This document shows positions 1-64,000 of a stretch of DNA of 64,000 bases, piece after piece (the stretch's first letter is position 1; the number at the start of each line of letters is the position of its first letter). Source of the DNA: Aurantiacibacter rhizosphaerae (GTDB taxonomy: Bacteria; Pseudomonadota; Alphaproteobacteria; Sphingomonadales; Sphingomonadaceae); assembly GCF_009807005.1 (NCBI RefSeq), contig NZ_WUBR01000001.1, positions 1,240,001 through 1,304,000 of the forward strand. The letters run 5' to 3'. Position numbers and translations under genes: made by a program. The notes under the pieces are model-generated. The model ran no database searches. It worked only from the letters and a program-made list of their open reading frames with translations, and was not told where the DNA came from.

Positions 1-2
1 AC

Positions 3-461
3 GATGCGGCCTGCGTGATGCATGCCCATACCGAGGCCTCCATCGCGGTGGCCAATTACAAGCAGGGCCTGCTCCCGCTTACCCAGCATGCCCTGCGGTT
101 TTACGGGCGTACGGGTTACCTCGACTATTGCGGCTTTTTCGATTCTTCGGAGAAGCGCGATCGCATCCCGGCAGCGCTGGGCAAGGGCGACGTGCTGATG
201 CTGCGCAATCACGGTCCGCTGGTCGTCGGGCCGAGCGTCCGCATCGCGTTTTCGCGCATGTATTACCTTGAGCGGGCCTGCCGTATGCAGGTGGCATCGC
301 TTTCGCAATGCACTGATCCAGCCGAAGAGCTTGTCTATGTCGAGGCCGGGGAATGCGAAACGCTGTCCAACGCCTTCCAGGGTGGAAGCGATGTGATCGA
401 TCGCGAATGGGAAGCGCTGGTGCGCATGCTCGACCGGACCAATCCCGGCTACGACGAATAG
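3..461 (+). CDS. Class II aldolase/adducin family protein (5' end outside window)
   Basis: This is the C-terminal part of a class II aldolase/adducin-fold enzyme; the frame is open to the left edge, so the true start lies outside the window. The zinc-binding HxH motif appears as VMHAHT near the left end and the third ligand is the His of LRNHGPLVVG. In the family these residues hold a Zn ion for retro-aldol cleavage or decarboxylation of phosphorylated or free hydroxy-keto acids. It stops 3 bp from the convergent 2-hydroxyacid dehydrogenase gene. Its place at the edge of a catabolic cluster suggests it cleaves or decarboxylates an intermediate, but the substrate cannot be read from sequence. 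Confidence 0.85.
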   Translation, partial: DAACVMHAHTEASIAVANYKQGLLPLTQHALRFYGRTGYLDYCGFFDSSEKRDRIPAALGKGDVLMLRNHGPLVVGPSVRIAFSRMYYLERACRMQVASLSQCTDPAEELVYVEAGECETLSNAFQGGSDVIDREWEALVRMLDRTNPGYDE

Positions 462-464
462 CGG

Positions 465-1406
465 TCAGGTAAAATATGGCGTCAGCAGTTCCTCGCCGGA
501 AATGCAGCGCCGCACATTTTCGCGCAACTGGCCGAACATGTCTTCGCCAGCCTCCTGTGTGAAGCCGGCAATATGCGGGCTGAGAACGCAGTTGGGCACG
601 TCCTTCCAAAGGGCCGCGTCGGTTGGCTCTTCAAGGAAAACGTCGAGCCCGGCCCCGCCAAGCTGGCCCGACATCAGGGCACTGCGCAGGGCACTTTCGT
701 CAACGAGCATGCCCCGCGTGAAGTTTATCATAATACCCCTGGGGCCGAGCGCATCGAGGACCGAACGGTTAATCATGCCGGCATTCTGTGCACTAGCCGC
801 GCAGGCGAGGAACAGGACGTCCGCCCATTCGGCGAGAGCGCCCAGCGATCCGACGCGCTCGTAAGGGGCATCCGGCTTCTCTCGCGGTCCCCACCAGCGC
901 ACGTCCATTGCATGGGCGGCAGCGCGCGTCGCGACTTCAGATCCAATCCTGCCAAGCCCGACGATACCCGCCCGCTTTCCCTTCAAGGAGGGACGCGGCG
1001 CCAGGCCCTGTAGGAAGCCCTGCTGCCAGCCACCGTCGCGGACAAGCGCATCTGCCTGCAACACACTGTGCCACTGCGCCAGCATGAGCGCGAAGGCCTG
1101 ATCGGCCACATCATGCGCATTGACCCCTGCCGCCGTAGTAAGCTGGATGCCGCGCCGTTCGAGTAGATCGCAATCGATGGCCTCGATCCCCGTGGAGAAG
1201 CAGGCCACCAGCTTGAGGGCAGGCAGCTTTGCGACCAGATCCGGATCGAACGTGCTTCCCGCCGTCACCATGATCTCAACACTCGCCAGCACATCGTCTG
1301 ACAGGCCATCGGCGATCTCGTCCGGTCCGATCATTGGCCAGCCGGAGTTCCACTCGGCGGAGCGGTCATACAGAAACCTGGCCGGGACTATGATCGGTGC
1401 AGTCAC
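465..1406 (-). CDS. D-isomer-specific 2-hydroxyacid dehydrogenase (NAD(P)-dependent)
   Basis: A 313-residue enzyme of the D-2-hydroxyacid dehydrogenase family, which interconverts 2-oxo acids and D-2-hydroxyacids. The Rossmann motif GLGRIG is at residues 150-155. The catalytic triad fits Arg231 (NFTRGML), Glu260 (FLEEPTD) and His278 (LSPHIAGF). Length is normal for the short members (hydroxypyruvate/glyoxylate reductase-like). It follows the BKACE gene on the minus strand by only 3 bp, so the two are almost certainly co-transcribed. It is soluble and cytosolic, with no signal peptide. The exact 2-oxo acid is unknown. Confidence 0.9.
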   Translation of the reverse strand: MTAPIIVPARFLYDRSAEWNSGWPMIGPDEIADGLSDDVLASVEIMVTAGSTFDPDLVAKLPALKLVACFSTGIEAIDCDLLERRGIQLTTAAGVNAHDVADQAFALMLAQWHSVLQADALVRDGGWQQGFLQGLAPRPSLKGKRAGIVGLGRIGSEVATRAAAHAMDVRWWGPREKPDAPYERVGSLGALAEWADVLFLACAASAQNAGMINRSVLDALGPRGIMINFTRGMLVDESALRSALMSGQLGGAGLDVFLEEPTDAALWKDVPNCVLSPHIAGFTQEAGEDMFGQLRENVRRCISGEELLTPYFT

Positions 1407-1409
1407 TGC

Positions 1410-2306
1410 CTAGATTCCAAAGCGTTCGCGCGCTTCCTCGACGCTCGCGGGTTCCATACCGAACAGGGCGCCGATCTCCTTCGCCTTTGCCACCATGTCG
1501 TGATTGTGCGTCGCGACCGATCCATCGGGCAGGTGAATGCTGTCTTCAAACCCGACGCGGACCAAGTCGCATTGCATGGACAGGCCAAGCGTAATCATCT
1601 TGAACATCTCGCGGCCGGTCGACGTGATGCCGAAAATCGCTTGCGGAAAATAGCGCAGCCCCTCCTCGATATTGAAGAGCAGGTTGCGGGTAATTGCCGG
1701 AACGGCGCCGAAGCCGCCTCCGTGAAGGAGCCAGATGTTCTTCTGGTGGCGATCGAAAAGTCCTTCCTCGGCATAGCGCATCAAGCGGTGGATCACGCTG
1801 GCTTCGACCACTTCATATTCAAGGGCCGATCCACGCTTGTAGACTTCCTCGATCGTGGAGCGGAGGAATTCAGGCGAATTCACGTAAGGCGTTTCCTTGT
1901 GATATCCGCCTTCCGGGTGATAGAAATCGGCCGATCCCGCTGCCACGCCGAACACATCGGGCTTGGGCTCGATATTCAGCAGTCCAAGCCGCTCCTTGTC
2001 CGTTGGCCAGATAAAGCCGCCGGTCTTCGGATCGCGACGCACGCCGATGCCATTGGTGGTCTGCACGAGGACGGGAGAACGCTTGCGGATTTCCGAGATG
2101 ATTTCCGAATAGACAGCCGTATCGCTGGTGTTCTTGCCGTCGGGCCCGCGCGCGTGGATGTGGATCAGGGACGCACCGGCTTCGTAGCATCGCGCCGCGG
2201 CTTCGCCCAGTTCAACGGGCTGCTTGGGCACGATCGCCCCGTCGCGATCCTGCTGCATCCCGCCATTAAGGGCAGCCGTGATGATGAACTTGTTGCCTGC
2301 AAACAT
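1410..2306 (-). CDS. BKACE family beta-keto acid cleavage enzyme
   Basis: A 298-residue member of the BKACE family (the 3-keto-5-aminohexanoate cleavage enzyme family, formerly DUF849), which condenses a beta-keto acid with acetyl-CoA and splits it into acetoacetate and a CoA ester. The zinc ligands are in LIHIHARGPDG, and the conserved Glu lies in RVGFEDSI near the C-terminus. An in-frame extension to 2522 is open, but family alignment starts at MFAGNKFII, preceded by a GGGGCTCC/AAGG stretch, so 2306 is chosen. It is first in a two-gene unit with the 2-hydroxyacid dehydrogenase. A second, distinct BKACE gene lies at 26900-27835. Confidence 0.88.
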   Translation of the reverse strand: MFAGNKFIITAALNGGMQQDRDGAIVPKQPVELGEAAARCYEAGASLIHIHARGPDGKNTSDTAVYSEIISEIRKRSPVLVQTTNGIGVRRDPKTGGFIWPTDKERLGLLNIEPKPDVFGVAAGSADFYHPEGGYHKETPYVNSPEFLRSTIEEVYKRGSALEYEVVEASVIHRLMRYAEEGLFDRHQKNIWLLHGGGFGAVPAITRNLLFNIEEGLRYFPQAIFGITSTGREMFKMITLGLSMQCDLVRVGFEDSIHLPDGSVATHNHDMVAKAKEIGALFGMEPASVEEARERFGI

Positions 2307-2554
2307 TGCCTTGGAGCCCCTCGTGTCTTCTGGTGGCTGAACATTGCCGGTCCGCCGAAATTCGTCTGTCCTCTCCCCGCGCGACTTGCGTGCTCCGGGG
2401 TATGACCATGGCGAAACTTGGCGATCTGGCTCGTTTGCGGCTGTCCTCTCAAGAGATGACAAACTTCCGCGACAGAGCGTGAAATCATCGTTATCAATAA
2501 AAAGCGTGCTGCACACGGTCAAAACCGGCAGCGCCTGAATAGCGGAGAAGGGAA

Positions 2555-3334
2555 ATGCCTGAAATCAGGCAGATCAATGATTGGCGGTTGCCGGGCACAA
2601 CTGGCGACGCATACGAAAAACTGCTGGCTACGGTGGGGACCGAGGAATTCGGTTCCACGGTTCGCGACTGCATCGCATCGGCCACTGCGGGCGTTCGCCG
2701 CGTCTACCTGTTCGAGGCGACCGGCAGGGAGCACAGCGAGCTACAATATTCTTTCTGCGAACCCAGCCTGACAAGCCTGCTGCCGTCATACCATAAGCAT
2801 TACCTGCAACTGGATCCGGTTTGGGATGCCTATCGCGCGGCGCCTGCCGATCACGACATGGCGCTGCTGCGCATCCGCCCTGGAGACATCGCATCTGCCG
2901 GATTTCGCCGCACCTTCTTTGACGATTGCGGCATAGTTGAGCGGGTATCCTTCATTCAGCGCGGTGCGCAGCAATGGCGCATCATGAATGTGGCAAGACA
3001 TAAGAACGTGGGATGTTTCAGCGACGTCGAACTCTCTTCACTGGTGGCAATTGCCTCGCTGGCCTTGCCCATGCTTCCGCTCAACAGGAAGAGACAAAAG
3101 GCACATCCCCAGTTGACCGTGCCGCAGATGGAGGATCGTTTTGCCAGCCGCTTCGAAGCTTTGACACCGCGCGAATGTCAGGTCTGCGCTCGGGCAGCCA
3201 TTGGCATGAGCGTCGAGGCAACGGCGATCGACCTTGCGATCGCCAAGACTTCGGTCCTGACATATCGGCGCCGCGCATATGGACGTCTTCAGGTGACCAG
3301 CCCATATGAATTATGCGCTCTTGTGACGCAGTGA
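2555..3334 (+). CDS. LuxR-family transcriptional regulator, autoinducer-domain type (LuxR solo)
   Basis: A 259-residue regulator. The N-terminal half resembles an autoinducer-binding domain: HYLQLDPVWDAY carries the conserved Tyr, Asp-Pro and Trp. The C-terminal part is a LuxR helix-turn-helix (TPRECQVCARAAIGMSVEATA, with the family Glu and Gly). The HTH is somewhat divergent. No luxI-type synthase gene is present in the window, so it is a candidate LuxR solo that may sense a catabolic ligand. It is divergent from the BKACE operon and convergent with the triple-SnoaL gene. AGGAGAAGG-like ribosome binding sequence precedes ATG 2555. An inverted repeat overlaps its start codon (see 2556-2571). 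Confidence 0.85.
   Translation: MPEIRQINDWRLPGTTGDAYEKLLATVGTEEFGSTVRDCIASATAGVRRVYLFEATGREHSELQYSFCEPSLTSLLPSYHKHYLQLDPVWDAYRAAPADHDMALLRIRPGDIASAGFRRTFFDDCGIVERVSFIQRGAQQWRIMNVARHKNVGCFSDVELSSLVAIASLALPMLPLNRKRQKAHPQLTVPQMEDRFASRFEALTPRECQVCARAAIGMSVEATAIDLAIAKTSVLTYRRRAYGRLQVTSPYELCALVTQ
2556..2571. promoter_or_regulatory. Inverted repeat over the luxR start codon, possible operator
   Basis: TGCCTGA-AA-TCAGGCA forms perfect 7-bp arms with a 2-bp spacer and overlaps the ATG of the LuxR-type gene. The 12-mer CTGAAATCAGGC in it recurs at 15509-15520, 43 bp before the iclR start. A related CTGAAATCA lies at 9711-9719 before the first BNR gene. This could be an autoregulatory operator, but a chance palindrome cannot be excluded. 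Confidence 0.35.
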
Positions 3335-3424
3335 CAGCACATAATCCCTCACGTGAAATTGAAAACTTATGATCTGGCGCGCCGTATCTGACTGAATGAA
3401 ATAATCCGCATTCTGACAGAAACC

Positions 3425-5539
3425 CTAGTCCTGACCTTCCATCTCGTTCGCCTCGGGCGGGGTGAGTTCGATGTGGATGCCGTCCTGGTCAGGGCCATTG
3501 GGCGGCATCTGGTATCCGTTCGCGATCAGTCTCGATTGCGGCAGGCCCAGGCCGGGCACGCTGTCGGGCCAGTAATATTCGGGCACACGGCCCGAGACCG
3601 GGTTCTTGTAATGGAACCACATCGGCAGGATGTCCGGCCAGGCATAGGTCACGCCCGTGCCGCCGCGAAAATGTTCGGCGCGTCGGCCAAGTTCGGTCAT
3701 CAATATGTCGGGTGGCAGCCTTTCGACAAGCGGGCTTTGTCCAGCCGCCTGGCCGGGCTCGACCGGGGCGACGCCGGCCCAGCCTTCGCGCCAGTTCTGG
3801 GTGACCATGTAATGCTCGTCGATCGTCAGGCTCCACAGGCGCCAAATGCCGTCTTCCAGCACGGCCTGATCATTGGGATACATCCCGGTATTGAACCCGG
3901 CTGACGAAAGGTAGTTCGGAGTTTCCCCTTTTTCCAGCGGCAGGCCGGTGCGCGGCTGGAACAGGCGGGTGCGCAGGTTTGCGGATCGTCCATCGTGCGA
4001 GACGTCGATCACCGGCTGGAACCGCCAGTGGAACGCGATGCTGTCGCGATATTCAGGCGGCTCTCCCCACATGGTGGTGGCGGCGGCCTGGATCCTGTCG
4101 CGGCCGAGGTAGAAGCCGGCAAAGGGCGAATGCTTGTTTCCGTTCTCGGCGAAGATGGATGCCAGTTCGACCCAGTAGAAATCGTCGAGATAATAGCCAT
4201 AGGCGGAAGACACGTTGACCACCCCGTCATACGCCCATGACCGCTGCAATTTTCGCTTTGCATCGATGTAGCGTTCGGCCTCGCCGGTGCCGGTCTGCAC
4301 AGCCAATGGCGGGTCAAGAGCCTCGCCATGCTCGTTCGCACCGGAAATGGTGAAACCAGCGATCTCTACGGGTTGCCCGGTGATCGGATGTGGCTCGGTA
4401 AATGCAGGGAGTACTCCGTGTTGGAGGCGCCACGTGCCGCCATTCCCCCACCCGTCCGCATAGTCCGCTTCCATCAGCGGGAAGATGCGCATCTCGGCGA
4501 TTTTCCAGAGGCCCTGGTGAAGCACGAACTTGTTGCGTAACACCGCAAAGCTCCACCCGGCGCTGTCGCTCGTCCCCTTCATCCCCAGTTCCAGGCCGCG
4601 CGTGTGCGCGGTCTGTTGTCCGGCATCCACCGTCACGATGGTGTCGAACAGGGGGTGCTCGTTGAAATCGCCCTGTTGCAGTCCCTGCGGTCCCATCCGC
4701 TCCATCGCCTGGCGCACGCCATTGGCGCCTTGGAACGTGCCCACGCCGAAGATCTCCACCCGTGCATCGGGCGCGAAGAGGTCGAGCACGTCGTCCCACA
4801 TCTTGCGGTCGACATAGTAGCCGTAGGCGTTCTGCAAATTGCGCACCTCGTCCTCGACATTCAGCGCGCCGATCCGCTGCTCCAGCGTGGCGAGGGTCGC
4901 GTTGGTCGCAGGGGCCGCGCCTTCGGGCGGAGGGATCGGAATACCGGTTTCATCAACGGTGAAGTGGAACGGGAATTGTTTCAGCGGCGCATCGTTCACA
5001 TTCGTCCAGCCGTCGGCATAACTGCCCTCGTACTGGGGATAGTAATGCATTCGGGACAGCTTCCAGCTGCCGCCCTGCAGCACGTACTCGTTCTCGTAAA
5101 TGCCGCCCTCTATCGTGGCGGAACCCCGCCCGTCGCCAGCCATCGTCATCGACATCCAGCGGGACTTGGCGGACTTGCCGTCCGGGGACAGGTTGACGAG
5201 CGGGTCTTCGATAAATTCGGTGTGCAGGGCACCGTTCGAAAGTCCTCGCGGCCCGATGTGATCGGCAAGCCATTCCTGGATCGCTCGATGCCCGCGGATT
5301 GCCTCTTCGCCCCGGACGAACTCTGCGTCATCGGTGAAAAGGGCGGCCATTTCTGCGGTCAGCCCGAATTGCGCGAACTGGGCGTAGAAACGCTGCACGT
5401 CCTTCACCTCCCGCACCGATTCCACGCGTGAGACGTCTCTTGCCAGCTCGTCCAGTTGCGCCCGCGAAACATCCTGCGCGGCAAGTGCGTTGGGCGAGGA
5501 AACGGCCATCAGGGCTGCGAACAGCAGGCGGCGCTGCAT
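3425..5539 (-). CDS. Secreted protein with three SnoaL/NTF2-like domains
   Basis: A 704-residue exported protein. The signal peptide (about residues 1-21) ends in NALAAQ. Three SnoaL-like (NTF2-fold, polyketide cyclase/dehydratase-like) modules follow at roughly residues 35-190, 220-375 and 435-600. Modules 2 and 3 each open with an AYGYY-x-D motif (NAYGYYVD at 237-244, SAYGYYLDD later); module 1 is a diverged copy (FYAQFAQFG). The C-terminus carries the FHYKNPVSGR element that recurs in the paralogue at 19883-21790. NTF2-fold enzymes include dehydratases, isomerases and lignin-dimer formaldehyde lyases; which reaction applies here is unknown. It is convergent with luxR and divergent from the TonB receptor, with which it probably shares a promoter region. 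Confidence 0.82.
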   Translation of the reverse strand: MQRRLLFAALMAVSSPNALAAQDVSRAQLDELARDVSRVESVREVKDVQRFYAQFAQFGLTAEMAALFTDDAEFVRGEEAIRGHRAIQEWLADHIGPRGLSNGALHTEFIEDPLVNLSPDGKSAKSRWMSMTMAGDGRGSATIEGGIYENEYVLQGGSWKLSRMHYYPQYEGSYADGWTNVNDAPLKQFPFHFTVDETGIPIPPPEGAAPATNATLATLEQRIGALNVEDEVRNLQNAYGYYVDRKMWDDVLDLFAPDARVEIFGVGTFQGANGVRQAMERMGPQGLQQGDFNEHPLFDTIVTVDAGQQTAHTRGLELGMKGTSDSAGWSFAVLRNKFVLHQGLWKIAEMRIFPLMEADYADGWGNGGTWRLQHGVLPAFTEPHPITGQPVEIAGFTISGANEHGEALDPPLAVQTGTGEAERYIDAKRKLQRSWAYDGVVNVSSAYGYYLDDFYWVELASIFAENGNKHSPFAGFYLGRDRIQAAATTMWGEPPEYRDSIAFHWRFQPVIDVSHDGRSANLRTRLFQPRTGLPLEKGETPNYLSSAGFNTGMYPNDQAVLEDGIWRLWSLTIDEHYMVTQNWREGWAGVAPVEPGQAAGQSPLVERLPPDILMTELGRRAEHFRGGTGVTYAWPDILPMWFHYKNPVSGRVPEYYWPDSVPGLGLPQSRLIANGYQMPPNGPDQDGIHIELTPPEANEMEGQD

Positions 5540-5957
5540 AGGAATCTCCCGTGATTTTGTGCGTAGAGCGCGTGTTGTCGCCCAGCATGCTGCCAGCGCA
5601 GATGCTGTTCAAGGCCGCATCGTCGGTTCGGCACCAAGGGTGCGGTATCCGTGCCTTCTGGGTCAAACCGGCGGGTCGATTATGCGTTCTTCCGGACAAT
5701 TGAACAGCGCGGCGACGATTGTTGACCGGCCAGCACTTTCAGCGCCGCAAAAGATGCCATGCACCGCTCGGCATCCAACTAAAATACCAGACAAGACAAT
5801 GAAATAAGGGGGTTGTTTCAGGACATGTCTCTTATCCAGCTTGCCGTCTTGACGAAGGCGCCTGCTGTTCATCCAGTCAATTAGCGCCGCCTGCGCAGAC
5901 AAGAGAACGCCGGACGCGCTGCCATATGTGGTTGCGCAACATCAAGGGAGTTTTGGG
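5540..5957. other. Divergent intergenic region, triple-SnoaL gene and TonB receptor
   Basis: This 418-bp gap has no convincing gene. It must hold the promoters of both flanking genes. An imperfect inverted repeat with TGAAAT (5800-5805) and GTTTCA (5815-5820) arms lies about 140 bp before the receptor start. The 10-mer TGAAACAACC (reverse strand of 5811-5820) is repeated upstream of the second TonB receptor at 23682-23691. No clear -35/-10 pair is asserted. Confidence 0.4.
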
Positions 5958-8576
5958 ATGACGTTGAAAGCAACGCTTTACACAAGTTCGCTATTCGCTC
6001 TGTTCGCTTCACAGGCAGCATTTGCTCAGGATGCAGCAAACGATGCGGGCAATTCGCCTGATACTGTACAGGATGCCGCCAGCGATCGGGCCAACGCACG
6101 TGATGACGATGTCATCTTCGTTACGGGCACGAAGATCGCGACCGACGTTCAGGATGTTCCCATCGCCATCACTGCCGTGACAGCCGAAACGCTGCAAACG
6201 CGCGGGATCACGAGCACGGCGGACCTTGGCGGTATCGTCCCGAATGCCAGCTTCCGCAAATCGCAGGGTATTTATGGCCCTGCAGTGTCCGTCTACCTGC
6301 GCGGCATCGGCCAGACCGATCCCCAGTTCAATGGGGAGCCTTCGGTCGCCTACTATATTGATGACGTCTATTACCCCTTCCTCTTCGGTTCGAACTTCGA
6401 CCTGCTCGATCTGGAGCGGGTGGAAGTCCTGCGCGGTCCGCAGGGAACGCTGTTCGGTCGCAACTCCATCGCCGGTGCAATGAACCTCGTCACCCGCCAG
6501 CCAAGCCTGACGGAAGCAACCGGCTTCGTGGAAGTGACCGTGGGCGCATATAACCGGAAGGATCTGCGGGCAGGCTTCACCGTGCCTCTTACCGATACGC
6601 TGGCCGTCGGCGCTTCGTTCATTTCGAAGAAGCGCACCGGCTATCAGGAAATGCTCGATTTCTCTTGCCAGATGTATCTTAACGGCACGCCTGAGCTTGC
6701 CGGCACATTCCCGTTCCAGAGCCCGGAAACCAGTTTCGGGGGAACGCGCGAACCGGATAACTGCGTGATTGACCACCTGGGCGGGGAAAATACGAGAGCG
6801 GTGCGTGGCTCGCTTTACTGGGCGCCGACCTCGACGGTCGAAGTCTCGATCTCAGCCGATTACACCGATCAGAATGACGAAATCCCGGCGGAATACATCT
6901 TCGAAACCGATTATTCGCAGACCCTGACGCGGCCCAATTTCGTGACCGCAGCAGACCAGTTCTCGATCCCCGGCACGCCATTCCGCTGGGATGAAAGGTT
7001 CCAGACGGGCGATCCGTACAAGACCTACGACAACTACTGCGATCCATTTCCCGCAGGTACCAACATTCCGGGCAACAGCTATTACAACGGCTCCATTTAC
7101 AAGGGCGGCTATTGCCACGGTAACACCGTTCCGCTCACCAGCCAGGGCGTGCAGGGCAAGATCATCGTCGGTCTGACCAACAACATCGATTTCACGGCGA
7201 TTGCGGGCTACCGCAAGCTTGACCTGAGCTTCGGTGCGGCATCGGACGGCACCGTACTCAACGATTCCATTATCTATCACGAATTCCACGAGGACCACAT
7301 CACGGGCGAATTGCGCCTGACGGGCCAGTTCGACTGGTTCGATTTCGTGACCGGCGCCTTCTACTACGACGGCAAGGCGGACCACTTCGGCAATCCCACG
7401 GGCGTGCGCGCCGGTACGCAACGGTTCCAGAACGACGTTTACGAACCTTCGGCCCTTGCCGGGTACGTCAATGTCAACGTGCGGCCCACGGACCGGTTGA
7501 GCCTCATCGGCGGCCTGCGCTATTCGCACGACAAGAAGGGCGTCTATTTTGAAAGCCTCACCGACAATACGCCGCCTGGATCGACGGAATTCGTGCCCTC
7601 TGCCGCCAGCACGATTTTCGATATCGAACTGGAGAGCAAGCGTTGGGACTGGAAGGCCGGCGTCGATTTCGAGCTTAACGACAACCTGTTGCTGTATGCA
7701 TCCGCAGGGTCGGGCTATCGCCTGCCGGGCTTCAACGTGCGTCCCTCGCAAGCCGGGCAGGAGGGCCAGACTCCGGGTGAATCGCTCATCAGCTACGAAA
7801 TCGGCGCGAAAGCCGAGTTCTGGGATCGCCGTGTCAAGTTAAACGTCGCAGCGTTCAAGATGGACTTCACGGAACGTCCGGCAGGATTCACCGGCCAGGA
7901 AGGCCAGTGGAACGACAATCTCACCGGCCTCGTCCCCGGCAATTCAACAGTGGTCAGCGCAGGACCGGAAGGATCCGAATTCGCCAACGCCTTCACCACG
8001 TGCCGCCCCTACAATGCGGCCTCCGACGGCCCCCCGCAGCTGAACACCACGCCGGATCAGGGTGTGGGCGTGAACTGCGTGGCGCGGGCCTTCAGCTACG
8101 GCGTGGCTGACGGCACGATCAAGGGCTTCGAAGGTGAGCTGGAAGCAGAGCCCATCGACTTCCTGACGATCAACGGCTCGATCGGTTACAACAAATACAC
8201 GTCCGAAGATAACGCGCAGCGCACCATCGTGCCGGACTGGACCGCCAGCGCCGGTATCCAGTACGAGGCGCAGGTGCCGATGCTGGATGGAACGATCACG
8301 CCGCGCCTCGACTGGTTCTATTCCGGCACGATCTTTTACAGCACGCTGCCGCAATACCAGGAAAGTACGAAGCAGGAAGCTTTCAGCACCTTCAACGGTC
8401 GGATCACCTATCGCAACGATCCGCACGATTTCGAAGTCGCGCTGGGTGCCACCAACCTGTTCAACAACTTCTACTATCGCCAGAAAATCATTTTCCGCGG
8501 CTTCGGCTTGCCGACCAACCTCGGCCAGCCTGCCCCGCCGCGCGAATGGTATCTCAGCTTCAAGAAACGCTTCTGA
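5958..8576 (+). CDS. TonB-dependent outer-membrane receptor
   Basis: An 872-residue outer-membrane active transporter. A signal peptide ends at SQAAFAQ. The plug domain starts near DDVIFVTGTKIA and contains the typical YYIDDVY and LERVEVLRGPQGTLFGRNS strings; the beta-barrel follows and ends in an aromatic residue (YLSFKKRF), as barrels do. GGGAG stands before ATG 5958; an upstream in-frame GTG at 5928 would add a non-signal-like extension and is rejected. The plug resembles the Sphingomonadales FecA/CirA-like receptors used for carbon substrates. It is first in the run of amidohydrolase and BNR genes, but a hairpin at 8589-8620 separates it from them. Confidence 0.93.
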   Translation: MTLKATLYTSSLFALFASQAAFAQDAANDAGNSPDTVQDAASDRANARDDDVIFVTGTKIATDVQDVPIAITAVTAETLQTRGITSTADLGGIVPNASFRKSQGIYGPAVSVYLRGIGQTDPQFNGEPSVAYYIDDVYYPFLFGSNFDLLDLERVEVLRGPQGTLFGRNSIAGAMNLVTRQPSLTEATGFVEVTVGAYNRKDLRAGFTVPLTDTLAVGASFISKKRTGYQEMLDFSCQMYLNGTPELAGTFPFQSPETSFGGTREPDNCVIDHLGGENTRAVRGSLYWAPTSTVEVSISADYTDQNDEIPAEYIFETDYSQTLTRPNFVTAADQFSIPGTPFRWDERFQTGDPYKTYDNYCDPFPAGTNIPGNSYYNGSIYKGGYCHGNTVPLTSQGVQGKIIVGLTNNIDFTAIAGYRKLDLSFGAASDGTVLNDSIIYHEFHEDHITGELRLTGQFDWFDFVTGAFYYDGKADHFGNPTGVRAGTQRFQNDVYEPSALAGYVNVNVRPTDRLSLIGGLRYSHDKKGVYFESLTDNTPPGSTEFVPSAASTIFDIELESKRWDWKAGVDFELNDNLLLYASAGSGYRLPGFNVRPSQAGQEGQTPGESLISYEIGAKAEFWDRRVKLNVAAFKMDFTERPAGFTGQEGQWNDNLTGLVPGNSTVVSAGPEGSEFANAFTTCRPYNAASDGPPQLNTTPDQGVGVNCVARAFSYGVADGTIKGFEGELEAEPIDFLTINGSIGYNKYTSEDNAQRTIVPDWTASAGIQYEAQVPMLDGTITPRLDWFYSGTIFYSTLPQYQESTKQEAFSTFNGRITYRNDPHDFEVALGATNLFNNFYYRQKIIFRGFGLPTNLGQPAPPREWYLSFKKRF

Positions 8577-8588
8577 TTGGAGACGATG

Positions 8589-8620
8589 CCGGGCCGGGCA
8601 AGAATTGTCCGGCCCGGTTT
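8589..8620 (+). terminator. Strong hairpin after the TonB receptor (terminator or attenuator)
   Basis: CCGGGCCGG (8589-8597) pairs with CCGGCCCGG (8609-8617), and three further inner pairs leave a 5-nt loop. Only a short T-tract follows. It lies between the receptor stop and the amidohydrolase start, so it may end most receptor transcripts and lower expression of the downstream enzymes. Confidence 0.6.
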
Positions 8621-8663
8621 CGCAACGCTTGGAGATATTGAAGCCGGGAAGGGACCGGGCGGC

Positions 8664-9614
8664 ATGACCACTAGACTGCTCGATACGCATGCACATTTGA
8701 TTGCCGACGACTGGGAAACCTATCGTGCTCGGCCGTTCACGCCGGACCTGCCTATGCCAGATCGGCCGGATTTCACCATGACTGCAGAGCAACTGCTGGC
8801 GCATATGGATCGGCATGGCGTGACCAGTGCCTGCCTGGTGCAGCGCGGCCATGTCTACGGGTATGATAATAGCTACATTCTCGATTCGGCGGCCCGCTAT
8901 CCGGACCGTTTCCACCCGGTGGTGATCCTCGACACGCAGGACCCCGGCACGGCCCTGCGATATCGGGATCTGGCAAAGAACAGCGGCGTCGCGGGGTTCC
9001 GCATGGCCAACAGCAGGCCATGGATCCTCGATACCGCGTGGCTCAGTTCGCCCAGCGCGATGGAGGTGTGGAAGGCCTGTGCCGACCTTGGCACGCCGAT
9101 GACGCTGATCGTGTTCGACAACCAGCTGTCTTACGTGCTGCCGCTGATCAGGATGATCGCGGGCATGTATCCGGACCTGCCCATCATTCTCGACCACGGG
9201 GCCATGCCTTTCGGCATTTCCCAATACGAGGTGGCGCTGCGCGAAGAGGCCGGGGAGACGGTGGTGATGCCGCCGCCGCCGGACTACGGCATGGACGGGA
9301 CGATCTCTATCTTCGAGGATTGCCCCAACGTCTATTTCAAGATCACCGAGATCAACATGGAGCGGCTGGTGAAGGCCAACGTCCGCGCTGCCGATCTGCT
9401 GCGCCACATGGTTGACCGTTTCGGTCCGCATCGCATCGTGTGGGGATCGGACGTGGGGCAGAGCATGCTGTGGACCTATGACGAGAAGGTGGCGATGGCG
9501 GTGGGCGCTTGCGAGCTGCTTAACAAGGAGGAGAGCGCCGCCTTCCTGCACGACAATGCCGCGCGGCTCTACGATCTTGAAAAGGCGGCCCCTTCTTCCG
9601 GGGCTGCGGCATGA
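8664..9614 (+). CDS. Amidohydrolase family 2 protein (metal-dependent hydrolase/decarboxylase)
   Basis: A 316-residue cytosolic protein of the amidohydrolase-2 (ACMS decarboxylase-like) group, which holds metal-dependent hydrolases, lactonases and aromatic decarboxylases. The metal motif LLDTHAHL is at residues 5-12 and the conserved late Asp is in VWGSDVG. Start ATG 8664 follows GGGAAGGGA; a TTG at 8577 would add a peptide encoded by the hairpin. It resembles the Tat-exported amidohydrolase at 13239 (shared YDNSY-x-LD and YPDR-x-x-PVVILD), so the two are paralogues. It precedes the first BNR gene by 133 bp. Confidence 0.85.
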   Translation: MTTRLLDTHAHLIADDWETYRARPFTPDLPMPDRPDFTMTAEQLLAHMDRHGVTSACLVQRGHVYGYDNSYILDSAARYPDRFHPVVILDTQDPGTALRYRDLAKNSGVAGFRMANSRPWILDTAWLSSPSAMEVWKACADLGTPMTLIVFDNQLSYVLPLIRMIAGMYPDLPIILDHGAMPFGISQYEVALREEAGETVVMPPPPDYGMDGTISIFEDCPNVYFKITEINMERLVKANVRAADLLRHMVDRFGPHRIVWGSDVGQSMLWTYDEKVAMAVGACELLNKEESAAFLHDNAARLYDLEKAAPSSGAAA

Positions 9615-9747
9615 TCTGGCGGGCGCAAATGGACCGTAGAGGCGCGCATATTTTACCGAGCCGGACGCATCGTGCGCTTGCGATTGACCTGTCCGCGCAC
9701 CGGGCACACCCTGAAATCATGATGATAAGCGAAACCGGAGAGCTGGT

Positions 9748-11013
9748 ATGAAATTCCTGCCCGAGCTGTGTGGCCGTCCCGTTTCCCGCCGGTCGGCCAT
9801 GGTCGGGGGCACTGCGATGGGCGGGGCGCTGTTCGCCGGAATGGCACGGGCGCAGGTTCCCGCTGGCAGCGATGCTTGGCTGCCGCCGCGCAAGCTGACC
9901 GATGTGGATCACATGATCGTCTACCGCCGCGAGGACGAGATGGTCGGCTGGCCGCACGTCATGGGATACTGGAATTTTGATGACGGGGAGATCCTGCAGC
10001 AGGCGCGCTCCACCACCACGCGCTATGGCAATGCCGACGATATCAGCCATGACAATCTCGGGCGAGAGGGGCTGGGCACGCGCACGATCGGCCTGCGCAG
10101 CATGGATTACGGTGTCACCTGGCAGGACCCAATCGTGGACATCATGGAGAGGGCCGACCCGGCGCAGGCCGGCGCGGAAAGCATGGGCGACCTGCAACCG
10201 ATCGACTTTCTCGACAAGAACGTGATCATCGCCAACTCGTCCCCCGGTTTCGGCACGCCGGAAGGGCGGACACTGGTGCGGGTATCGCGTGATCGCGGCC
10301 ATAGCTGGGGACCGTCCATCGACATTCCGCTGGACGCGCTGCATTCGCTTTCCGGCATGAATTCCTCGCTGGTCCGGCCTGACGGAACGGCACTGATCTG
10401 GCTTATGGAAGTCGATGAGACAGGATGGAACCGCCACCCATGCGTCTTCGCGCTTCCGCCACGCGGCATGGATTTCCATTTCCTCACCTTCATCACGCCC
10501 AATCGCGATCCCAAGGGCGCGGCCGACGGGGTTTACGATACGACTTTCCGCTTTGGCGGGCATCGCTGGTTCTATCCGCGCGGCTATCTTCTGCCGAGCG
10601 GCAGGATCTTGTGCGCGCTACGCTCCCAGCGCGATCCGCGCGGGGCCATGTGGACGGAAATCTTCTCCAGCGATGATGCCGGGCGGACCTGGCAGTTCTT
10701 CAGCCGCGCGAATGATTTCGGCGCGCCGGGCAGCCTTGTGCAGATGTCGGACGGTCGGCTGGTGCTGGTCTACGGCTATCGCCTCGCCCCGCAGGGCATT
10801 CGCGCGCGGGTGAGCGAGGACGAAGGGCGTACATGGGGCCGCGAGCTTATCATCCGTGACGATGGCGGCAGCTGGGACCTTGGCTACCCCAACGCCTGGG
10901 CGATGCCCGATGGCAAGGTTGGCGTGATCTACTATTTCAACAGCAAGGACGATCCGGTGCAGGTGAACGGCGGCGTGCGCCACATCCAGCGTTCGATCGT
11001 CTCCATTGACTGA
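9748..11013 (+). CDS. Tat-exported BNR/sialidase-like beta-propeller protein (copy 1)
   Basis: A 421-residue protein with a twin-arginine signal (SRRSAM, then a hydrophobic stretch to GMARAQ), so it is probably exported folded to the periplasm. Four Asp-box repeats (S-x-D-x-G-x-T/S-W type) are visible: SMDYGVTW, SRDRGHSW, SDDAGRTW and SEDEGRTW, the hallmark of the six-bladed sialidase propeller. The Arg-Ile-Pro motif of true sialidases is not seen, so the fold is supported but sialidase activity is not. RBS CGGAGAGC precedes ATG 9748. It is very similar to copy 3 (14293), sharing the C-terminal YYFNSKDDP and NGGVRH blocks. The next gene starts 4 bp after its stop. Confidence 0.85.
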   Translation: MKFLPELCGRPVSRRSAMVGGTAMGGALFAGMARAQVPAGSDAWLPPRKLTDVDHMIVYRREDEMVGWPHVMGYWNFDDGEILQQARSTTTRYGNADDISHDNLGREGLGTRTIGLRSMDYGVTWQDPIVDIMERADPAQAGAESMGDLQPIDFLDKNVIIANSSPGFGTPEGRTLVRVSRDRGHSWGPSIDIPLDALHSLSGMNSSLVRPDGTALIWLMEVDETGWNRHPCVFALPPRGMDFHFLTFITPNRDPKGAADGVYDTTFRFGGHRWFYPRGYLLPSGRILCALRSQRDPRGAMWTEIFSSDDAGRTWQFFSRANDFGAPGSLVQMSDGRLVLVYGYRLAPQGIRARVSEDEGRTWGRELIIRDDGGSWDLGYPNAWAMPDGKVGVIYYFNSKDDPVQVNGGVRHIQRSIVSID

Positions 11014-11017
11014 ACCG

Positions 11018-12274
11018 ATGGGCGCAGCCTTTTCCAAACCCACCCGCCGCAACCTGCTGACCGGGATCGGGGGCGCGGCGGTTCTGGCCTCCACCAAGGT
11101 CGCGGCGCAAGCGACCAGCGTGCTGGTACGCACCGACTGGAAGCCGGAAAAGGAAACCACTGCGCGGCACAGCGTCGTCTATCGCAACGAGGCCGAATTT
11201 GCCGCTTGGCCCTATTACTGCGGCCTGTGGAAGGTGGCCGACGGGTCCATCGTGGCGGGCTTCAAGCGGGTCCCCTCCGATTACGGACAGCCCGATGCCG
11301 TCGATCACACGAACCTGACGCGCAACATGGGCGAGATCGTCGTGATCCGCTCCACCGATGACGGGGCCACATGGGACCGGGATTCCATCGTCCCCGTCTT
11401 CGACATGCTGATCAAGGAAGAAAGCGACTTTCCCGGCGGAAAGGCGGATGACTGGTCGGACCTCCCGGCGCTCAATTTCTCGGACCGTGACACACTGCTG
11501 ATGGGTGGCGGTATCCCGGCGCTGTTTGCCAATCCGGCGCAAGGCTGGATGCGCGCATCGACCGATGGCGGGCGCAGCTGGCGGCCGCATCGGTTACTGG
11601 AGATGGACGATTTTCCCTCTGTCTCGATCCCCGGCAGTTCCATGTATTCATTGCGGGCTGACGGCACGATGCTGTTCGGCGTGCAGACCAATGCGCCCGG
11701 CGCGCAAGGTCCGCGACCTATCGTCTATGCAACCGCCAATGGGAGGGACTTTCATTACCTCGGCTCGATCATCGGGTTCGAGGAGAAGAACCCCTACTAT
11801 CCCGGCGGATCGCCCTTTGCCGCCGCTCCGCATTTCTACCCGCGTCCAGTGGTGCTGAACGACGGCCGCGTCATTTCCGCGCTGAGATACCAGCGCGATG
11901 CCCGCTACAATATCTGGACTGAGGTACACGAAAGCCTTGATGGCGGGCGCACCTGGCGCTGGCTCAGCCGCGTCAACGACTGGGGTGCGCCGGGGGACAT
12001 CGTGCCGATGGAAGATGGGCGCGTGTGCTGCGTCTACGGCTTCCGCAACGCGCCGCAGGGCATCCGCTATCGCATCAGCGCGGACGGCGGCCTCACCTGG
12101 GGCCGCGAGATGATTTTGCGCGACGACGGCGGCAGCTGGGATGTCGGCTATCCGCGCGTGATCGAGATCGCGCCGGGCAGGCTGCTGGCGACTTATTACA
12201 TCAACCTGAAAAACGACCCGATCCAGATGAACGGCGGCGTCCGGCATATCGCCTGCACCGTCTTCGAACCGTGA
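11018..12274 (+). CDS. Tat-exported BNR/sialidase-like beta-propeller protein (copy 2)
   Basis: A 418-residue paralogue of the preceding gene, more diverged. The Tat motif is TRRNLLTG and the signal ends near KVAAQA. Asp boxes include STDDGATW, STDGGRSW, SLDGGRTW and SADGGLTW. The C-terminal GGSWDVGYP, NLKNDPIQMNGGVRH elements match the other copies. An overlapping TTG at 11006 is possible, but ATG 11018 keeps the signal peptide compact. It is presumably translated from the same message as copy 1. Its substrate is unknown; the RIP motif of catalytic sialidases is not apparent. Confidence 0.82.
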   Translation: MGAAFSKPTRRNLLTGIGGAAVLASTKVAAQATSVLVRTDWKPEKETTARHSVVYRNEAEFAAWPYYCGLWKVADGSIVAGFKRVPSDYGQPDAVDHTNLTRNMGEIVVIRSTDDGATWDRDSIVPVFDMLIKEESDFPGGKADDWSDLPALNFSDRDTLLMGGGIPALFANPAQGWMRASTDGGRSWRPHRLLEMDDFPSVSIPGSSMYSLRADGTMLFGVQTNAPGAQGPRPIVYATANGRDFHYLGSIIGFEEKNPYYPGGSPFAAAPHFYPRPVVLNDGRVISALRYQRDARYNIWTEVHESLDGGRTWRWLSRVNDWGAPGDIVPMEDGRVCCVYGFRNAPQGIRYRISADGGLTWGREMILRDDGGSWDVGYPRVIEIAPGRLLATYYINLKNDPIQMNGGVRHIACTVFEP

Positions 12275-12294
12275 GCAGGGCAAGGAGAGCGAAC

Positions 12295-13134
12295 ATGCGG
12301 ATTGACCATATGATGCGCAATGCGCTGGCGCTGTTCGTCGCCGCCACATTGGCGGCCTGCGCGACTGCTCCTGCCGGCCCTGCCACGCCAGCGACACAGG
12401 CGGTGCAGGTGCAGGCCGCAGACGGCCTTGCCGGAGCGATCTTGGCAACGCCTGAAGATGGCGCGCGTCATCCTGCCGTGATCCTGTGGCCGGACCTGTC
12501 CGGCTTGCGCCCAGCCTATGCCGATATGGCGATAGAGATCGCGGAGGCGGGCTATGTGGTCCTTGTGCCCAACGCCTTCTACCGCAGCGTATCGCTGGAT
12601 GGCTCCCCCGCGACGGCGCAACCACGCATGCCGTTTGGCGAGACGATGCAGCGCGGCGCACCGTGGCGAGAAGCTGCCAGTGACGCAGCGATCATCGCCG
12701 ATACCCGCGCCTATGTGGCTTATCTCGACAGCCTGGGTTCGGTCGACGCGGCGGCGGGAATCGGGACGGTGGGCATCGATATTGGCGGGGCGCATGCCTT
12801 CGTGGCTGCGCGCGCTATGCCGGACCGGGTGAGAGCTGTCGCGGCGATCCATCCTTTGGCCATTGCAACCTCGCGCGATACCAGCCCGCACCTCTTCGTG
12901 GACCAGAGCAAGGCCGGCTATTTGATCGAGATCGCAAGCGCGGATGACGAACGTGAGCCGGGTGACAAGGATGACCTTCGCACTGCCTTTGCCGAGGCGG
13001 GGCTGACAGGACAGGTCGCCATTATCGACGCACCGCACGGGTATTACGTGGCCGACGATCCGGGTTATGACGAGACCGCCGCCAAGGCCGCCCGCGACGC
13101 CGTCATCGCGCTTCTGGATCAGGAATTGAAGTGA
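12295..13134 (+). CDS. Dienelactone-hydrolase-like lipoprotein with Asp at the nucleophile position
   Basis: A 279-residue alpha/beta-hydrolase related to dienelactone hydrolase, predicted to be a lipoprotein: the hydrophobic N-terminus ends in the lipobox LAAC with Cys22. The nucleophile elbow, normally G-x-C/S-x-G-G, reads GIDIGG (Asp162). The catalytic His is likely His248 in DAPHGYY and an acidic cluster (SADDE, about 216-220) could supply the third residue. Asp nucleophiles are typical of dehalogenases and epoxide hydrolases of the same fold, or the site may be dead. AAGGAGA precedes ATG 12295, and the gene starts 20 bp after BNR copy 2. Confidence 0.78.
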   Translation: MRIDHMMRNALALFVAATLAACATAPAGPATPATQAVQVQAADGLAGAILATPEDGARHPAVILWPDLSGLRPAYADMAIEIAEAGYVVLVPNAFYRSVSLDGSPATAQPRMPFGETMQRGAPWREAASDAAIIADTRAYVAYLDSLGSVDAAAGIGTVGIDIGGAHAFVAARAMPDRVRAVAAIHPLAIATSRDTSPHLFVDQSKAGYLIEIASADDEREPGDKDDLRTAFAEAGLTGQVAIIDAPHGYYVADDPGYDETAAKAARDAVIALLDQELK

Positions 13135-13238
13135 CGGGATTTGATTTTTCGTAGCATATCCAGTGCCGCTCCAATCAAGCCGGGGCGCTGCCCTGCGCTA
13201 GGATCGAATGACAAATGACTTCGGGAAGAGGACCCAGC

Positions 13239-14213
13239 ATGATCAACCGTCGCACATTTATCGGAACGACTGCAGCCGCCGCGGGCCTTGCCGCGTTGCC
13301 GCGTTCGGCCTTCGCCCATGTCATCAAGCCGTCCTACAAATTGTGGGACGCGCACGGGCATTTCTATACCAACGATGTCGACAACTATCCCTTCAATTCC
13401 ACCACGGCACGCTACGGCCCGGAAATCATGGTGGCCAAGGCCATGCGCTTTCCGCAGACGCCCAAGGAAGTGTTCGAGTTCTGGGACGAGAACAACATCG
13501 CGAAGGGCGCAGGCGTGCAGTATTCCAGCACATACCGGTACGACAATTCCTACCTGCTGGATATTGCGGATGAATATCCCGACCGGATCGTGCCTGTCGT
13601 CATCCTCGATCCGCGCGCAGAAGATACGCCGGAAAAGCTGGCGACAATGGCGCGCGACAACAATATCGCCGGCGTCCGCTTCACCGGCGTCGACCGCGAG
13701 GGCTTCTTCCCCTTCCTGACCGATGCGGCTTCGGGCGCATGGGAGGCGGCCAATGATCTTGGCCTCGTGGTCGTGCTGATGCCGATCGGTGGGGACACGC
13801 CGGGCGCAATGGCAGCGGTTGGCGAACATGCGGCGCGCTATCCCAACACGAACATCCTGCTCGATCACATCGGCTTCCCGCGCCCGCAGGAACTGCCGGA
13901 AACCTGGGGCCTGACGCCGCAGCATCTCGCGCTCGCGGATCTGCCCAACGTCTATTACAAATACACCACCCTGCTGATCGAGCAGTTGCATGCCGCCAAT
14001 ATCGACGAGAAGCCATTCCTGGAGGCGATGGTAGGCACGTTCGGGGCAGACAAGCTGTGCTGGGGCAGCGATGTGGGCAACACGCCGGGCAGCATGTTCG
14101 GCTGGGTGCAATACGCACTCGCTTCCGCGCAGGGGCTGACGCCCGCTCAGCAGGAACAGCTGTTCTGGACCACGGCAGAGACGATCCATGTTCCGGGCGG
14201 TCGCGGCTCCTGA
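13239..14213 (+). CDS. Tat-exported amidohydrolase family 2 protein
   Basis: A 324-residue amidohydrolase with a twin-arginine signal (MINRRTFIGTTAAAAG, cleavage near SAFA), so a periplasmic counterpart of the cytosolic gene at 8664. The metal motif WDAHGHF sits at residues 36-42 and the late Asp in CWGSDVGNT. The two amidohydrolases share YDNSY-x-LD and YPDR-x-x-PVVILD blocks. GGGAAGAGGA precedes ATG 13239. A 104-bp gap separates it from the hydrolase gene, with no clear terminator, so it may still be co-transcribed. Family members cleave C-N or C-O bonds or decarboxylate aromatic acids; the substrate is not known. Confidence 0.85.
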   Translation: MINRRTFIGTTAAAAGLAALPRSAFAHVIKPSYKLWDAHGHFYTNDVDNYPFNSTTARYGPEIMVAKAMRFPQTPKEVFEFWDENNIAKGAGVQYSSTYRYDNSYLLDIADEYPDRIVPVVILDPRAEDTPEKLATMARDNNIAGVRFTGVDREGFFPFLTDAASGAWEAANDLGLVVVLMPIGGDTPGAMAAVGEHAARYPNTNILLDHIGFPRPQELPETWGLTPQHLALADLPNVYYKYTTLLIEQLHAANIDEKPFLEAMVGTFGADKLCWGSDVGNTPGSMFGWVQYALASAQGLTPAQQEQLFWTTAETIHVPGGRGS

Positions 14214-14292
14214 CATTCGGTACCCGTAATGCCCGCTTGGCGAAGATCGGCACGGCCATGCAAGAACAATGCTCCGCACGTTGCGGGAAGGG

Positions 14293-15471
14293 ATGAATAT
14301 GGCAACTGACATGAGGCCCCCGATCACGCCCACCGGGCTCGAAAACGACGTGGTCTATTACCGCGATGACGAATTTTGCTCATGGCCCTTCACCAGCGGG
14401 TTCTGGGAAAATGGCGACGGTACGCTGATTGCCAATTTCATGACCCGGAACGTCAGCTATGCCAGCGGCGATGCCATTCGTCACGACGTGCTGGGCCAGA
14501 ACAGCTCCAACCCGCGTACCGTCACGGTCCGGTCCTACGACCGGGGGCGGACATGGGATGGCGAGGATCCGCAATACAACATGATGGCAGGGCCCGGTGG
14601 TGGGGGAGAGGCGCTCGATCCCGAAACGATGCCGCAGGCGTTCGACGCGCCGGTGGACTACACGGACCCGAACGTGCTGGTTTCCAGCGGCAGCATGGAT
14701 GGTTTCGCCACGGCTAGCACCAAAGCGACCACGCGGCTGTCTCGCGATGGCGGCAGGACGTGGGGGCCGACTGTCCTCGTGCCGATGGAAAACCTGCCAT
14801 CCTTGACCGGCATACAATCCACAATGGTCCGGCCCGACGGGCGGATGCTGATGTTCCTGTTCTCTGTCGAGCCGGACAACACCCGCCGCCGCCCGCTCGT
14901 TTATGGCAGTGTGAACGAGGGCCGCGAATTCCGCTTCATGAACTACATCGTTCCGGAGGAAGATCCTTGGGGGAATGCCGATGGCGACTATGACGATCCC
15001 AGCGTCGCCTTCGTCGGCCACCGCTGGTTCTACCCGCGCGGCTACATGCTTTCGTCCGGCCGCATCATCTGCGTGATCCGTTGTCAGCGCGATCCGACGG
15101 GCGTGATGTGGAGCGAGGTTTACAGCAGCGATGATGGCGGGCGGACATGGGGCTTTCTGTCGCGCATCAATGATTTCGGCGCGCCGAGCAGCCTGGTGGT
15201 GATGCCGGATGACAGGGTGGTTGCGATCTACGGCTATCGCCTCGCGCCGCAGGGCATCCGGGCGCGCGTCAGCGAAGACGGGGGCAAGACCTGGGGCCGT
15301 GAACTGATCATCCGTGATGACGGCGGCAGCTGGGACCTTGGCTATCCCAATGTCTGGCACGTGGAGGGCAGCACCGTAGGCGCGCTTTATTATTTCAACA
15401 GCAAGGATGATCCGATCCAGGCCAACGGAGGCGTGCGGCATGTCGCGCGCAGCCTGTTCTCGATCGATTGA
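14293..15471 (+). CDS. BNR/sialidase-like beta-propeller protein, no signal peptide (copy 3)
   Basis: A 392-residue protein closely related to copy 1 but lacking an export signal: it begins MNMATDMRPPITPTG and the alignable domain starts almost at once. Asp boxes include SYDRGRTW, SRDGGRTW, SDDGGRTW and SEDGGKTW. GGGAAGGG lies just before ATG 14293. It may act in the cytosol on the product of the exported copies. Shared C-terminal YYFNSKDDPIQANGG marks it as a recent duplicate of copy 1. It is followed by the iclR regulator after a 91-bp gap. Confidence 0.83.
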   Translation: MNMATDMRPPITPTGLENDVVYYRDDEFCSWPFTSGFWENGDGTLIANFMTRNVSYASGDAIRHDVLGQNSSNPRTVTVRSYDRGRTWDGEDPQYNMMAGPGGGGEALDPETMPQAFDAPVDYTDPNVLVSSGSMDGFATASTKATTRLSRDGGRTWGPTVLVPMENLPSLTGIQSTMVRPDGRMLMFLFSVEPDNTRRRPLVYGSVNEGREFRFMNYIVPEEDPWGNADGDYDDPSVAFVGHRWFYPRGYMLSSGRIICVIRCQRDPTGVMWSEVYSSDDGGRTWGFLSRINDFGAPSSLVVMPDDRVVAIYGYRLAPQGIRARVSEDGGKTWGRELIIRDDGGSWDLGYPNVWHVEGSTVGALYYFNSKDDPIQANGGVRHVARSLFSID

Positions 15472-15562
15472 CGGAACCTCCCACTGGTCCGGGGTCGCTT
15501 CTCAAATTCTGAAATCAGGCGGTCCCGGACATTTTTCCACTTTTCCTTGAGGAGGCAGCATC

Positions 15563-16432
15563 GTGTTCGGCAGCTCATCGGGTGTGGAGGGCTTGATAGA
15601 CGCGCATGCGCGACGCATGATGGCAAAATGCCGTCCGATCTCACCACCCGGTAAAATGCCCGACATCGCACCCGACAAGGCCGAGGAATCGGTCCAGGCA
15701 GCGCGCATGACCGTGCGCATGCTCGAACAGCTTGCCACGCATGAAGAGCTGGGCGTGAGCGAGGTTGCCCGCGAGACAGGCATGACCAAGGCGCGTGTTT
15801 ACCGCTATCTGCGCACGCTGGTAACGCTGGGCTATGCGGTGCAATACAACGGCAGTGACCGTTATGCGCTCGGCCCCAAGATGCAGGCCTTGGCGCGGGT
15901 CATCGGGCAATCGTCCGAAGAAGGTGTGGTGGACCTGACGCGGCCCTTGCTGCAACGCCTTCACGAGACTTTCGATCACACTTTCAACCTGTCGCTGGTC
16001 TACGGCGATTCTGTAACGATCGTGGAATCCCTGCAGGGCAAGGGGCTTGTCGGGATCGTTGTGCAAACAAACCAGCAACTGCCGCTGCACTCGACGGCGG
16101 CGGGAAAGTTGCTGCTGGCCGATCGGCTTCGGCGTGATGGTAATCTGCCGGAGGGCAAGCTGGAACGGTTCACGCCGCACACGATTCAGGACCGCGAAGT
16201 GCTGCTGCGCGATATCGAGGATGTTGCCGAAAAAGGCTGGGCTGACGCGCCGGAGCAGGTGGTGCTGGGCATCAATGCGGTAAGTGTGCCGATTTACGAC
16301 CATCGCGAGGAACTGGTGGCCATGCTGACAGCTATGGATTCAATCCAGTTCATCACCCGCGAGCCCGCCGAAGGTCTGATCCGTGCGCTGTGCAATGCGG
16401 CAACGGAAATCAGCGCGCGACTGGCGGTTTAG
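15563..16432 (+). CDS. IclR-family transcriptional regulator
   Basis: A 289-residue regulator. An N-terminal winged helix-turn-helix (about residues 45-110: LGVSEVARETGMTKARVYRYL) is followed by the IclR effector-binding domain (VYGDSVTIVESL; LPLHSTAAGKLLLA; GWADAPEQVVLGINAVSVPIYD). A GTG start is preferred because GAGGAGG precedes it at good spacing. The first 40 residues are longer than usual. It follows the BNR/amidohydrolase genes and is the likely local regulator. IclR proteins bind short inverted repeats; the GAAAC/GTTTC palindrome at 17590-17604 is one candidate site. Confidence 0.9.
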   Translation: MFGSSSGVEGLIDAHARRMMAKCRPISPPGKMPDIAPDKAEESVQAARMTVRMLEQLATHEELGVSEVARETGMTKARVYRYLRTLVTLGYAVQYNGSDRYALGPKMQALARVIGQSSEEGVVDLTRPLLQRLHETFDHTFNLSLVYGDSVTIVESLQGKGLVGIVVQTNQQLPLHSTAAGKLLLADRLRRDGNLPEGKLERFTPHTIQDREVLLRDIEDVAEKGWADAPEQVVLGINAVSVPIYDHREELVAMLTAMDSIQFITREPAEGLIRALCNAATEISARLAV

Positions 16433-16446
16433 GGGGTGGGCTTGTT

Positions 16447-16472
16447 AGCGGCGCTGGCCTGCTGGCGCCGCT
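16447..16472. terminator. Hairpin between convergent iclR and SDR genes
   Basis: AGCGGCGC (16447-16454) pairs with GCGCCGCT (16465-16472) around a 10-nt loop, just past both stop codons. No T-tract follows, so it is at best a weak bidirectional terminator. Confidence 0.3.
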
Positions 16473-16473
16473 G

Positions 16474-17259
16474 TCAGAGCGCGCCGATATATCCGCCATC
16501 GAGCGGGATCACATGGCCGTTGACATAGGCACCCGCACGAGAAGCCAGGAATATCACCACACCTTGCGCATCTTCCGCCTCTCCCGCGCGGCCTGCGGGA
16601 ATGTAGGTCGCGATGCTGCTGCGCGTTGCTTCGCTTGTCGTATCGTGCATCTTTGACGGAAAAGGGCCGGGGGCGATGGCGTTCACGGTGATGTTGTCCT
16701 TGCCCAGCGATTTCGCCAGCGAACGGGTGATCTGGTGCAGGGCGGCTTTCGATGCGCCGTAGGGATGGGCTTCCCAATTGGGCACGTGCAGGCCGCCAAT
16801 CGATCCGACATTAACGACCCGTGCCGGATCGCCGGGCTGCGATGCGGATTTGAGCATGGGCGTCAGCATCTTCACCAGGAAGATCGGCGCGCGCAGGTTG
16901 ACGGCCATTACCTCGTCCCACGCTTCCTCCGTCAGATCGGCAAGGTCCCCGTCGCAATTGGTGCCCGCGTTGTTGACGAGAATGTGCAGCGCATTTTCTC
17001 TGATGGATAGTTTGGCAGCGAGGGCGGACGGGGAGGAGGCATCAGCGAAATCGGCGGCGAGGGCGATGACTTCGCCGTCGCTATCTTGAGCCAGTTGCCG
17101 GGCAACCTCCGACGTGCGTGAAAGGTCGCGGCCGGTCACGTAGGTCCGCACGCCGCGCTTCGCGAGGCCGGTGGCGATCATGGCCCCGATGCCGCTCGTC
17201 CCCCCGGTGACGAGAGCGGTTTTTCCTGCAAGCGAAAATAGCGGATCGGCGGTGGTCAT
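16474..17259 (-). CDS. Short-chain dehydrogenase/reductase (SDR)
   Basis: A 261-residue classical SDR, an NAD(P)-dependent oxidoreductase of alcohols or ketones. The cofactor motif TGGTSGIG is at residues 18-25, NNAG follows, and the catalytic Tyr/Lys are in HPYGASKAAL. The C-terminus (PLDGGYIGAL) is typical. ATG 17259 is chosen over an upstream in-frame start because the family begins close to the Rossmann motif. It is convergent with iclR and divergent from araC copy 1, so both may depend on the same operator region. Substrate unknown. Confidence 0.88.
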   Translation of the reverse strand: MTTADPLFSLAGKTALVTGGTSGIGAMIATGLAKRGVRTYVTGRDLSRTSEVARQLAQDSDGEVIALAADFADASSPSALAAKLSIRENALHILVNNAGTNCDGDLADLTEEAWDEVMAVNLRAPIFLVKMLTPMLKSASQPGDPARVVNVGSIGGLHVPNWEAHPYGASKAALHQITRSLAKSLGKDNITVNAIAPGPFPSKMHDTTSEATRSSIATYIPAGRAGEAEDAQGVVIFLASRAGAYVNGHVIPLDGGYIGAL

Positions 17260-17692
17260 GGCGGTTTCCCGAAGTGTTCGGGGCAGAGCATAGGAACCGA
17301 AAACCGCTCGATTCAAGCAGGAAAAAAGCCCTATGCAAATATACTTTGCGCGGCAAATTCGCGCGCCGGGCCGGTCAAGCCACCGTACGATTCCAAGCTA
17401 GTTTGACGAGGTGCGTCTGCCCTCTCCGGCGCACTCTCCCTGGGGCGGAGCCGCGACAGCCGCGGCTCCGTCTTAACGGGATCCAGCGCAAACCGCGCGC
17501 TCCCAGCAAACTTGTTTGTCTCGCCAGGCACGATGCCTGCCATGCCTGCGACGATTTGTAGCGCCGTCCTTCATGCTGCACCGCAAAAACGAAACGTTGT
17601 TTCGAAAACTTGACATGATGCGTAAATTGCGGTTAACCAGACAACCGGAAAAATGACCGAAAGATTCGGCGAGGGACGGCGGGGAGAGAGTG
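17260..17692. other. Divergent control region, SDR and araC copy 1
   Basis: This 433-bp gap holds no convincing gene. It contains a 15-bp palindrome at 17590-17604 and a TTGACA hexamer at 17610-17615 that may be the -35 box of the araC promoter; the matching -10 (TTAACC, 17633-17638) is weak. The left part, near the SDR start, shows nothing I can name. Confidence 0.4.
17590..17604. promoter_or_regulatory. CGAAAC-GTT-GTTTCG palindrome, possible IclR/AraC operator
   Basis: Perfect 6-bp arms with a 3-bp centre lie just upstream of a TTGACA hexamer and about 90 bp before the araC start. The GAAAC/GTTTC arms resemble IclR-family sites as I recall them. Which regulator binds is inference. Confidence 0.4.
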
Positions 17693-18661
17693 ATGGAACT
17701 ACTGAGCACGAAGGGCTTGCCCGAAGGGCGCAGGGCGGCAGCGTGGGCGGAACTGTACGCCACCCGCATGAGTGCCTGCGATTTCATACCGCAGCATCGT
17801 GACGAGTTCGATGCAGAGCTGCGGATCGGCCACCTTGGGCCGGTAAAGCTGGCGCGGCTGGAGCTGGATCGCTGCAGCGTGGAGCGTAAGCCTTCTCACA
17901 TCTCCCGCAACTCCTCTCGCCTTTACAATTTCCTGTTGCAGGCGAAGGGCACGAGCATCTTCTCCCACTGCGGCAAGGAGGCCGAGCTGGTGGAGGGTGA
18001 TTTCGTCCTTTGCGATACCAGCCTGCCACATTTCTTTCGGACCGAGACGCAGTCAACCACCGTCATGGTGCGTGTTTGTGCAGAGACCCTCAAAACCTAT
18101 CTGCCCACACCGGCGCAATATTGCGGCCAACGCCTCGGCCGTGCGGATGGCTTGTCCGGCGCGGTAGCAGCGATGGTGGGCGAACTCAGCAGCGGCGGCG
18201 TCGCCAGTGTCAACCACATGTGCCAAGAGAGGGTGGCTCGATATCTCCTCGAAATGATCTCGATGGCCTACACCACGGGAGCAGGCATCGCGCCAAGCGA
18301 GGAAGCGACCGCCGTTGCATGGCAGCGCCACAAGGATGTCATTGGCTATATCGAGGACAATCTGCGCGACCCTGAACTTTCGCCCGCGACAATTTCCGAA
18401 GGCCTGCGAGTCTCGCCCCGCTATTTGCGCGCGGTGTTCTCTCCCGGCGGGGAAAAGATGGGCGCCTACATCCTGCGCCGCCGCCTTGAGGAATGCGCCC
18501 GGCAAATGGCCAGCCCGGCATGGAAGGCGCATACGCTGACCGAGATAGCCTTTTCGTGGGGCTTCAACAGTGCGGCCCATTTCACGCGCACCTTCAATGA
18601 AAAATATGGTCAGGCCCCGCGCGAATATCGCCGCTCCCGGCTCGCGTGTCTCGCGGCCTGA
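17693..18661 (+). CDS. AraC-family transcriptional regulator (copy 1)
   Basis: A 322-residue regulator. The N-terminal ligand-binding half is of the AraC-binding-2 type (LGPVKLARLELDR; SHCGKEAELVEGDFVLCD). The C-terminal pair of helix-turn-helix motifs spans about residues 215-315 (SPATISEGLRVSPRYLRAVF and LTEIAFSWGFNSAAHFTRTF). It is strongly similar to copy 2 at 29871-30821 (shared YIEDNLRDP, SPRYLR, RRRLEECA-x-Q). ATG 17693 overlaps a GTG at 17690; GGGGAGAGA precedes both. It is divergent from the SDR gene. The effector is unknown, but its location suggests control of the 18.9-26.8 kb unit. Confidence 0.9.
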   Translation: MELLSTKGLPEGRRAAAWAELYATRMSACDFIPQHRDEFDAELRIGHLGPVKLARLELDRCSVERKPSHISRNSSRLYNFLLQAKGTSIFSHCGKEAELVEGDFVLCDTSLPHFFRTETQSTTVMVRVCAETLKTYLPTPAQYCGQRLGRADGLSGAVAAMVGELSSGGVASVNHMCQERVARYLLEMISMAYTTGAGIAPSEEATAVAWQRHKDVIGYIEDNLRDPELSPATISEGLRVSPRYLRAVFSPGGEKMGAYILRRRLEECARQMASPAWKAHTLTEIAFSWGFNSAAHFTRTFNEKYGQAPREYRRSRLACLAA

Positions 18662-18881
18662 GAGAGAACCCGTCCGGCAATGATAGCTTGAGCAACGGGA
18701 TGACAATCACAGTGCGATTCATCGCGACCAGCTGCGGTTTTTGCCCTTTTCGGAACTGAAACCTGCCTTAGTCGGCTTCGGCCTTTGCAGCGATTGCAGT
18801 TTTGCTCCTTCCATGAATAGTTGATCCTGCATCGGACGGTGGGTTTTCTCGCCGAGCCGGATCGTCGGAGGGAGATTAGTC

Positions 18882-19886
18882 TTGGCTGGAAGCCTGAAAT
18901 ACGCGTTCGCAAATGTAACGGGGTTGATGCTGCTCGCATCATGCGCAGCCGTGCAGGAGCCTGCGCCGCAGCCAGATCCGGGGCCGATCGCTGTTTACGG
19001 CAATGTGCAGACTTTCGAAATTGCCTCCACTCTTCTTGCAGCGGAAGAATTCTATCCGGGCGAGGCGACGGTGCGGATGGGCTCGATCGCCAACCTAGTG
19101 GGCGAACCGCCGGTGCCGGGCTTTGGCGAGGAAGGGGAGGCCGATGTTGCGACCAATGCCGAAACGCAGGCCCTGCGCTATTCGGTAAAGCATCCCAACC
19201 TGCGCATCCTGATGACGGTTACCGAGGGACTTTACCGCGTGGTTGCGCGCCGCTCCGCCGGGATCGAGAGCATGGCGGATATGCGCGGCAAGCGCGTCGC
19301 CACCATTCCGCAGACCTCGGCAGGCTACTTTTTCAAGCTGATGCTGGAACGCGAAGGCCTGAGCTACGCCGATATCGAAGCGGTTTCCATCGTGCCGCTT
19401 GCCGGCATGACCGAGGCGCTGGAAGCTGGCGAAGTCGACGCGGTGGTGATCTGGGAGCCTGAAAGCGAAAATGCCGCGCAGGTGCTGGGCGACGACCTGA
19501 TCGTGTTCAGCGGCGAGGGCGTTTACCGCGAGCTATTCAATTTGAATTCCACCGCAGAAAAGCTGGCGGATCCGGTTACCCGCAAGAAGATCGTCTATTT
19601 CATCCGCGCGATACTGGATGCGAGCGAAGAGGTTCGCAGCGATCCCGCACGGGCGCAGCAGCTGGTGACGCAATCGGGCGAGTTCGATCCGCAGGACGTG
19701 GTCGATAGCTGGGAACACCATGCATGGCTCGCCAACGTGCCGGATGACCTGCTGGATGTGCTGGTGGTGCAGGAACAATGGCTTGCCGAGCGCGACGATC
19801 GCGAGCCGCGCACGCGCGAACAGCTTGCCACGCTGATCGACACCAGCGTTTACGAAGAAGCCGTCGCGCTGGGAGCGGGCGGATGA
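18882..19886 (+). CDS. NMT1/SsuA-type ABC substrate-binding lipoprotein, orphan
   Basis: A 334-residue periplasmic binding protein of the NMT1/ThiY/SsuA class. The N-terminus is a lipoprotein signal with lipobox LASC. Binding-domain features include FEIASTLLAAEEF, MADMRGKRVATI (the family's 'L-x-GK-x-VA' segment), TSAGYFFKLML and EAGEVDAVVIWEP. The TTG start at 18882 has GGAGGGAGA upstream. No ABC permease or ATPase gene is nearby, so it may deliver substrate to another transporter or act as a periplasmic scavenger. Its stop overlaps the start of the triple-SnoaL gene (ATGA), which implies translational coupling of binding protein and enzyme. Confidence 0.82.
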   Translation: MAGSLKYAFANVTGLMLLASCAAVQEPAPQPDPGPIAVYGNVQTFEIASTLLAAEEFYPGEATVRMGSIANLVGEPPVPGFGEEGEADVATNAETQALRYSVKHPNLRILMTVTEGLYRVVARRSAGIESMADMRGKRVATIPQTSAGYFFKLMLEREGLSYADIEAVSIVPLAGMTEALEAGEVDAVVIWEPESENAAQVLGDDLIVFSGEGVYRELFNLNSTAEKLADPVTRKKIVYFIRAILDASEEVRSDPARAQQLVTQSGEFDPQDVVDSWEHHAWLANVPDDLLDVLVVQEQWLAERDDREPRTREQLATLIDTSVYEEAVALGAGG

Positions 19887-21790
19887 TCCGTAACGCTTTC
19901 ATCCTGTTTTGCGCAGCTCTGCTGGCCATTCCCGCTGCGGCGCAGGAGGCCGCGAATGACGTCGCGCTGGAAACTGCGCGCCTCGAAGACCTGCGCTCCA
20001 TCCGCGAGATCAAGAACCTGCAGGCCACGTGGGGGCATCTGGCATTCCACGGAGCCTTTCCCGCCATGGCTTCTTTGCTGACCAATGATATCGAACTGGT
20101 GAGGGCGGGTAGCGTCATCACCGGACCTGCTGGCGTGGAAGGCTGGCTGCGTGAAACACAGGGCGATGGCAGCAGCGGTGATGCTTTCGTCCCCGGCATT
20201 CTCAACGCGCGGATTTTTCTCAGCCCGGTCATCACGCTGGCTAAGGATGGCCAGTCTGCCACCGCACGCTGGCATGAAGTGGCCATGACCGGTCGCAGCG
20301 GAGAGCGCGCCGATTGGCAGGGCCTGACCCACGTCATCGACTATCGCCTGGACCGGGGCGAGTGGCGGATCTCCCGCATCCGGCCCTATGAGCATTTCGC
20401 CGGAACCCAGGCCGATGGCTGGTTCCACGATGCCGAGACGCTGGAGCGCGCGCCCTATCACTACACGCCGGACGAGGCGGGCCGGATATTCACCGGCAGG
20501 AGCGCCGCCGAACCGATGAGCCACGCGCAACTGGCAGCGCAATCGGGCGCGCTGCTTGATCAGAGCCATGCGCTCAACCTGGTGAATGCCTATGGCTATT
20601 ATCTCGATCGCGGGTTGTACGACGATATCGTGGACCTGCTGGCCGACGACGCGACCATTGATGTCGCCGGACAAGGGCGCTGGGTAGGGGCGGATGGCGC
20701 GCGGCGCTATCTGCTCCGCTTCGGTGCACCGGGGCTGGAGCAGGGGGAACTGAACGACCGGCCTCTGCTGATGCCGAAGACAACCTTCCTGCCAGACGGC
20801 CAGATCGAAATCATGACGATCGAGCTGGGCATGACGGGGCAGCATGGCGGCAGCGGACAATGGTCGATCAGCACGCAGGTATTCCGCCTTGGCGAGGGCG
20901 AGGACGGCGTGTGGCGCATCGCCGCCATTACCCGCACGCCCTTTATGCGCGCCGATTATGAAACGGGGTGGAGCGATCCGCTGCCCGCAGCGCTGCCGGT
21001 GCCCGCTGGCGGAGAGCCGGATGCGGAGACCACGGTGCATGCGATGGCCTATCCGCAATCGGCCTATGGCGTGCCGCTGGCATCGCCATCGCTGAACCTG
21101 CCACTGTTCCGGCTGGAAGAGAAAGCCACGGGCGAGGTCACGAGCGAGGTGAATGCGCTCAATCATGCCGAGGCTTTTGACGGGGCGGCGAATGTTTCGA
21201 ATGCCTATGGCTATTACATCGATCAGTTCGCCTGGCGCGACACCGCCGCCGTCTTCTCTCGCGATGGCTGGAAAGAGCTATCCTATATCGGCACCTTCAT
21301 CGGTAAGGACCGGGTGCTCGCCAGCTTGATCCAGCGCTATGGCGAGGGCGGACCGAACGATGCCTTCCAGGCCATTCACCAGAAGACCCAGCCCTATGTC
21401 ACCGTATTCGGCGATGGAACGCGCGCCTTCGTGCGCAACCGTTTGCTGCAATTCAATTCCGGTACGGAGCCGGGCGGCAGCTGGATCGGCGGCGTTTACG
21501 AGAACCAGGTGATCAAGGAAGATGGCATCTGGCGTATCCACGGCATGGATCTCGATTACGTCTGGCTGGGCGATTACGACGGCGGCTGGATGGGCATAGA
21601 TCCTGCCAACAACTCGCGCTTTGGCGTGAGTGCGGATGTCATCGCCGAATTCGCCCCAAATGCGCCCCTGCGCGGCGAAACCTTCGCGCCCTTCCCTGAT
21701 ATCAGGCCGATGGGCTTCCACTTTGATAACCCCGTCAGCGGCCGGAAGGCCGAAACGCCGCTGACCTGGTCTGACGGCAATCGCGAGTGA
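19883..21790 (+). CDS. Secreted protein with three SnoaL/NTF2-like domains (paralogue 2)
   Basis: A 635-residue exported paralogue of the 3425-5539 protein. The signal peptide ends at IPAAAQ. Three SnoaL/NTF2 modules follow; modules 2 and 3 open with NAYGYYLD and NAYGYYID, the first with a diverged NLQATWGHLAF. The C-terminal HFDNPVSGRKAE block matches HYKNPVSGR of the paralogue. ATG 19883 overlaps the stop of the binding-protein gene. Each NTF2 module could be a separate active site or form an intramolecular trimer-like assembly. It probably acts in the periplasm on the material imported by the TonB receptor at 23758; the reaction is unknown. Confidence 0.82.
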   Translation: MIRNAFILFCAALLAIPAAAQEAANDVALETARLEDLRSIREIKNLQATWGHLAFHGAFPAMASLLTNDIELVRAGSVITGPAGVEGWLRETQGDGSSGDAFVPGILNARIFLSPVITLAKDGQSATARWHEVAMTGRSGERADWQGLTHVIDYRLDRGEWRISRIRPYEHFAGTQADGWFHDAETLERAPYHYTPDEAGRIFTGRSAAEPMSHAQLAAQSGALLDQSHALNLVNAYGYYLDRGLYDDIVDLLADDATIDVAGQGRWVGADGARRYLLRFGAPGLEQGELNDRPLLMPKTTFLPDGQIEIMTIELGMTGQHGGSGQWSISTQVFRLGEGEDGVWRIAAITRTPFMRADYETGWSDPLPAALPVPAGGEPDAETTVHAMAYPQSAYGVPLASPSLNLPLFRLEEKATGEVTSEVNALNHAEAFDGAANVSNAYGYYIDQFAWRDTAAVFSRDGWKELSYIGTFIGKDRVLASLIQRYGEGGPNDAFQAIHQKTQPYVTVFGDGTRAFVRNRLLQFNSGTEPGGSWIGGVYENQVIKEDGIWRIHGMDLDYVWLGDYDGGWMGIDPANNSRFGVSADVIAEFAPNAPLRGETFAPFPDIRPMGFHFDNPVSGRKAETPLTWSDGNRE

Positions 21791-21799
21791 AACTGGACC

Positions 21800-22717
21800 A
21801 TGACGATGTATGAATCTGACGACCCGCGTGCGGGCCTCTCAACAGCCAAGGGTGGATCGGGGCAGGCCGCAGCGTCAGCCAGCGATGCCTTCGGCACCAG
21901 CACCTACGCCCGCTATTACGACAGCGAACCGCAGGAGCGCAGCGACCATGCCCGAACATGGTACACCAGGGGCCAGAACATGGTCGTCTGCTATTCCGAG
22001 GTGGAAGACGGCGCGGTGTTCGAGCGCGACGGACAGGTGGACGAATATGTTCTGCTGCTGCCCGAAACCAACGTCAGCGCCACGGTAGAGGCCAATGGCG
22101 AGACGCAGGAGGTCGAACCGTTTTCGATCACCATGATCCCGCCGGGCGACAGCAGGATCAAGCTGCATGGCGAAGGGCCGGCCGTGCGGCTGATCTCCAC
22201 CCGCTCTCCCGATATCGTGGCCAAGGTCCACAATGCCGACCGCTATCCGGGCGATCATCCGCATGTGCCGGAACTGGAATCATGGCCCACACCGAATGGC
22301 GGTTTTCGCATCCGCAGCTACAGCCTCGACGTGCCCGATGAAGAGGGGCGTTTCGGCAAGATTTTCCGCTGCACCACCTTCATGGTCAACGTGTTTCCCC
22401 CGCAGGGTCCGCGCGATGTCACCAAGCTTTCGCCGCATCATCACGACGATTTCGAGCAATGCTCGCTGGCGGTGAAGGGCTGGTACATGCACCACCTGCG
22501 CTGGCCCTGGACGGCCGATCAGAACGAGTGGCGGGAGGATGAGCACGAGAGGTGTCTTGCCCCGTCGGTCTGCGTCATTCCGCCGCGCGTGATCCACACC
22601 TCCGCGCCATCGGATCCCCAGACCAATGTCCTCGTTGATATTTTCTCGCCCCCGCGGGAAGATTTCTCCGACATGCCTGGCTGGGTGCTCAACGCGGATG
22701 ATTATCCGCGCAAGTGA
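21800..22717 (+). CDS. Cupin-fold protein, two cupin-like halves, unknown function
   Basis: A 305-residue protein with no signal peptide. The first half contains a cupin-like barrel (VDEYVLLLPE; PFSITMIPPGDSRIKL). The second half has the better motif: SPHHHDDFEQC with likely metal-binding His and Glu, then PPRVIHTSAP with the last His. This is the layout of bicupins such as sugar isomerases and dioxygenases. I do not recognise the family. It starts 9 bp after the triple-SnoaL gene and precedes an amidohydrolase, so it is part of the same operon and may supply an isomerisation or oxygenation step. Confidence 0.7.
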   Translation: MTMYESDDPRAGLSTAKGGSGQAAASASDAFGTSTYARYYDSEPQERSDHARTWYTRGQNMVVCYSEVEDGAVFERDGQVDEYVLLLPETNVSATVEANGETQEVEPFSITMIPPGDSRIKLHGEGPAVRLISTRSPDIVAKVHNADRYPGDHPHVPELESWPTPNGGFRIRSYSLDVPDEEGRFGKIFRCTTFMVNVFPPQGPRDVTKLSPHHHDDFEQCSLAVKGWYMHHLRWPWTADQNEWREDEHERCLAPSVCVIPPRVIHTSAPSDPQTNVLVDIFSPPREDFSDMPGWVLNADDYPRK

Positions 22718-22739
22718 GGCGCAGGGGAGGGGAAAACGA

Positions 22740-23597
22740 ATGACCGCGGCAGGAGGAAACTCGATTGCGGGCAGTTTGATCATCGACTGCCACGCCCACG
22801 TGTTCGATGCATATATGCCGACAAGTCCCGATGCCTGGACGGTGCCGGACTATGCCTTCACGGTCGAGGATCTGCTTGGCACGCTCAATGCACACGGCGT
22901 GCATTTCGCCGTGCTTTCGGGCCTGTCCATTTCGGGCGGATACAACGACTACATGATCCGTGCTCTGCGGCAGCACAAGCGGTTGAAGGGCACCGCCATC
23001 GTCGATCCCCGGACAGACCTTTATACGCTGGAGCGGATGCAGGCGGACGGCATCGTAGGGGTGCGGCTGCAACTGGCGCGGCAGCAGACACTGCCCGACT
23101 TCAAATCTGCGGACTGTCAGCTGCTGATCCGCCGCATGCGCGATCTCGACTGGCATGCGCAAGTCGCGGTGGAAGGGCACAACCTGCGGCAGGTGATAGA
23201 CCCCTTGCTGGATGCAGGGGTGAAAGTGGTGATCGATCATTTCGGCCATCCTGCGCCTGAAGACCCGCTGGGCTGCGATGGTTTCGATGCCATGCTGGCC
23301 GCTGTCGATACGGGTTTGTGCTGGATAAAGATGTCAGCGGGTTTCCGTCTGCCGGGAACGGCCGCGTGGCGCGACGATCCCGATGGCGATCTTGAAAGCG
23401 TTGCCGCGACGGTGGCGGCAGAGTTGCTGCGCCGCGTTGGTACCGATCGCCTGCTGTGGGGCAGTGATGCACCATTTGTGGGCTATGAAAGCCGGGTGAC
23501 TTATGAGCAGGTTCTGGCCAGCTATGCCCGTTGGCTGCCCGACCCGGAAAAGCGCGCGGAAATCTGCCGCACGGGCCTGCAACTTTACTTCAATTGA
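22740..23597 (+). CDS. Amidohydrolase family 2 protein (third copy, cytosolic)
   Basis: A 285-residue amidohydrolase-2 protein. The metal motif IIDCHAHVFD is near residues 14-23, VIDHFGHPAP follows, and the late Asp is in LLWGSDAPF. It resembles the 2-pyrone-4,6-dicarboxylate hydrolase-like (LigI-type) branch more than the other two amidohydrolases here, an impression from the DHFGHP and WGSDAPF blocks. AGGGGAGGGG precedes ATG 22740; upstream in-frame codons lie inside the cupin gene. It is the fourth gene of the operon that ends with the TonB receptor. Confidence 0.83.
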   Translation: MTAAGGNSIAGSLIIDCHAHVFDAYMPTSPDAWTVPDYAFTVEDLLGTLNAHGVHFAVLSGLSISGGYNDYMIRALRQHKRLKGTAIVDPRTDLYTLERMQADGIVGVRLQLARQQTLPDFKSADCQLLIRRMRDLDWHAQVAVEGHNLRQVIDPLLDAGVKVVIDHFGHPAPEDPLGCDGFDAMLAAVDTGLCWIKMSAGFRLPGTAAWRDDPDGDLESVAATVAAELLRRVGTDRLLWGSDAPFVGYESRVTYEQVLASYARWLPDPEKRAEICRTGLQLYFN

Positions 23598-23681
23598 TCC
23601 GGTAATGCCCGGCCTGCGAGTGCCGCCTGCGGCAGAAAGGCGTACCCTTTTGGGAAAGCCCTGAATCCCCTTCCCTGCGAA

Positions 23682-23691
23682 TGAAACAACC
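23682..23691. promoter_or_regulatory. TGAAACAACC element before the second TonB receptor
   Basis: This 10-mer occurs on the opposite strand at 5811-5820 upstream of the first TonB receptor. Both copies are in 5' regions of receptor genes in the same cluster. A match this short can arise by chance. Confidence 0.25.
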
Positions 23692-23757
23692 GAAGCGTCA
23701 TCTCCGGCCACCAGAAACCCGGAAGAATGAGGCGCCGGACTTTGAGGGAGGGAATAC

Positions 23758-26700
23758 ATGCTTTTGAAACGATCACGTACTGGTAAACTGGAGACAGGAG
23801 CCGCACTGGCCGCATTGGCCATCGGTCTGCTGTCGGCGACTTCGGCCATGGCCCAGGAAAACGTTCCGCCGCCCGCTGACCCTGTCAGAACTGACGATGC
23901 AGAAGCCTCCATCGTGGTGACCGGCACGCGCATCAGGCGCGATGGCTTTAACGAGCCGACACCGGCAACCGTCTTTAGCGCGGAAACGACCAATGATCTT
24001 GGCATCGTGAATGCAGGCGACATCGTTGAACTGATCCCGCAGAACACCGCGTTCCAGTCCGACGCAACGGCGGGCATCACCGCCGGTGCCGATGTGGGCG
24101 CAAGCTTTGCCAACCTTCGCGGCCTCAACCCTGATGGTGGCACCCGCACGCTTACGCTGGTCAACTCGCGTCGCTTCGTGCCGACATCCAATGGCGGGTC
24201 GGTCGATCTCAACATGATCCCGACGGCAATGATCGAGCGGGTGGAAACGGTGACCGGCGGCGCTTCTGCTGCCTATGGCTCTGACGCCATTGCCGGTGTG
24301 GTCAACATCATCCTCAACACAAATCTTGAAGGGTTGCGGCTCCAGGCCGACTACGGGCAGACCTTCCGCGGGGATGGTGAGGATTATCACGCGTCCGCTG
24401 TTTACGGCACGTCCTTCGGTGATGGCCGCGGCCATGTGGTGTTCGGCGGCGAATACCAGAACGTGAAGGGCATTGGGGATTGTGCCGCCGTGCGCCTGTG
24501 GTGTGCGGAAAGCTGGGATATTTTCTCCAATGAAGGTGACGTGCTGCGCGATGGCACTGTGACCGGCTACAACACGCCCGGTTCTTCCACTTTCGGCGAG
24601 CCCAATTTCGTCATTGCGCCCAATTCCAAGCAGGCCTTCAACGATAGCCGCGGCGTGGTTCGCAACCGTGGCCCGGCAAATCCTGCCGCGCGCAACCTGC
24701 GCTTCAACGACGATGGCACGGCCATCTTCGACTTTGACCCCGGCATTTACGTAAACGCCAACACCTTCGGCCCGCGCAGCGGCGGCGACGGCGAATCCAC
24801 CTATGCCGATTCCGATATCCAGACACCGCAGGAACGCTACGTCGGATATCTCTATGCGGAATACGCCTTCAGCGACGCGATCGAGGCTTACACAGAGCTG
24901 ACCTACTCGCACCGGGAGGCATCGAATTCCGGCGTCACCGCAGGTCCGCGCTCGACCTTCTTCATTAAGCCGGACAATGCCTATCTGCCGGATGAACTTG
25001 TCGATCTGCTCGACGGTACGTCCTTCAGCCTCGGCAAGGATGTGGACAGTCAGATCCCGGCCTTCAACCAGGTGGAAGCCGATGTTTTCCGCGGGGTTCT
25101 GGGCTTTACGGGCGAAATCGGCAGCAACTGGACCTGGGACGTCTATTACCAGTACGGCAAGAACGACCAGCATCGCGATGGCCGCTATTCGCGCGTCAAC
25201 ACCGAGTTCCAGTATGCGCTCGATGCGGTTGACGAGGGCCAGTTCCTCACCGGCACGCCCAATGGCAACGTCGTCTGCCGCGAAACGCTGGCCGCAAATC
25301 CGGACCCGCGCTCGCAAGGCTGTGCACCGCTCAATCTGTTTGGCCTCGACAATCTGACGCAGGAGGCGATCGATTATGCCTATCGCCCGATCGTGCAGGA
25401 TTTCAAATATTCGCAGCACGTTCTTGCTGGTGTGATCAGCGGTGACCTGTTCGCAGGGTTCGGAGCCGGTCCCATCGGTGCTGCAATCGGCGCGGAATAT
25501 CGCACTGAAAAGGGTGACGTGACCAATGGCGACATTCCCAACTTCAATGATTACGCCTTCACCTTCGGCACCGATTACGGCGGCTCCATCGACGTTTTCG
25601 AGGCATTCGGCGAGCTGAATGTCCCGATCCTTGCCGATGTTCCCTTCGCCGAAATCCTGGAGCTGAACGGCGCGGTCCGCTGGACGCAGAACACCGCCGA
25701 CAACGCCAACACCGGGGAGAGCAAGACCACCGATGCAATCAGCTACAAGCTGGCAGGTATCTGGGAACTTGGCGCAGGTGTCCGCCTGCGCGGTTCGCGG
25801 TCCCGCGATATCCGATCGCCGGGTTTCCGCGAGTTGTTCAACCAGCAGGTGCCGACCGAGGAAGGCTCTTCGCAGGGCATTGTCGACAATTTCAACATTC
25901 CCGGCTCACCGGGGCTGGGTGATGACCCGACACCCATCCTGAACGGAGGCAGCTTTGCGCTGCAACCGGAAAGCGCGGACACGACCACGCTCGGCGTCGT
26001 CTTCCGTCCCGACTTCATTCCCGGTCTGCGGCTGTCGGCTGACTGGTACCAGATCGAGGTGACCGACACCGTCACCACGCTGCCGGGCCAGAGGATCGTG
26101 GATTTCTGCGGCGACTTTGACCTGTTCTGCGATCGCATCACCTTTGCCTCGCCAAACGACATCACCTTCGTCGATGCGCGGCAGGTGAACCTTGGCAGCC
26201 TGGACGTGCGCGGCTTCGATTTCGAACTGGCGTATAATTTGCCGCTGTACGAGGTGTTCGCCGGATCGGAAGGGGCGGTAAGCCTGCGCTTGCTGGCCAA
26301 CCACCAGTATGATTTCCAGGTACAGGCCGATCCAACGACGCCGGTCATCGATTATGCCGGTCAGTCTGGCCCGGTTACGAACGGCGGCGATTTCAACCCG
26401 GCACCGGATTGGATCTACAACGGGTTCCTGTCCTACGACGATGACAATTTCAACGCGACGCTGTCGGTCCGCCATATTCCAAGCGGCATTTACGACGTGG
26501 AGAAGATCGGGCCGCAAGACGCGGGTTATGACCCGTCACTGCCGGACAGCATCAATGACAACCGTGTAGACAGCGCGACCTATTTCGGCCTCGCCATGTC
26601 CTACCAGATACCCATCAACGCTGGCGGAGACCGGTACGTGGAGGTGTTTGGCGCGATCCAGAACCTGTTCGACACCAAGCCTCCGGTTGCGCCGGGCGGT

Positions 26701-26793
26701 GGTGGCCTTGGCGGGTCCAACTACCCGACCAACCCCGTCTATTTCGACACCTTCGGATCGCGTTTCCGCGCAGGGGTTAGGCTGCGCTACTGA
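23758..26793 (+). CDS. TonB-dependent outer-membrane receptor (large)
   Basis: A 1011-residue receptor. The signal peptide ends near ATSAMAQ. The plug begins at ASIVVTGTRIRRDG and contains LTLVNSRRFVPTS and AAYGSDAIAGVVNII, which is the iron/carbohydrate-receptor plug of the Sphingomonadales/Caulobacter type rather than the LERVEVLRGPQG type of the first receptor. The barrel ends in FRAGVRLRY. GGGAGGG stands before ATG 23758. It comes 160 bp after the amidohydrolase and is followed by a strong terminator, so it is the last gene of its unit, possibly with its own promoter in the gap. Confidence 0.93.
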   Translation: MLLKRSRTGKLETGAALAALAIGLLSATSAMAQENVPPPADPVRTDDAEASIVVTGTRIRRDGFNEPTPATVFSAETTNDLGIVNAGDIVELIPQNTAFQSDATAGITAGADVGASFANLRGLNPDGGTRTLTLVNSRRFVPTSNGGSVDLNMIPTAMIERVETVTGGASAAYGSDAIAGVVNIILNTNLEGLRLQADYGQTFRGDGEDYHASAVYGTSFGDGRGHVVFGGEYQNVKGIGDCAAVRLWCAESWDIFSNEGDVLRDGTVTGYNTPGSSTFGEPNFVIAPNSKQAFNDSRGVVRNRGPANPAARNLRFNDDGTAIFDFDPGIYVNANTFGPRSGGDGESTYADSDIQTPQERYVGYLYAEYAFSDAIEAYTELTYSHREASNSGVTAGPRSTFFIKPDNAYLPDELVDLLDGTSFSLGKDVDSQIPAFNQVEADVFRGVLGFTGEIGSNWTWDVYYQYGKNDQHRDGRYSRVNTEFQYALDAVDEGQFLTGTPNGNVVCRETLAANPDPRSQGCAPLNLFGLDNLTQEAIDYAYRPIVQDFKYSQHVLAGVISGDLFAGFGAGPIGAAIGAEYRTEKGDVTNGDIPNFNDYAFTFGTDYGGSIDVFEAFGELNVPILADVPFAEILELNGAVRWTQNTADNANTGESKTTDAISYKLAGIWELGAGVRLRGSRSRDIRSPGFRELFNQQVPTEEGSSQGIVDNFNIPGSPGLGDDPTPILNGGSFALQPESADTTTLGVVFRPDFIPGLRLSADWYQIEVTDTVTTLPGQRIVDFCGDFDLFCDRITFASPNDITFVDARQVNLGSLDVRGFDFELAYNLPLYEVFAGSEGAVSLRLLANHQYDFQVQADPTTPVIDYAGQSGPVTNGGDFNPAPDWIYNGFLSYDDDNFNATLSVRHIPSGIYDVEKIGPQDAGYDPSLPDSINDNRVDSATYFGLAMSYQIPINAGGDRYVEVFGAIQNLFDTKPPVAPGGGGLGGSNYPTNPVYFDTFGSRFRAGVRLRY

Positions 26794-26816
26794 TCCTGAC
26801 AGGGTCGACGAAGCAA

Positions 26817-26859
26817 GGGGCCGGATCGCAGCAAAGCGATCCGGCCCCTCTTTGTTTGT
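26817..26859 (+). terminator. Rho-independent terminator after the second TonB receptor
   Basis: GGGGCCGGATCGC (26817-26829) pairs perfectly with GCGATCCGGCCCC (26836-26848) around a 6-nt loop, followed by a T-rich tail. A-rich bases precede it on the other side, so it may also serve the convergent BKACE gene. Confidence 0.9.
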
Positions 26860-26899
26860 AATTTGAACTGTAGCGCCCGCTGGCGCTGCCCATTGGAAG

Positions 26900-27835
26900 C
26901 TAGAAGGCTACAGCGTCGCCGCCCTTCAGGCCCAGCATTTCGCGTGCTTCGGCTGGCGTTGCCACTTCGCGGCCCAAAGCCTCCACGATGCCGCGCAGCT
27001 TCGAGACCTGTTGAGCGTTGCTCTTGGCGAGCTCGCCGCGATCTATGAACAGGCTGTCCTCCAGCCCGACGCGCGCATTGCCGCCCAGCAGGACGGACTG
27101 CGTGCCAAAATCCATCTGGTGCTTGCCCGCGGCAAATGCGGAGAAGATGTAGTCCTCGCCAAACAGGCTGTCGGCAACCGTAACCATGTGGCCAAGGTTG
27201 CGCAGGTCCGGCCCGATCCCGCCAAGGATGCCGAATACGCCCTGCACCAGGAACGGCGGATCAATCAGCCCGCGATCGGCAAAATGCGCCAGCGTGTAGA
27301 GGTGTCCGATGTCGTAACATTCGAATTCGAAGCGCGTGCCGAACTCCCGGCCGACTTCCAGCATGATGCGTTCGATATAGGCGTTGTCATTATACATTAT
27401 GCGGCCGCGCGAGCTTTCGACATATTCGCGCTCCCACTCATGCTGCCAGTGCTCCACTCTTTTGCCAGCGCCCGAAAAGTCGAAGATCAGCGGGCCCATG
27501 TTGAGGGAACAGACTTCGGGCTGGGCGGCCTTCGCGCCTTCCAGCCGGTCATCCAGGCTCATCATGGCGCTGCCGCCGGTGGAGATGTTGATTACCGCAT
27601 CGCAGCCCTGCTTGATGCGCGGCAGGAAGCGCATGAAGTCCGCCGCGCGCGGGCTGGGGCTGCCATCAGCCTCATTGCGGGCGTGAAGGTGCAGGATAGC
27701 GGCCCCGGCCTCCGCCGCCTCGATCGCCGCGTGGGCGATCTGGTCTGCCGTGACTGGCAGATGCGGCGACATGGAGGGCGTGTGGATGGAGCCTGTGGGC
27801 GCGCAAGTGAGGATTACCTTGTTCGTCTTGCGCAT
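26900..27835 (-). CDS. BKACE family beta-keto acid cleavage enzyme (second copy)
   Basis: A 311-residue BKACE enzyme. The zinc ligands are in ILHLHARNEAD and the conserved Glu in RVGLEDSLFID. It is full length and clearly different in sequence from the 1410-2306 copy, so the two probably act on different beta-keto acids. AAGGAA precedes ATG 27835, which is 11 bp after the dehydrogenase stop; NTF2-like, dehydrogenase and BKACE genes form one minus-strand operon. A semialdehyde dehydrogenase feeding a beta-keto acid to an acetyl-CoA-dependent cleavage enzyme would be a coherent pathway end. Confidence 0.9.
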   Translation of the reverse strand: MRKTNKVILTCAPTGSIHTPSMSPHLPVTADQIAHAAIEAAEAGAAILHLHARNEADGSPSPRAADFMRFLPRIKQGCDAVINISTGGSAMMSLDDRLEGAKAAQPEVCSLNMGPLIFDFSGAGKRVEHWQHEWEREYVESSRGRIMYNDNAYIERIMLEVGREFGTRFEFECYDIGHLYTLAHFADRGLIDPPFLVQGVFGILGGIGPDLRNLGHMVTVADSLFGEDYIFSAFAAGKHQMDFGTQSVLLGGNARVGLEDSLFIDRGELAKSNAQQVSKLRGIVEALGREVATPAEAREMLGLKGGDAVAF

Positions 27836-27846
27836 TCACATGTTCC

Positions 27847-29304
27847 TTACAGACCGGCCTGACAGATGTACTTGGTGTTGAGATATTCCTCGATGCCATG
27901 GTGAGAGCCTTCGCGGCCCACGCCCGACATCTTCACCCCGCCAAACGGCGCGGAGGCATTGGAGATGAGGCCGGTGTTGATCCCGACCATGCCCGACTGC
28001 AGTCCACGCGAGACATGCGCGATGGTTTCCGGGTCACTGGAGCAGAGATAGGCGGCGAGGCCGAACGGGGTGTCGTTCGCCAGCTCGAGGCCCTTCTCGA
28101 TTGTGTCGAAACCGATGACACCGGCGAGCGGCCCGAAGGTTTCCTCATGCGCCAGTTTGGCGTCTGCGGGCACGTCCGTCAGCAGGGTGGGAATGGCGAT
28201 CCGGCCACCGGGAGACGATCCACCTGCAACGCATTGCGCGCCATGCGACAAGGCGTCCTCGCGGTGTTCGTCCACCTTCTCTATCGCATCGCCATCGATC
28301 AGCGGGCCGATGTCGTTATCCTCGTCAAACCCGTCACCGGCCGACATCTGAGAGACGCGATCCTTGAACGCATCGAGGAACTTGTCGCGTATGCCGTCCT
28401 GCACATAGATGCGGTTGGCAGCGATGCAGCTTTGCCCGCTGTTGCGGAATTTCGCGACCATCGCGGCTTCGACGGCAGTGTCCAAGTCGGCATCGTCGAA
28501 GATCAGCATGGGGGCGTTGCCGCCCAGTTCCATGCTCACCTTTTTCATCGTCGCTGCGCATGCCTCCATCAGCGAAACGCCCACGGGGGTGGAGCCGGTG
28601 AAGGTCAGCTTGCGCACGGCCATGCTTTTCGTCAGCACCTTGCCGATGTCGCTGGATTTGCCGGTGACGACGCTGAACACGCCCGCGGGAATGCCCGCTT
28701 CCTCGCCCAGCTTGGCGAAGGCGAGCGCGGTGAGCGGGGTCTGCCCAGCGGGCTTTGCCACCATGGTGCAGCCTGCGGCCATCGCCGGGGCCGCCTTGCG
28801 TGTCAGCATCGCCAGGGGGAAATTCCACGGCGTGATGGCCGCGCATACGCCAACAGGTTCGCGCTCTGCCAGCAGGCGGCGGCCCGGCTTGTCGGCGGGG
28901 ATGATCTCGCCCAGCACGCGCGTTGCCTCGTCGGCGTAGAATTCCATGAACTGGTTGGCGTAATCGACCTCGCCGCGCGCTTCGCGAATGGCCTTGCCGT
29001 TTTCGCGCGTCATTATCGTGGCAAGGTCTTCCTTGTGCTCCTCGATCAGTTCGAACCATTTGCGCACGATGGCTCCGCGCTCCTTGGCCGGGCGCGTCGC
29101 CCAGTCGGGCAGGGCTTCGGACGCAGCATCGATTGCGCGCTGCGTGGTCGCGGCGCTGACAGAGGCAATTTCGGTGATGGTGTCGCCGGTGAACGGGTCA
29201 TCCACCGCAATAGCGTCGTTTTCCCCTTCAACCCATTTGCCGGCGACGAACGCCTTGGAGATGAGCAGGTCTGGTTGGTTAAGCTTGCCGCGTTGTTCGG
29301 TCAT
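27847..29304 (-). CDS. NAD(P)-dependent succinate-semialdehyde dehydrogenase-like aldehyde dehydrogenase
   Basis: A 485-residue aldehyde dehydrogenase. The catalytic Cys is in NSGQSCIAANR and the general-base Glu in SMELGGNAP; PWNFPLAML and FTGSTPVG are cofactor-site motifs. Its length and FGGVKMSGVGREGS terminus match the succinate-semialdehyde dehydrogenase group. Family membership does not fix the substrate; here an aldehyde released by the cluster's lyases is likely. ATG 29304 overlaps the NTF2-like stop (ATGA) and has GAGGAAAC upstream. Confidence 0.9.
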   Translation of the reverse strand: MTEQRGKLNQPDLLISKAFVAGKWVEGENDAIAVDDPFTGDTITEIASVSAATTQRAIDAASEALPDWATRPAKERGAIVRKWFELIEEHKEDLATIMTRENGKAIREARGEVDYANQFMEFYADEATRVLGEIIPADKPGRRLLAEREPVGVCAAITPWNFPLAMLTRKAAPAMAAGCTMVAKPAGQTPLTALAFAKLGEEAGIPAGVFSVVTGKSSDIGKVLTKSMAVRKLTFTGSTPVGVSLMEACAATMKKVSMELGGNAPMLIFDDADLDTAVEAAMVAKFRNSGQSCIAANRIYVQDGIRDKFLDAFKDRVSQMSAGDGFDEDNDIGPLIDGDAIEKVDEHREDALSHGAQCVAGGSSPGGRIAIPTLLTDVPADAKLAHEETFGPLAGVIGFDTIEKGLELANDTPFGLAAYLCSSDPETIAHVSRGLQSGMVGINTGLISNASAPFGGVKMSGVGREGSHHGIEEYLNTKYICQAGL

Positions 29305-29759
29305 GTTTCCTCGTCGAGATCCGGATTGGTGATCGGAGTGTCACTCTCGAACAAATGCTCGAAACGCCGAAAAGTGCACAGCCACCTGCCATCGACGCGG
29401 CGGAAACGGTCCGTGGCAAGAGAGATCGTTACCGGCACATGGCTGGCGAGCGGCTTCTCGCCATTCGCGGCGTAGAGGAACAGGAAGTTGGTCGCCTCGG
29501 CCGTGTCTTCGCCCGTGAAATACGCGCGGAAATTGGTGAAGCTGTGTACCGACAATCGTGGGCCTTGTCCGCGCCGCCAGTCATAGAAGGCCTGGATCTT
29601 GTCACGCCCTACGTAGGAGGCGAACTGACCGTGGAATTCGGCGTCCGGTGTGTAATATGCGCTGGCACCGGCGCCGCCGTTGAAATCGATCTCGTGCCAG
29701 TAGTCTGCCAGCACCAGCGCCAGCTCCTGCGTCAATGCCGATCTGCTGTCGCTTGTCAT
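29301..29759 (-). CDS. Single-domain NTF2/SnoaL-like protein
   Basis: A 152-residue protein made of one NTF2-like domain, cytosolic. Visible elements are ADYWHEIDFNGGA, YYTPDAEFHG and FRRVDGRWLCTFRRFEHLF, which fit the SnoaL-like or bile-acid-dehydratase-like small enzymes. ATG 29759 follows GGAG at good spacing; a TTG 15 bp further upstream is less likely. It is first in the operon with the semialdehyde dehydrogenase and BKACE genes. It could be the cytosolic dehydratase or lyase that makes the aldehyde for the next gene, but this is inference. Confidence 0.8.
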   Translation of the reverse strand: MTSDSRSALTQELALVLADYWHEIDFNGGAGASAYYTPDAEFHGQFASYVGRDKIQAFYDWRRGQGPRLSVHSFTNFRAYFTGEDTAEATNFLFLYAANGEKPLASHVPVTISLATDRFRRVDGRWLCTFRRFEHLFESDTPITNPDLDEET

Positions 29760-29870
29760 GCCCGTCTCCGCCAATAGTAACCTGGCGAGCGCTGACAGGT
29801 TAGGGGAGCGGCGACTTGCCTGTCGGGGCAGGGTGACTTGCCCTAAACGGTTTGGTGCAGAATCTGGCGG

Positions 29871-30821
29871 TCACTTCATCATGCGGCGCCGATATTCGCG
29901 CGGGGCGACGCCGTGATGTTCGTGAAATGTGCGCGTGAAGTGGGATGCGCTGTTGAAGCCCCAGCCAAATGCGATCTCGGTCAGCGTATGGCCGCACCAG
30001 TTGGGATCGCGGATCTGCTTTGCGCATTCCTCAAGCCGCCGCCGGATGACATAGGATGAAACCTTCTCGCCGGAACTCGCGAAGATCGTGCGCAGGTAGC
30101 GCGGCGAGATGCGCATGCCCTTCGCAATGCTGGCAGGTGACAGGTTCGGATCGCGCAGATTATCCTCGATATAACGGATAACCTCTGCATGCCGCCCGCG
30201 AAGCACGGCGGATACATCGGGCTCCAGATCGAAGCCGATGGCATAGGACATGGAGAGCATTTCCAGCACGTTCTGTGCGAAACGCTCGTCATAAGTGGAG
30301 GTGAAGCCCTTCTCCAGCTGCCTGTCCAACCGCTCCAGCATGGCCGACATCGTGGCGGTCAGGCCGACTTCGTTTTTCAGGTGCAGGCCGCAGAAACGCT
30401 CCGGCGTGGGCAGATGCTTCTTCAGCGTCTTGGCATCGATCCGCAGCATGATCACGATGCTGTTGTCGTCCACGGTGAAATTGTGCGGGGCGGAACTGTC
30501 GCACAGGGCGAAGTCGCCCGCGGTCAGCTGCGCTTCCTGCCCGCAATGCGAAAGCGTGCTGCTGCCGCTGGCCTGCAACAGGAAGGAATAGAGCCGCTGC
30601 TGGCTGGGCAGAATGTGTTTGCGCGTTCGCATTATGTTGGTGCGATTGGTGCACATGCGCGCAAACTGGATCGGGCCCAGCTGCCCCAGGCTCAGCCGTG
30701 CGGCGAAATCGACATTGCTGGCGGGCGTGAATTCGACGTTGTTGAGCTGCTTTGAATAAAGCGCATTCCACGCTGAAGTCCGCGTGGCCGCCGGCAACGT
30801 GTCGGAATTGTAGGACTGCAT
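29871..30821 (-). CDS. AraC-family transcriptional regulator (copy 2)
   Basis: A 316-residue regulator closely similar to copy 1 (17693). The N-terminal sensing half contains LGQLGPIQFARM and SHCGQEAQLTAGDFALCD. The two C-terminal helix-turn-helix motifs are in SIAKGMRISPRYLRTIF and LTEIAFGWGFNSASHFTRTF. ATG 30821 has GAGAGGAAAG upstream. It lies between the NTF2/dehydrogenase/BKACE operon and the SDR/MFS/alcohol dehydrogenase operon, all on the minus strand. The paired, near-identical architecture of the two AraC proteins suggests that they sense related ligands and split control of the cluster. Confidence 0.9.
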   Translation of the reverse strand: MQSYNSDTLPAATRTSAWNALYSKQLNNVEFTPASNVDFAARLSLGQLGPIQFARMCTNRTNIMRTRKHILPSQQRLYSFLLQASGSSTLSHCGQEAQLTAGDFALCDSSAPHNFTVDDNSIVIMLRIDAKTLKKHLPTPERFCGLHLKNEVGLTATMSAMLERLDRQLEKGFTSTYDERFAQNVLEMLSMSYAIGFDLEPDVSAVLRGRHAEVIRYIEDNLRDPNLSPASIAKGMRISPRYLRTIFASSGEKVSSYVIRRRLEECAKQIRDPNWCGHTLTEIAFGWGFNSASHFTRTFHEHHGVAPREYRRRMMK

Positions 30822-30919
30822 TCGCTTTCCTCTCTCCGGCCCAGGCTTCTTGTCGAGCCATTGGTACCTGTTATCAATACTCTAACATCGTTCGTCGTTT
30901 GGCAAGTCGGGCCACTGGC

Positions 30920-31654
30920 CTATGCACCTCCCGCTACGGCCAGATTTGCGCCGGTTACGTAAGATGCTTCGTCCGATGCGAGATAGATCACCGCATCGGC
31001 GATCTCGGAAGGTTCGGCAACGCGGCCCATGGCCACGGCTGCTGCGCCCTTTGCCTGCCGCTCTGCGCTCAGCATCCCTGTATCCACCGGGCCGGGCGAG
31101 ACGCAATTCACGCGAATGCCCTCCTGCGCCACCTCTCGCGACAGGCCGATGGACAGGCTGTTCACGCCGCCCTTGCTGGCAGCGTACCAGACATATTCGC
31201 CCGAAGAGCCGCGATCCGATGCGCGCGAGGATATGAAGATGATGGAGCCGCCTTTGCCCCCGTGCCGCGTGGACATGCGCTTAACGCTTTCGCGGGCGCA
31301 CAGCATCGCACCGGTCAGGTTGATCGCAACCACATCGCGCAGCGTTTCGCCGCTGACTTGCGCCAGCGGAGACGCGGGGCCGGTGATGCCGCTGGAGTAG
31401 ACCATCGCGGAAAGCGGCCCGAGTTCGGCTGCTTTTTCAAACAGCGCCACCACATCGCTTTCGTCTGCGACATTGCAGGGAAGGGCAGTCGCAGAACCAC
31501 CTTCCGCGTCGATCTCGCGAACCACCGCAGCCGCTTCATCGGGGCTGCTGGCGTAGGTGAGCGCGACGGTATAGCCGCGCCGTGCCGCCTTTCTTGCCGT
31601 CGCGGCACCAATCCCGCGATTGCCGCCAATCACCAGCATTACGCCCTTGCTCAT
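30920..31654 (-). CDS. Short-chain dehydrogenase/reductase (SDR)
   Basis: A 244-residue classical SDR. The cofactor motif GGNRGIG is at residues 10-16, SSG occurs in the N-(x)-A-G position, and the catalytic Tyr/Lys are in YAASKGGVNSL. The sequence ends with the typical TGANLAVAGGA. It may oxidise or reduce a ring or side-chain hydroxyl. Its start overlaps the MFS transporter stop (ATGA), so the alcohol dehydrogenase, transporter and SDR genes are translationally coupled. Confidence 0.88.
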   Translation of the reverse strand: MSKGVMLVIGGNRGIGAATARKAARRGYTVALTYASSPDEAAAVVREIDAEGGSATALPCNVADESDVVALFEKAAELGPLSAMVYSSGITGPASPLAQVSGETLRDVVAINLTGAMLCARESVKRMSTRHGGKGGSIIFISSRASDRGSSGEYVWYAASKGGVNSLSIGLSREVAQEGIRVNCVSPGPVDTGMLSAERQAKGAAAVAMGRVAEPSEIADAVIYLASDEASYVTGANLAVAGGA

Positions 31655-32991
31655 GCATCACTCCGATCTGTCACTGGTTCCTGTCCGGGCGAAAGGGCGC
31701 GCCCGACGGTTTCAGGAAGGATCAGCGTGGGTATCAGTGCGCAGGCAATGCCGACAATCCCCATCGTCGCCATTGCTGCGCTAAGCGGCATGAATTGCGC
31801 GGTAATCGGGACGGCGAGGATGAACAGCGCCGCTCCGGCCCGGCCAGAGTTGTAGGCAAAGGCCTGGCCCGATCCACGTATCTCGGTGGGGAAAAGCTCG
31901 GTGAAATAAGGGCCGAAGCTGGCATACATGCCGAACTGGAAGAAGCCGTAGATCATCCCGATCGGTACCAGGAACCAGAGGTTCCCGCCCCATGGCCCGA
32001 ACAGGTAAATAGACGCCATGATAAGAAAGCCGAAGCCGAACAGGCGAAACACGGTGCGCCTGCCCATCACGTCGCTGATATAGGAATTGGCGATGCAGCC
32101 GAAGAAGCCGCCGGCCGAATTCACCAGCACCAGCAGGCCCGCCACGGTCTGCGTCAGCCCGCGCTCCACCGTCATGAAAGAGGTCAGGTAATTGGCAACC
32201 GAATAGGCCGCACCCTGCACGCCGAGGGACAGCATGGAGGCCAGCAGCGTGATCCACACCACCTTGCGATTGAAGATCGCACCAAGGCCGACGCTGCGGT
32301 TCTCTGCCTTCAGTTTGGCATGGGTATCCTTGAAGATCTGCGAATCGTCCGAACCCTTGCGAATGAAGAAGATCAGCAGCGCCGGGGCAAGGCCAGCCCA
32401 GAAAGCGATGCGCCAGCCGATATCGGGATCGAAGCTGGCCGCCACCGGCCCCGCCATCAGCGCCGCGATGCCCGATCCGATCGGAGCGCCCGATTGCACC
32501 GCGCCCAGCGCCTTGCCGCGATGCCTGGGATTGATCATCTCGCCCAGCAGCACCGCGCCCACGGCCCACTCGGCACCAAAGCCGATGCCGTGGAGCACGC
32601 GGATCACCAGCATCTGCTCATAATTCTGCGCGAAGCCCGAGAGGAAGGAGAAAACCGAGAACCACAGGATGGTGACGATCAGGATGCGCGCACGGCCATA
32701 CCGGTCGCACAACCAGCCGCCCAGCCAGCCGCCGATCGCCGCTGCAAAATAGCTGGCACTGGCGATGGATCCGGCCTCGGTCAGCGTAATGCCCAGCGAC
32801 ATGATCAGGAGCGGTATCAGGTACTGGAAGACCTGCGCGTCCGCGGCATCCATTACCCAGCCGCCAAACACGGTCCAGAAAACGCGCCGGGTCTTGCGCG
32901 GGGCTTCGCGATACCAGCCGAACAGGCTGCGATCCGGCGCTTCGGATTCTGCGCCTTCAGCTTCGGCAGGGATGTTCGTCGCGGTGGTCAT
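31651..32991 (-). CDS. MFS transporter, aromatic acid/H+ symporter-like
   Basis: A 446-residue inner-membrane permease with about 12 hydrophobic segments. The motif A versions are CDRYGRARI in the first half and ISDVMGRRTVF in the second. GFGAEWAVGAVLLGEM and SFDPDIGWRIAFW fit the sialate/aromatic-acid (AAHS) type sugar-porter relatives. It likely imports the small organic acid released in the periplasm. It overlaps both neighbours by 4 bp, so all three genes of this operon are coupled. Substrate is not determinable from sequence. Confidence 0.88.
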   Translation of the reverse strand: MTTATNIPAEAEGAESEAPDRSLFGWYREAPRKTRRVFWTVFGGWVMDAADAQVFQYLIPLLIMSLGITLTEAGSIASASYFAAAIGGWLGGWLCDRYGRARILIVTILWFSVFSFLSGFAQNYEQMLVIRVLHGIGFGAEWAVGAVLLGEMINPRHRGKALGAVQSGAPIGSGIAALMAGPVAASFDPDIGWRIAFWAGLAPALLIFFIRKGSDDSQIFKDTHAKLKAENRSVGLGAIFNRKVVWITLLASMLSLGVQGAAYSVANYLTSFMTVERGLTQTVAGLLVLVNSAGGFFGCIANSYISDVMGRRTVFRLFGFGFLIMASIYLFGPWGGNLWFLVPIGMIYGFFQFGMYASFGPYFTELFPTEIRGSGQAFAYNSGRAGAALFILAVPITAQFMPLSAAMATMGIVGIACALIPTLILPETVGRALSPGQEPVTDRSDA

Positions 32992-34139
32992 AGCGCTGCC
33001 TCGTAAATGGCCAGGGCATCTGCCTCGGTAACCTCACGCGGGTTGTTCTTCAGCAATCGCTGCACGGTCATGGCCGCGGCTGCCATCTTGGGCAGGGCGT
33101 TGGAACTGATCCCCACGTCGCTAAGGCGGCGGTCGATACCCACGACGGAAGAAAGGCGTTCAATCTCGGCAACGCCTGCATGCGCATCGGCGCGCGCATC
33201 GCCCGTCGGCTCCACGCCCAAGGCGTAAGCGACCTGTGCATAGCGGCCCGCTTCAAGCTCTGTATTAAAGCGGATGACGTGCGGCAGCAAAAGCGAGTTT
33301 GCCACCCCGTGCGGAATATGGAACTCTCCACCAAGGGGATAGGCGAGCGCATGTACGGCAGCAGTGTTGACGGGGCCAAGGCACATCCCGCCCAGATGGC
33401 TTGCCATCAGCATGCCCTCCCGCGCCGCAAGATCATTGGGTTCCTCGCAGGCGCGTTCCAAATTTTCGGCGATCAGGCGGATGCCGTCCAGCGCCCAGCG
33501 ATCCACCACGGGATGCGAAAAGCGGTTGGCATAAGCCTCGATACAATGCGTCAGCGCGTCCAGCCCGGTGGAGGCGGTTACCTTGCGCGGCATAGAGCAG
33601 GTGAGCTTCGCGTCGAGATAAGCGAAGTCCGGCACCAGATGGCGGCTGACGACGCCCTTCTTGAGCTCGGCCTCCTCGTCTTCGATGATGGCGATTGGGG
33701 TGACTTCGCTGCCGGTGCCCGCCGTGGTGGGGATGCAGGCGAGGGGAAGCGTGCGATCCGCCAGAAGGTCTATCCCGACCACATCCTCGAACGATTGCGG
33801 TGACTGGTGCAGCGCTGCGACCAGTTTTGCGAGGTCCATCGCGCTGCCACCGCCAAGGCCGATCACAAAGTCGGCATTGAAGTCCGTCGCTGCTGCCAAG
33901 GCCTGCAACAGATCGGCGCGCGTCGGCTCGCCTTCGGGGCCGGAGTAGACGAGGTTGTCAATCTTCCGCGCATCCAGGGCTTGCGAAAGGGGCGCAGCCA
34001 GCGCGGCGATGGGGCTGGAGGTTATGATCATGACCTGCTTCGCCCCGGCAGCAGCGCAGTCACTAGCGCACTTGGTCAGGATGTCGGCACCAATCCTCAC
34101 GCAGGAAACCTGGTACAGGTTGATACTTGTGTCAGTCAC
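32988..34139 (-). CDS. Iron-containing alcohol dehydrogenase family protein
   Basis: A 383-residue group III (Fe-dependent) alcohol dehydrogenase. NAD-binding GLGGGSAMDLAK, the TTAGTGSE motif and the metal-binding STGLDALTHCIEAY and HALAYPLGGEFHIPHG segments are present with their Asp/His ligands. Relatives include 1,3-propanediol, lactaldehyde and maleylacetate reductases. It starts with GTG at 34139 and is the first gene of the alcohol dehydrogenase-MFS-SDR operon. It is divergent from the gamma-carbonic-anhydrase-like gene, 199 bp away. Confidence 0.9.
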   Translation of the reverse strand: MTDTSINLYQVSCVRIGADILTKCASDCAAAGAKQVMIITSSPIAALAAPLSQALDARKIDNLVYSGPEGEPTRADLLQALAAATDFNADFVIGLGGGSAMDLAKLVAALHQSPQSFEDVVGIDLLADRTLPLACIPTTAGTGSEVTPIAIIEDEEAELKKGVVSRHLVPDFAYLDAKLTCSMPRKVTASTGLDALTHCIEAYANRFSHPVVDRWALDGIRLIAENLERACEEPNDLAAREGMLMASHLGGMCLGPVNTAAVHALAYPLGGEFHIPHGVANSLLLPHVIRFNTELEAGRYAQVAYALGVEPTGDARADAHAGVAEIERLSSVVGIDRRLSDVGISSNALPKMAAAAMTVQRLLKNNPREVTEADALAIYEAAL

Positions 34140-34338
34140 TTTGGCGGTCTCCCCTCGCGCGGCACCCTTGGCATGTTCGGCGTATTTCTCAGGGCGTGCC
34201 TCTTATCGCCGCTGGGATCGGGGTTTTCCAGTATGATGGGTGCCCTCAACTTGACCCAAGCGGCATCATATCCGGTCATAAGCGGCTCAGGAGCGATTGG
34301 CGGTTTTTTGGCGGACCAGGGATGTGCAGGATATTGCC

Positions 34339-34902
34339 ATGCACGACCATCCAGAAGCACTCGTCCTCGCCTATCGCGGCAAGGCACCGCAGATACACCC
34401 CAGCGCTTTCATAGCGCCGGGGGCAAAGATCATCGGCGACGTGGAGATCGGTGAACACGCAAGCATCTGGTACAACTGCGTTCTGCGCGGCGATCTTGGC
34501 CCGATCAGGGTCGGCGCGCGCAGCAATGTGCAGGACGGCACCGTGATCCATGTCGAAGGACCGCGCATTGGCGCGAAGGGCGAAGTGCTGCCCACCATCA
34601 TTGGTGAGGATACGTTGATCGGGCACATGGCAGTGCTGCACGGTTGCCGCGTGGATGATCGCGCCTTCGTGGGGATGGGCGCCATAGTCATGGACAAGGC
34701 GGGGGTGCTCTCAACCGGGATGCTGAGTGCAGGAGCGCTGCTAACTCCGGGAAAAACCGTGGGAGCGGGCGAGATCTGGAGCGGCCGTCCGGCAAAACCG
34801 ATGCGCGCGCTGACGCCCGAAGAAATCGCCGGCATGGCGGAGCAGTGCGATCATTACCTGGAAATGGCGGACCACCATCGTGGCCTCGCGAACGTGGGCT
34901 GA
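34339..34902 (+). CDS. Gamma-carbonic anhydrase-like hexapeptide-repeat protein
   Basis: A 187-residue left-handed beta-helix protein. The hexapeptide repeat runs through IIGDVEIGEHASIWYNCVL and continues to SAGALLTPGKTV. Metal-binding His candidates are in VIHVEGP and GHMAVLHGC. Such genes are annotated gamma-carbonic anhydrase or carnitine-operon-type (PaaY/CaiE-like) and often accompany CoA or aromatic catabolism. ATG 34339 is internal to a longer frame; the domain begins right after it. The aldolase starts 7 bp after its stop, so the two are co-transcribed. Confidence 0.85.
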   Translation: MHDHPEALVLAYRGKAPQIHPSAFIAPGAKIIGDVEIGEHASIWYNCVLRGDLGPIRVGARSNVQDGTVIHVEGPRIGAKGEVLPTIIGEDTLIGHMAVLHGCRVDDRAFVGMGAIVMDKAGVLSTGMLSAGALLTPGKTVGAGEIWSGRPAKPMRALTPEEIAGMAEQCDHYLEMADHHRGLANVG

Positions 34903-34909
34903 GGGCAGA

Positions 34910-35677
34910 ATGAAGAATATCATTGAAACGATTGCGAAGGCCGAGCGCGGACTTCTGGGCACCTGGGTCAAGATCCCTTCGCTCGAAACTGTCGAATTGC
35001 TGGGCCATGCCGGTTTCGACTTCGTCGTGATCGACATGGAACACGCGCCCCACACCCTCGAAACGGCATACAAGCTGGTTTTCGCCGCGCAGGCCGCTGG
35101 CCTTGCTGCACTGGTGCGCTTGCCGGATTGTAGCGGCTCGACCATCCAGCCTTTGCTGGACGGAGGGGCGGATGGCCTGTTGGTGCCCCGCGTGACAAGC
35201 CTTGAGGATGCCGAGAGCGTTACGAGGAAAATGGTCTTCAGCCCGGCAGGGGAACGGGGCCTGGGCACGACATCGCGTGCAGGCCGCTGGGGGCTGGGCG
35301 AAATGTCCGACTATCTCGATCGAGGTGACAATCAATGCTTGCGGATGGTCCAGCTCGAAGATTGGAAGAACCTGGAGATGGCGGCAGAATATGCTGCGCT
35401 CGAAAACGTGAACGGCATTTTCATCGGTCACGGCGATTTGATGCTTTCCAGCGGCAAGCCATCGGCTGATCCCGAAGTCCGGGCGCTTACCAAGCAAGTG
35501 CTGGACGTGACACGGCGAGCCGGGATTGTTTCAGGAGCCGCAGCTGGAACGCCGGAGGAGGCAAAGCTCTATCTTGAAATGGGTTTCTCGCTGGTGATGG
35601 TGAGCAACGATGCGACGATCTTCGGCAGCGCCGCTAGAGAAGCGGTGCGGCGTGCGGCTCCCCCGGCAATCACCTGA
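34910..35677 (+). CDS. HpcH/HpaI family aldolase
   Basis: A 255-residue class II pyruvate-type aldolase. The catalytic His is in DMEHAPHTLE, the substrate Arg in LVRLPDCSG, and the metal ligands in VQLEDWKNLE and FIGHGDLMLS; LDGGADGLLVPRV is the family core. These enzymes split hydroxy-oxo acids into pyruvate (or glyoxylate) and an aldehyde, which could then go to the semialdehyde dehydrogenase. GAGGGCAGA lies just before ATG 34910. It is the last gene of the catabolic region before tRNA-Thr. Confidence 0.88.
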   Translation: MKNIIETIAKAERGLLGTWVKIPSLETVELLGHAGFDFVVIDMEHAPHTLETAYKLVFAAQAAGLAALVRLPDCSGSTIQPLLDGGADGLLVPRVTSLEDAESVTRKMVFSPAGERGLGTTSRAGRWGLGEMSDYLDRGDNQCLRMVQLEDWKNLEMAAEYAALENVNGIFIGHGDLMLSSGKPSADPEVRALTKQVLDVTRRAGIVSGAAAGTPEEAKLYLEMGFSLVMVSNDATIFGSAAREAVRRAAPPAIT

Positions 35678-35719
35678 CGATGGGTTTGCTGACTGGTGAG
35701 ATGCATTGCAATTCGGGGA

Positions 35720-35795
35720 TGGTGCCGGTTGAAGGATTCGAACCCTCGGCCTGATGATTACAAATCAACTGCTCTACCAACTGAGCTAAACCGGC
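35720..35795 (-). tRNA. tRNA-Thr (anticodon TGT)
   Basis: The minus strand reads GCCGGTTTAGCTCAGTTGGT and ends AACCGGC-A-CCA. The acceptor arms GCCGGTT/AACCGGC pair perfectly, the anticodon loop is TTTGTAA, and GGTTCGAATCC is the T-arm. The CCA is encoded. The gene is 76 nt long. Confidence 0.96.
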
Positions 35796-35959
35796 TTACC
35801 AATCGGACGATGGCCAATCGGGCGATGGCCCCTTTGTCCGAAACGCTTCGCAATGGCAAGTGGGTGCAGCTGTTCTTTGCGGCAAATCGCGCGAAAGTGC
35901 CGTTTGAAACCAAGTTGCGTTTGTGCTTCTATCGATGTGGGGCGAAGCAGGAGCATTGA

Positions 35960-36325
35960 ATGGATTCCCGTACCCAGGACCACCTGATTTTCGAGGCGCA
36001 TCGCAAGTCCACCGGCGTCAGCTACCTGCTGTGGTTCTTCTTCGGATTTCTTGGTGCACACCGGTTTTATATCGGGCGCACGCGCAGTGGGATCGTGCAG
36101 TTGCTGATGTGCCTTTCGGTGATCGGCATCATCCCGCTGGCGTTCTGGTGGCTGATAGACGCCTTCCTGATCCCGGACTTGGTGAGGGATGAAAACCTGG
36201 AAACCATTCGCAAGCTGGGCGCGCGTGAGCCGATGGCGCCGGAGCCACAGCTTGCCAAGCCCGCGCAGCCCGCCGCTTCTTTCGATCCGAGGGTGGAGGA
36301 AATTCGCGAGATGCGCCGCCGCTAG
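35960..36325 (+). CDS. TM2-domain membrane protein
   Basis: A 121-residue inner-membrane protein. The TM2 motif FFGFLGAHRFYIGRT is followed by a second hydrophobic helix (LLMCLSVIGIIPLAFWWLIDAF). The C-terminal third is soluble and Pro/Ala rich. TM2 proteins are short two-helix proteins of unknown function. CAGGAGCATTGA precedes ATG 35960. It is convergent with the next gene, 10 bp apart. Confidence 0.88.
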   Translation: MDSRTQDHLIFEAHRKSTGVSYLLWFFFGFLGAHRFYIGRTRSGIVQLLMCLSVIGIIPLAFWWLIDAFLIPDLVRDENLETIRKLGAREPMAPEPQLAKPAQPAASFDPRVEEIREMRRR

Positions 36326-36335
36326 GGCAAGAGGC

Positions 36336-37202
36336 TCACGCCACGCCGAAGGTCCACCCCTCCGTTTGCGCGACCTGCGCTGTCATGGCAGCGGGAGCCC
36401 ACAGCGCCGGATTGTCTGCCACCGTGCGCAGCCAGGCGGATGTCACCAGAGCATCGCTGGCGTGATCGTCTATCGCGCCCTTCGCGGCAATCGGCGGGCT
36501 GCCCAGATTGATCAGCGCTGCGTTCAATTCCTCAAACGTGCGCATTTTTGCGCGCGACGCGGTGCGACCGGCGGTGATCGCGGCAAGCGAGGTGTAGATC
36601 TCCACGATTACCGAGCCTTTGGCGGGCAGCGGATCGATGGGCCACACGGGCAGATGTCCGCGCAGGGCATGCAACATGCGCATGCCCGTGAGGCTGGATT
36701 TCCCGACCTGCGCCGCACCAACAAGGTTGAAGTTTGAATAGGGTTTGCAGCCAAGCTTCGCTTGTTCGATCTCTGTCACGCGGAAGCGGCCACGCCCACC
36801 GCCGAACCGCGCCCCCTCTCTCCCACCGTGACGCCGGAAATAGGCGCTGGCATCGGGATGATCGACAAAGCTGCTGGCGGCCAGATGTGGGTCATCAAGG
36901 CATATCCGTTCGATCATCTGCCACAGGCTGCGCGCGTCGGATGGGCTTTCGTGCCAGCCGGGAAAGAAGCTGCCGCAATCCACGAAGGGCAGCGATATGC
37001 CAAGGTCCAGACCAACCAGCGTTGCAGGCGGCAGATCGTCACGCAGCAGTGCCAGAACCTCTTGCCTGCTCCACCCCTTTTCGCGCTTCACCAGAACGGG
37101 CGCGCCGCCCTTCGCATCGGCAATCGCCATGGCGATCGCCTTGTGCCGGGGGCCGACCGCGCCTGACCAATCAATGGCGACGAAATGGCTGAACCGCGTC
37201 AA
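36336..37202 (-). CDS. DUF429-like protein, RNase H-type fold suspected
   Basis: A 288-residue soluble protein. The N-terminal FVAIDWSGAVG and a second Asp in LVGLDLGISLPF resemble the first strands of RNase H/hexokinase-like folds of the DUF429 type; ending DDHASDALVTSAW carries the late acidic motif of such proteins. Function unknown. The start is TTG 37202, overlapping the rarA stop (TTGA), so it is translated from the rarA message. An alternative start further in would remove the AIDWSG strand. Confidence 0.7.
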   Translation of the reverse strand: MTRFSHFVAIDWSGAVGPRHKAIAMAIADAKGGAPVLVKREKGWSRQEVLALLRDDLPPATLVGLDLGISLPFVDCGSFFPGWHESPSDARSLWQMIERICLDDPHLAASSFVDHPDASAYFRRHGGREGARFGGGRGRFRVTEIEQAKLGCKPYSNFNLVGAAQVGKSSLTGMRMLHALRGHLPVWPIDPLPAKGSVIVEIYTSLAAITAGRTASRAKMRTFEELNAALINLGSPPIAAKGAIDDHASDALVTSAWLRTVADNPALWAPAAMTAQVAQTEGWTFGVA

Positions 37203-38512
37203 TCCCGCTCGGCTCTCAGCTTGTTCCAGTAATCCAGACGCTTGGAAATCTCCCGCTCGAACCCGCGCTCCACAGGTGCGTAATAGGTTTGCGGCTGCAT
37301 TTCGGCTGGCCAGTAATTATCGCCGGAAAAGCCTTCCTCCGCATCGTGATCATAGGTGTAGCCCTTGCCGTAGCCGACGTCCTTCATCAGCTTGGTTGGC
37401 GCGTTCACGATGTTCATCGGTGGCATCAGGCTGCCCGTTTCCCTGGCGCTTTTGAAGGCGGATTTCTGCGCCTTGTAAACGGCATTGGATTTGGGAGCGG
37501 TCGCGACATAAAGGCACGCTTGCACCAGGGCAAGCTCGCCCTCCGGACTGCCGAGGAACTGGTACGCATCCTTGGCGGCCATGCATTGGGTCAACGCCTG
37601 CGGATCGGCAAGGCCGATATCCTCCACCGCCATGCGGATCAGGCGCCGGGCAACGAACAGCGGTTCTTCTCCCGCCACCAGCATGCGCGCCATGTAATAG
37701 AGCGCAGCCTGCGGATCAGAGCCGCGCACGGCCTTGTGAAGGGCGGAGATCAGATTGTAATGCCCTTCGCGATCCTTGTCATACACGGCCACGCGGCGTT
37801 GCAAGAATTGCCCCAAGGCAGCAGGATCCAGCGGTTCCTCGATCTTGGCGGCGTAGAGCGTTTCCGCCTGGTTAAGCAGGAAGCGTCCGTCTCCATCGGC
37901 CGATGCGATCAGGGCTTCGCGCGCCGGCTGGGTTACGGGTAGGGGGCCTTCCAGCTCCTCTGCACGGTCCAGCAGGCGGCCAAGCGCCTCTGCATCAAGG
38001 CGGTGCAGGATCAGCACCTGCGCACGGCTGAGCAATGCGGCGTTGAGCTCGAACGAGGGGTTTTCCGTGGTCGCGCCAACCAGCGTCACCAGGCCGCGTT
38101 CGACAAACGGCAGGAAGCCATCCTGCTGCGCGCGATTGAACCGATGAATCTCGTCCACGAACAGCAGGGTTCGCTGGCCCGCCTGCTGCGCCTTTTCGGC
38201 GGCGGCGAAGGCCTTTTTCAAATCCGCAACGCCGCTGAACACGGCGCTGACAGCCTCGTACCGCATGCCCACGGCGGCTGCCAGCAGGCGCGCGATACTG
38301 GTTTTGCCAGTACCCGGCGGACCCCATAATATCGTGCTGGAAAGCTTTCCGGCGGCCACCATCCGGCCAATCGCGCCCTCCGGACCGGTGATGTGCTCCT
38401 GCCCAATAATCTCGGCAAGGGTGCGGGGACGAAGGCGATCTGCCAGCGGAGCGTCATCGCTCACCACTTCGGGTGCGGATTGCGGTGTATCATCGGCAAA
38501 GAGATCGGCCAT
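37199..38512 (-). CDS. rarA: Replication-associated recombination protein A (AAA+ ATPase)
   Basis: A 437-residue AAA+ ATPase of the RarA/MgsA/WRNIP1 family, which acts at stalled replication forks. Walker A is GPPGTGKTSIARLL, Walker B is LLFVDEIHRFN, sensor 1 is in GATTENPSF. The C-terminal MgsA domain follows (DPQALTQCMAAKDAYQFLGSPEGE and MPPMNIVNAPTKLMKD). Length is typical. It is divergent from the padR-like gene, 120 bp away, and coupled to a DUF429-like gene downstream. Confidence 0.95.
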   Translation of the reverse strand: MADLFADDTPQSAPEVVSDDAPLADRLRPRTLAEIIGQEHITGPEGAIGRMVAAGKLSSTILWGPPGTGKTSIARLLAAAVGMRYEAVSAVFSGVADLKKAFAAAEKAQQAGQRTLLFVDEIHRFNRAQQDGFLPFVERGLVTLVGATTENPSFELNAALLSRAQVLILHRLDAEALGRLLDRAEELEGPLPVTQPAREALIASADGDGRFLLNQAETLYAAKIEEPLDPAALGQFLQRRVAVYDKDREGHYNLISALHKAVRGSDPQAALYYMARMLVAGEEPLFVARRLIRMAVEDIGLADPQALTQCMAAKDAYQFLGSPEGELALVQACLYVATAPKSNAVYKAQKSAFKSARETGSLMPPMNIVNAPTKLMKDVGYGKGYTYDHDAEEGFSGDNYWPAEMQPQTYYAPVERGFEREISKRLDYWNKLRAERD

Positions 38513-38590
38513 ACCCGCCTATGTAGCGCCTCTGCCTGCGCGAAGTAGGGCGCGCGGCAAATTTTTCACCGGCTCTTGTTAAGATAGCAC

Positions 38591-38604
38591 TAAGATATAT
38601 CTTA
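38591..38604. promoter_or_regulatory. TAAGATATATCTTA palindrome before the padR-like gene
   Basis: A perfect 14-bp palindrome sits 29 bp before ATG 38633. A partial copy, TTAAGATAG, lies just upstream at 38579-38587. PadR proteins usually repress their own gene through such AT-rich palindromes, so autoregulation is likely. Confidence 0.55.
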
Positions 38605-38632
38605 AGCGCGTGGGATATATTGGAGAGCACGG

Positions 38633-39544
38633 ATGAGCAAGAACGACGCAAAACCCCCCAAGCCGCCGAAACCGCCCAAGGCACCCAAGCCGGGCAACGC
38701 GCGCCGACGTGGCGCGAAGGGCGAAATCGTGGAGCCTGAGGGTATCGAAGGCCAGATTGACGAATATCATGAGGGCGAGGACTTTAACGTCGATATCGAC
38801 GTGGAGATTGACGACACTGAAGAGGATGAGGGCATGGGTAATCGCGGATCACACCGCTATCGCCGCCGTGCCTATCGCAGCAATGATCTGTTCGGTGCAG
38901 AGGGCCTGTTCGGCCAGGATGGCCCGTTTGGCACGGGCGGCCCCTTCGGCCCCGATGGCCCCTTCGGCAAGGATGGACCTTTCGGAAAGGACGGCATGTT
39001 CGGACCCGGCGGCTTGTTCGCCAAGAGCGGCAAGGCCCGGCGTAGAGAGCATGTGCAGCCTCATGGCGGGGATGCCCCGCGCAGGCGTCGCCTGTTCGGG
39101 CCGGGCGAGTTGCGTCTCGTCCTGCTGGCCATGTTGGCAGAGGAGCCGCGCCACGGTTATGAGCTGATAAAGGCGCTGGAAGAGATGACGGCGGGTTCCT
39201 ATTCGCCCAGTCCCGGCACCATTTATCCCACATTGCAAATGCTGGCCGACGAGGGCGTCATCGCCGAAAAGACCAGCGACGATGCAAGGAAGCTGTTCCA
39301 GGCGACCAAGTCCGGCCTTGGCGAATTGCAGGACCGGCAGGATGAGCTGGAAGAATTGTGGGCACGTTTGGGCCGCAAGCGGGAACGCGCACGTCCAACT
39401 GGTTCAGCAGAGCTTTTCCGCGCCATGGGCAACCTTGGTTCGGTGCTGACAAATAAGGCATCGAAAGGCGGGTTGAAAGATATGGACAAGGACAAGGTCG
39501 TCGACCTGATCGACGAACTGGCACGCAAGATAGAGCGCCTGTAG
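38633..39544 (+). CDS. PadR-family regulator with Pro-rich, acidic and hexapeptide-repeat N-terminus
   Basis: A 303-residue protein. The PadR winged-helix domain is in the second half (about residues 155-235: LRLVLLAMLAEEPRHGYELI and SPSPGTIYPTLQML), and a C-terminal helix ends the protein. The first 150 residues are unusual: a PPKPPK-rich start, an acidic stretch (about 48-67), and seven tandem G-[LPM]-F-G-x-D type hexapeptides at residues 91-132. PadR proteins are normally 100-200 residues. A GGAGAG motif precedes ATG 38633. The tail may mediate protein contacts or phase behaviour. Confidence 0.85.
   Translation: MSKNDAKPPKPPKPPKAPKPGNARRRGAKGEIVEPEGIEGQIDEYHEGEDFNVDIDVEIDDTEEDEGMGNRGSHRYRRRAYRSNDLFGAEGLFGQDGPFGTGGPFGPDGPFGKDGPFGKDGMFGPGGLFAKSGKARRREHVQPHGGDAPRRRRLFGPGELRLVLLAMLAEEPRHGYELIKALEEMTAGSYSPSPGTIYPTLQMLADEGVIAEKTSDDARKLFQATKSGLGELQDRQDELEELWARLGRKRERARPTGSAELFRAMGNLGSVLTNKASKGGLKDMDKDKVVDLIDELARKIERL
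38903..39028 (+). repeat. Seven 18-nt units coding a G-x-F-G-x-D repeat in the padR-like gene
   Basis: Seven in-frame 18-nt units encode GLFGQD, GPFGTG, GPFGPD, GPFGKD, GPFGKD, GMFGPG and GLFAKS. Wobble positions differ between units, so the repeat is not a very recent expansion. Confidence 0.8.
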
Positions 39545-39559
39545 CATTGTGAACTATTT

Positions 39560-39598
39560 CCTGTTGCGTTGATTTATGTTATTAAACATCGCAACAGG
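39560..39598 (+). promoter_or_regulatory. Inverted repeat covering the Shine-Dalgarno of the next gene
   Basis: CCTGTTGCG (39560-39568) pairs with CGCAACAGG (39590-39598) across an AT-rich 21-nt loop. The right arm includes part of the AGGGA ribosome binding site of ATG 39609. It could be an RNA switch or a repressor operator. Confidence 0.4.
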
Positions 39599-39608
39599 GA
39601 GTTTGCGA

Positions 39609-40043
39609 ATGGCCATCATGGAACGGCGTACACCATGGCATTTCTGGCTGGTGACCATATTGGCGCTGCTGTTTTACGGTGGCGGCTCTTATAACTACTT
39701 GATGATGCAGTCAGATAATGCTGCGTATCTTGAAAGTTACACACCCGAACAACTCGCCTATTTCGAAACTGCGCCGATATGGTTCGATGCCGCGTGGGCC
39801 ATTGGCGTATGGTTCGCGCTGCTTGGCGCGCTGCTGATGCTGCTGAAAAGCCGGTTCGCGGTTTCAGCCTTGCTGCTGGGGTTGGTGGGATTTGCCATAG
39901 CAACGCTGCACCAGTTTTCTGGCGCGGCGCCTGCCAGCATGACCACTGGACTGGGCATGATCTCAACGATTGTGCTGGGCGTCATCCAGGTGGCAATCTT
40001 CGTATACGCGATGGCCATGGCGCGCAAACGCGTTTTACGCTGA
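39609..40043 (+). CDS. Small four-helix membrane protein, unknown function
   Basis: A 144-residue membrane protein with about four hydrophobic segments (WLVTILALLFYGGG, AAWAIGVWFALLGALLML, VSALLLGLVGFAIA, ISTIVLGVIQVAIFVYA). A soluble loop with DNAAYLESYTPEQLAYFE lies after the first helix, a signature I associate with sphingomonad membrane proteins annotated as hypothetical. AGGGA precedes ATG 39609. It is convergent with the glycosyltransferase gene (9-bp overlap). No function is claimed. Confidence 0.8.
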   Translation: MAIMERRTPWHFWLVTILALLFYGGGSYNYLMMQSDNAAYLESYTPEQLAYFETAPIWFDAAWAIGVWFALLGALLMLLKSRFAVSALLLGLVGFAIATLHQFSGAAPASMTTGLGMISTIVLGVIQVAIFVYAMAMARKRVLR

Positions 40044-41204
40044 TTTCGCTTTGGCTTCGTCCCGGCGCTGCTCAATCAAACGCAGATAGGTATCGGCCAC
40101 CGCGCCGTTGATCGTATCCCAGTCGAATGCATCGGCACGCTTTGCGCCCGCTCTTCCGTGCGATTGCCGCAGTTCCGGATCGGCGGAATAGGCGGCAAGC
40201 TTGTCCGAATAGGCGGCGATGTCGCGCGGGGGTACCAGATATCCGGTCTCCCCATCGATCACCAGGCTTGATGCGCCTGTTGCATCCGCTGCCACCACCG
40301 GCACGCCGCAGGCCATCGCCTCCAGCGTTACATTGCCGAATGTCTCTGTAACAGAAGGGTTCAGCAGTACATCCATGCTGGCCACCGCACGGCCAAGATC
40401 CTTGCCCTGCTGGAATCCGATGAACTTCGCCTCCGGCACCTTGTCCGCGAAAAAGTCCTTCGCCGGTCCTTCGCCGATTACCAGAACCTGATGCGCGACA
40501 TTGCGCCGGCGCAATTCCACCATCGTTTCTGCAAAGATATCGATGCCCTTTTCCAGCACCAGCCGGCCCAGAAAGCCCACCACCATATCGCCATCGGCAA
40601 TGCCGAGGGATCGCCGCCATTCCAGATCGCGCTGCTGCGGTGTGAACACGCTGCGGTCCACCCCGCGGGACCATGTGCCGATATCATCGTGCATGCCCTG
40701 TTCGCGCAGCTCTGCAATCATGCTGGCCGATGGCGCGACGATCGCGTCGCATCGCTGATAGAACCGCCGCAGCAGGGCCACGAACAGCGGCTCCACAAAA
40801 CCAAACCCATAATAGCGCGGATATGTTTCGAACCTTGTGTGGACGCTGGCCAGCACCGGTTTCCCCTGCGCACGCGCCCAGGTGAGGGCGCGGTGGCCGG
40901 CCACGTCGGGGCTGGATAGATGCACGATATTGGGATCGAACTCTGCAAGGTTTTCCTTAATCGGATCGCCAAGGCCGGTGGAAAACTGATATTCACCACG
41001 GCCCGGAATCGGCACCGAGGGCAGGCTCACAAGCTCTCCTGCAGGCTCAAACGCCGGGGTGTCGGTGGTGGGCGAATACACGCGCACCTGCGCGCCCTGG
41101 CGCAGCAGGTAATCCACCAGCCGGTTAAGCGCCTGGTTCGCCCCATCGCGGACGTAGTTGTAATTGCCACTAAACAGGGCCACGCGAAGGTCCGAACTTT
41201 TCAT
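40035..41204 (-). CDS. Glycosyltransferase family 4 protein
   Basis: A 389-residue GT-B fold glycosyltransferase that uses a nucleotide sugar donor. The N-terminal domain starts with VALFSGNYNYVRDG. The C-terminal donor domain carries GFLGRLVLEKGID and the E-x7-E motif in TETFGNVTLEAMACGVPVV. It resembles GDP-mannose- or UDP-sugar-dependent glycolipid enzymes. ATG 41204 (MKSSDLRVALF) is used; an upstream frame to 41375 is unlikely coding. It probably modifies an envelope glycolipid; acceptor unknown. Confidence 0.85.
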   Translation of the reverse strand: MKSSDLRVALFSGNYNYVRDGANQALNRLVDYLLRQGAQVRVYSPTTDTPAFEPAGELVSLPSVPIPGRGEYQFSTGLGDPIKENLAEFDPNIVHLSSPDVAGHRALTWARAQGKPVLASVHTRFETYPRYYGFGFVEPLFVALLRRFYQRCDAIVAPSASMIAELREQGMHDDIGTWSRGVDRSVFTPQQRDLEWRRSLGIADGDMVVGFLGRLVLEKGIDIFAETMVELRRRNVAHQVLVIGEGPAKDFFADKVPEAKFIGFQQGKDLGRAVASMDVLLNPSVTETFGNVTLEAMACGVPVVAADATGASSLVIDGETGYLVPPRDIAAYSDKLAAYSADPELRQSHGRAGAKRADAFDWDTINGAVADTYLRLIEQRRDEAKAKSA

Positions 41205-41340
41205 CGTTGCAGCCTTTAATGGAGGCGAGGCGGATTGGCGAGTGTCAGCACACGAAGTTGTCACGCTGAATGCAGAATGCCGCATGAAGCATAGTCGGCC
41301 ACGGCCGGAACGGGGAAGCCCGGCGCGGCGTTGGGTGGGA

Positions 41341-42096
41341 ATGGATATCAGCGAAATCGCCATCACCGCAGCCATGGCCAGTGGCTTTATCGCTATTCAC
41401 CTGATGGTGCGCCGCCTGAATTTCCTGGATGCAACGCCGCGCAGTGGCTGGCTGTCTTTCGCAGGCGGTGTCGCGGTATCCTATGTGTTCCTGCACGTGC
41501 TGCCCGATATCGCCCTTCATCAGCGCGAATTTGCAGATGGCATGGGCGTGGGTGCCAAGGAAGCGGAGAGCATAATCTACTCCCTCACCCTTGCCGGCCT
41601 CGCGGTGTTTTACGGGCTGGAACGGGCCGTGAAGATGAGCCGTGGCGAAAGCCGCAAGGCGGGTGAGGGCGACAAGATGGGCAACCGGGTGCTCTACCTG
41701 CACCTTGTCACCTACGGCACGCTGAACGCGTTGATCGGCTATCTGCTGCTGCACCGGGAGGATGCCGGCGCATGGTCGCTGGGACTGTATTTCGTCGCGC
41801 TGGGGCTGCATTTCTTCACCGCCGATTTCGGCATGCGACAGGATCATCCCGAGGCTTATGACAGGCTGGGGCGCTGGGTGATCAGTGCAGCGGTGCTGGG
41901 CGGCTGGGTGCTGGGGCTGGTGGTTGATCTGTCCCCCGTGCTTGTCGGCTGTCTGTTCGCGTTCCTGGCGGGCGGCATCATCCTGAACGTCTTGAAGGAG
42001 GAACTGCCCGAGGAACGCCAGAGCTATTTCATGCCATTCGTGGTAGGCGTATTGCTATATGCCGGGCTGATCCTGGCAGAGCGCCACTGGGTTTGA
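41341..42096 (+). CDS. Polytopic membrane protein, ZIP-like features
   Basis: A 251-residue membrane protein with about seven or eight hydrophobic segments. VAVSYVFLHVLPDIALH and LHFFTADFGMRQDHPEAYD place His/Asp near membrane segments, and ZIP-type metal transporters have such patterns, but the canonical HNxxD-type motif is not seen. The upstream frame start at 41164 is within the 5' region of the divergent glycosyltransferase; ATG 41341 after GGGTGGGA is preferred. It is followed 7 bp later by a lipoprotein gene. Confidence 0.7.
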   Translation: MDISEIAITAAMASGFIAIHLMVRRLNFLDATPRSGWLSFAGGVAVSYVFLHVLPDIALHQREFADGMGVGAKEAESIIYSLTLAGLAVFYGLERAVKMSRGESRKAGEGDKMGNRVLYLHLVTYGTLNALIGYLLLHREDAGAWSLGLYFVALGLHFFTADFGMRQDHPEAYDRLGRWVISAAVLGGWVLGLVVDLSPVLVGCLFAFLAGGIILNVLKEELPEERQSYFMPFVVGVLLYAGLILAERHWV

Positions 42097-42103
42097 GGCG
42101 CCG

Positions 42104-42481
42104 ATGTCAGCAAGGCTTGCATGCATACTCGCAATATCGCTGAATTGCGCAGCCTGCTCTGGCGAGGCGCCGGAAAAGGCGGCGGGTGCAAAAATTCAGG
42201 AATCGCACGCGATTCCCACACGATTTCGCGGACTATGGGCGGAGATGCCTGCCGCCTGCCTCACCCATAATACGCGGCGCTATGAAATCAGCGCAATCCA
42301 GATAGATCGCGCCGATTTCTCAGGCCGGGTGGAGGGTGTGACCTTCTCCGAGACTGCGGCAGACGTTCACCTGTCCATGCCGAAGGGGGAGGCGCTTTTC
42401 CGCATAGAACTGGACGACGCCAACACCATGCGCGCGCATTATGGGCAGCGGGAAGAATTTATCCTTCGCCGCTGCCGTTAA
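42104..42481 (+). CDS. Small lipoprotein, unknown function
   Basis: A 125-residue protein. The signal ends in the lipobox NCAAC, followed by a soluble domain with two Cys (MPAACLTH and LRRCR at the end) that could form a disulfide. It starts 7 bp after the membrane protein and is convergent with typA, 6 bp apart. I do not recognise the family. Confidence 0.75.
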   Translation: MSARLACILAISLNCAACSGEAPEKAAGAKIQESHAIPTRFRGLWAEMPAACLTHNTRRYEISAIQIDRADFSGRVEGVTFSETAADVHLSMPKGEALFRIELDDANTMRAHYGQREEFILRRCR

Positions 42482-42487
42482 TATGCA

Positions 42488-44326
42488 TCAATCCTGGTTG
42501 GAACGCTTGGCGCGCTTGCGCTCATGCGGATCGAGGTGGAGCTTGCGCAGACGGATGTTCTGAGGCGTGACTTCCACAATCTCGTCATCACCGATGTAGG
42601 CGATGGCCTGCTCCAGCGTCATCTTGCGCGGCGGGGTCAGGCGGATGCCCTCATCCTTGCCGCTGGCGCGGAAGTTGGTGAGCTGCTTGGATTTCAGCGG
42701 GTTCACTTCCAGATCGTCCGGCTTGGCATTCTCGCCGATGATCATGCCCTGATACAACTTTTCGCCCGGCGCGATGAACAATACGCCGCGCTCCTCGATG
42801 GTGTTCAGCGCGTAGGCCATGGCCTCACCCTGTTCCATGCTGATGAGAACGCCGTTCTGGCGACCGGAAATCTTGCCCTTGTAGGGGCCGTAGCTGTCGA
42901 ACAGGCGGTTCATGATGCCCGTGCCGCGCGTGTCAGACAGGAATTCACCGTGATAGCCGATCAGGCCGCGGCTGGGCGCGATGAAGGTAAGGCGCGTCTT
43001 GCCGCCGCCGCTGGGGCGCATTTCGGTCATCTCGGCCTTGCGCTGCGCCATTTTCTCCACAACCGTGCCGGAGAATTCGTCGTCCACGTCAACAACGACG
43101 GTTTCGTACGGCTCCATCCGCTGGCCGTCCTCTTCCTTGTAGAGGACGCGCGGGCGGCTGATGGAAAGTTCAAAGCCTTCGCGGCGCATGGTTTCGATCA
43201 GAACGCCAAGCTGCAATTCGCCGCGGCCTGCCACTTCGAAGGCATCCTTGCCGGCGGCCTCTGTAATGCGGATGGCGACGTTGCCTTCAGCCTCACGCTC
43301 CAGGCGATCGCGGATCACGCGGCTCTGAACCTTGTCGCCTTCGCGGCCCGCATAGGGGCTGTCGTTCACGGCAAAGGTCATGGAGAGGGTGGGCGGATCG
43401 ATGGGCGATGCGTGGATCGGCACGCTGACGTGCGGGGCGCACAGCGTGTTGGAAACGGTTGCATCCGTAAGGCCCGCGATGGCGACGATGTCGCCTGCCT
43501 TGGCGTGCAGCACGGGTTCGCGCTCCAGCCCGTTATAGGCGAAGACCTTGGTTGCGCGGCCGGATTCGACAAGGTTGCCGTTCACGTCCAGCGCCTTGAT
43601 CGGCATGCCGGTTTCCAGGCGGCCGCTTTCGATGCGGCCCGTCAGGATACGGCCGAGGAACGCGTCACGGTCCAGCAGGGTGGCCAGCATGGCAAATTCG
43701 CCATCGGGATCGAGATCGGGTGCGGGCACGTGGCTGACGATCAGCTCGAAAAGCGGGATCAGGTCACCCTCGCGCGCGTCGATATCCTCGCTGGCATAGC
43801 CGGAGCGGCCGGAGGCGTAGAGCACGGGGAAATCCAGCTGCTCGTCATTCGCGTCAAGATTCACGAACAGGTCGAACACCTCGTCCAGAACTTCTGCGGC
43901 GCGGGCATCCTGGCGATCGATCTTGTTGACGACCACGATGGGCTTCAGGCCCAGGCCCAGCGCCTTGCCGGTAACGAACTTGGTCTGCGGCATCGGGCCT
44001 TCGGCGGCGTCCACCAGCAGGATAACGCCGTCCACCATGCTGAGGATGCGCTCCACCTCGGCGCCGAAGTCGGCGTGGCCGGGCGTGTCGACGATGTTGA
44101 TGTGGTAGTTCTGCTGGCCACCGGGAGGCGCCCATTCCACGCTAGTGGGCTTGGCAAGAATGGTGATCCCGCGCTCCTGCTCCAGCTCGTTGGAATCCAT
44201 GGCGCGTTCTTCCACGCGCTCATTCTCGCGGAAGGTGCCGGACTGGCGGAACAATTGATCGACAAGAGTGGTTTTGCCGTGGTCGACGTGGGCGATGATC
44301 GCCACGTTGCGAAGAGGGGCGGACAT
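42488..44326 (-). CDS. typA: Ribosome-associated GTPase TypA/BipA
   Basis: A 612-residue translational GTPase. G1 is [13 protein letters not shown], switch II is DTPGHADFG, the NKID motif is in VVNKIDRQ, and RGITI is the effector loop. The C-terminal part has the EF-G-like domains and the BipA-specific tail ([22 protein letters not shown]). It joins the 50S subunit under stress and cold. ATG 44326 ([10 protein letters not shown]) gives normal length; the frame upstream lies in the divergent region. It is divergent from the third TonB receptor. Confidence 0.95.
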
Positions 44327-44641
44327 AATCTGTGGTTTCCTGGGCTGTGCGAATGCAGAGGGGCGGGCGCTCAATGCTGCACCTGCGAATTGGCGCGCCG
44401 ATAGCCTAAGACTGGCTTCGCCGCAAGCGTATCTAGGAAGAGTTGCTTGACGTATACGTAAGATACCTCCATGTTGCGGAAATGCTACACAGGCGGTTTC
44501 TTCGGTAATCGGTGGTACCACGTTGATTGTACGAGGCCCCGCCAAGCTATAATAATACACTGCCTCGCAAGAAGGTCCTTGATAGCGATCGACATCACCG
44601 AAAGGGAGCGATCGGCTATCTTGGGAGAGATGGAGATTTTA
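44327..44641. other. Divergent intergenic region, typA and third TonB receptor
   Basis: This 315-bp gap contains no convincing gene. A perfect ACGTATACGT palindrome lies at 44450-44459, flanked by a GTATCT (44429-44434) / AGATAC (44461-44466) inverted pair. These could be operator half-sites for the receptor or typA. No -35/-10 pair is asserted. Confidence 0.4.
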
Positions 44642-47338
44642 ATGACCAGCATTACCGCCGGCCCCGCCGGTTTTACGCGCAAGTGCCTTTGTGGTGTCGC
44701 AGCCATCGCGCTCGTCGCTCCTGTTTCCGCCTATGCTCAGGCACAGGTCGACACGGTCGAACCTGTTGACGAGCCGGAGATGGCGCAGGGCAACAGCATC
44801 GTCGTTACCGCCACGAAGCGCGAACAGACGCTGCAGGAAATTCCGGTTGCCGTTTCTGTCACCACGGCAGAGACGCTGGACCGCGAACAGATCCGCGATC
44901 TGAAGGATCTGCAGTCCATCGTTCCATCGCTCCGCGTTACGCAGCTGCAAAGCTCCGCCAACACCAACTTTATTATCCGCGGCTTCGGCAATGGTGCCAA
45001 CAATGCGGGTATCGAACCTTCGGTCGGCGTGTTTATCGACAACGTCTATCGCAGCCGCTCCGCCTCCCAGATCAGCGATCTGCCCAATGTCAGCCGCATC
45101 GAAGTGCTGCGCGGGCCGCAGTCCACGCTGTTCGGCAAGAACGCCTCGGCGGGCATTATCTCGATGGTGACGTCCGAACCGTCCTTCAATCTCGAAGGCA
45201 CGGCCGAAGTTTCCTACGGCAATTATGATGCCATGGTTGCCCGCGGATATATCACCGGCCCCCTGGGAGAAAATGTTGCAGCCAGCTTCGCCGCCGGCAT
45301 CAACAAGCGCGACGGTTACAATTATGACCCCGCTTCGGACACCACGACGAACGAGCGTGATCGCTGGTTCGTGCGCGGACAGCTGCTGTTCGACAATGCC
45401 GAGAATTTCAGCGCCCGCATCATCGCCGATTATGACCGGATCAATGAAAACTGCTGCGGCGTTGTAAATATTCAGCCGTCTTCCTTCACCCAGGCCATCC
45501 AGGCCGTTGGCGGACAGGTAAACGCCCCGGCGGACGCCTTTGACGGGATCGTGTACAACAACTTCCCGTCCACCAACGATGTGAAGAACTACGGCCTCTC
45601 GGCGCAGCTCGATTATGATGTGAGTGATGACGTCGCGCTCACCTCCATCACATCCTACCGCGAAACGCGCGGCGATTTCGGCCAGGACGTGGATTTCACC
45701 TCCGGCGATCTGTTGCAGCGTTTTAACGAGCAGGCGCTGGATACCTTCACCCAGGAATTCCGTGTTAGCGGTGACTGGGATCGGATCAGCGCGCTGGCCG
45801 GTGTGTTCTACTTCAATGAATCCGTGATCGAAAACCAGACCGTGAACTACGGCCAGGATTTCCGTCCGTTCGCCAACGTGCTGACCACGCAATTGCTGGG
45901 CCAGTCACTGACGCAGGCCGAAGGGCTGATCGGCGCGCTTTCGGGCAATCCGGCGCAGTTCATCGGCACCTTCTTTGCACCCGGCAGAGTGGAGGGCGGC
46001 CAATTCACGCTCGACAACGAATCCGTGTCGCTGTTCTCGCAGGTCGATTTCGAGATTGTAGACGGCCTGACGCTGACGCTGGGCGGCAATTACACGATGG
46101 ACGAGAAGACCGGCACGACCGATTACCAGTCGTTCGGCACCTTCTCCAACATCGATCTGGTGACCGTGGGCAACCGCGCCATCGTGGCGCAGGGCATTGC
46201 CAACCAGGTCGGCGCGGCATTGATGCTGGGCCGTCCAGCTACGCAGGCCGAAATTCAGGCTTTCGCCACTGGCATGAGCCCGGCTGGCGCAGCAGGTGCG
46301 GCGGCGTTCCCCACCATCCAGGCAGGCGTGCAGGCATTTGCGAATGCCAATGATGCAAACCCTGCTGTAAACCCGCTGTTGCAGGCGCAGGCGTTGCAGA
46401 ACTTCCCGCGCTTCGTGAACATCCCCAACGTGGTGGAAAGCGGCAAGACGGATGACAAGGATTTCTCCTACACCGCGCGCCTTGCTTATGACATCAACCC
46501 GGACCTCAACATCTACGCAAGCTATGCGACAGGCTTCAAGGCAAGCTCCTTTGCCCTGAGCCGTGACAGTCGCCCGGCGCGCGCTGATGCGGCGGCCTTG
46601 GCTGCGGCGGGTCTGCTGCGCAACAACCAGACATTCGGCAGCCGCTTTGCCGGGCCGGAGGAATCGAAGGTTATCGAAGTTGGCCTGAAGGGCAACTGGG
46701 GTGACTATTCGGCAAACCTCACCGGTTTCCGTCAGGATATCGATGGCTTCCAGTCCAACGTCTTCACCGGCACGGGCTTCTTCCTGGCAAACGCCGGCAA
46801 GCAGCGCACCTATGGCGTGGAATTCGAAGGCACGGCCAACCCGGTCGATCCGCTGACGTTGAGCCTGGCTGTAACCTGGCTGGATCCAAGCTATGTCAGC
46901 TTCCCGCTGTCGCCCTTCGGAGACATTTCGGGCACGACCCCTGCGGGTATTCCTGAATGGTCCGTGGTGATCGGCGGCCAGTATGCGCAGCCGATGGGCA
47001 ATGGCGATGAACTGATCCTGCGCTCCACCTATGCCTACGAATCCGAAGTGCAGATCGTGGATGGCCTGCCGGGCTTCCTTGACCGGACATTGCCCGACGG
47101 CGGTAAGGCTCAGGCGCTGGCCGCAGCCACGCCTTTTACCCGCCAGGTGGACGAGCTTTCGGCATCATTGACCTATGTCTTTGACGAGCCGGGCATCGAA
47201 CTTTCGGTGTGGGGTCGTAACCTGCTGGACGATCGTTACTTCCTGTCGATCTTCGATTCCCCGGCACAACCGGGATCGATCTCCGCCTATCCGAACCAGC
47301 CGCGTACCTATGGCGCGACGGCAAAGGTCCGCTTCTAG
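44642..47338 (+). CDS. TonB-dependent outer-membrane receptor (third)
   Basis: An 898-residue receptor. The signal ends at APVSAYAQ. The plug opens with NSIVVTATKREQTLQEIPVA, with the YRSRSASQISDLPNVSRIEVLRG and STLFGKNASAG strings; the barrel ends in YGATAKVRF. GGAG at 44633-44636 precedes ATG 44642; another in-frame ATG at 44630 is possible. It stands apart from the catabolic cluster, so its ligand may be unrelated. It is followed by a strong terminator. Confidence 0.93.
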   Translation: MTSITAGPAGFTRKCLCGVAAIALVAPVSAYAQAQVDTVEPVDEPEMAQGNSIVVTATKREQTLQEIPVAVSVTTAETLDREQIRDLKDLQSIVPSLRVTQLQSSANTNFIIRGFGNGANNAGIEPSVGVFIDNVYRSRSASQISDLPNVSRIEVLRGPQSTLFGKNASAGIISMVTSEPSFNLEGTAEVSYGNYDAMVARGYITGPLGENVAASFAAGINKRDGYNYDPASDTTTNERDRWFVRGQLLFDNAENFSARIIADYDRINENCCGVVNIQPSSFTQAIQAVGGQVNAPADAFDGIVYNNFPSTNDVKNYGLSAQLDYDVSDDVALTSITSYRETRGDFGQDVDFTSGDLLQRFNEQALDTFTQEFRVSGDWDRISALAGVFYFNESVIENQTVNYGQDFRPFANVLTTQLLGQSLTQAEGLIGALSGNPAQFIGTFFAPGRVEGGQFTLDNESVSLFSQVDFEIVDGLTLTLGGNYTMDEKTGTTDYQSFGTFSNIDLVTVGNRAIVAQGIANQVGAALMLGRPATQAEIQAFATGMSPAGAAGAAAFPTIQAGVQAFANANDANPAVNPLLQAQALQNFPRFVNIPNVVESGKTDDKDFSYTARLAYDINPDLNIYASYATGFKASSFALSRDSRPARADAAALAAAGLLRNNQTFGSRFAGPEESKVIEVGLKGNWGDYSANLTGFRQDIDGFQSNVFTGTGFFLANAGKQRTYGVEFEGTANPVDPLTLSLAVTWLDPSYVSFPLSPFGDISGTTPAGIPEWSVVIGGQYAQPMGNGDELILRSTYAYESEVQIVDGLPGFLDRTLPDGGKAQALAAATPFTRQVDELSASLTYVFDEPGIELSVWGRNLLDDRYFLSIFDSPAQPGSISAYPNQPRTYGATAKVRF

Positions 47339-47366
47339 ACAGAAGCAGCTTGCGAAAAACGGGAAA

Positions 47367-47391
47367 GGGGGCCTTCGCGGCCCCCTTTTTT
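47367..47391 (+). terminator. Rho-independent terminator after the third TonB receptor
   Basis: GGGGGCC (47367-47373) pairs with GGCCCCC (47379-47385) around a 5-nt loop, and a T6 tract follows directly. Confidence 0.9.
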
Positions 47392-47467
47392 GTGTCCACA
47401 GCTTGCCATGCACGATGAATTGTGATGCTTTTCCAACAGTGAGGGATTTGCAAAGGGGGATTGAATT

Positions 47468-47947
47468 GTGCAATTTGCAGGCTTCTGGATCAGGGTCGGT
47501 GCCTATCTGATCGACGCCATACTCCTGGCGATATTCATCTATCTTTTTCAAAGCCTCACCGGCATCAACATGGGCGCCAGCTACAGCGCGAACATGGGGG
47601 ATCTGTCCGCAGCAGGCGGGGAGGATGTTGCATCTCCGCTGGGCTCCGTCATCAGCTTCCTGATCTATCTTGTCTATTTCGCCGGACTGGAAAGTTCTGC
47701 CTGGCAGGCCACCGTGGGCAAGAAAGCCCTGGGCCTGATCGTGGTGGATACCAGCGGCAATCGCATTTCCTTCCTGCGCGCATTGGGCCGGTTTTTCGGG
47801 CGGCTACTTTCGGCCATCATTTTGATGATCGGCTACATCATGGTGGCGTTTACAGAAAAGAAGCAGGGCCTGCACGATAAGTTGGCCAGCACTTATGTGC
47901 TGAAGGGCCAGCCGGGCGAGTATTCGACAGCTGGCGTATTCGAATAA
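47468..47947 (+). CDS. RDD-family membrane protein
   Basis: A 159-residue inner-membrane protein of the RDD family. FWIRVGAYLIDAIL contains the Arg and Asp of the family name, TVGKKALGLIVVDTSG is the conserved mid-section, and KQGLHDKLASTYVL closes the domain. The GTG start has AGGGGGA at good spacing. RDD proteins have three helices and unclear, possibly transport-related, functions. It is followed 34 bp later by a DUF805 gene. Confidence 0.88.
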   Translation: MQFAGFWIRVGAYLIDAILLAIFIYLFQSLTGINMGASYSANMGDLSAAGGEDVASPLGSVISFLIYLVYFAGLESSAWQATVGKKALGLIVVDTSGNRISFLRALGRFFGRLLSAIILMIGYIMVAFTEKKQGLHDKLASTYVLKGQPGEYSTAGVFE

Positions 47948-47981
47948 CCGCGCTGAGATACGAGAGGGGCACGCAGCTGTA

Positions 47982-48479
47982 ATGTCGAATTCTGTACTGG
48001 ACTGGATGATCCTGCCGCTGCGGCGCTATGCCGATTTTCGCGGGCGCTCGCGGAGGGCGGAGTTCTGGTGGTGGACGCTGCTGTATTACATCATCACCGC
48101 CGTGCTGCTCGCTATCACGTTTTCCGGTTTTCCTTGGGAGGCGATAATCAATGAAAGCCTGGCCCCGGACTTGATTGAAGACGACCCGTTCGAGGTGTTT
48201 GGCGCTGGCCTGTGGGTCGGGGCGGGGCTCTATGGCCTGTTTTTCCTTGCCACATTCATTCCCAATCTGGCCGTCACCGTGCGCCGCCTGCATGATCGCG
48301 GAATGTCGGGGTGGTGGTATGGCGGATTGCTGATCGCGAGTTTTATTCCCGTCATCGATATGCTGGCGTTCTTTGGTTATATCGCCCTGTTCATCATCTG
48401 CATCCTGCCGGGGCAGGAGGGGGCGAACCGCTGGGGCCCTGATCCAAAGGACCCGTCGCAGGCCTCCGTCTTCGCTTAG
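47982..48479 (+). CDS. DUF805 membrane protein
   Basis: A 165-residue membrane protein. RYADFRGRSRRAEFWWWTLL is the DUF805 N-terminal signature, and VTVRRLHDRGMSGWW the second. Four hydrophobic segments are present. Function unknown. GAGAGGGGC precedes ATG 47982. The stop overlaps that of the convergent ABC permease gene by 4 bp. Confidence 0.9.
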   Translation: MSNSVLDWMILPLRRYADFRGRSRRAEFWWWTLLYYIITAVLLAITFSGFPWEAIINESLAPDLIEDDPFEVFGAGLWVGAGLYGLFFLATFIPNLAVTVRRLHDRGMSGWWYGGLLIASFIPVIDMLAFFGYIALFIICILPGQEGANRWGPDPKDPSQASVFA

Positions 48480-50983
48480 AGCGAGCGCAGGGTCTGCGCC
48501 GGACGGGCCCGCAGCAGTGGCAGCGAGGCGGCCAGAGCAAAGGCCAGCACCAGCACCAGCCCGCCGCCCAGCACGGCAAGGATTTCCGCCCAATCGGGCA
48601 GCCAATCGAATTCGAACATTTGCACGATTACCAGCCACGCAACGCCCGTGCCCAGTGCCAGCGCAACGATGGCCAGAACGGCGGCCAGCAGCCCGAACTC
48701 TGCAAATTGCAAGGCCAGCAGTTGGCGGCGGCTGGCGCCCAGCACGCGCAGGATCACGGTGTCGTAAATCCGAGCGGCACGGGCGGCGGCAATCGCGCCC
48801 AGCAGCACGGCAATGCCCGCCAGCACCGCCACGGAAGCGGCGGCCAGGATAGCCAGCGATACCTGGTCCAGTATGGTGCGGGCTTCGGTCAGCAAGGGCC
48901 CGACCTCGATCACGCTGGAGGATGGAAAGGCCGTGACGAGGGTGCGCAGCAAGCCCTGTGCCGTGGTCCCTTCGGGAAGCTCTATCGTCGCAGCCAGATT
49001 GTGCGGCGCGTTCTCAAACGTGTTGGCGGAAAAGACCCAGACATTGTTGAAGCCAAGGCTCTCCCAATCGATGCGGCGGGTGTTTGCCACGCGGGCAGAG
49101 AACGCCACTCCCAGCACGTTGATGTCAATCCTGTCGCCAATGGAGATGCCGGCAGCCTCCGCCAGCTCCTCGTCAACGGATACCAGCGGTTCTCCGTCGT
49201 AGCCTTCATCCCACCATTCGCCTGATGTCACCACATTGCCTTCGGGCACGGTGTCCGAATAGGTGAGGCCGCGTTCGCCGCGCAGGCCCCATGTGCCCTC
49301 GCGCTCCTCCATCTCGTCCACGTGGGTCATGGCGTCTTCCGGGCCGAAGGCGGTGATCGCGCCGCGCAGGGTGGGCACGGTCTGCACCAAGGCATCGGGT
49401 GCGCTTTCGCTCACCAGGCTGCGGAACTGGTCCACCCCGTCACGTGGCACGTCCAGCACGAAATAGTCCGGGGCCTGCGCAGGCACGGATTGCCGGATAT
49501 TGCCATCGAGGCTGGATTGCACCGCCGCCAGCAGCACGAATGCAGAAAGGCCAAAGCCCAGCGCGGTGACCAGCGATCCGGTCGCCGCTCCCGGTCGGTG
49601 GAGATTGGCCACGGCAGCGCGCAAGATCGGATCGGACGGGCGAGGGACGCGGGAGGCGGCCCAGCGGATCGCGCGGCCCAGCAGCGCCAGGAAACCCAGA
49701 ATGGCGGCAGACCCGCCAAGGAACATCGCCGTCAGCAGCGGATTTGCCGAGCCTACCAGCGCCAGCGCCACGATGGCGGCAATGCCAAGCCCCACGGGCA
49801 GCGCCGCGCCGCGCCATTGCTGCGCCAGCGGGGAAACGCGCGAACGCATCAGCGCCATTGCCGGAAATTTCTTTGCGCGGGCAAGGGGAGGGGCCGCGAA
49901 CACCAGCGCCACCAGCAGGCCGAACGCGGCAGCGCGCAGCAAGGCCAGCGGATCGAACACAAAGGCCGTGGAGACGGGCAACAAGGAGCCAAGCGCACCG
50001 GCAAGCAGCGGCGTGACCAGCACACCGGCCAGCAGGCCTGCCAGGGCACCGACAGAGGCAGCGATGCCGATTTCCAGCGCATAGATGCGATTGATGTCGC
50101 GCGATGTTGCACCCAGGATTTTCAGCGTGGCAATCGAATTGCGCCGCGCCTCAAGGTACGAATTCACCCCGCCGCCAATGCCGATCCCGGCAATCACCAA
50201 CGCGGCCAGCCCTACGAGCGTCAGAAATTCGCCCATGCGGCTGACAAAGCGATCCGCGCCGGGGGAGGCACGGTTACGTGTGCGGATATCAAACGGACTG
50301 TCAGGAAAGGCTTCCTGCAATGCCTCTGCCGCTTCATCGGGATCCTGCTGACCGTCAAAGGCGACGCGGGTCTTGGTCTGGAACATGGCGCCGGGCGCCA
50401 CCAGTCCGGCAGCTTCGGGCAGGCTGCTGGGCACGATAACCGTCTGGCCAAGGGCAAAGCCTTCGGAAAGCCGGTCCGGCTCCTCTGCAATGATGCCCGC
50501 CACGCTCACCTGCTCGGTGCCCAGCGAGAAGCTGTCTCCGGGCTCCACGCCCAGCCGCTCTGCCGCGCCGGCGGCGAGATATGCCTCGCCTTCCTGCGGT
50601 GCGCCTGCGGCGCTGCCATCCTGCAGCAAAAGCGTGCCGTACATGGGATAATTGTCTGCAACCGCCTTCATCTCCACCGGAACGGCAGCATCCGGCGTGG
50701 TGGCCATGGCCTGCAGGCGATAGCCGGGAGAGGTGGTGCCAAGCCCTTCCAGATAGGCCATTTCTGCGTCGCTGGGCATGCGCTGCCACAGCTCCACTTC
50801 CAGATCGCCGCCCAGGATCGCCTGCCCTTGGCCGTTCAATTCACCCTGAATGGCCGACGTCAGGCTGCCGATCGCCGCCAGGGCGCCCACGCCCAGGAAG
50901 AGGCACACCAGCAGCAGCCGCAGGCCGCGAAAGCCGCTGCCAAGGTCGCGCTTGGCGATGATCCAGGCCTGTCCCCAGCCCAT
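48476..50983 (-). CDS. ABC transporter permease, FtsX/YbbP type
   Basis: An 835-residue permease of the MacB/FtsX superfamily with two FtsX-like membrane blocks and large periplasmic domains. Helices are visible near [35 protein letters not shown], at the centre, and in a C-terminal trio ([20 protein letters not shown]). It resembles E. coli YbbP rather than LolC by size and by context. ATG 50983 lies 4 bp after the ATPase stop, so the two are coupled. An upstream in-frame start would overlap the ATPase gene. Confidence 0.9.
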
Positions 50984-50987
50984 GTGC

Positions 50988-51713
50988 TCAGGCAGCCCCG
51001 ATCGTCTTTGTTTCGTCCGAAGCGATCTTTCCATCGCCCAGCGTCACCACGCGGTTGCACATATCGGCCAGGTGTTTGTCATGGGTTATGATAACCAGCG
51101 TGGCGCCGGTTTCCTCGCGTCGGCGGAACAGCACGTCCACCACGCTATCGCCGGTGCTGGCATCAAGATTGCCGGTAGGCTCATCGGCAAAGATCAGCGG
51201 CGGGCGCGGCGCGATGGCGCGGGCGATGGCCACGCGCTGCTGCTCTCCGCCGGAAAGCTGCGCCGGGTAATGGGTGAGGCGATGGCCAAGGCCGACCGAT
51301 TCAAGTTCTTCCCCGGCACGGTCCCACGCGCCCTTGTTGCCCGAAAGCTCCATCGGCGTGGCCACGTTCTCTATCGCGGTCATGGTGGGCAGCAGGTGGA
51401 ATGCCTGCAGCACGATGCCGATGCGCCCGCGCCGGGCCATGGCCAGCGCGTCCTCGTCCAGCGCGGTGAAATCTTCTCCCGCCACGATAAGAGAGCCGGA
51501 CGTTGCCTGCTCCAACCCGGAAAGCACCGCCATCAGAGAGCTTTTCCCGCTGCCCGACGGGCCCAGCAGGGCCACCGTTTCGCCGGGCATCACTTCAAGA
51601 TCGATCCCCCGCAGGATTTCAACCACGGCAGCACCTTCGCCAAGGGTAAGGCGCAGGTTTTTCGCGGCGATTACGGGATTTGCGATGTCGGAACTGGTCA
51701 TAGGGCTTGTCAC
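50988..51713 (-). CDS. ABC transporter ATP-binding protein, YbbA/LolD type
   Basis: A 241-residue ATPase. Walker A is [11 protein letters not shown], the signature is [14 protein letters not shown], Walker B is [12 protein letters not shown], and the switch His is in VIITHDK. It pairs with the permease downstream. The start may be 51713 or the next ATG (MTSSD, 51701). The arrangement ybbA-ybbP divergent from tesA matches enteric gene order. Substrate of this exporter class is not known with certainty. Confidence 0.92.
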
Positions 51714-51737
51714 CGGGCGGCGATGACATAGCTATGG

Positions 51738-52496
51738 GTGATGAGCAAGCCAGTCCTAAGTCGGTGGCATAGCGCCATTCGCGCTTCGTCGATCACCATT
51801 CCTGCCGCGCTGGCCCTGTCCGCTTGCGCGGAAGAAGCGCCGGTAACGCCGCCGGAACCCACCGCCAGCACGGCATCGTCGGTGGAGGACCCCTTGCCCG
51901 TGATGGGGCCGGAACGTGTGATCCTGGGCTTTGGGGATAGCCTGATGGCGGGTTACCAGGTGGAAGAAGCGCAAGGCTATCCTGAAACGCTGGAGCGCGC
52001 CCTGCGCGGCAAGGGCATCAATGCCCGCGTGATCGATGCAGGCGTATCGGGCGATACCACCGCCGCCGGTGCGCAGCGCATCGCCTTCGTGCTGGATAAC
52101 AACGCCGACAAGACGATAGACCTCGCCATTATCGAACTGGGCGGGAATGATCTGTTGCGCGGTATCCCGGTAGAGCAGACCCGCGCCAACCTCTCCGCCA
52201 TTATCGAGGAAGTGCAATCGCGCGATATCCCGATCATCCTGATGGGCATGCGCGCGCCGCCCAATCTGGGCGCGGATTTCGTCGGCCAGTTTGACGGCAT
52301 CTATACCGATCTTGCCAGCCAGTATGGCACCGCGCTGGTGCCGTTCTTTATGGAGCCACTGTTTCAAAACCCCGACCTGTTCCAGGGGGACCGCGTTCAT
52401 CCCACCGCGCAGGGTATCGAGGAAATGGTGAATGCCACGGTGGACGATGTTGCGGCGGCTCTGCCGGAACAGACGGGGCCAGAAAAGACGGATTAA
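51738..52496 (+). CDS. tesA: SGNH-family arylesterase/thioesterase I-like lipoprotein
   Basis: A 252-residue SGNH hydrolase related to E. coli TesA. GFGDSLMAGY is the GDSL block with the nucleophilic Ser, GVSGDTT holds the Gly, GGNDLLRG the Asn, and DRVHPTAQG the catalytic Asp-x-x-His. An N-terminal hydrophobic stretch ends in LSAC, so it is a lipoprotein, followed by a Pro/Thr/Ser-rich linker. It is divergent from the YbbA-like gene by 24 bp, and its stop overlaps the recF stop by 4 bp. Acyl-ester or thioester substrates are likely. Confidence 0.88.
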   Translation: MMSKPVLSRWHSAIRASSITIPAALALSACAEEAPVTPPEPTASTASSVEDPLPVMGPERVILGFGDSLMAGYQVEEAQGYPETLERALRGKGINARVIDAGVSGDTTAAGAQRIAFVLDNNADKTIDLAIIELGGNDLLRGIPVEQTRANLSAIIEEVQSRDIPIILMGMRAPPNLGADFVGQFDGIYTDLASQYGTALVPFFMEPLFQNPDLFQGDRVHPTAQGIEEMVNATVDDVAAALPEQTGPEKTD

Positions 52497-53578
52497 AGCC
52501 GTTCCACCGCGCCGCCGGTAACGCGCCAGACGGCGGCTTCTTCCAGTATCGCTTCGAACGGCGCAGGCTCCGTGCCTGTCAGCCACACCTGCGTGCCGCT
52601 GTCGCGCAGCCTTGCGAACAGCGCCTCCCTGCGCACGGGATCGAGATGCGCGGCCACTTCATCCAGCAAGAGCACGCCGGGCCGACCGCGCGCGGCCAGT
52701 TCCGCATGGGCCAGCGTAATAGCCACCAGCATGGCCTTTTGCTCGCCTGTCGAACACTCGGCGGCCGGCATGTCCTTGCCTGCCATGGTGACGCCAAGCT
52801 CGTCTCTATGCGGGCCGGACAAGGTGCGTTGGGCCGCGCGGTCCCGGCTGCGGTTCTCTCGCAACTGGGCGGCCAGATCGGCCTGCGTCAATGCGCCGCC
52901 GGGGCAGTATGACAGCAGGGGATGCGCGAAGGGTGCCTCAGGCAGTTCTGTCAGCCGCGCGGTGAGAGCGCCCACCAGCCGCGCGCGTCCCTGCGCCAGC
53001 CCGGCACCCACAAGTGCCATCTGCGTTTCGATGGAATCGAGCCAGGATGGGTCCGGCTCCATATCGTCAGACAACAGCTTGTTGCGTTCGCGCAAGGCCG
53101 CTTCATAGCGGCTGGCATTGCGCGCATGCTCCGGCTCCAGCGCCACGGCCAGCCTGTCCATATACCGCCGCCGCGTGCCTGCGCTTTCGGCAAACAGGCG
53201 GTCCATCGCCGGGGTCAGCCAGCCCACGGCCAGCCATTCGCCCAGGCTGATGGCACTGGCCTCCGCGCCGTTGACCTGCACGATCCGCCTGCCGGGGCGA
53301 TCCGCCGCCATGCCCGTGCCCAGCTTCACAGGCTCCGCCTCGTCGCGCGTATCCAGGGTAACGCTGGCCGCGAAGCCGCCCTGTCCGGCGTGCCCCGCCA
53401 TATCCGCCAGCGCGGCGCGGCGCATGCCCCTGCCGGGCGCGAACAGCGATAATGCCTCCAGAATATTGGTTTTGCCGGCGCCGTTTTCCCCCACCAACAG
53501 GTTCAGCTGGCGCGTGTGGTCCAGCTGCGTTCCGGCGTGGTTGCGGAAGGTGGAAAGGGTGATGCGATCAAGCGCCAT
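52493..53578 (-). CDS. recF: DNA replication and repair protein RecF
   Basis: A 361-residue SMC-like ATPase that loads RecA at gaps. Walker A is GENGAGKTNILEAL, the signature is STGEQKAMLV, and Walker B is LLLDEVAAHLD; the D-loop Asp-His-Glu segment is LSGPHRDEL. ATG 53578 (MALDRITL) is preferred to a start 12 nt upstream. It is not next to dnaA/dnaN here, so this is not an origin region. Confidence 0.95.
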   Translation of the reverse strand: MALDRITLSTFRNHAGTQLDHTRQLNLLVGENGAGKTNILEALSLFAPGRGMRRAALADMAGHAGQGGFAASVTLDTRDEAEPVKLGTGMAADRPGRRIVQVNGAEASAISLGEWLAVGWLTPAMDRLFAESAGTRRRYMDRLAVALEPEHARNASRYEAALRERNKLLSDDMEPDPSWLDSIETQMALVGAGLAQGRARLVGALTARLTELPEAPFAHPLLSYCPGGALTQADLAAQLRENRSRDRAAQRTLSGPHRDELGVTMAGKDMPAAECSTGEQKAMLVAITLAHAELAARGRPGVLLLDEVAAHLDPVRREALFARLRDSGTQVWLTGTEPAPFEAILEEAAVWRVTGGAVERL

Positions 53579-53641
53579 GGTATCGCGCAAACCCTATGCG
53601 AGGGTGCGGCATCGCGCCACACTAAATCCCGATCCCATAGG

Positions 53642-53671
53642 TTGGTGAAAATCACCAAATATCGGTTTGGT
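53642..53671. promoter_or_regulatory. Two overlapping inverted repeats, possible enhancer (UAS)
   Basis: TTGGTGA-AAA-TCACCAA (53642-53658) is a perfect repeat, and ACCAAA-N6-TTTGGT (53654-53671) overlaps it. They lie about 60-90 bp before the sigma-54-type promoter. Sigma-54 activators of the PspF type bind such paired upstream sites, so an activator site is likely. Confidence 0.45.
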
Positions 53672-53732
53672 TGTCAGGGAAACCTTTCTGCTTCGTGAAC
53701 GGGAATGGCAGAATTCCGCCATTTTTCAAAAC

Positions 53733-53748
53733 TGGCACACCCCATGCA
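53733..53748 (+). promoter_or_regulatory. Sigma-54 (-24/-12) promoter
   Basis: TGGCAC (53733-53738), a 5-bp spacer and ATGCA (53744-53748) fit the TGGCAC-N5-TTGCA consensus with one mismatch. The GG and GC are 10 bp apart, as required. The first ATG downstream is at 53802. It precedes a pspC-like gene, which in other bacteria belongs to a sigma-54/PspF regulon. Confidence 0.65.
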
Positions 53749-53801
53749 ATGTTTGCTGCATGGGACGAAACGGTTCCGAACTAACACAAGAGGGAAACAA
53801 A

Positions 53802-53930
53802 ATGACTTTCACCAATGACTTCACCGCTCGCATCACCGCTGCCTTCTCCGCGATTGTGGTGACCACCACGATCCTCGTCAGCAGCTTCTCCACCCCCGGA
53901 GCCAGCGTCGTCACCAGCATCATTGCCTGA
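53802..53930 (+). CDS. 42-residue hydrophobic microprotein upstream of pspC (first of pair)
   Basis: A 42-residue peptide: a short polar start (MTFTNDFTARI) then a single hydrophobic segment (AAFSAIVVTTTILVSS) and a PGASVVTSIIA end. AGAGGGA stands before ATG 53802. It is homologous to the next gene: both have F-x-A-AAF-A, a VT-x-T-[IL] core and SSF-x-x-P. It is probably a single-pass inner-membrane peptide in the psp-like operon. No known family is claimed. Confidence 0.6.
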   Translation: MTFTNDFTARITAAFSAIVVTTTILVSSFSTPGASVVTSIIA

Positions 53931-53972
53931 CGCCGATCACCACCAACCGCAACCACAACACAGGAGAAAGAT

Positions 53973-54095
53973 ATGACCCATGAATTCCAGAGCAAGCTGA
54001 TGGCCGCATTCGCCGCCGTCGCCGTGACCTTCACCCTGCTGACCAGCAGTTTTGCCAATCCCCATGCCACCACCGTTGCAGGTATCCTGGCATGA
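53973..54095 (+). CDS. 40-residue hydrophobic microprotein (second of pair)
   Basis: A 40-residue paralogue of the preceding peptide: MTHEFQSKLMAAF, then AVAVTFTLLTSSFANPHA and an AGILA end. AGGAGAAAG precedes ATG 53973. Its stop overlaps the pspC-like start (ATGA at 54092-54095), so translation is coupled. It is likely a membrane peptide acting with PspC. Confidence 0.6.
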   Translation: MTHEFQSKLMAAFAAVAVTFTLLTSSFANPHATTVAGILA

Positions 54096-54313
54096 GCGAT
54101 CTTGAGCGCAACAACAACGCAGTGCGCCCGTCGGGACAGAAGAAATTCCGCCTCGACCACGCCAATGGCAAGATCGCCGGAGTGTGCGGCGGTATCGCCA
54201 AATATATCGGAATGGACCCGCTGATCGTGCGGATCATCTTTGCCGTGGGTGCCGTTGCCGGCTTCGGCAGCTTTATTCTCATCTATCTCGCGATCTGGCT
54301 GCTGGCGGACTGA
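54092..54313 (+). CDS. pspC: PspC-domain membrane protein
   Basis: A 73-residue PspC-domain protein: KKFRLDHANGKIAGVCGGIAKYIG is the signature, followed by DPLIVRIIFAVGAVAGFGSFILIYLAIWLL, which forms the helical hairpin. It is shorter than enteric PspC because it lacks the cytosolic leucine-zipper part. In the phage-shock response PspC senses inner-membrane stress. No pspA or pspF gene lies in the window. The upstream sigma-54-type promoter supports stress control. Confidence 0.88.
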   Translation: MSDLERNNNAVRPSGQKKFRLDHANGKIAGVCGGIAKYIGMDPLIVRIIFAVGAVAGFGSFILIYLAIWLLAD

Positions 54314-54338
54314 CGCCGGCGGCCATTTCGCCAACTCC

Positions 54339-55040
54339 CTATCGGCTGTCGCGCGCCGCGAAGGGAGAGAAATCGGTGTCGGTATCGAAAATCTCGACAC
54401 CTTCGCGCTCCTTGAGGAAGCCGACCACGCGATAAGTGACAGGTGTTAGCGCAGCTTCCCAGCCCACCTTCAACGCCCAGTTCGTCACCATCACCAGCAG
54501 CACATCGCTCGTCTCCCACACGCCCAGAAAGGCGATGGGGTAGAACAACAGGCTGTCGACGCCCTGGCCCACCAAGGTGGAACCGATGGTGCGCGTCCAC
54601 AGCGCCTTGCCCCTGGTCCATACCTTCATTTTCGCCATGACATAGGAATTCACGAATTCCCCGGCCCAGAAGGCGGTGATGGACGCCAGCACGATGCGCG
54701 GCACCTGGCCGAATATCTGTTCATAGGCGTCCTGCCCGGTCCAGCTTTCGGAAGGGGGCAGGGCAACCACAACGAAGCTCATCACAGCCATGAACACCAG
54801 CGCGGCGAAGCCTGCCCAGATCACGCGGCGCGCGCGGGCATAGCCGTAAACCTCGGTCAGCACGTCTCCGATGACGTAGGAGAGTGGGAAAAACAGTATC
54901 CCCGCCCCGAAGGTAAAGCCCGCCACGGTAGAAAGCTTCGCCGCGCCGATAACATTCGACAGCACCAGCACCACGACGAAGGCGGCCATCACAAGGTCGA
55001 AATAGCGGAAACGCGGGTGGTCTGGCGGCGAATTTGTCAT
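54339..55040 (-). CDS. yhhQ: Queuosine precursor transporter (VUT/YhhQ family)
   Basis: A 233-residue inner-membrane protein with about six hydrophobic segments. GAGILFFPLSYVIGDVLTEVYGY is the YhhQ/QPTR signature; GEFVNSYVMAKMKVWT and LVGQGVDSLLFYPIAFLG fit too. Members import queuine-pathway precursors for tRNA modification. ATG 55040 is used; the upstream frame is intergenic. It is convergent with the pspC-like gene, 25 bp apart. Confidence 0.88.
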   Translation of the reverse strand: MTNSPPDHPRFRYFDLVMAAFVVVLVLSNVIGAAKLSTVAGFTFGAGILFFPLSYVIGDVLTEVYGYARARRVIWAGFAALVFMAVMSFVVVALPPSESWTGQDAYEQIFGQVPRIVLASITAFWAGEFVNSYVMAKMKVWTRGKALWTRTIGSTLVGQGVDSLLFYPIAFLGVWETSDVLLVMVTNWALKVGWEAALTPVTYRVVGFLKEREGVEIFDTDTDFSPFAARDSR

Positions 55041-55098
55041 CGCCAAGGTGCTAGCGGCATTTGCGTGATCCGCAAATGCCGCTAAACGCCCCTGCAAC

Positions 55099-55175
55099 GC
55101 GCCCATAGCTCAGCTGGATAGAGCACGGGACTTCTAATCCTGAGGCCGCAGGTTCGACTCCTGCTGGGCGCGCCA
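55099..55175 (+). tRNA. tRNA-Arg (anticodon TCT), integration site of the island
   Basis: The sequence starts GCGCCCATAGCTCAGCTGGA and ends TGGGCGC-G-CCA. The acceptor arms GCGCCCA/TGGGCGC pair perfectly; the anticodon loop is ACTTCTAAT with TCT. It is 77 nt with encoded CCA. A tyrosine recombinase starts 97 bp downstream, the usual geometry of an attL in a tRNA 3' end. Confidence 0.96.
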
Positions 55176-55209
55176 ACTTTCTTGAAAGCCGCAGAAAACC
55201 GCTAAACCC

Positions 55210-55228
55210 AAAGGCCCATTGGGCTTTT
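55210..55228 (+). terminator. Short hairpin with T-run after tRNA-Arg
   Basis: AAAG-G-CCCA-TT... pairs with TGGGCTTT, with one bulged G and a run of four T after it. It may end the tRNA transcript. Confidence 0.4.
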
Positions 55229-55238
55229 GTTGATGAAT

Positions 55239-55258
55239 TGGTCCTAGATCTGGTCCTA
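55239..55258. repeat. Direct repeat TGGTCCTA beside the integrase start
   Basis: TGGTCCTA occurs at 55239-55246 and 55251-55258, 12 bp apart, just before the integrase gene. Such direct repeats are often arm-type binding sites of integrase or its excision factor. Confidence 0.35.
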
Positions 55259-55272
55259 AGCGAGGATCGGAA

Positions 55273-56961
55273 ATGACATCAAAACGGAAAGGTATCGAAG
55301 GCTTTCCATACCTTCGACAGCGCGGGCGAAGCTACGAAGTTCGCCTTCAGGTTCCACGCCCACTAAAAGCGGCAGTGGGAAAAGGGGAATTGAAGAAATC
55401 GCTCGGCGGCGATCTAGCCGCTGCGAAGCGGGCATACCACCGGACCGTCTCGGAGCTTCAAAAACCGATTGATAGAGCCAGAGGCGCATTTCCGCAGCTA
55501 GATGTAGCATCCCATATGCCACGAGAGCCGAGCTTGGATGACATAGAGATTTCATCATACCATCATTATTGCCGCATGGTTGAGTTGCAGCGTGGCAAGG
55601 TGGTTTCGCTTCAAGGGGAGACCCAATCGACCCGACAAGGACGGATTGCCAGCCTGGAAGAGACTTTGCTCTATCATGTGGACAGGGCGGAGGCCGAAGA
55701 TTGGGGAATTATGGACATCCAAGCGCGCTGGAAGATCGAAGAGATGGGCTGGGTGCTCTCCGAAAAGTCGCCACGCTTCAAATACCTCTGCGAAATGCTT
55801 CTCCGCGCCCGCCTCGAAGCCTATCGCACCGAGCTTCGGAAGCTAAATGGCCATTTTGCGCCCGATCCTGAAGCGGACCCGCTGTTTGCCGCCAACCCCG
55901 AGAAAGACGCCAAGCTCGTAACTACCCTCGGCGACTTAAAAAAAGGGTTTGAAGCGGAGAAACATGAGCATTGGTCGCTATCGACGCGAAAGAATTACAA
56001 AATCATCTTCGCAGTTTTAGAGCAGATTTGTGGCTTTGATACTCCTGTTTCTGCTATTGATCGAGACTATTGTCGGGACATTGCCAAGCGGCTGGCAGGC
56101 TTGCCTGTCAACTATCAGAAGTCACCTCTCACTAGGGGACGGTCAGTAGCCGAAGCTATCGAGATTGCTCATTCCCACGAGATGAAGACAATCGCTCCGG
56201 CAACGATCAACAGCCATCTCGGCAAGCTCGGGGCGATTGTCCGTTACGGTCGTGACAAGGGCTGGATCGCAGGCAATCCTACGGCTGATTTGCAGGTTCC
56301 AGACCCCATCGACCCATCCGAAAAGCGTGATCCATTCACCATCGAGCAGTTGAACCTTGTTTTCGCCCGATCACCTTGGAGCGATAATGGTGTAAGCACC
56401 AAGGAGCGACCTTCACGATATTGGGCACCGTTGGCCGCCCTTTTTTCCGGGGCGCGCTTGACCGAGATTTGCGGTCAGCGTGTCGATGAGATGATCATTG
56501 AAGAAGGCATCCACGCCTTTCATTTTCGACATCGTCCCGACGACAGAGCGATCAAGAATGGTAAGAGTAGGAAGGTGCCAGTCCATCCAGAACTTTTGAG
56601 GCTCGGCTTTTGGGATTTCGTCGTTGAGGCGCAAACAGCAGGGCGCGAACACCTGTTTCCCGATGTGAAACCCGACAAGCTAGGAAAGTGGGGGGATCAC
56701 ACATCAAAATGGTTCTCTCGACAGGTGAAGTCCCTCGATCTTAAGGGGCGTAATCTGTCGTTTCATAGTTTCCGCCACAGTTTCGAGGATGCTCTACGAC
56801 GAGCCGATTTGCACGACACGCCGATAGGCAATGCTCTCACAGGGAGGTGGACCGCAGGCGTGTCAAAGAGTTATGGATCGAAGTATCCGGTGGGGAAATT
56901 GCATCAGGCGCTGATTGAGGTGGGGTATCCGGGACTGATTTCACCAGAGCCGTGGTCGTAA
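55273..56961 (+). CDS. Tyrosine-type site-specific recombinase (integrase)
   Basis: A 562-residue phage-type integrase. The N-terminal region (IEGFPYLRQRGRSYEVRLQVP) resembles the DUF6538 integrase lead domain. A SAM-like core-binding part is in the middle. Catalytic residues are Arg in SGARLTEICG, His-x-x-Arg in SFHSFRHSF, and the nucleophile Tyr in KSYGSKY. It sits directly after tRNA-Arg and points into the island, so it presumably made the insertion. A GAGGA stands before ATG 55273. Confidence 0.92.
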   Translation: MTSKRKGIEGFPYLRQRGRSYEVRLQVPRPLKAAVGKGELKKSLGGDLAAAKRAYHRTVSELQKPIDRARGAFPQLDVASHMPREPSLDDIEISSYHHYCRMVELQRGKVVSLQGETQSTRQGRIASLEETLLYHVDRAEAEDWGIMDIQARWKIEEMGWVLSEKSPRFKYLCEMLLRARLEAYRTELRKLNGHFAPDPEADPLFAANPEKDAKLVTTLGDLKKGFEAEKHEHWSLSTRKNYKIIFAVLEQICGFDTPVSAIDRDYCRDIAKRLAGLPVNYQKSPLTRGRSVAEAIEIAHSHEMKTIAPATINSHLGKLGAIVRYGRDKGWIAGNPTADLQVPDPIDPSEKRDPFTIEQLNLVFARSPWSDNGVSTKERPSRYWAPLAALFSGARLTEICGQRVDEMIIEEGIHAFHFRHRPDDRAIKNGKSRKVPVHPELLRLGFWDFVVEAQTAGREHLFPDVKPDKLGKWGDHTSKWFSRQVKSLDLKGRNLSFHSFRHSFEDALRRADLHDTPIGNALTGRWTAGVSKSYGSKYPVGKLHQALIEVGYPGLISPEPWS

Positions 56962-57081
56962 GCTTCCCTAGCTCGCGTGATCGGCCGATTTCTCCCGTCT
57001 CTGCTGTAAACTGGGCGATATTTTCCCCTTGCGTTTTCGAGCACTTGAAAATCGGCTGTAAACCGAAATGAAGGTCTAACC

Positions 57082-57097
57082 GTGCAACGGGTTGCAC
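57082..57097. promoter_or_regulatory. GTGCAAC-GG-GTTGCAC inverted repeat before the GIY-YIG gene
   Basis: Perfect 7-bp arms with a 2-bp centre lie 29 bp before ATG 57126. The nearby 9-mer GCTGTAAAC occurs twice (57003-57011 and 57055-57063). It may be the operator of the GIY-YIG/winged-helix pair. Confidence 0.4.
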
Positions 57098-57125
57098 TTT
57101 CCATCTAGTTTTGGAGAGTGATCGG

Positions 57126-57968
57126 ATGGCGCTCAGGTTCAATATGCTGTTGCAAGACGAGGGTTACGATCCTCGCGAAGTGCGGTTGCTGCGTCACCAG
57201 CACGTGGCCAAAGACGGATTGACGCCTTATGCCCTCTGGCGAGACAGGCCGGGGGAGTTCGAGCGTTACCAGAGTGCGCAAAAATCCGACCGGAGCGCAT
57301 ACTTCGCCAGCCGTTATTGGGCCGCATTTGTCGTGCCTCCTGACGGCTCGACATTGTTCGTCGGGCTTTATGAGATTGGCGATTGTGCCCCGGTTGCAAC
57401 TGACTGGATAGACCCGCTGATGCGGCAAACCTCGACGCAAATTGGCAGGGCGCTGGACATCTATCAGTTCGAGCGAGTTCCCGCGTTTGACCATTACGCT
57501 GGGAGAGTTCGGGTCGAGTGGGGCGACGGGACCAGAGCGTGGGCGCAACGGGCGAGCAATCGAAAGGGCGACAAGCCGGTGGTGGAGCTTGCTCGTGAGT
57601 TCCGAGAACCCGATTTCCCCGGCTTCACCAATTTCATCGGCAATTTCGGTGGGCTTCCCAGCTTACCGCAATCTTGGGTCATGGCATTATCCGCCGCGCG
57701 CGGTGTCTATTTGCTCACGTGCCCCCGCACATTTGAGCAGTATGTCGGTTCGGCTTGCGGCACTGAAGGCTTTTGGGGACGCTGGAAAGATTATGCGGTG
57801 ACTGGCCATGGCGGTAACATTCGCCTCAAGAGCAGAGATGCCTCGGATTATCAGGTAAGCATCTTGGAAGTCGCCGGTTCCGCTGCGACCACGGAGCAAA
57901 TCCTCGCGATGGAACAGCTATGGAAGCGCAAGCTTCAAAGCCGGGATATGGGGCTTAATGCCAACTAG
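57126..57968 (+). CDS. GIY-YIG-domain nuclease, N-terminal domain of unknown type
   Basis: A 280-residue protein. The C-terminal third is a GIY-YIG domain: GVYLLTCP (193-200), YVGSA (206-210), Arg219 in WGRWKDY, Glu263 in AMEQLWKRKL, and the final Asn in GLNAN, so all catalytic positions are filled. The first 190 residues are of unrecognised type and may read DNA or a second signal. GGAGAG before ATG 57126 is better than the TTG at 57111. Restriction enzymes (Eco29kI type) and homing nucleases use this fold. The winged-helix gene follows 11 bp later. Confidence 0.82.
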   Translation: MALRFNMLLQDEGYDPREVRLLRHQHVAKDGLTPYALWRDRPGEFERYQSAQKSDRSAYFASRYWAAFVVPPDGSTLFVGLYEIGDCAPVATDWIDPLMRQTSTQIGRALDIYQFERVPAFDHYAGRVRVEWGDGTRAWAQRASNRKGDKPVVELAREFREPDFPGFTNFIGNFGGLPSLPQSWVMALSAARGVYLLTCPRTFEQYVGSACGTEGFWGRWKDYAVTGHGGNIRLKSRDASDYQVSILEVAGSAATTEQILAMEQLWKRKLQSRDMGLNAN

Positions 57969-57979
57969 GGGAGAAGGGC

Positions 57980-58339
57980 ATGTCATTGCAGCGCGCACAC
58001 AAGCAAGAAGATGTCGAGGATGTGATCTTGGAGGTTCTTGAACCGGGGCATGCGAGAACTACGCAGGAAATCTATGCAGCGGTTCGTCGCCGCCTCAATC
58101 TCACACCCGACGATTTGGAGCGAGCGAACAAGCGGGACGAAAGCAAGATCAATCAGATCATTGCTAATGCGCTTCAGGGCAAGCGCAGGCTATGCCGGAA
58201 TGGATTAATCGTGCGAACTGGCGTGGGCGAGTTCAGGATTACCGAGGCTGGCTGCACTTACCTAGACAAACATCGGGCATCGGTCGCAGAAGGTTTAAAA
58301 CTGCTCGACGGAATGTTCCTGGATACAAGCAGGGACTAG
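57980..58339 (+). CDS. Winged-helix protein resembling the Mrr N-terminal domain
   Basis: A 119-residue protein of winged-helix type: HARTTQEIYAAVRRRLNLTPDD, then INQIIANALQGKRRLCRNGL and EFRITEAGCTYL, which follow the pattern of the N-terminal domain of Mrr-type restriction proteins. No nuclease domain is attached. It is coupled to the GIY-YIG gene (11 bp) and could be its DNA-reading partner or its regulator. Confidence 0.7.
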   Translation: MSLQRAHKQEDVEDVILEVLEPGHARTTQEIYAAVRRRLNLTPDDLERANKRDESKINQIIANALQGKRRLCRNGLIVRTGVGEFRITEAGCTYLDKHRASVAEGLKLLDGMFLDTSRD

Positions 58340-58392
58340 AGAAAGCTGGCTACCACGATGATAAGCAAGTCCTTCAGGGACAAAGAACATTC

Positions 58393-58518
58393 GTGGTCAA
58401 GCTTACGCAACAAGCATCAGACCGGCATCTGTGGCGCGCGACGGACATCCTGCGGAGCACGGTCGATGCTGGTGATCCGACCAAGCAGCGCCCTCTTCGG
58501 AAACTGTCGCTCCCTTGA
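58393..58518 (+). pseudogene. Remnant of a type I restriction methylase (hsdM) N-terminus
   Basis: In a frame other than that of the winged-helix gene, the sequence encodes VVKLTQQASDRHLWRATDIL followed by RSTVDAGD. This matches the typical N-terminus of HsdM (LW-x-A-x-D-x-LR-x-x-x-DAGDYK), after which homology stops and a stop codon follows at 58518. No HsdM catalytic motif follows. I read it as a decayed fragment of an older type I system. The rest of the 318-bp gap to the methylase gene holds the palindrome at 58624-58637. Confidence 0.5.
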
Positions 58519-58623
58519 GGTTCCGCTTAGTTTTTGGAGTTCTGGGGATACCATTGTCGTAAGGCTTCCCTCAAGGTGGGCCACCGAGCCATGAAGCTGT
58601 CGCTTGCGTTTGCGGTTAACTCG

Positions 58624-58637
58624 GTTACGAACGTAAC
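58624..58637. promoter_or_regulatory. GTTACG-AA-CGTAAC inverted repeat before the methyltransferase
   Basis: Perfect 6-bp arms sit 20 bp before ATG 58658, and flanking CTCG/CGAG bases extend the symmetry with one gap. A CGGTTA direct repeat (58613 and 58622) precedes it. Methyltransferases of type II systems commonly repress their own promoter, so this is a likely operator. Confidence 0.45.
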
Positions 58638-58657
58638 GAGAACAGATTGGATGAAAT

Positions 58658-59617
58658 ATGAAATCCCTTGAACTTTGCGCAGGTGCGGGCGGGCAAGCCC
58701 TAGGATTAGAGCAAGCTGGCTTCGAGCACGTTGCGCTGGTCGAGAATGACGCGCATTGCTGCGCGACACTCCGTAAGAACAGACCAAGTTGGAATGTGAT
58801 CGAGGATGACGTTCGATCCTTTAAAAAGGTCGCCAACGAGTATTCGGGGATCGAATTGGTCGCCGGTGGACTACCGTGCCCTCCTTTTTCCAAGGCTGGC
58901 AAACAGTTGGGAGAGAAAGACGAGAGAAACCTCTTTCCAGACGCACTTGAGATTATCGACACCATAAGACCTAAGGCGGTGATGATCGAAAACGTGCGCG
59001 GGTTCCTAGATGGAGCGTTCGAGGACTACCGCCGTGAATTGAAGTCGCAACTCGAAGGGATGGACTACGAAGTCGATTGGGACCTCTTGAATGCGTCAAA
59101 GTTCGGAGTTCCTCAGCTTCGGCCCCGTGTCATTATCGTTGCTATGCAGAGGCAATTGTGGCCTCATTTCCAATGGCCAAGCGGGTTGGAGAAGCCTCCT
59201 AAGACCGTCGGAGAGACGCTCTACAAGCTCATGTCGGCCAATGACTGGATCGGTGCGAAGGCATGGAAAGAGCGTGCGGATGATATTGCTCCAACAATTG
59301 TCGGCGGATCAAAAAAGCATGGTGGACCTGACCTCGGTCCAACTCGTGCAAAGGCCGCTTGGGCCACCCTCGGCGTGAACGGAAAAACCATTGCCGAAGA
59401 AGCGCCCGAGCGGGATTTTGTCGGCATGCCGCGTCTCACAGTTGAGATGGTTGCTCGTATCCAGGGCTTCCCTCCTCGATGGAACTTTGTGGGTCGTAAA
59501 ACCGCTGCATATCGTCAGGTTGGCAACGCTTTCCCACCACCAGTTGCAAATGCCGTTGGCACAAAGATCCGTGAAGCAATTGAGGCAGCCGAACGCAAAG
59601 CCTTAAAGGCCGCTTGA
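58658..59617 (+). CDS. DNA C5-cytosine methyltransferase (type II R-M)
   Basis: A 319-residue C5-MTase. Motif I is ELCAGAGGQALGL (5-17), motif IV GGLPCPPFSKAGKQ with catalytic Cys74, motif VI MIENVRGF (E111), motif VIII QLRPR (153-157) and motif X QVGNAFPPP (287-295). Between VIII and X is a short target-recognition segment, so the protein is compact. Its neighbour is a NaeI-family nuclease; NaeI cuts GCCGGC, so GCCGGC is a plausible shared target, which the compact TRD does not prove. It should protect host DNA. Confidence 0.93.
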   Translation: MKSLELCAGAGGQALGLEQAGFEHVALVENDAHCCATLRKNRPSWNVIEDDVRSFKKVANEYSGIELVAGGLPCPPFSKAGKQLGEKDERNLFPDALEIIDTIRPKAVMIENVRGFLDGAFEDYRRELKSQLEGMDYEVDWDLLNASKFGVPQLRPRVIIVAMQRQLWPHFQWPSGLEKPPKTVGETLYKLMSANDWIGAKAWKERADDIAPTIVGGSKKHGGPDLGPTRAKAAWATLGVNGKTIAEEAPERDFVGMPRLTVEMVARIQGFPPRWNFVGRKTAAYRQVGNAFPPPVANAVGTKIREAIEAAERKALKAA

Positions 59618-59669
59618 GCCTTCCAAATTTCGTTCGATGATTGCATACCGCCTCCATTAGGAGGCCGGT

Positions 59670-60569
59670 TTGAAATCGAACATTCCAGAGAGCAAGATCG
59701 TTGAAGGACATCCGCGTTTTTCACTGCTGTCAGCAATGAAAGATGATCTGATCAATAGGGCGGGCGCCCTTCGATCCATTTGCTCAGAGATCCCGCCCTT
59801 ACTTAGGGAAGCGATTGATGTGGTAATAGATACCCCACGGACGGGACGCCGCGATTACGAGGATCTCGAAAAGACAGAGAAAACCTACATCGGCACACGT
59901 GTGGAGATCCTTGTCAGATCGTATTTCCGGCTTCCGAAGGGTAAGCTGGATTTGCTCCTATTGGGACAAGACGCCGACGTTAAATTCACCACGAAGAATA
60001 ACTGGATGATACCACGAGAGGCTGTTGGTAAGCCCTGTCTTTTGCTGGCTGCCGATGAAGCTGAGGCGAAGTGCTACTTCGGATTGTTCTGTGCCGATGA
60101 AGAGTATCTTACTGCCGGGGCAAATCAGGATAAAAAGCGTCAGGTATCTGCCGAAGGCTTCGGGCACATCCTATGGGTATTTTGCAAGCATCCGTTGCAA
60201 CCTAATTTTTGGAGGACAATTGCAGAGGCGTCTGCTGAAGCAGTCGCGGTTCAGAGAACTGGGAACGACCGTGTTGTAACGCTTTTTCGAGAAGTTCAGG
60301 GCATACCGATTGCCAGAGAGGTGGTAGAGGCGACGGCCCGTCAGAAAGACTTCATGCGTAGGATACGAGCAGACAATGGACGCGGGACCAGAGACCGACT
60401 GGCGAAGGAAGGAATTTTGCTTCTGTCCGGAACTTATGATGCAACTGCAATCGCAGCGCTGGGCTTGCCGCCTACTGGAAAGAGCGAATTCGTCTCGCAC
60501 GCCCCGGACGCTGCGCAGTTCAAGGTGGTTCCTAGACGCTCAATCCCCGACAGCTTCGTTCTAAAATGA
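59670..60569 (+). CDS. NaeI-family type II restriction endonuclease
   Basis: A 299-residue nuclease. Its active site follows the NaeI pattern: D94 and D103 with the D-x8-D-x-K spacing (LDLLLLGQDADVKF, K105) and an upstream Glu79; NWMIPREAVGKPCLLLAADE follows. I recall NaeI active-site residues as E70, D86, D95 and K97, which this spacing matches closely. NaeI has a second, topoisomerase-like DNA-binding domain; the C-terminal half here is of that size. ATG-like start is GTG/TTG-type region at 59670, 52 bp after the methylase stop. Its stop overlaps the next gene (ATGA). Confidence 0.85.
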   Translation: MKSNIPESKIVEGHPRFSLLSAMKDDLINRAGALRSICSEIPPLLREAIDVVIDTPRTGRRDYEDLEKTEKTYIGTRVEILVRSYFRLPKGKLDLLLLGQDADVKFTTKNNWMIPREAVGKPCLLLAADEAEAKCYFGLFCADEEYLTAGANQDKKRQVSAEGFGHILWVFCKHPLQPNFWRTIAEASAEAVAVQRTGNDRVVTLFREVQGIPIAREVVEATARQKDFMRRIRADNGRGTRDRLAKEGILLLSGTYDATAIAALGLPPTGKSEFVSHAPDAAQFKVVPRRSIPDSFVLK

Positions 60570-61159
60570 AGAGTGGCGAGGTATTGAAGCGGCTGAAGAA
60601 GGATGGCCCTGTTAGGTTCGTCGAACAAATCCTGTTCGATGATAACGCATGGTATTTTCCTACCAGAAGCGGAGCAGAATATGCGGACTTCAAAAGCGGC
60701 TTCGCGCCAGTTTTCGGGGTTTCTTCGCCTGAAATCGCCGTTGTTGGTAGCGCTAAGTTCGGTTTTAGCCTAGCACCCCAAAAAGGATTTCGTGCTTTTC
60801 AGCCGAGCGATGAGGAACCCAATCCATCAGATCTTGACGTGGTGATTGTATCCCGACCAATTTTCAATGAGACATGGCACCAATTGCGCAGAGCGCACTA
60901 CCAGGGTGCAATCAACGCGAGAGAGTTTTTTCAAGAAGACGTGTTTCGCAGATTTATCATGATCGGGGCTGATGATGAGCGGGACACCCATTATCTTCGC
61001 GATCTATCTCGCTTAATGGACCGGGTGCGTAAGGAAGCGACAACAAAATTCGGCATAACGCAAACGATCAAAATGCGTGTCTACGCCTCGTGGACAGATG
61101 CTAAAGCATATCACATTTGGAGCATGCAAAAATTGGCGGAGCATCATGGGATACAATAG
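60566..61159 (+). CDS. Nucleotidyltransferase-like protein coupled to the NaeI gene
   Basis: A 197-residue protein. IAVVGSAKFGFSLAP (57-71) and PSDLDVVIVS (87-96) match the GS...D-x-D layout of minimal nucleotidyltransferase folds, with D89 and D91 as likely metal ligands. A Lys/Arg-rich C-terminus follows. ATG 60566 overlaps the nuclease stop by 4 bp, and its stop lies 14 bp inside the DUF262 gene. It might make or transfer a nucleotide signal, as in other anti-phage systems, or modify a target; neither is shown. Confidence 0.65.
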   Translation: MKSGEVLKRLKKDGPVRFVEQILFDDNAWYFPTRSGAEYADFKSGFAPVFGVSSPEIAVVGSAKFGFSLAPQKGFRAFQPSDEEPNPSDLDVVIVSRPIFNETWHQLRRAHYQGAINAREFFQEDVFRRFIMIGADDERDTHYLRDLSRLMDRVRKEATTKFGITQTIKMRVYASWTDAKAYHIWSMQKLAEHHGIQ

Positions 61160-62228
61160 CGAAATCCAACCATCACGCCCAAATGTGACCGAGATCGTAA
61201 ACAAGATGCGGTCAGGGGATTATTTCGTCGATCCTTCATTTCAACGTCGTTTGGTCTGGAACGAGAAGCAAAAAGTCCGCCTGATAGAGACGGTGCTTAT
61301 GGAATATCCGATGCCCGAAATTTATCTTTGGGAGCAAGCGCCAGACCCTCAATCTGGATCGCAGAAATTTAGCATCGTTGACGGCCAACAGCGTCTCTCT
61401 ACTCTCCGCGAATTCACTAGTAACGAATGGCCTCTCAAAAAAGCCTATCTCGATGAAGAGAATGCGGAAAAAGATTTTGCGGACTGCTTCTGGAAGGATT
61501 TAGACGCTGATACTCGATCAAAGTTCTTTCAATACAGCATCAATGCGCGCCGCATCCCTAGCGAGGTCTCCGATGACGATATACGGCAAATGTTTGCTCG
61601 ACTTAATGAGACCGACCGCTCACTCAATCCGCAAGAGATGCGCAACGCTACGCTGAACGGTGAATTTCTCGCCGCGGCGAACTCACTTGCAGATACCGAT
61701 GAGTTTCTCGCTCTCCAAATTTTCTCTCTGGACAATATACGCCGGATGGGGGACGTCGAGTTCGCCAGCCAGCTTCTCGGCTACGAGAGAAAGGGGATAG
61801 CGAATGACACCCCGAAAACGATGAACGAACTCTATAATGAATTCAATGATGACTACTCGGAAGCGGAAATTGATAAGGCGAATGTTTCAAAGTCTCTGAA
61901 ACTCGTCAATGAGGTGTTTCTAGACGAGGAGATAGAGGCGTTTTTCGCGACCCAGAACTACGTATATACACTCCACTCACTTTTCGATGTATGTGAGGAA
62001 AAGCCAGCAGATCAATGGCGTGCAGGACTTTTGGGCTTTGTTCAGGCCTATGCAGGCCTCCCCGCGAATGATGATGATGTGAAAGAGGATCAGAAAAGTC
62101 TTGCGGAGTTCAGAAAAGGCGCAAGTTCTCGCACCCGGAGTAAGTCTAGTCGAACCCAGCGACTTTTCGGCTTAAAGAATTGGTTGGCGCAAAATTTTCC
62201 AGAGCTTATTGAAGATAAGGATAGCTGA
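61146..62228 (+). CDS. DUF262 (GmrS/ParB-like) protein
   Basis: A 360-residue protein. The DUF262 signature is present: VDPSFQRRLVWNEKQKVRLI (about 28-47) and IVDGQQRLSTL with the DGQQR motif at 79-83. DUF262 occurs in GmrSD type IV restriction and in several anti-phage systems; here it lacks the DUF1524 HNH nuclease part. ATG 61146 starts inside the previous gene (14-bp overlap), so four consecutive genes from the methylase on are one compact unit. An HNH-less DUF262 may be a nucleotide-sensing or DNA-nicking partner. Confidence 0.85.
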   Translation: MGYNSEIQPSRPNVTEIVNKMRSGDYFVDPSFQRRLVWNEKQKVRLIETVLMEYPMPEIYLWEQAPDPQSGSQKFSIVDGQQRLSTLREFTSNEWPLKKAYLDEENAEKDFADCFWKDLDADTRSKFFQYSINARRIPSEVSDDDIRQMFARLNETDRSLNPQEMRNATLNGEFLAAANSLADTDEFLALQIFSLDNIRRMGDVEFASQLLGYERKGIANDTPKTMNELYNEFNDDYSEAEIDKANVSKSLKLVNEVFLDEEIEAFFATQNYVYTLHSLFDVCEEKPADQWRAGLLGFVQAYAGLPANDDDVKEDQKSLAEFRKGASSRTRSKSSRTQRLFGLKNWLAQNFPELIEDKDS

Positions 62229-62286
62229 TCTCATACAGCCCGGCCTTTGAAGAACGGGCAACTCACGAGGTTGGGTTCGCAAGCCG

Positions 62287-63012
62287 CTAAGCTCGTAAAC
62301 CTTCAATCGACCAGCGCACGACGTCCTCCCGGGTGTCACTTCCCCAAACGGACAAATGAGGCACATTCCCAAACCGAACGTAAAAGCCAAATGCTGAGGC
62401 CTCACCACGGTGGGCTTGCCACTTGCCATGGTCTGCGCTTCGACTTTCTTGCGAAATTATTTCAATGCCAGATGCAAAGTGTTCGATATGGCCGAACGTC
62501 ATCAGAAAAAGCGGTTCAATCGCTTCAATGAACATCTTATGCACCGGCTCACATAGCTTCACTGCTCCTCTATAGCCGGGATGGGTTGCAACGCCGGTCG
62601 ATCTTGTAAAGGCTAGGTTGGAGGCGGGAGTAGATCGCGTAGCTACGCCCATCTCCCCGCAAAGAGCTTTAATTCGACGTTGCATCGTCGATTGGCCTTT
62701 CGGCAGAATGTGCCCGCCCGGTGCCCATTCTTCATCTAAAAAGGCATTGTTTCCGCGCCGTGAAGCGTCAATGCTGTCCTGCAAGGTCGAACTCTCGGAC
62801 CCTCCTGGATTTAAGCCTAAAAGATAAACCGGACCTTTCGTTAAAGTCTCATCAGAGGAGTAAAGAACCGCGCCGGGACGATTGATTAGGCCAATATCCG
62901 ATAGATAAATCTCTGCGTTATCGAGCACATCACTCATATCATCGTATTCCTTCCGATTAGCCTCTGCGATCCTAGTAACTATCGAGTGCACTAGGCCCTG
63001 CTCATGTGACAC
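62287..63012 (-). CDS. Uracil-DNA-glycosylase-like protein
   Basis: A 241-residue protein with UDG-superfamily features: VYLLGLNPGGSES (63-75) matches the water-activating GLNPG motif, and HPGYRG and VPHLSVW later in the protein fit the second half. It is not a standard Ung. GTG 63012 has AGGAGA at good spacing. It is transcribed towards the DUF262 gene. In phage-defence islands such proteins can attack modified phage DNA; here that is inference. Confidence 0.65.
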   Translation of the reverse strand: MSHEQGLVHSIVTRIAEANRKEYDDMSDVLDNAEIYLSDIGLINRPGAVLYSSDETLTKGPVYLLGLNPGGSESSTLQDSIDASRRGNNAFLDEEWAPGGHILPKGQSTMQRRIKALCGEMGVATRSTPASNLAFTRSTGVATHPGYRGAVKLCEPVHKMFIEAIEPLFLMTFGHIEHFASGIEIISQESRSADHGKWQAHRGEASAFGFYVRFGNVPHLSVWGSDTREDVVRWSIEGLRA

Positions 63013-63208
63013 CGTGTAGTCTCCTGTGAGCGTGTCTCACATGAGTTGTATTTGCCGCCGTGGGACGGTTTCTCGCTTTGCCATAGAGCCTAGTGAGAGA
63101 GTTTAAACCTACCTCTAGTTCTGCCCGTTCTGCTACGTCTCGTAGCCAAGGCACGTTCGGGTAAATTGCTGCTTGGTGCGATTTGTTAACAAGAGAATGT
63201 GGGGCCAC
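63002..63208 (-). CDS. Possible 68-residue ORF overlapping the UDG-like start
   Basis: A small frame with a GTG start, WLRDVAERAELEVGLNSL in the middle (it resembles a helix-turn-helix start) and a basic end. Its stop overlaps the UDG-like start by 11 bp, as coupled genes do. It may be a small regulator, but codon evidence is thin. Confidence 0.3.
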   Translation of the reverse strand: MAPHSLVNKSHQAAIYPNVPWLRDVAERAELEVGLNSLTRLYGKARNRPTAANTTHVRHAHRRLHGVT

Positions 63209-63279
63209 GCGCCAATGTCCCTTTAGATTTTGTTCGTGGTTTTACACTATCACGCATCCTTCCTAGATGGAGGGAAACA

Positions 63280-63759
63280 ATGCGATTATTCTTTGGCGGC
63301 TTTTTGCTTCTCTGCGCCGCAAGTCCGACACTCGCGCAAGATCAGTCATCGCGTTTCGACCTAGTATGCTTGGGTGCTGGCGCAGCAAACCGTCAAGCCA
63401 CCGCAACCGTCAACGCTTGGGACAACCAAGGAGGCTTCGGTTCGGCTAATGTTGTCGGAAATCGCTCTGTTCCCTTTGACGATCAGGTCAACCTATGGAT
63501 TGAGGGCGAAGAAGGCCGGTTGCGTATGCCGCGCGCAATGTTGCCAGCTATTCGAGGGGGAGAAGATGGGTGGTTCAGGGTATCTTCTATCGAAATCACC
63601 CCTGATGAAATTACCGGCTCCATCCGCGTCAATCCTCTCAATAATCCGAGACTTCGGATTGACCGCATGACAGGTGCTATTAGCATTTCGGGCAAGGCGG
63701 GCGATTACTCCGGTCGGTGTCAGCGATATGATCCTGAAACGGTTCAGCGGGCATTTTGA
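63280..63759 (+). CDS. Secreted protein of unknown function
   Basis: A 159-residue exported protein: the signal MRLFFGGFLLLCAASPTLAQ is clear. The mature domain starts RFDLVCLGAG and ends with a Cys in SGRCQRYDPET, so Cys-Cys pairing is possible. The sequence is reminiscent of a beta-sandwich. GGAGGGAAACA precedes ATG 63280. Family unknown. Confidence 0.75.
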   Translation: MRLFFGGFLLLCAASPTLAQDQSSRFDLVCLGAGAANRQATATVNAWDNQGGFGSANVVGNRSVPFDDQVNLWIEGEEGRLRMPRAMLPAIRGGEDGWFRVSSIEITPDEITGSIRVNPLNNPRLRIDRMTGAISISGKAGDYSGRCQRYDPETVQRAF

Positions 63760-63788
63760 ATGTCGGCTAGGCGCGGCGGAGCGAAGCA

Positions 63789-64000
63789 ATGAATAACAAA
63801 ATGCTGGGTTTTGCGGGATCAGCCCTGCTCATTGCAGGACTTTTCTTACCCATAGCGTCGTTACCGTTCGTCGGTAATATCACGCTCATGAGCTATGGCT
63901 TCAATGTCGTAGCCGTTGGGTTGCTGATTTTGGGTCTTTTAAGCGGACTATTCGTTTGGGCCAACCGCCGCGATGTTTTGATTTGGACCGGAGGAGCAGC
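63789..64000 (+). CDS. Membrane protein, 3' end outside window
   Basis: The frame starts at ATG 63789 after GGCGGAGCG and is open to the right edge (70 codons). It encodes MNNKMLGFAGSALLIAGLF and two further hydrophobic segments, with a WANRRDVLIW loop between. It is a membrane protein whose family cannot be told from this part. It is 29 bp after the previous gene and may be co-transcribed. Confidence 0.6.
   Translation, partial: MNNKMLGFAGSALLIAGLFLPIASLPFVGNITLMSYGFNVVAVGLLILGLLSGLFVWANRRDVLIWTGGA

Follow-up and report, generated by a model that had tools for sequence, protein, structure and literature searches.

The window, a 64,000-nucleotide stretch of the Aurantiacibacter rhizosphaerae contig NZ_WUBR01000001.1, carries a tRNA-integrated island. 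The following features of the island were identified.

55099..55175, + strand: tRNA-Arg (TCT), the integration site of the island
55273..56961, + strand: tyrosine integrase of the island (Pfam DUF6538, 3.5e-10)
57126..57968, + strand: UzuA-like GIY-YIG protein, a separate candidate defence gene (PADLOC UzuA, 3.7e-80)
57980..58339, + strand: protein of 119 aa with an Mrr_N domain only (Pfam Mrr_N, 1e-08)
58658..59617, + strand: C5-cytosine DNA methyltransferase, 319 aa (Pfam DNA_methylase, 5.5e-67)
59670..60569, + strand: NaeI-family type II restriction endonuclease, 299 aa, TTG start (Pfam NaeI, 2.1e-57)
60566..61159, + strand: nucleotidyltransferase (NTase)-like protein, 197 aa (GS...SDxD motif)
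61146..62228, + strand: DUF262/GmrSD_N protein, 360 aa (Pfam GmrSD_N, 3.7e-30)

The last four genes make up an operon at 58658..62228. They are consecutive, as the first-pass annotation had claimed, and the ORF coordinates agree with the overlaps it gave, 4 bp between NaeI and the NTase (60566-60569) and 14 bp between the NTase and DUF262 (61146-61159). In the same ORF calls, AGGAGG stands ahead of the TTG start of the NaeI gene. A promoter scan found none, against 2.6 expected. The check for co-occurrence of the four genes showed that the composition recurs. Locus L002 (Aquimixticola) has the methylase, NaeI, NTase and DUF262 genes in the order of the window, L004 has the identical order but with two additional genes between NaeI and the NTase, and in L005 the NTase pair follows an NgoMIV system. 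Because it is repeated in L002 and L004, the four-gene arrangement is taken to be more than chance. The annotation knew of no system of this composition, and no published system with a methylase, NaeI, an NTase and DUF262 was found in the open-access PMC literature.

An 18-bp repeat of the tRNA-Arg 3′ end starts at 55159, and its second copy is at window-equivalent position 67847, beyond the window. The integrase also matches Phage_integrase (4.7e-05), under the cut-off of that model. The UzuA-like protein reaches just 0.019 for Pfam GIY-YIG, and UzuA has a single passing mention, as a defence gene, in the literature searched. The UzuA-like and Mrr_N genes were dropped as operon members since neither was found in the related loci scanned.

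The window methylase was compared with 27 methylases. It is 62-73% identical to the proteobacterial enzymes encoded beside NaeI or NgoMIV, except that of L005 (54%). The identities are 54% to the methylase of L030 (Rhodococcus, NaeI) and 31% to those of two actinobacterial NgoMIV systems (L032 and L034). GCCGGC is presumably the target of the window methylase. The window NaeI scores 195 bits against PF09126, for which the curated cut-off is 25. Residues D94, D103 and K105, which we take to be the catalytic residues (D/DxK) of NaeI, are all present in the window protein and are retained in 19 of 20 aligned NaeI proteins. NgoMIV is a different nuclease with the same GCCGGC site. The window NaeI is predicted to cleave GCCGGC because of its family and because its methylase family is common to proteobacterial NgoMIV systems.

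The NTase-like protein belongs to a family of 185 proteins at E ≤ 0.001, itself included. G61-S62 and D89-x-D91 are invariant in all 94 aligned relatives, and no invariant column other than D89 and D91 is acidic. Pfam gave no significant match for the window protein (best DUF6932, E 0.079), and phrog_32008, of unknown function, matches it at 6.9e-08. NTP_transf_2 matches were obtained for 10 of the 94 members (best E 0.018) and matches to the unrelated DUF6881 for more (11). An hhalign comparison with 20 NTP_transf_2 domains gave a pairwise E of 0.012 and a probability of 3.6%, with controls at 0.19 and 0.31, and this weak alignment covers the GS...SDxD motif. Based on the motif and the weak profile matches, the protein is a probable pol-beta-type nucleotidyltransferase. 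A search of solved structures with the NTase profile returned no matches, and a search against phage records returned nothing usable.

The window NTase has no PADLOC match at E ≤ 10. Six of eight family members scanned have none, and the other two show only weak touches of Cyclase or PDC-S09; the Cyclase model is touched by the divergent relatives L045 (E 0.0054) and L050 (E 0.025). SMODS is not among the 25 families listed, of 30, that match NTase members, and the hhalign comparison with SMODS/CD-NTase, with a set of three proteins only, gave an E of 0.54. A CBASS-like system is not favoured because the CD-NTase similarity is weak at most and no CBASS name is among the PADLOC matches listed for the window neighbours.

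In the DUF262 protein, the GmrSD_N match spans residues 15-170 and the DGQQR NTPase motif is retained. GmrSD_N alone was matched in the Pfam scan of the window proteins (E ≤ 1), with no DUF1524/HNH match, which bears out its earlier description as HNH-less. Type IV restriction by DUF262 alone is not favoured since DUF1524 is missing. The best PADLOC match is NsnA (3.5e-44, profile positions 45-301 of 385), ahead of PD-T4-2_A (2.5e-17). The NsnA model is not specific, because the PD-T4-2_A proteins of L011, L015 and L075 also match it (4.1e-60 to 2.9e-55). Nsn is presumably the gene name of Menshen; NsnA has no mention as a defence gene name in the literature searched.

DUF262 has been described as a modification sensor and NTPase in passages of PMC10952713 and PMC8565348. 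Menshen is a DUF262 gene with a predicted OLD nuclease (part of PMC10952713). It resembles the window in that NsnA is the best match of the DUF262 protein, but an OLD-type partner is absent from the eight window proteins scanned and the NTase is without a PADLOC match. The Dazbog DUF262 gene, proposed in the same source to recognise methylated DNA, is without DUF1524, as is the window protein; no match so named is among the PADLOC matches listed, in which gene names may differ, and the partners were compared by PADLOC only. The type IV enzymes GmrSD, BrxU and SspE have DUF262 with DGQQR in common with the window protein, but differ from it in that it has no DUF1524/HNH match. In the BREX and BrxU island, a DUF262 protein complements a methylation-based system (part of PMC8565348). 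BrxU cuts DNA itself, whereas no nuclease domain is recognised in the window protein. The NaeI and NgoMIV type II systems have the same methylase and nuclease core, but most versions read are without the pair.

The association of the NTase with DUF262 was read at 16 NTase loci. Entries L022 and L023, which duplicate L027 and L028, were dropped. DUF262 is immediately downstream of the NTase in 15 of the 16, and its spacing, measured for 14 pairs, ranges from -14 to +11 bp. Four, the window included, follow a methylase and a GCCGGC-type nuclease (three NaeI and one NgoMIV); with L003 masked, these are the only restriction-linked loci with readable flanks. At ten loci, a search with C5 methylase, NaeI, NgoMIV and Vsr reference proteins turned up none of their relatives, and nucleases of other kinds may be present. 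Two of these ten pairs are between Phage_GPA and Phage_portal, and by these flanking genes are assigned to the gpA-gpQ region of P2-like prophages, a defence hotspot (part of PMC9122126). The contexts of the pair include a tRNA-integrated island, prophage contigs and a plasmid. L026 is adjoined by a NOV_C protein, L045 by DUF4365 and PLD-like proteins, and L049 by a 340-aa protein for which searches for function gave no result.

The NTase tree was built from 26 of 120 listed family proteins, without L026, which is too divergent; L053, a near-copy of L052, was left out of all trees. The four restriction-linked NTases are split from seven free-standing ones with a support of 100/98. L045 and L049 were included and assigned to neither group; L045, which has no such restriction genes, is on the restriction-linked side on a long, unsure branch (81/74). 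In the DUF262 tree, for which L043 was not used, the restriction-linked proteins form one clade (100/100), and all four of its readable loci follow a GCCGGC-type system in differing hosts and backbones. The methylase and NaeI trees, the latter without L072 and L074, scatter the restriction backbones that carry the pair, and a clade of the window with L002 is rejected (p-AU 2.1e-05 and 1.9e-13, respectively). Because the NTase groups separate while these trees scatter the backbones, the phylogenies identify NTase-DUF262 as a separable module, a cassette that changes restriction hosts. Restriction linkage of the NTase looks like a lineage trait, since the free-standing and linked NTases separate in the tree.

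Fifteen other NaeI genomes were surveyed. None has the NTase pair, 12 have no DUF262 pair of any kind beside NaeI, and three (L011, L015 and L075) have DUF262 and HEPN genes beside it. An obligate four-gene system is rejected by these 12 genomes and by the ten NTase loci above. The proposal of one joint system therefore holds for the recurring composition and fails as an obligate unit; occurrence of the pair apart from NaeI and the methylase, which the first-pass annotation had counted against its proposal, is found in part, limited by the separation of the seven free-standing NTases. All eight NgoMIV plasmid stretches read, of 16 records, are without the NTase pair. Of 72 DUF262 plasmid records, six were read for the pair; L018 and L030 were also read, but for another purpose.

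The three DUF262 and HEPN pairs match PD-T4-2_A (3.1e-158, 1.4e-154 and 1e-149) and PD-T4-2_B (1.4e-58, 6.5e-51 and 7.7e-43) in PADLOC. At L015 these genes face the restriction genes and are outside their operon. PD-T4-2 (Vassallo 2022) is a validated anti-phage system, of which deletion in the native strain raised T4 plaquing (part of PMC9519451). The window pair is likewise a two-gene DUF262 and partner unit with a related DUF262 half, but its NTase is upstream of DUF262, whereas HEPN is downstream in PD-T4-2 loci. HEPN component B has no match among the window neighbours scanned, and the window DUF262 is in a clade separate from the NaeI-linked PD-T4-2 proteins. Because both PD-T4-2-type and NTase pairs are found beside NaeI, NaeI systems are seen, from gene content, to acquire DUF262 pairs repeatedly with different partners. 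The match of the HEPN-containing pairs to PD-T4-2 makes the defence role previously suggested for the NTase-DUF262 pair plausible.

The explanation that we tentatively prefer, at a little short of an even chance, is that the GCCGGC-type methylase/NaeI operon carries a separable NTase-DUF262 second defence layer. DUF262 would be the sensor, binding and hydrolysing NTP, and the NTase would be the effector, in the role of HEPN in PD-T4-2, which a kinase may hold in other DUF262 pairs. The NTase would stop growth by nucleotide transfer to a molecule of the host (with tRNA as a guess), and the cassette would cover phages whose DNA escapes cleavage by the restriction arm. Because NaeI and NgoMIV are of different nuclease branches (beta and alpha, respectively; part of PMC4081073) with one site and one methylase family in common, the cassette would read the methylase, the DNA site or the modification of that site, and not the nuclease. 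The trigger may be cutting-resistant DNA with modified cytosine, as with BrxU next to BREX; the second choice would be that the restriction system collapses. The NTase may be a regulator rather than the effector, because it is upstream like the antitoxin MNT of MNT-HEPN pairs (part of PMC3710099), whereas HEPN is downstream in PD-T4-2 loci. A wider version is conceivable but doubtful, in which GCCGGC systems have repeatedly taken up a DUF262 sensor whose partner can be exchanged, and the restriction-linked NTase lineage reads GCCGGC methylation or modification and arrests growth by nucleotidylating a host target. If true, an NTase suicide arm would here be built into a type II restriction system.

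Alternatively, the restriction proteins could keep NTase-DUF262 inactive until phage inhibition of restriction releases the pair, as in PrrC-PrrI, where a restriction system has a linked growth-arrest part. Such a fail-safe has been proposed generally for restriction-linked HEPN genes, and this linkage is known for at least 16 clades of HEPN proteins (part of PMC3710099). PD-lambda-5, termed RM+Abi in part of PMC9519451 and set beside the window by description only, has the same likeness. The overlap of the NTase gene with NaeI and the separate DUF262 clade of the restriction-linked pairs fit this arrangement. PrrI, however, is a type I system with an ABC-ATPase and HEPN anticodon nuclease, whereas the window system is type II. 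Nucleases of different branches would have to hold one cassette, and related pairs exist without such restriction genes, which makes this fail-safe unlikely.

A toxin-antitoxin-like pair is a poorer candidate still. The NTase would act as antitoxin or as regulator, perhaps through modification of DUF262, with DUF262 or its DNA binding toxic, and the pair may serve mainly to keep the restriction genes or the mobile element stable. A pair of small overlapping genes found on an island, prophage contigs and a plasmid would suit this role, as would the upstream position of the MNT antitoxin, but the fold and partner are unlike MNT-HEPN, DUF262 has relatives among the components of proven anti-phage systems, and two pairs are within a phage defence hotspot. 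That an unrelated defence pair landed next to NaeI with no functional link is improbable, since the tight overlaps, the four of four readable loci in various hosts and the separate gain of PD-T4-2 beside NaeI outweigh the other defence candidates of the island (UzuA and Mrr_N), the ten loci without such restriction genes and the position of L045.

Suicide effectors that back restriction systems are already known (PrrC). Here, DUF262 pairs from two distinct lineages, each with its own partner, are carried by one small type II class. Present tools would miss the NTase family, as most members scanned are without a PADLOC match. The pairs that stand free in the P2-like hotspot are a two-gene system ready for testing, and what the putative DUF262 sensor reads can be tested through the NaeI and NgoMIV contexts.

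The first-pass annotation had described four consecutive open reading frames with overlaps of 4 bp (NaeI/NTase-like) and 14 bp (NTase-like/DUF262), and the ORF reading of the window agrees. The operon and its upstream surroundings comprise the following features:

55099-55175: tRNA-Arg gene, the insertion site of the element carrying the operon
57126-57968: UzuA-like GIY-YIG protein, upstream of the operon (PADLOC 3.7e-80)
58658-59617, + strand: C5 methylase, MTase (Pfam DNA_methylase 5.5e-67)
59670-60569, + strand: NaeI nuclease (Pfam NaeI 2.1e-57)
60566-61159, + strand: NTase-like protein, nothing significant in Pfam
61146-62228, + strand: DUF262 protein (Pfam GmrSD_N (DUF262) 3.7e-30, residues 15-170 only)

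Residues D94, D103, and K105 are present in the NaeI protein of the window and are kept by 19 of the 20 NaeI proteins in the alignment. A repeat of 18 bp from the tRNA-Arg end is found at position 55159 and again, outside the window, at the window-equivalent position 67847, which delimits an island of ~12.7 kb. Its cargo besides the operon includes an integrase, the UzuA-like gene (one passing mention of UzuA was found in the literature), and a Mrr_N protein. In L082 and L083, two of the three stretches from the same genus, the matching island flanks are separated by ~270 and ~410 bp; the third, L084, has a left-side match only. At the opposite end of the island, beyond the window, a 480-aa protein (L085, 12100-13542, minus strand) is reverse transcriptase-like by eye. 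The next gene after DUF262 is convergent (62287-63012, minus strand) and encodes a protein of 241 aa for which Pfam, PADLOC, and NCBIfam gave no match at E<=1; its likeness to uracil-DNA-glycosylase-like proteins was seen by eye only.

The NTase-like protein was searched as a single sequence against 5.8 billion proteins, which returned 17 matches, its own record among them, and as a 14-row profile, which returned 185 proteins, 120 of these listed. G61, S62, D89, and D91 are invariant in a 94-row alignment, and D89 and D91 are the sole acidic invariant columns. NTP_transf_2 is matched by 10 of the 94 members (best E 0.018), and the unrelated DUF6881 by 11. The GS...SDxD motif was aligned by hhalign with its counterpart in 20 NTP_transf_2 domains, which we read from their length as mostly GlnD, with a pairwise E of 0.012 and a probability of only 3.6%. 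The controls gave E values of 0.19 (NaeI) and 0.31 (DUF262), and SMODS, represented by three proteins only, gave an E of 0.54. Beyond the motif, a nucleotidyltransferase fold is weakly suggested.

Sixteen NTase loci were surveyed: the window, L002, L003, L004, L005, L018, L026, L045, L049, L050, and L051-L056 (L057 is the same contig as L005; L052 and L053 are near-copies). A DUF262 gene lies immediately downstream on the same strand at 15 of them, with a spacing of -14 to +11 bp in 14 pairs (L050 left out). The exception is L045, on Aliarcobacter plasmid pM830MA (3845-6504), where a distant NTase relative is followed by a DUF4365 protein; a PLD-like protein is also nearby. The four-gene composition of the first-pass annotation holds at three loci, with MTase and NaeI present in the window, L002, and L004 (where a 262-aa protein and Vsr are inserted between NaeI and NTase). 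At ten others (L018, L026, L045, L050, and L051-L056), our own reference proteins as queries found no relative of either the methylases or the nucleases; for L050 and L054, the sequence available on one or both sides is short. Of the rest, L005 carries MTase and NgoMIV (Pfam 6e-101), L049 a C5 methylase that overlaps the NTase gene with no recognised nuclease, and L003 has masked flanks. A NOV_C-domain protein (L026, 6287-7339; 7.1e-19) lies just upstream of a divergent NTase-DUF262 pair. The L055 and L056 pairs are located between Phage_GPA and Phage_portal, a position corresponding to the gpA-gpQ hotspot of P2-like phages described in passages of PMC9122126; the L052 and L053 pair sits elsewhere in the P2-like genome, near the baseplate V (L052) and tail S (L053) genes.

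In the NTase tree, four restriction-linked proteins are split from seven grouped free-standing ones by a 100/98 branch. L003 falls on the restriction side and L049 on the free-standing side; L045 is on the restriction side on a very long branch, joined to the database relative P0039 (81/74). The window, L002, L004, L005, and L003 form one clade (100/100) in the DUF262 tree, and GCCGGC-type systems occur at all four readable loci of this clade, a small number, most near relatives being on contigs with unread flanks. The window is sister to loci without the pair in the NaeI tree (L069, 100/99) and the methylase tree (L070, 99/89), and the L002 methylase groups with L012 and L029, both also without the pair (100/99). 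A clade of window and L002, a constraint picked post hoc after viewing the DUF262 tree, was rejected for the methylase (p-AU 2.1e-05) and for NaeI (p-AU 1.9e-13). Because the backbone trees are discordant with the DUF262 clade, the cassette must have been gained, lost, or exchanged across several restriction backbones.

NaeI occurs in 6/385 genomes of the class, 4/398 of the phylum, and 10/296 of the order; the sets partly coincide, and the genome of the window is counted in them. Apart from it, there are 15 distinct NaeI genomes. The NTase pair adjoins NaeI in none of these 15, and a DUF262+HEPN pair does so in three (L011, L015, and L075), matched by PADLOC to PD-T4-2 (A 3.1e-158, 1.4e-154, and 1e-149; B 1.4e-58, 6.5e-51, and 7.7e-43). 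Pfam HEPN is under its cut-off for two of the three B proteins (3.4e-05 and 0.0013). A rough background is given by an L005-DUF262 relative at 24 places in 142 genomes: if such places fell at random, ~0.01 would be expected within 6 kb of the 15 NaeI genes. The true excess is smaller, since the queries were not the same and defence genes occur in clusters. The NaeI-linked PD-T4-2 DUF262s form a clade of their own (100/99), separate from the DUF262s that accompany the NTase. The L015 pair faces the restriction genes, which counts against operon-level coupling everywhere. The L075 operon reads DUF262-HEPN-MTase-NaeI; its NaeI-like protein (6799-7575, minus strand) no longer has the catalytic D, D, and K that the other 19 aligned proteins keep, which may reflect either decay or a nuclease retained for binding only.

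On plasmids, one of two NaeI examples (L030, Rhodococcus) carries DUF262 with an annotated HEPN gene that has no PADLOC match, and a DUF262 pair was absent from the eight plain NgoMIV plasmids examined of 16 found. HNH-type genes lie beside or inside NaeI loci in L069 (6049-6936) and L070 (6653-7462), HNH-like by eye, and in L030 (5082-5789), annotated as an HNH endonuclease; Vsr adjoins NaeI in several loci. A DUF262 gene is followed by a protein kinase gene in L039, L040, and L044 (by Pfam for L039), a third kind of DUF262 partner.

The best PADLOC match of the window DUF262 is NsnA, which we take to be a Menshen gene name. The NaeI site is GCC|GGC (printed with a slip in PMC4081073). Passages of that paper place NaeI (type IIE) in the beta branch and NgoMIV (type IIF) in the alpha branch, with the same cleavage site, so the factor common to the cassettes linked to either would be the DNA site, its methylation, or the methylase. 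DUF262 is described in parts of PMC10952713 as the domain that binds and hydrolyses NTP in GmrSD, BrxU, and SspE, as linked to modified-DNA sensing, and as occurring without DUF1524 in PD-T4-2, Menshen, and Dazbog. Excerpts of PMC9519451 report T4 protection of the native strain by PD-T4-2, and those of PMC8565348 present BREX and BrxU as complementing each other, one covering unmodified and the other modified DNA. Sections of PMC3710099 give a 2013 proposal of PrrC-like second lines for HEPN effectors linked to restriction systems, and MAE_28990 HEPN genes sharing an operon with ParB nuclease and DNA methylase genes. By analogy, DUF262 would act as sensor and regulator, and the NTase could take the effector role that HEPN has. 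In MNT-HEPN pairs, as covered in PMC3710099, the upstream MNT is the antitoxin; the NTase gene is likewise upstream, which counts against the NTase as effector.

No paper in the open PMC literature was found to treat NaeI and DUF262 together, and the passages covered from papers there that name both DUF262 and nucleotidyltransferase describe no such pair. DUF262-plus-partner defence pairs are already known as a kind; the novelty lies in an NTase as the partner and in the attachment of the pair to a type II restriction system.
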